Below are positions 1 through 12,769 of a stretch of 12,769 bases of DNA, piece after piece (within the stretch, counting starts at the first letter, position 1; each line of letters begins with the position of its first letter). Under the pieces are notes generated by a model, which saw only the letters and a program-made list of their open reading frames with translations, did no database searches and was not told the DNA's origin. Position numbers and translations under genes: made by a program. Source of the stretch: an uncultured Clostridia bacterium (lineage in GTDB: Bacteria; Bacillota_A; Clostridia; Christensenellales; Aristaeellaceae); assembly GCA_947166205.1 (NCBI GenBank), contig CAMVDI010000035.1:1-12769 (forward strand), written 5' to 3'.

Positions 1-709
<709 letters not shown>

Positions 710-710
710 A

Positions 711-737
711 TCCGGAGCCCGGGACGGGCGTGCCGGA
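711..737 (+). other. Stable hairpin after atpC, no U-tract
   Basis: Directly after the atpC stop, TCCGG (711-715) pairs with CCGGA (733-737), and inside it GCCCG (717-721) pairs with CGGGC (725-729) around a GGA loop. No run of T follows, so this is not a classical intrinsic terminator. It may mark an RNA end or processing point between the atp operon and the downstream gene, or be chance in GC-rich DNA. Confidence 0.3.
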
Positions 738-790
738 GGATCGCGGAAACATCTTACAGGAACGACAAGCGGAAATAGGAGGCAAACAGG

Positions 791-1933
791 ATGAAAAAAT
801 GGTTCTGCATGCTGCTGGCGCTTGCCCTGATGCTGGGATGCGCCGGAGCGACGGCCTCGGAGGACTGGCCGGAATACCACTGCCAGCAGGAGGATTTCAC
901 GACGCTGATTCCGCGCCGGGGAACGGCTTCCTTTGAGACGGAAACCGGACTCTACGGCCTGCGGATCTACCTGGACGAAAAGGGAAGTGTCCCCTACCTG
1001 ATCGTGAACCGGCGGGACGGGGCGCGGAAATTCAAGAACCCGAAGAACTATCTGAACAACGTATACCGGGAGTTTCTGGAGGAGAAATACGGGGACGACA
1101 GCCGGGGCATGAACCCCGCCAGGGCCTGGGAGGTGGGCGGAAAACAGCTGATCGGCGCCCGGTACATGTACACGGCGGAGGGCACGGGCCTGACCCACCT
1201 GCAGCTGATCGAGGTCCGGGAGCTGGGCGACGTGGAGTACACGGCGGTTTTCGCCGCGGCGGACGAGGAGCGGACCATGGAGGCCCTGGGAATCGCCGTG
1301 CAGAACTACCGGGAGGATGAAGCGGCGCCGGAGGAGACCAAGGAGCCCCAGGCTGCCGCAGCCGGAGCGCTGGTGGAGCCCCTGGACACGGCGGGGCAGG
1401 AGGTTGACCTGCAGAACGGCACCTTCTGGACCCGGCTGTGGGGCATCGAATACCTGGACGACGGAGGATTCTTCTACGCCGACCTGTACGAGGAGGATCT
1501 GTACCCCCGGGAGGCGGTGGAAAGCCTGAAGGCGGGGGACCGGGTCCGGGTGGAGGACCGGGTGCTGACCGTCGCCGCCGCGGAAAAGGTTCAGGGGTAT
1601 GAGAACCGGATCGCGGTGGCCTTCAGCGAGGACAGTTCGCAGAACTATCTGTTCATCAAGGTGGACGACAACTATGCCGACAGGGATTTCTACCACCTGA
1701 TGTGCGGGGACCAGGTCATCTGCCATTTCTGCACGGATTATCAGGTGATGATGCCGCTGCCCTATGCCTTCCAGTTCGCCTGGGCGCGGGGGTCCGACGT
1801 CCGGCTGTGGACCGCGGACGACTTCCTCGGCCTGCTGCGGAAGGGCACCCTGCAGGAGAACGAGATGACCAGGGACCGGACGGCCATTCAGTTCCGGGAC
1901 GGCCTGGTGACCGCCATCGTGCATACCGACTGA
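791..1933 (+). CDS. Secreted protein of unknown function
   Basis: I do not recognise this 380-residue protein. It begins with a clear export signal: MKKW, a hydrophobic stretch (residues 6-18), then ATA|SED, which fits signal peptidase I cleavage after residue 22. Cys17 follows Met-Leu-Gly, a poor lipobox, so lipid anchoring is less likely. The mature part looks like two globular regions, about 24-172 and 200-380, joined by an acidic and alanine-rich linker (about 173-195). No catalytic motif is evident; the mature chain has only a few cysteines (near residues 31, 306, 312 and 315). The start at 791 is supported by AGGAGG at 777-782. It sits 81 bases after atpC and 33 bases before the peptidase gene, with no clear promoter of its own, so co-transcription with one or both is plausible. 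Confidence 0.85.
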   Translation: MKKWFCMLLALALMLGCAGATASEDWPEYHCQQEDFTTLIPRRGTASFETETGLYGLRIYLDEKGSVPYLIVNRRDGARKFKNPKNYLNNVYREFLEEKYGDDSRGMNPARAWEVGGKQLIGARYMYTAEGTGLTHLQLIEVRELGDVEYTAVFAAADEERTMEALGIAVQNYREDEAAPEETKEPQAAAAGALVEPLDTAGQEVDLQNGTFWTRLWGIEYLDDGGFFYADLYEEDLYPREAVESLKAGDRVRVEDRVLTVAAAEKVQGYENRIAVAFSEDSSQNYLFIKVDDNYADRDFYHLMCGDQVICHFCTDYQVMMPLPYAFQFAWARGSDVRLWTADDFLGLLRKGTLQENEMTRDRTAIQFRDGLVTAIVHTD

Positions 1934-1966
1934 GACCGGGTCCGGCCGCTTTGAGGAGAAAATAAG

Positions 1967-3229
1967 ATGGACCATCTGGAGCAATTCCTGAATTTCGCGG
2001 AACAGTCGCCCACGGCTTTCCACGCGGCCGCCAACCTGGGGGAAGCCCTGCGGGAGGCGGGATTCCGGGAGCTGCGGGAGAAGGACCCCTGGCTGGTGGA
2101 CGGCGGGGGAAGGTACTTCGTGACCCGGAATGATTCCGCCCTGATCGCCTTTTCCGTGCCCCGGAGCGGGTTTGCCCCCTTCCGGATCGCCGCGGCCCAC
2201 GGGGATTCCCCGACCTTCAAGCTGAAGCCGCGCTTTGAGGAGGCGGCGGAGGGAGCGTATATCCGCCTGAACGTGGAAAAATACGGCGGGATGATCATGT
2301 CCACCTGGCTGGACCGGCCCCTGTCCGTGGCGGGCAGGCTGGTGATCCGGGACGGGGACCGGGTCCGGACCCGGCTTGTGAACCTGGACCGGGACGCGGT
2401 GCTGATTCCCAACATGCCGATCCACTTCAACCGGAAGGTCAACGAGGGCTACGAGTGGAACCCCCAGACCGATCTGATGCCCCTGTACGGGGAAACGGAA
2501 GCGGCGGGCGGGCTGATGAAGGAGCTGGCGGAGGCCGCGGGGACGGAGCCGGAGAAGATCCTGGCCCATGACCTGTTCCTGTACAACCGGCAGCCGGGGA
2601 GCATCTGGGGAGCGGAAGACGCCTTCTTCTCCTGCGGACGGATCGACGACCTGGAATGCGCCTGGGGCTGCATGAAGGCCTTCATGAACACGGAGGCCCG
2701 GGAGACCATCGGCGTCTGCGCGGTTTTCGACAACGAGGAGGTGGGCTCCCTGTCCAAGCAGGGGGCGGACTCCACCTTCCTGTACGATACCCTGACCCGG
2801 ATCGGATTCGGGCTGGGCGCTTCCGACGGGGAGATCCGGGCCGCCATGGCGGACGGATTCATGGTTTCCGCGGACAACGCCCACGCCCTGCATCCGAACC
2901 ATCCGGAGAAATATGACCGGCAGAACCGGGTGTATATGAACCGGGGGGTCGTGATCAAGCACAACGCGAACCAGAAATACACCACCGACGCGGTTTCCGA
3001 CGCGGTTTTCACGTTGATCTGCGAGAAGGCGGGCGTGCCGGTGCAGCATTTTTCCAACCGGTCGGACATCCTCGGGGGGTCCACCCTGGGCAACCTGAGC
3101 AACTCCCACGTTTCCATGAACACCGTGGACATCGGGCTGGCCCAGCTGGCCATGCACTCCGTCTTTGAGACGGCGGGGACGAAGGATCTGGATTATCTGA
3201 TCCGGGCCATGGAAGCCTTCTGGGCCTGA
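1967..3229 (+). CDS. apeB: M18 family metallo-aminopeptidase (aspartyl aminopeptidase-like)
   Basis: This is a cytosolic di-zinc aminopeptidase that removes N-terminal, mainly acidic, residues from peptides, a role in peptide turnover. The 420 residues match the full length of the M18 family. Family metal-binding segments appear in order: AAAHGDSPTFKLK with His78, GRIDDLE with bridging Asp227, DNEEVGS with Glu257 (probable general base) and Glu258, SADNAHALHP with Asp303, and SNSHVSMNTVD with His381. HFSNRSDILGGSTLG (361-375) is also typical. No signal peptide is present. GAGGAG at 1952-1957 supports the start. It is the last plus-strand gene before a terminator and probably belongs to the same transcript as the secreted protein upstream. 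The family is secure; the exact substrate preference and gene symbol are assigned by similarity. Confidence 0.95.
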   Translation: MDHLEQFLNFAEQSPTAFHAAANLGEALREAGFRELREKDPWLVDGGGRYFVTRNDSALIAFSVPRSGFAPFRIAAAHGDSPTFKLKPRFEEAAEGAYIRLNVEKYGGMIMSTWLDRPLSVAGRLVIRDGDRVRTRLVNLDRDAVLIPNMPIHFNRKVNEGYEWNPQTDLMPLYGETEAAGGLMKELAEAAGTEPEKILAHDLFLYNRQPGSIWGAEDAFFSCGRIDDLECAWGCMKAFMNTEARETIGVCAVFDNEEVGSLSKQGADSTFLYDTLTRIGFGLGASDGEIRAAMADGFMVSADNAHALHPNHPEKYDRQNRVYMNRGVVIKHNANQKYTTDAVSDAVFTLICEKAGVPVQHFSNRSDILGGSTLGNLSNSHVSMNTVDIGLAQLAMHSVFETAGTKDLDYLIRAMEAFWA

Positions 3230-3242
3230 GCGCCGGCGCTCA
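3227..3242. repeat. 16-bp perfect palindrome at the peptidase stop codon
   Basis: TGAGCGCC followed by GGCGCTCA is a perfect palindrome whose first three bases are the stop codon of the M18 peptidase gene. It lies 18 bases before the terminator stem. It may help fold the 3' end of the message; no protein site can be assigned. Confidence 0.5.
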
Positions 3243-3260
3243 TCCGCCCTTCAGAAAGCC

Positions 3261-3299
3261 CCCCCGGCTCCCTCTTCGGGAGCCGGGGGAGCTTTTTTT
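3261..3299 (+). terminator. Intrinsic terminator of the atp-peptidase side
   Basis: A perfect 12-bp GC-rich stem (3261-3272 with 3278-3289) closes a five-base loop, TCTTC. After the GAGC step comes a run of seven T (3293-3299). The A-rich bases before the stem (3255-3257) can pair with part of the T run, so it could have some activity in both directions. It ends the plus-strand gene block. Confidence 0.93.
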
Positions 3300-3308
3300 C
3301 GCCCGTAT

Positions 3309-3331
3309 CCCTTTCCGGGAAAGGGCTTTTT
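3309..3331 (+). terminator. Second, weaker terminator-like hairpin
   Basis: CCCTTTC (3309-3315) pairs with GAAAGGG (3319-3325) around a three-base loop and is followed by C and five T (3327-3331). It lies 20 bases after the main terminator and may be a backup for it. The same CTTTCCGG/AAAG core occurs again as a palindrome at 3387-3398, mirrored on the other side of the spacer. Confidence 0.5.
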
Positions 3332-3405
3332 GATCGCGTCCGCTTTTCCTTCGGGAACCGGTGGGCTTTCTGTTCCCCCATCCTCCCTTTCCGGAAAGCG
3401 GCCTG

Positions 3406-3433
3406 AAAAAAACGGCTCCCTCATCGGGAGCCG
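3406..3433 (-). terminator. Intrinsic terminator of the ABC exporter operon
   Basis: Read on the minus strand, an 8-bp stem CGGCTCCC / GGGAGCCG (3426-3433 with 3413-3420) with a five-base loop is followed by seven T (complement of the A run 3406-3412). It lies 31 bases past the stop of the last exporter gene, which ends at 3464. The stem is identical to the core of the opposing terminator at 3261-3299. Confidence 0.92.
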
Positions 3434-3463
3434 CGGGTTCTTTGGGTTCCTTGGGTTTTCCGC

Positions 3464-5437
3464 TTATTCCAGCTCGAAGGCGCCGGTATACAGCTGGTAA
3501 TACTGACCCTTCTGGGCGATCAGCTGATCGTGGCTGCCTCGCTCGATGATGTGCCCGTGGTCGAGCACCATGATCACATCGCTGTTCTGGACGGTGGAAA
3601 GGCGGTGGGCGATCACGAAGACCGTGCGCCCCTGCATCAGCCGGTCCATGCCCCGCTGCACCAGGGCCTCCGTCCGGGTATCGATGGAGGAGGTGGCCTC
3701 ATCCAGAATCATGACCGGGGGATCCGCCACCGCCGCCCGGGCGATGGAGATCAGCTGGCGCTGGCCCTGGCTGAGACCGCCGCCGTCGCCGGTGAGCATG
3801 GTCTGATAGCCGTCGGGCAGGCGGGTGATGAAATCATGGGCGTTGGCCAGCCTGGCGGCGGCGATGCATTCCTCGTCCGTGGCGTCCAGCTTGCCGTAGC
3901 GGATATTGTCCATGACCGTACCGGTAAAGAGATTGACCTCCTGCAGGACGACGCCGAGGGAATGGCGCAGGTCCGGCTTGCAGATCTTGTTGATATTGAT
4001 CCCGTCGTAGCGGACCTTGCCGTCGGCGATATCGTAGAAGCGGTTGATCAGGTTCGTGATCGTGGTTTTTCCCGCGCCGGTGGCGCCCACGAAGGCCACC
4101 TTCTGGCCGGGACGGGCGTAAAGGGTGATGTCATGGAGAACCGTCTTCTCCGGCACGTAGGCGAAATCCACATGCTCCATGACCACGTCGCCCTGCAGGC
4201 GGGTATAGGTGACGGTGCCGTCGGCGGCGTGGGGATGCTTCCAGGCCCAGATGCCGGTGCGCTCCTCCGTCTCCACCAGCTGATCCCCTTCCTCCCGGAC
4301 GTTGACCAGATGCACGTAGCCCTGATCCTTTTCGGACTCCTCGTCCAGCAGGCCGAAGATCCGGTCCGCGCCGGCCAGGGCCATGGCGATGAAGCTGATC
4401 TGCTGGGCCATCTGGTTGATGGGCTGCATGAAGTTGCGGCTCAGGGTCAGGAAGGAGGCGATGGCGCCGAGGGTCAGCACGCCGGTGCCGGAGAGGCTCA
4501 GATTCGTAACCCCGCCGATGGCCAGCGCGCCGCCGGCGATGGCCAGCACCACGTAGAGCAGGTGCCCCATATTGTTGTTGACGGGGCCGAGAATATTGGC
4601 CAGCTTGTTGGCCTCGGTCATGTTCTCCGTCAGCTCACCGTTCCGCCGGTCAAACTCCTCCTTGGCCCGGGACTCATGATTGAAGACCTTGACGACCTTC
4701 TGGCCGTTGATCATCTCCTCCACATAGCCGTTCAGGCTGGCCAGGGCGCTCTGCTGGCGGACGAAGAAGCCTGCGCTGCGGGTGCCGAGCCGGGCGGTGG
4801 CGATGAGCATGAGCACCGTGCCCGCCATCATGACCAGCGTGAGCCAGACGCTGCAGGAGAGCATGGAGATGAAGACCACGATCAGGGTGATCAGGGAGGA
4901 AATAGTCTGGGGAAGGGTCTGGGAAACCATCTGGCGGAGGGTGTCCGTATCGTTGGTATAGAAGGACATGATCTCGCCGTGGGTATGGGTGTCGAAATAG
5001 CGGATCGGCAGGGTCTGCATATGGGCGAACATCTCATCCCGGACCGTGCGGAGCACGCTGTGGGACACGACGGCCATGACCCGGGCCTGGACGAAGGTGG
5101 CGACGATGGCCAGGGCATACAGGGCGGCCATTTGCACGATGGCGGTCAGAAGTCCGCTGAAGTCCGGCGTCAGCCCCTGGGCCGCATCCCGCAGCAGGGG
5201 CGTGATATACCCGTCGATCACCCGGCCGAGGAAGGTCGCGGCGGAGGCGGTCGCCACCGCGTTGACGACGATGCAGACCAGGGCCAGCAGCAGCCGGGGC
5301 CAGTAGGGAACGACGTATTTCATCAGCCGGGAGACGGTTTCCTTTTTGATGGGCTGCATGGGACCCATGGCCCGGGGACCCCGGGGACCGCCCATGGGGC
5401 GGGCGGGCGGAGCGGCGGTTTTTTTCGTCTCGCTCAT
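3464..5437 (-). CDS. Heterodimeric ABC exporter subunit, fused membrane and ATPase domains (BmrD/TM288-type, canonical catalytic Glu)
   Basis: This is one half of a type IV (type I exporter) ABC transporter that would pump drugs, lipids or peptides outward. A Gly/Pro/Met-rich leader (residues 11-28) precedes a six-helix membrane domain (about 38-360) and a nucleotide-binding domain (about 415-657). Visible motifs are Walker A GATGAGKTT (451-459), signature LSQGQ (555-559, a non-canonical Gln), Walker B MILDE with catalytic Glu580, and switch His611. Between the domains lies an extra stretch of about 50 residues (367-415) containing TGIWAWKHPHA. The LSQGQ signature with an intact Glu is the pattern of the TM288/BmrD partner. 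It overlaps the upstream subunit by four bases (ATGA) and has an AAAGGGGG ribosome site. Substrate cannot be told from sequence. Confidence 0.95.
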   Translation of the reverse strand: MSETKKTAAPPARPMGGPRGPRAMGPMQPIKKETVSRLMKYVVPYWPRLLLALVCIVVNAVATASAATFLGRVIDGYITPLLRDAAQGLTPDFSGLLTAIVQMAALYALAIVATFVQARVMAVVSHSVLRTVRDEMFAHMQTLPIRYFDTHTHGEIMSFYTNDTDTLRQMVSQTLPQTISSLITLIVVFISMLSCSVWLTLVMMAGTVLMLIATARLGTRSAGFFVRQQSALASLNGYVEEMINGQKVVKVFNHESRAKEEFDRRNGELTENMTEANKLANILGPVNNNMGHLLYVVLAIAGGALAIGGVTNLSLSGTGVLTLGAIASFLTLSRNFMQPINQMAQQISFIAMALAGADRIFGLLDEESEKDQGYVHLVNVREEGDQLVETEERTGIWAWKHPHAADGTVTYTRLQGDVVMEHVDFAYVPEKTVLHDITLYARPGQKVAFVGATGAGKTTITNLINRFYDIADGKVRYDGININKICKPDLRHSLGVVLQEVNLFTGTVMDNIRYGKLDATDEECIAAARLANAHDFITRLPDGYQTMLTGDGGGLSQGQRQLISIARAAVADPPVMILDEATSSIDTRTEALVQRGMDRLMQGRTVFVIAHRLSTVQNSDVIMVLDHGHIIERGSHDQLIAQKGQYYQLYTGAFELE

Positions 5438-7194
5438 TCGTCCGCACCCCCTTTCGTCTGGGAATCATGGACCTCGCGGTAAATCTCACAGCGGGCGAGA
5501 AGCTCCTCGTGGGTTCCCGCGTCCGCCACCGCGCCGCCGTCCATCACGACGATGAGGTCCGCGTCCATGACGGAGGAAATCCGCTGGGCGATGATGATCT
5601 TCGTGGTTTCGGGGATGAAGGAGCGGAACCCGGAGCGGATCAGCGCGTCCGTCTTTGTATCGACGGCGCTGGTGCTGTCATCCAGGATCAGGATTTTCGG
5701 CTTCTTCAGCAGCGCCCGGGCGATGCAGAGGCGCTGCTTCTGCCCGCCGGAGACGTTGGTGCCGCCCTGCTCGATCCAGGTATCATACTGATCCGGCATC
5801 TCCCGGATGAAGGGATCCGCCTGGGCCAGGCGGCAGGCTTCCTCGATCTCCGCGTCGGTGGCCTGCTCGTTTCCCCAGCGGAGATTATCCTTGATCGTTC
5901 CGGAGAAAAGCTCGTTCTTCTGCAGCACCATGGCCACCCCGTCCCGCAGGGCGGTCAGGTCATAGTCCCGGGTATCGACGCCGCCGACCCGGACCGTGCC
6001 GGAGGTGGGATCATACAGCCGGGGAATCAGCTGGACCAGGGTGGACTTTCCGGCGCCGGTGCCCCCCAGGATGCCGACGACCGCGCCGGAGGGAATGTGC
6101 AGATCGATATCGGACAGCGTGTCCCGCTCGCTGCGGGAGGCATAGCTGAAGCGGACATGATCGAAATCCACGGAGCCGTCCCGGAGCTCCGTGACCGCCT
6201 TTTCGGGGCTGACGATGTCGCTTTTCTCGTCCAGAACCTCCACGATCCGCTGGGCGGAGGCCCGGCTCATGATGATCATCAGGAAGACGAAGGAAACCAT
6301 CATCAGGCTGGACAGGATCTGGATCACATAGGTGATCAGACTCATGAGCTGGCCGGTGGTCATGCCCAGGGCCGGATTGTTGCCGGAGGCGACGATGGCC
6401 CGGGCGCCCAGCCAGGAGATCAGCAGGGTGCAGGTATAGATGCAGACCATCATCAGCGGATTCATGAAGGCCATCTGCTTCTCCGCCTTGACGAAATCCC
6501 GGTAGATGGAGGAAGAGGTGGTATTGAACTTTTCGATCTCATGATCCTCCCGGACGAAATTCTTGACCACCCGGATGCCGTGCAGATCCTCCTGCACCAC
6601 GTTGTTCAGCCTGTCATAGGTCTTGAACACCCGGCGGAAGATGGGATGGGTGCGGGTCATGATCAGATAGATGCCCAGGGCCAGCACCGGAAGGGTAAAG
6701 AGGAAGACCATGCTGATCCGGGCGTTGATGGTCAGGGCCATGATCATCGAGAAGATCAGGGTCATGGGCGCGCGGACCGCCATCCGGATGATCATCTGGA
6801 AGGCGTTCTGCACGTTGGTCACGTCCGTCGTCACCCGGGTGATGATGGAGGAGGTGCTGAATTTGTCGATGTTCGAGAAGGAATAATCCTGAATGGCGTA
6901 ATACATGTCGTGGCGCAGGTTTTTCGCGAAGCCGGCGGAGGCCACGGCGGCCATGCGGCCGCTCATGACGCCGGAGACCAGCGAGACCGTTGCGGTGGCC
7001 AGCAGGATCAGGCCGTACAGCAGGATCCGGCTCATATCGCCCTGACCGCCGTTCCCCTGGATTCCGCGGTCGATCAGATAGCTCATGACCAGGGGAATCA
7101 CCGTCTCCATGGAGACTTCACCGATCATGAACAGGGGCGTGGCCACCGCCTGCTTTTTGTATTCCCGGACGTGGGAGGCAAGTTCCTTGATCAT
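5434..7194 (-). CDS. Heterodimeric ABC exporter subunit, fused membrane and ATPase domains (BmrC/TM287-type, degenerate catalytic site)
   Basis: This is the partner subunit of the downstream exporter gene. The membrane domain spans about residues 1-320 and the ATPase domain about 340-575. Motifs are Walker A GGTGAGKST (377-385), canonical signature VSGGQ (481-485), and Walker B ILILDD in which Asp506 replaces the catalytic Glu; Gln537 (in IIIAQRISS) replaces the switch His. These changes mark the non-hydrolytic site that, in TM287/288 and BmrCD, pairs with the LSQGQ signature of the other subunit, exactly as seen here. It is the first gene of the operon. The ATG at 7194 has GGAAAGGA upstream with an 11-base gap. 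A promoter and a hairpin lie in the leader (see 7293-7321 and 7243-7277). The substrate is unknown; multidrug export is only a possibility. Confidence 0.95.
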   Translation of the reverse strand: MIKELASHVREYKKQAVATPLFMIGEVSMETVIPLVMSYLIDRGIQGNGGQGDMSRILLYGLILLATATVSLVSGVMSGRMAAVASAGFAKNLRHDMYYAIQDYSFSNIDKFSTSSIITRVTTDVTNVQNAFQMIIRMAVRAPMTLIFSMIMALTINARISMVFLFTLPVLALGIYLIMTRTHPIFRRVFKTYDRLNNVVQEDLHGIRVVKNFVREDHEIEKFNTTSSSIYRDFVKAEKQMAFMNPLMMVCIYTCTLLISWLGARAIVASGNNPALGMTTGQLMSLITYVIQILSSLMMVSFVFLMIIMSRASAQRIVEVLDEKSDIVSPEKAVTELRDGSVDFDHVRFSYASRSERDTLSDIDLHIPSGAVVGILGGTGAGKSTLVQLIPRLYDPTSGTVRVGGVDTRDYDLTALRDGVAMVLQKNELFSGTIKDNLRWGNEQATDAEIEEACRLAQADPFIREMPDQYDTWIEQGGTNVSGGQKQRLCIARALLKKPKILILDDSTSAVDTKTDALIRSGFRSFIPETTKIIIAQRISSVMDADLIVVMDGGAVADAGTHEELLARCEIYREVHDSQTKGGADE

Positions 7195-7242
7195 TCAGTT
7201 ACGGATCCTTTCCACAGCGAATTCGGAGATTTGGAAAACGGG

Positions 7243-7277
7243 AAAAAACAGCCTTCTTCAGCGGCGCCGAAGAAGGC
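7243..7277 (-). terminator. Terminator hairpin between helicase gene and exporter start; possible attenuator
   Basis: On the minus strand a perfect 9-bp stem, GCCTTCTTC with GAAGAAGGC (7269-7277 and 7251-7259), encloses a nine-base loop containing GGCGCC and is followed by TG and six T (complement of 7243-7248). It can terminate transcription coming from the helicase gene, which ends at 7367. It also lies downstream of the only good promoter for the exporter operon (7293-7321), so it would have to be read through for exporter expression. Confidence 0.85.
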
Positions 7278-7282
7278 CCTTC

Positions 7283-7304
7283 AATCCTTTTCAAGATAAG
7301 GATT
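7283..7304. repeat. Inverted repeat overlapping the exporter -10 box, possible operator
   Basis: AATCCTT (7283-7289) and AAGGATT (7298-7304) form a 7-bp inverted repeat with an eight-base spacer. It covers the -10 box at 7293-7298 and the expected transcription start. That position suits a repressor site, but no cognate regulator is next to it, and it could be chance. Confidence 0.35.
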
Positions 7305-7321
7305 TTCCGGAGGTTTGTCAA
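7293..7321 (-). promoter_or_regulatory. Sigma-A-type promoter for the ABC exporter operon
   Basis: On the minus strand there is TTGACA (7316-7321), a perfect -35 box, then a 17-base spacer and TATCTT (7293-7298) as -10. It lies between the helicase stop and the exporter start. No other promoter-like sequence is visible between the hairpin at 7243 and the start codon at 7194. Confidence 0.7.
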
Positions 7322-7366
7322 GCCGGTTTCTGTGACGAAAAGGTGAAAGATTTCCCCGGGGGAGGG

Positions 7367-9757
7367 CTACCTTCCCCGGGTCCAGCGGGCCTGACCCTGA
7401 TAGCAGCGGTCGCAGATGGCGTAGGGCCAGTTCCAGGAGAGCTTTTTCCCGCACTGCCGGCATTTCCGGCCCGGCAGTTTCTGGGTGGAGAGCACATGAA
7501 TGATCCCCGAGGAGATCAGATCCTTCCGCTGCTGGATGGTCTGCAGGAGGGGCTCCGGCTCCTCCAGAAAGCGCCGGGCATAGTTGTAGCACAGGTCGCA
7601 CAGCCGGTAGTTCGCCTCCAGCCGGTCCAGCATGGCGGCGGTGCAGCTCTCCGGATCCAGAAGGTCCGGCAGGATCCGCATCACGTCATAGTGCTGACGG
7701 GCGCACTCCGCATGGTACATGTTCTTCCATTCCGCCAAAAGCTCCGGATCCTCCTCGTCGAAGGGGATGCAAAGAAAGTCGTAGAGCAGCCGCTTGTCCG
7801 TGCTCCGGGTCTCCATCCGGGAGGCCAGGGACATCATCCGCATGGTGGAGGCCTTGGAGAAATAGTCCCTGTCCTTCATGCTGATCCACTGGTTCAGCGT
7901 CTCCGTCAGGCTCAGGGGCAGGCCCAGCAGGGATTCCGGAAACCGGATCACCGCCGTGGTCAGGGGCAGGGCGGGCCGCTCCAGCGCGGAGGCCACCATG
8001 GTTCTGAACCCGTAGGCGTTGACATAGCCCACCTCCCGGATGCCGTATCTGCCGGCCCGGCCGGCGATCTGACGGATTTCGGAGTCCGTGAGCTGGCGGG
8101 TGATATCCCCGTCGAATTTCTCATTCTCCATGAAGACCACCCGGGCGATGGGCAGATTCATGCCCATGGCGATGGCGTCCGTGGAGACGACGATATCCGT
8201 TTCCCCGGTACGGAACCTTTCCGCCTGATTCCGGCGCACGTCCGGCGGCAGCGCGCCGTAGATCAGGGAGACCCGGTATCCCATCTGCTTCAGCTCCGCC
8301 GCCAGCGCGTGGACCCTGGCCTTGGAGAAGACGATCAGCGCGTCCCCGGCCCGGACCCCGGAGGGGAAGTGGAAGCCCCCTTCCTCCACCACCAGCGGGG
8401 CCATCCGCTCGTGCCGGACGACGCTCATCTCATCCCCGCAGTCCTGAATCATGGCGGTGAGCAGCCGCTCCGCGTCCGGAGAGGCGCAGAGATGGATCTC
8501 CCGGGCCCGCAGCCCGAGCACGGCCGCGCTCCAGGCGCCGCCCCGGTCCCGGTCCGAGACCATCTGGCACTCGTCGACCACGGCGATATCGTATTCCTCC
8601 TCCAGATCCGCCATCTCGATGGTGGAGGACTGGACCCGGCTGTTCGGAATCAGGATCCGCTCCTCCCCCGTGACCAGGGAGCAGGGGACGTCCGCCGCAT
8701 TCAGGCTTTCGAACTGCTCAAAGGCCAGCAGACGCAGCGGGCCCAGGTAAATGCCGTTCTCCGCGGTCTGAAGCCGCTGGATGCTTTCCCAGGTTTTGCC
8801 CGAATTGGTTGGCCCCAGGTGGAGAATGAATTTCCGCCGCATCTCCCGGGCCAGGGGATAGAGATCCTTCATCTCCTCGGGCATGGCCTTCAGCAGCGCC
8901 TCCCGCAGGGTTTTCCGGTCGCTGCGGCTCCTTTCCCTGCGGCGCTGCAGATCCCGGAGGGAAACGTTCTGCTTCAGGTGCTTCCGGAGCCGCCCCTGGG
9001 GAAAATGGGCCTGCACCGCCCGAAGCACGGTATCCCGGGAGCGGCTGATCTGCTCCCGGAGCAGGGATTCCACGGTCTGCCCCTCGCCGACCCGCAGATT
9101 CCGGCAGGCGGCCGCGGCGGGGAAGGCCTCCTCCACCCGCTTTTCCAGCTCCCGGTCCAGGCTCCCGGCCTGAAGTGCCTCATCCAGAATCCGGGCGGGG
9201 ACGCCCCGGCGGAAAACGCTCCGCATCAGGCTCTCCGCCACGGACCCGCTGAGCTCCTCCTTCTGAATCAGATGGGTCAGGTTTCCCTTCGTCAGATAGG
9301 CCGTCAGCTCCCGGTCCAGCTCCCCGGCGATATGGCCCGCGTTTTTGTGCAGCCAGGCGGCGGGCTGGCGGTCCAGGACGCATTTCCGGGCCTGGCGGGC
9401 TTCCCGCAGGGGACGGCGGATCCGGGCCACCGATTTCAGAAAGGCGGTATCCACCGCGTTTCCCGCCTTCAGCTCCGCGAGAATCATGGGCCGCAGACGC
9501 CGGTACTCCGCCTCGTAATCCTCCGGAAGCTCCCCGGCGGAAACCGCCTGCCAGACCCGGTCCTTCTTCCGGGTCTGGGTCAGCGCGTTCTGAAAGGAGC
9601 GGCTTTCCAGATAGGCCGCCTTTTCCCCGGGCTGCATGCTGCGGGTGATGACCTCCGCCTTCTTCAGCGTCCGCCGGCGGATCTCCTTCTCCATCTCCTT
9701 CAGCACGCCCTGCCGATAGACTTCCCGGCAGCGCTGCTCCATCTCCTGCTCGTTCAT
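7367..9757 (-). CDS. SUV3-like superfamily 2 RNA helicase with C-terminal zinc ribbon
   Basis: This is a DExH-type ATP-dependent helicase most like SUV3, the RNA helicase of the mitochondrial degradosome. With the start at 9757 it has 796 residues. Residues 1-310 are a charged, mostly helical extension I do not recognise. The motor follows: GPTNSGKT Walker A (315-322), IYLGPLRLLAFEQ, SSTIEMA, DECQ motif II (395-398), HLCASPDA, STDAIAMGMNLP (525-536) and QIAGRAGR motif VI (563-570). These are the SUV3 wordings of each motif (SUV3 has DEIQ). The tail has CRQC and CDRC pairs (Cys766, 769, 782, 785), a zinc ribbon. The likely role is RNA unwinding in RNA turnover, inferred from the family. It is monocistronic: own promoter upstream, terminator downstream. 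The in-frame TTG at 9775 was rejected because GGAGG sits six bases before the ATG at 9757. Confidence 0.9.
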   Translation of the reverse strand: MNEQEMEQRCREVYRQGVLKEMEKEIRRRTLKKAEVITRSMQPGEKAAYLESRSFQNALTQTRKKDRVWQAVSAGELPEDYEAEYRRLRPMILAELKAGNAVDTAFLKSVARIRRPLREARQARKCVLDRQPAAWLHKNAGHIAGELDRELTAYLTKGNLTHLIQKEELSGSVAESLMRSVFRRGVPARILDEALQAGSLDRELEKRVEEAFPAAAACRNLRVGEGQTVESLLREQISRSRDTVLRAVQAHFPQGRLRKHLKQNVSLRDLQRRRERSRSDRKTLREALLKAMPEEMKDLYPLAREMRRKFILHLGPTNSGKTWESIQRLQTAENGIYLGPLRLLAFEQFESLNAADVPCSLVTGEERILIPNSRVQSSTIEMADLEEEYDIAVVDECQMVSDRDRGGAWSAAVLGLRAREIHLCASPDAERLLTAMIQDCGDEMSVVRHERMAPLVVEEGGFHFPSGVRAGDALIVFSKARVHALAAELKQMGYRVSLIYGALPPDVRRNQAERFRTGETDIVVSTDAIAMGMNLPIARVVFMENEKFDGDITRQLTDSEIRQIAGRAGRYGIREVGYVNAYGFRTMVASALERPALPLTTAVIRFPESLLGLPLSLTETLNQWISMKDRDYFSKASTMRMMSLASRMETRSTDKRLLYDFLCIPFDEEDPELLAEWKNMYHAECARQHYDVMRILPDLLDPESCTAAMLDRLEANYRLCDLCYNYARRFLEEPEPLLQTIQQRKDLISSGIIHVLSTQKLPGRKCRQCGKKLSWNWPYAICDRCYQGQARWTRGR

Positions 9758-9763
9758 GGGACA

Positions 9764-9768
9764 CCTCC
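9764..9768 (-). promoter_or_regulatory. Ribosome binding site fixing the helicase start at 9757
   Basis: GGAGG on the minus strand lies six bases (TGTCCC) before ATG at 9755-9757. An alternative in-frame TTG at 9773-9775 lies upstream of this site and overlaps the -10 box of the predicted promoter by one base, so it would not be on the transcript. Confidence 0.85.
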
Positions 9769-9774
9769 GATGCA

Positions 9775-9803
9775 AAGATAGTACAGATCCGGGGGAACGT
9801 CAA
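9775..9803 (-). promoter_or_regulatory. Sigma-A-type promoter for the helicase gene
   Basis: TTGACG (9798-9803), a 17-base spacer and TATCTT (9775-9780) lie just before the helicase on the minus strand. Spacing and -10 box are the same as in the exporter promoter. Transcription would start near 9768, giving a leader of only about 10-14 bases with the ribosome site at its very 5' end. Confidence 0.65.
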
Positions 9804-9822
9804 GGGAAGGTCAGATTTCCTC

Positions 9823-9850
9823 TTGCAATGTGATGCATTTTATGTATAAT
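9823..9850 (+). promoter_or_regulatory. Sigma-A-type promoter for the XRE-cupin/pot operon
   Basis: A perfect TATAAT -10 box (9845-9850) is preceded at 16 bases by TTGCAA (9823-9828), a 4/6 match to the -35 consensus. It diverges from the helicase promoter; the two -35 boxes are 19 bases apart. Transcription would start near 9857, about 55 bases before the regulator's ATG. Confidence 0.7.
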
Positions 9851-9867
9851 GATCATCGGTTTAATCA

Positions 9868-9904
9868 TTCTTCCTTTTTTGTTTAGGGATTTTAAACGGA
9901 AGAA
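9868..9904 (+). promoter_or_regulatory. Leader hairpin/inverted repeat before the regulator gene, possible operator
   Basis: TTCTTCC (9868-9874) can pair with GGAAGAA (9898-9904), and inside it GTTTA (9881-9885) pairs with TAAAC (9893-9897), leaving six T bulged on one side and a seven-base loop. The outer stem covers most of the ribosome site AGAAGG (9901-9906). It could act as RNA folding over the ribosome site, or the GTTTA-N7-TAAAC part could be a DNA operator for the regulator itself. Both are inferences. Confidence 0.4.
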
Positions 9905-9912
9905 GGTGTCCC

Positions 9913-10446
9913 ATGGATATCGGAAAGCGCATCCGCCAGCTGCGGGTCCGGAACGGGCTGACCCAGGCGGAGCTGGCCAGCCGGTGCGAGCTGACCAAGG
10001 GCTTCGTCTCCCAGCTGGAGAACGGCCTGGCCACGCCGTCCCTGCCCGCCCTGATGGACCTGGTGGAGGCTCTGGGGACGAACATGTCCGCGTTCTTCTC
10101 CGAGGAGGAGGAAACCAAGCTGGTTTTTCATCAGGAGGATTTCTTTGAGGACAACCGGGATCATCTGCAGATCCGCTGGGTCGTTCCCAACGCCCAGAAG
10201 AACGCCATGGAGCCCATCCTGCTGAAGATCAATCCCCATCAGGATTCCAAGGTCATGCCTCCCCACGAGGGGGAGGAGTTCGGCCTGGTGCTCTCCGGAT
10301 CGGTCCAGCTGATCCTCGGGGGCCGGAAGGAGAAGGTCCGCCGGGGCGAAACCTTCTATCTGAAGGGGGACCAGGAGCACTTTCTGCGGAACGAGGGGGC
10401 GTCCCCGGCCCAGGTTCTCTGGATCACGACCCCGCCGTCCTTCTGA
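9913..10446 (+). CDS. XRE-family transcriptional regulator with cupin sensor domain
   Basis: A 177-residue DNA-binding regulator. Residues 3-62 form an XRE helix-turn-helix, with GLTQAELASRCELTKGFVSQ (15-34) as the helix-turn-helix core. Residues about 100-173 form a small cupin barrel: PPHEGEEFGLVLSG with His118 and Glu122, then GETFYLKGDQEHFLRN with His156. This layout is the same as in PuuR-like and other XRE-cupin regulators, which bind a small ligand in the cupin and control its uptake or breakdown. The gene directly precedes potAB-like genes, with 78 bases between them and no terminator, so it most likely regulates them and itself in response to a polyamine; this is inferred from position. 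AGAAGG is six bases before the ATG. Family call is secure, ligand is not. Confidence 0.94.
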   Translation: MDIGKRIRQLRVRNGLTQAELASRCELTKGFVSQLENGLATPSLPALMDLVEALGTNMSAFFSEEEETKLVFHQEDFFEDNRDHLQIRWVVPNAQKNAMEPILLKINPHQDSKVMPPHEGEEFGLVLSGSVQLILGGRKEKVRRGETFYLKGDQEHFLRNEGASPAQVLWITTPPSF

Positions 10447-10455
10447 CCCGCCGCA

Positions 10456-10496
10456 GGCCCGCAGGGCCGTCATCTTTCCCGGAACGGCGCCCGGGA
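10456..10496 (+). other. Two small hairpins between regulator and potA-like gene
   Basis: GGCCC/GGGCC (10456-10460 with 10464-10468) and TCCCGG/CCGGGA (10477-10482 with 10491-10496) can form short stems in the 78-base gap. Neither has a T run, so they do not look like a terminator, and no promoter is visible. The regulator and pot genes are probably on one message. Confidence 0.3.
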
Positions 10497-10524
10497 GCTA
10501 TCTGACACAGGGAGGAAAACACCC

Positions 10525-12105
10525 ATGCGCAAACTGATCGAGTTTCAGAACATCGTCAAGAGCTTCGACGGCCAGGTGGTCCTGAAGGGCGTGAACCTGA
10601 ACATCTATGAAAACGAATTCGTCACGCTGCTGGGGCCTTCCGGCTGCGGAAAGACCACCCTGCTGCGGATTCTGGGCGGCTTTCTTGAGCAGGACGAGGG
10701 CACGGTCATCTTTGACGGGAAGTGCATCGACCGGGTGCCGGCCTACAGGCGGGAGATCAACACCGTGTTCCAGCGCTACGCGCTTTTTCCCCATCTGAAC
10801 GTATACGACAACATCGCCTTCGGCCTGCGGATCAAGAAGATGGGCCGGGATCTGATCGCCCAGAAGGTGAACCGGATGCTGAGCCTGGTGAACCTGGAAG
10901 GATATGAAAAGCGCAGCGTGACCAGCCTTTCCGGCGGCCAGCAGCAGCGGGTGGCCATCGCCCGGGCGCTGGTCAACGAGCCCAACGTGCTGCTGCTGGA
11001 CGAGCCCCTGGGCGCCCTGGACCTGAAGCTGCGGAAGGAGATGCAGCGGGAGCTGAAACGGATTCAGCAGGAGGTGGGCATCACCTTCATCTTCGTCACC
11101 CACGATCAGGAGGAAGCCCTGACCATGAGCGACAAGATCGTCGTGATGAACGCGGGCTCCATCGAACAGATCGGGACCCCCCTGGAGATCTACAACGAAC
11201 CCGCCAACGCCTATGTGGCCCGGTTCATCGGCGAGAGCAACATCGTGGACGGCGTGATGAAGGCGGACTGCAAGGTCCGGTTTGACGACAGGGTCTTCGA
11301 GTGCGCGGACTTCGGATTCCGGCCCGACGAGCCGGTGGACGTGCTGATCCGGCCGGAGGATCTGACCGTGGTGAAGCCGAAGGACGGCGTCATGCGCGGC
11401 GAGGTGAAAAATGTGGTTTTCAAGGGCGTGCACTATGAGCTGATGGTGGAGACCCGGACCGGAACCAGCAAGACCGTGAAGATGCACGTGGTCACCTCCC
11501 ACGACATCTCCAACCCCCAGGCCGGGGAAAAGATCAGCGCCAACGACTTCTATGTGGACTCCGATGACCTGGAGAACAAGGAGATGACGGACAGGGACTT
11601 CATCTCCATCGCCAACGCCCAGGCCTGGAACGACGAGAACCGGGACCTGTCCATCACCCGGGTTTCCCACAATATCCAGAAGACCCCCGGGGTCTATCAG
11701 ATCACCTTCGGCACGGACAAGGGCACGGAGGTGACGGTCAAGGTCTATGTGGTTCATCCCGAATACGTGGAGGATCCCCGGCACAATATCGGCATCAGCG
11801 CGCTGGACTTCTTCATCACCCCGGAGGAGATCCAGGAATCCATGGCCATCTCCACGGACCTGAAGACCTGGGCCAGCGCGGAAGCATGGAACCTGCAGGA
11901 CGATTCCTCCGTCGAGATCACGGACGTCAAGTTCGACTTCGATCCCTCCCAGGTGCAGGAGGGCTCCTATGAAATTACCTTCGCCACCCGGGGCCGGGTA
12001 TACAAGGTGGAGACCACCGACCGGCTGGAGGTGGGGGACCGGGTCGGCCTGGACTTCGGCCCGGAGGATATCCATGTCATGCATAAGGAAGTGGTCGACG
12101 TATGA
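10525..12105 (+). CDS. potA: PotA-like polyamine ABC importer ATPase with a large insertion in the TOBE domain
   Basis: This is the cytoplasmic ATPase that powers spermidine/putrescine uptake together with PotB, PotC and PotD. The ATPase part (residues 1-235) is complete: Walker [10 protein letters not shown] (37-45), signature LSGGQQQR (135-142), Walker B VLLLDEP (155-161), D-loop GALD, switch His193. The TOBE half begins as usual with [19 protein letters not shown] (292-310), and its usual ending [16 protein letters not shown] is found only at 504-519. Between them lie about 170 extra residues (about 325-495) with two tandem repeats, 337-410 and 424-497, so the protein is 526 residues instead of 350-380. 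The frame is uninterrupted. GGGAGG is nine bases before the ATG, and the stop overlaps the next start (ATGA). The ATPase is certain; the polyamine substrate is inferred from PotB and the regulator. Confidence 0.93.
11533..11754 (+). repeat. First beta-rich repeat inside the PotA-like protein
   Basis: Residues 337-410 start with [13 protein letters not shown], pass through [16 protein letters not shown] and end with [10 protein letters not shown] and VTVKVYVV. The last strand pattern (G-Y-ITF-T, then alternating Val/Lys) is that of Ig-like repeats in Gram-positive surface proteins. It aligns with the next copy without large gaps. Confidence 0.75.
11794..12015 (+). repeat. Second beta-rich repeat inside the PotA-like protein
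   Basis: Residues 424-497 repeat the pattern: [13 protein letters not shown], then [17 protein letters not shown], then [10 protein letters not shown]. Matching positions to the first copy include ISA-DF, A-AW, the SIT/EIT triplets and G-Y-ITF-T. The copies are clearly related but diverged, so the duplication is not recent. Confidence 0.75.
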
Positions 12106-12769
12106 AATCCTTCTTCCGGATGAGCTATCCCTACCTGCTGTGGATCGCGCTCTTCATCGTCGCGCCGATGCTCATGATCCTGCTGTACGCGGTTACCCGC
12201 TCCTCCAGCGGGGCGGTCACCTTCAAGTTTACGCTGGAAAACTTTTCCCGGTTTCTGACGGATCCGACCTTTCTGAAGGTGCTCTGGACCTCGCTTCGGA
12301 TCGCGCTGCTCACCACCCTGTTCTGCATCCTGATCGGATACCCCGCGGCGCTGTTTATCGCGGGGCTGCCGGAAAAGCGCCAGACCCTCATGGTGCTGCT
12401 GCTGACCCTGCCCATGTGGATCAACATGCTGCTGAAAACCTATGCCTGGCGCGGCATCCTGATGAACTTTGACCTGGAGAGCGAGATCAAGGTCTTCATC
12501 GGCATGGTGTACGACTTCCTGCCCTACATGATTATCCAGATCCATACGGCCATCGCCAAGATGGATCCGAACCTGAAGACGGCGGCTTACGACCTGGGGG
12601 CCAACCCCTGGAAGACCTTCCTGAAGGTGACCCTGCCCCTGAGCGTGCCGGGAATCATCTCCGGCATCACGCTGGTTTTCCTGCCCGCGGTATCCAGCTT
12701 CGTGATTCCGAAGCTGCTGGGCGGCGGAAACTATGTGCTGATCGGCAACCTGATCGAAACCTATTTCCT
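12102..12769 (+). CDS. potB: PotB-like polyamine ABC importer permease, 5' part (3' end outside window)
   Basis: This is an inner-membrane permease of a spermidine/putrescine-type importer. The first 222 residues are present; the family is usually about 270-290. Hydrophobic segments lie at about 10-31, 64-88, 95-112, 132-149 and 184-205. The cytoplasmic loop that docks on the ATPase is the EAA-type motif [20 protein letters not shown] (161-180), with Thr160 in place of the usual Glu. [12 protein letters not shown] and [11 protein letters not shown] are typical PotB wording, but the stretch between them ([16 protein letters not shown]) looks about 20-25 residues shorter than in the PotB proteins I recall. 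It overlaps the ATPase gene by four bases (ATGA), so the subunits are translationally coupled. potC and potD would be expected to the right of the window. Confidence 0.93.

Follow-up and report, generated by a model that had tools for sequence, protein, structure and literature searches.

The window analysed here, a stretch of 12,769 nucleotides from an uncultured Clostridia bacterium, carries a gene for a PotA-like ATPase whose regulatory TOBE domain is interrupted by two repeats of a type found in cell-surface proteins. Surface-type repeats within a cytosolic importer ATPase are unexpected. We asked whether this protein is a genuine polyamine importer ATPase, where its insertion came from and what the insertion may do there.

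The window encodes a PotA family protein

The protein scores 561.3 bits with NF043075 (cut-off 550) and 367.6 bits with TIGR01187 (cut-off 355.6), its ATPase motifs are intact and its TOBE domain is complete. It is thus a PotA family member by sequence, and polyamine transport is predicted for it. Pfam places ABC_tran at residues 20-162 and splits its TOBE_2 match (48.8 bits, cut-off 21) over two stretches, of which 273-337 is the better. Alignment to E. coli PotA (8y5f) covers 342 residues; solved E. coli PotA chains, among the best 60 of 590 matches, match residues 3-315 or 4-315, and four loci on viral contigs match residues 1-313 only. The preliminary description had reported a complete PotA ATPase with both ends of a TOBE domain flanking an insertion, and Pfam as well as alignments with insert-free PotA agree with it.

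The potA frame (Table 1) is uninterrupted, a GGGAGG-like site precedes its start, and it overlaps the importer-type permease gene that follows, potB, by the ATGA at 12102-12105. The window covers potB of its own genome; potC and potD lie outside it, and the operon counts therefore refer to relatives. Of the 61 insert-bearing loci surveyed, those with enough sequence have potB as the next gene in 60 of 60 cases, potC in 60 of 60 and potD in 56 of 56. Observation of an open frame, the potB overlap, an intact operon in relatives and purifying selection (see below) bears out the earlier impression of a working gene. At three loci (L057, L058 and L062), frames of about 630 aa lie 3' of potB at the potC/potD position and look like fusions of a permease with a binding protein, and one genome (G154) has two different insert-bearing potA genes (L109 and L110).

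Table 1. Features of the potA region (positions in the window)
Feature	Position	Strand	Basis
HTH-cupin (PuuR-like) regulator, upstream of potA	9913..10446	+	
potA, insert-bearing polyamine importer ATPase (predicted), 526 aa	10525..12105	+	ORF, NF043075, TIGR01187
ABC ATPase domain, residues 1-236 (Walker [23 protein letters not shown])	10525..11232	+	
TOBE/regulatory domain, first part, residues 237-311	11233..11457	+	
Insertion, two permuted hairpin-Ig units (as read here), residues ~312-489	11458..11991	+	alignment with insert-free PotA, self-alignment, models
Ig-like repeat 1 (predicted), residues 334-412	11524..11760	+	
Ig-like repeat 2 (predicted), residues 423-489	11791..11991	+	
TOBE domain, last part, residues 490-526	11992..12102	+	
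potB permease gene, truncated at window end	12102..12767	+	

A frameshift, a misassembly or an artefact of one genome was considered as the source of the insertion and ruled out: in profile searches, which scored first-look candidates, residues 300-500 have a match at E <= 1e-3 in 2771 of the 3122 candidate proteins. The best 120 of these 2771 proteins are mostly 525-528 aa long, with a few shorter or longer. What the gene contains is a real, conserved domain insertion, as judged from sequence. One frame does look frameshifted: at the TOBE hairpin, the sequence of the 339-aa PotA frame at L119:1354-2373 (- strand) parts from that of its relatives.

The insertion splits a TOBE hairpin and is read as two permuted units

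The TOBE hairpin of an insert-free PotA (L120) reads HYEIVVAT-EN-REFKIHTTD. In insert-bearing PotA, the first strand of this beta-hairpin is followed by about 178 residues and then by a strand resembling the second one (RIFKIHTTD in L048, RVYKVETTD in the window). The borders were read by eye from these shared strand motifs, to within 3 residues either way. A small border alignment held six insert-bearing PotA, five insert-free PotA, two PotA with C-terminal additions and an odd short PotA; it was gapped after the second TOBE strand, and a larger alignment sets that strand at the position adopted here.

These borders revise the preliminary description, which had set the insertion at residues 325-497 and its repeats at 337-410 and 424-497. 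The insertion is present, but it starts about 13 residues earlier and ends about 8 residues earlier; strand 492-497, formerly counted as part of repeat 2, is assigned here to the TOBE domain, whose strand 491-497 completes the last hairpin of that repeat. The repeats themselves hold up, as the BLOSUM62 local score of 337-410 against 424-497 is 85, in comparison to a mean of 24.8 and a maximum of 52 after shuffling (0 of 2000 shuffles reach 85), but the repeat unit is longer than described and permuted. We read the insertion as two tandem copies of one circularly permuted unit, which would run from strand B through an Ig body to strand A and, after a turn, through strand B, Ig body and strand A again. 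Permuted self-alignment of residues 304-396 with 390-486 gives a raw alignment score of 122.

The first hairpin, made up of one TOBE strand and one insert strand, is similar to the one between the two repeats: none of 2000 shuffles scored as high in the window, and 0 to 9 did so in six other proteins. Likeness between the middle and last hairpins is weaker (0 to 231 of 2000 shuffles as high in seven proteins), and the first and last hairpins of these seven show no clear likeness (52 to 1896 of 2000). The idea that all hairpins of the insert are alike is thus only partly borne out. So neat a splice would be accounted for if recombination had taken place between look-alike hairpins.

The repeats resemble those of surface proteins of other Bacillota

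In the predicted structure the insertion folds as Ig-like repeats and the TOBE domain stays intact around them, although the full PotA model has a pTM of 0.54 and middling confidence in its ATPase part, with blocks down to 49. The predicted fold of repeat 1 matches the solved Ig-like domain of InlK (4l3a), INT domains of ZmpB (7jrl) and a Big_3 domain (2kpn), surface proteins which share the tandem arrangement as well. The rows of this fold search cover mainly model residues 10-91 and barely repeat 2, which we take as Ig-like by its sequence likeness to repeat 1. Foldseek at E <= 0.001 returned a single match, a chitinase with a TM-score of 0.30. No Pfam or NCBIfam name was obtained above cut-off for the insert at E <= 10; Big_3 (PF07523) had no match to the window insert at E <= 10, and in one relative (L058) it reached 17.1 bits, below the cut-off of 21.2. 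Nor was the insertion found described as a C-terminal domain of this ATPase family, and a PotA with an Ig-like insertion did not appear in the literature searched, by titles and abstract openings with subscription papers mostly outside coverage.

A profile built from 16 PotA repeats and run on the genomes of eight insert-bearing loci matched only PotA-sized frames, two matches in each. Of the 392 genomes in a phylum draw centred on Holdemania massiliensis, the profile matched 45 (rows counted by hand), of which 39 had the repeat pair inside a PotA-sized frame (524-555 aa) and six (G181, G218, G353, G355, G359, G378) had matches in other frames only. Four of the non-PotA frames fetched (L100, L102, L103, L106) end with an LPXTG motif and a membrane segment, two (L101, L105) have a hydrophobic tail without LPXTG, and signal-like starts are seen in L102, L103 and L105, the start being cut off in the other large frames (all by eye). 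Kin repeats thus occur in surface proteins of other Bacillota, in line with the preliminary description, which ascribed this repeat type to extracellular proteins of Gram-positive bacteria, and the insert resembles surface Ig-like repeats in sequence and predicted fold.

It could be argued that small beta-sandwiches converge and that this likeness says nothing of common descent. However, when the profile is made from PotA repeats alone, large non-PotA frames of one genome still give repeat matches with E down to 3.8e-19, and a small frame of another genome gives one with E 7.3e-13. A repeat-1 profile recovers 36 repeats at E < 1e-3 in eight fetched proteins, although most single matches are weak (mostly 12-43 bits, one of 58), and a repeat-2 profile gives two overlapping matches in the same eight proteins. 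We therefore consider convergence very unlikely. In contrast to the surface proteins, the PotA insert is cytosolic, lies inside an ATPase, is more acidic and stays below the Big_3 cut-off; inspection by eye shows neither a signal peptide nor a C-terminal anchor in the window PotA, whose N-terminus is MRKLIEFQN.

Two small frames of 223 and 267 aa, L104 (1000-1671) and L107 (593-1396), each have a start that looks like a signal peptide, a single repeat of this Ig-like type and a membrane segment. A kinase-like gene adjoins both, and a response-regulator-like gene adjoins L104 (by eye). These small proteins are possible extracellular sensing partners.

Insert-bearing PotA form one clade

According to record titles, the 61 insert-bearing loci belong to rumen and gut Clostridia MAGs, Holdemania massiliensis, a Faecalitalea MAG, other Erysipelotrichaceae and one Oscillospiraceae MAG. 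L005, the window's nearest relative and a MAG of rumen Clostridia, supplied the genome on which statements about the window's own family are based. Around this genome, insert repeats were matched in 2 of 299 genomes of the phylum draw, 2 of 101 of the order and 11 of 100 of the family, while a PotA-like match at E <= 1e-110 was present in 88 of 100 family genomes. The Holdemania phylum draw gave such a PotA-like match in 177 of 392 genomes (among the matches listed). E. coli PotA has no such insert, and neither do most of the PotA-like frames among the matches listed.

The starting set for the trees had 121 rows, of which 45 carry the insert (the window itself, 24 loci out of the 61 and 20 of 23 genes of another set) and 76 are others; L193, in which no frame was found, and the odd L119 were left out. 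The careful tree was computed from the core of 65 of these proteins, with insert columns removed and two rows chosen by hand as root. All 33 of its insert-bearing rows fall in one clade (98/94), and the insert state changes once in 99% of 200 bootstrap trees. The sister group consists of seven insert-free PotA (87/95), from G382, G261, G317, G397, G353, G355 and G359; the last three genomes carry surface-type repeats, and the other four have no match to the repeat profile. The insert-bearing rows again group in a single clade (88) in a quick tree of 106 rows, in which the order of these sisters is not settled. Insert-bearing PotA are thus a conserved subfamily by sequence, not a one-off, and the insertion is probably of single origin, gain versus loss depending on the root.

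In the careful tree, the window's Clostridia group lies among rows titled Erysipelotrichaceae, away from insert-free PotA of the L005 family. This position points to transfer, provided that the MAG titles are right.

The insert is under purifying selection

Across six comparisons of equal length against the window, dN/dS was 0.09-0.20 for the insert, 0.10-0.23 for the TOBE part and 0.04-0.09 for the ATPase (a seventh comparison, which differed in length, was left out). These values show purifying selection on the insert, and they bear on the idea that it is a tolerated passenger, shuffled in by recombination, self-folding, harmless and functionless. On one hand, a hairpin turn is a place where an insertion is easily tolerated, and many conserved insert residues look structural. 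On the other hand, the insert's dN/dS lies below that of the TOBE part in four of the six comparisons (above it in two), the insert was retained after the apparent transfer, and each PotA has two repeat matches in 39 genomes of the Holdemania phylum draw and 11 of the L005 family. Inserts cut from hand-chosen full-length PotA also span both repeats, which is no independent count. A mere passenger seems to us improbable, and the insert probably helps control uptake.

The acidic arm as a candidate regulatory module

Net charge per 100 aa is -12.6 in the insert, -6.3 in TOBE and -0.4 in the ATPase part (42 of 66 alignment rows, just over half from the rumen Clostridia group). The PotA repeats (-12.7 and -14.7) are more acidic than the 36 surface repeats (-4.6). 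An acidic residue stands at columns 345, 347 and 348 in 100, 94 and 98% of 54 PotA repeats 1, as against 3, 11 and 33% of the surface repeats, and E434 and E435 are acidic in 54 of 54 PotA. We do not accept these conserved residues as proof of a cation site, because D345, D347, D348, E434 and E435 fall at helix starts in the model, where they may just cap helices. Acidity is expected of cytosolic proteins, and that of the insert may only reflect its location. Insert-bearing PotA do not have a more acidic TOBE part: its mean net charge is -10.0 (n=45), versus -17.4 in the sister group (n=7) and -9.6 in the others (n=63), six rows with long C-terminal additions being left out.

Spermidine lowers the ATPase activity of E. 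coli PotABC, and the authors suggest, as an unproven proposal, that it binds the negatively charged regulation domain of PotA; in their Discussion they call for further investigation of cytosolic polyamine feedback (PMC11414716). Given this effect and the acidic insert, polyamine feedback is the hypothesis to test first. We propose that a pair of cell-surface-type Ig-like repeats was spliced, probably once, into the hairpin turn of the cytosolic TOBE domain of a PotABCD ATPase and that the resulting acidic arm is a regulatory module, an account to which we give an even chance of being right. In the cytosol, the double-Ig arm would tune ATP hydrolysis by acting on the TOBE domains in the PotA dimer. 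In the version we favour by analogy with E. coli, intracellular polyamine or another cation would feed back on the arm, a suggestion we make tentatively. It is unlikely, in our opinion, that a surface Ig array, spliced by hairpin recombination, was re-used with acidic residues added on both repeats as a sensor that directly reads intracellular polyamine and shuts its own importer.

The main rival to polyamine feedback is a docking or oligomerisation arm, which would bind a cytosolic partner protein or its counterpart on the second PotA, thereby coupling uptake to another signal. The insertion is located in a regulatory domain and two repeats are present in each PotA-sized frame matched, both in keeping with docking; moreover, Ig-like domains are commonly binding modules, and the regulatory domain of MalK, which binds MalT or EIIA, is a precedent. 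However, no partner gene was found in a survey that covered the upstream HTH-cupin regulator. This regulator was considered as a partner specific to the insert and rejected, since it stands beside insert-free potA as well (29 of 30 and 3 of 7 loci); beside insert-bearing potA it occurs at 23 of 42 Clostridia loci and 14 of 16 other loci with enough upstream sequence, and it was not found upstream of potA at L005 and 18 other insert-bearing Clostridia loci. We regard docking as possible, though rather doubtful.

Comparison with known ATPases

E. coli PotA (8y5f) has the same ATPase and TOBE domains and, like the relatives of the window, the potBCD gene order, but it is without the hairpin insertion. 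Among regulated importer ATPases, MalK, ModC, MetN and OpuAA carry additional or C-terminal domains for substrate sensing or regulator binding; none of these ATPases is known to have surface-type Ig repeats. An ABC ATPase subunit bearing an Ig-like beta-sandwich is described for the O-antigen exporter: the C-terminal Ig-like carbohydrate-binding domain of Wzt recognises the exported polysaccharide (PMC6286764, compared by description). Wzt belongs to an exporter and has its Ig-like domain at the C-terminus, while the PotA insert is internal, with TOBE on both sides and an importer-type permease gene following.

One insert-bearing clade and its insert-free sisters make a natural with/without pair for TOBE regulation of type I importers, which bears also on whether PotA senses cytosolic polyamine. 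Another enlargement of the same regulatory region is seen on a branch apart from the insert-bearing clade, where PotA of 488-509 aa (L125, L126 and L164-L167) have an apparent second TOBE-like domain at the C-terminus.
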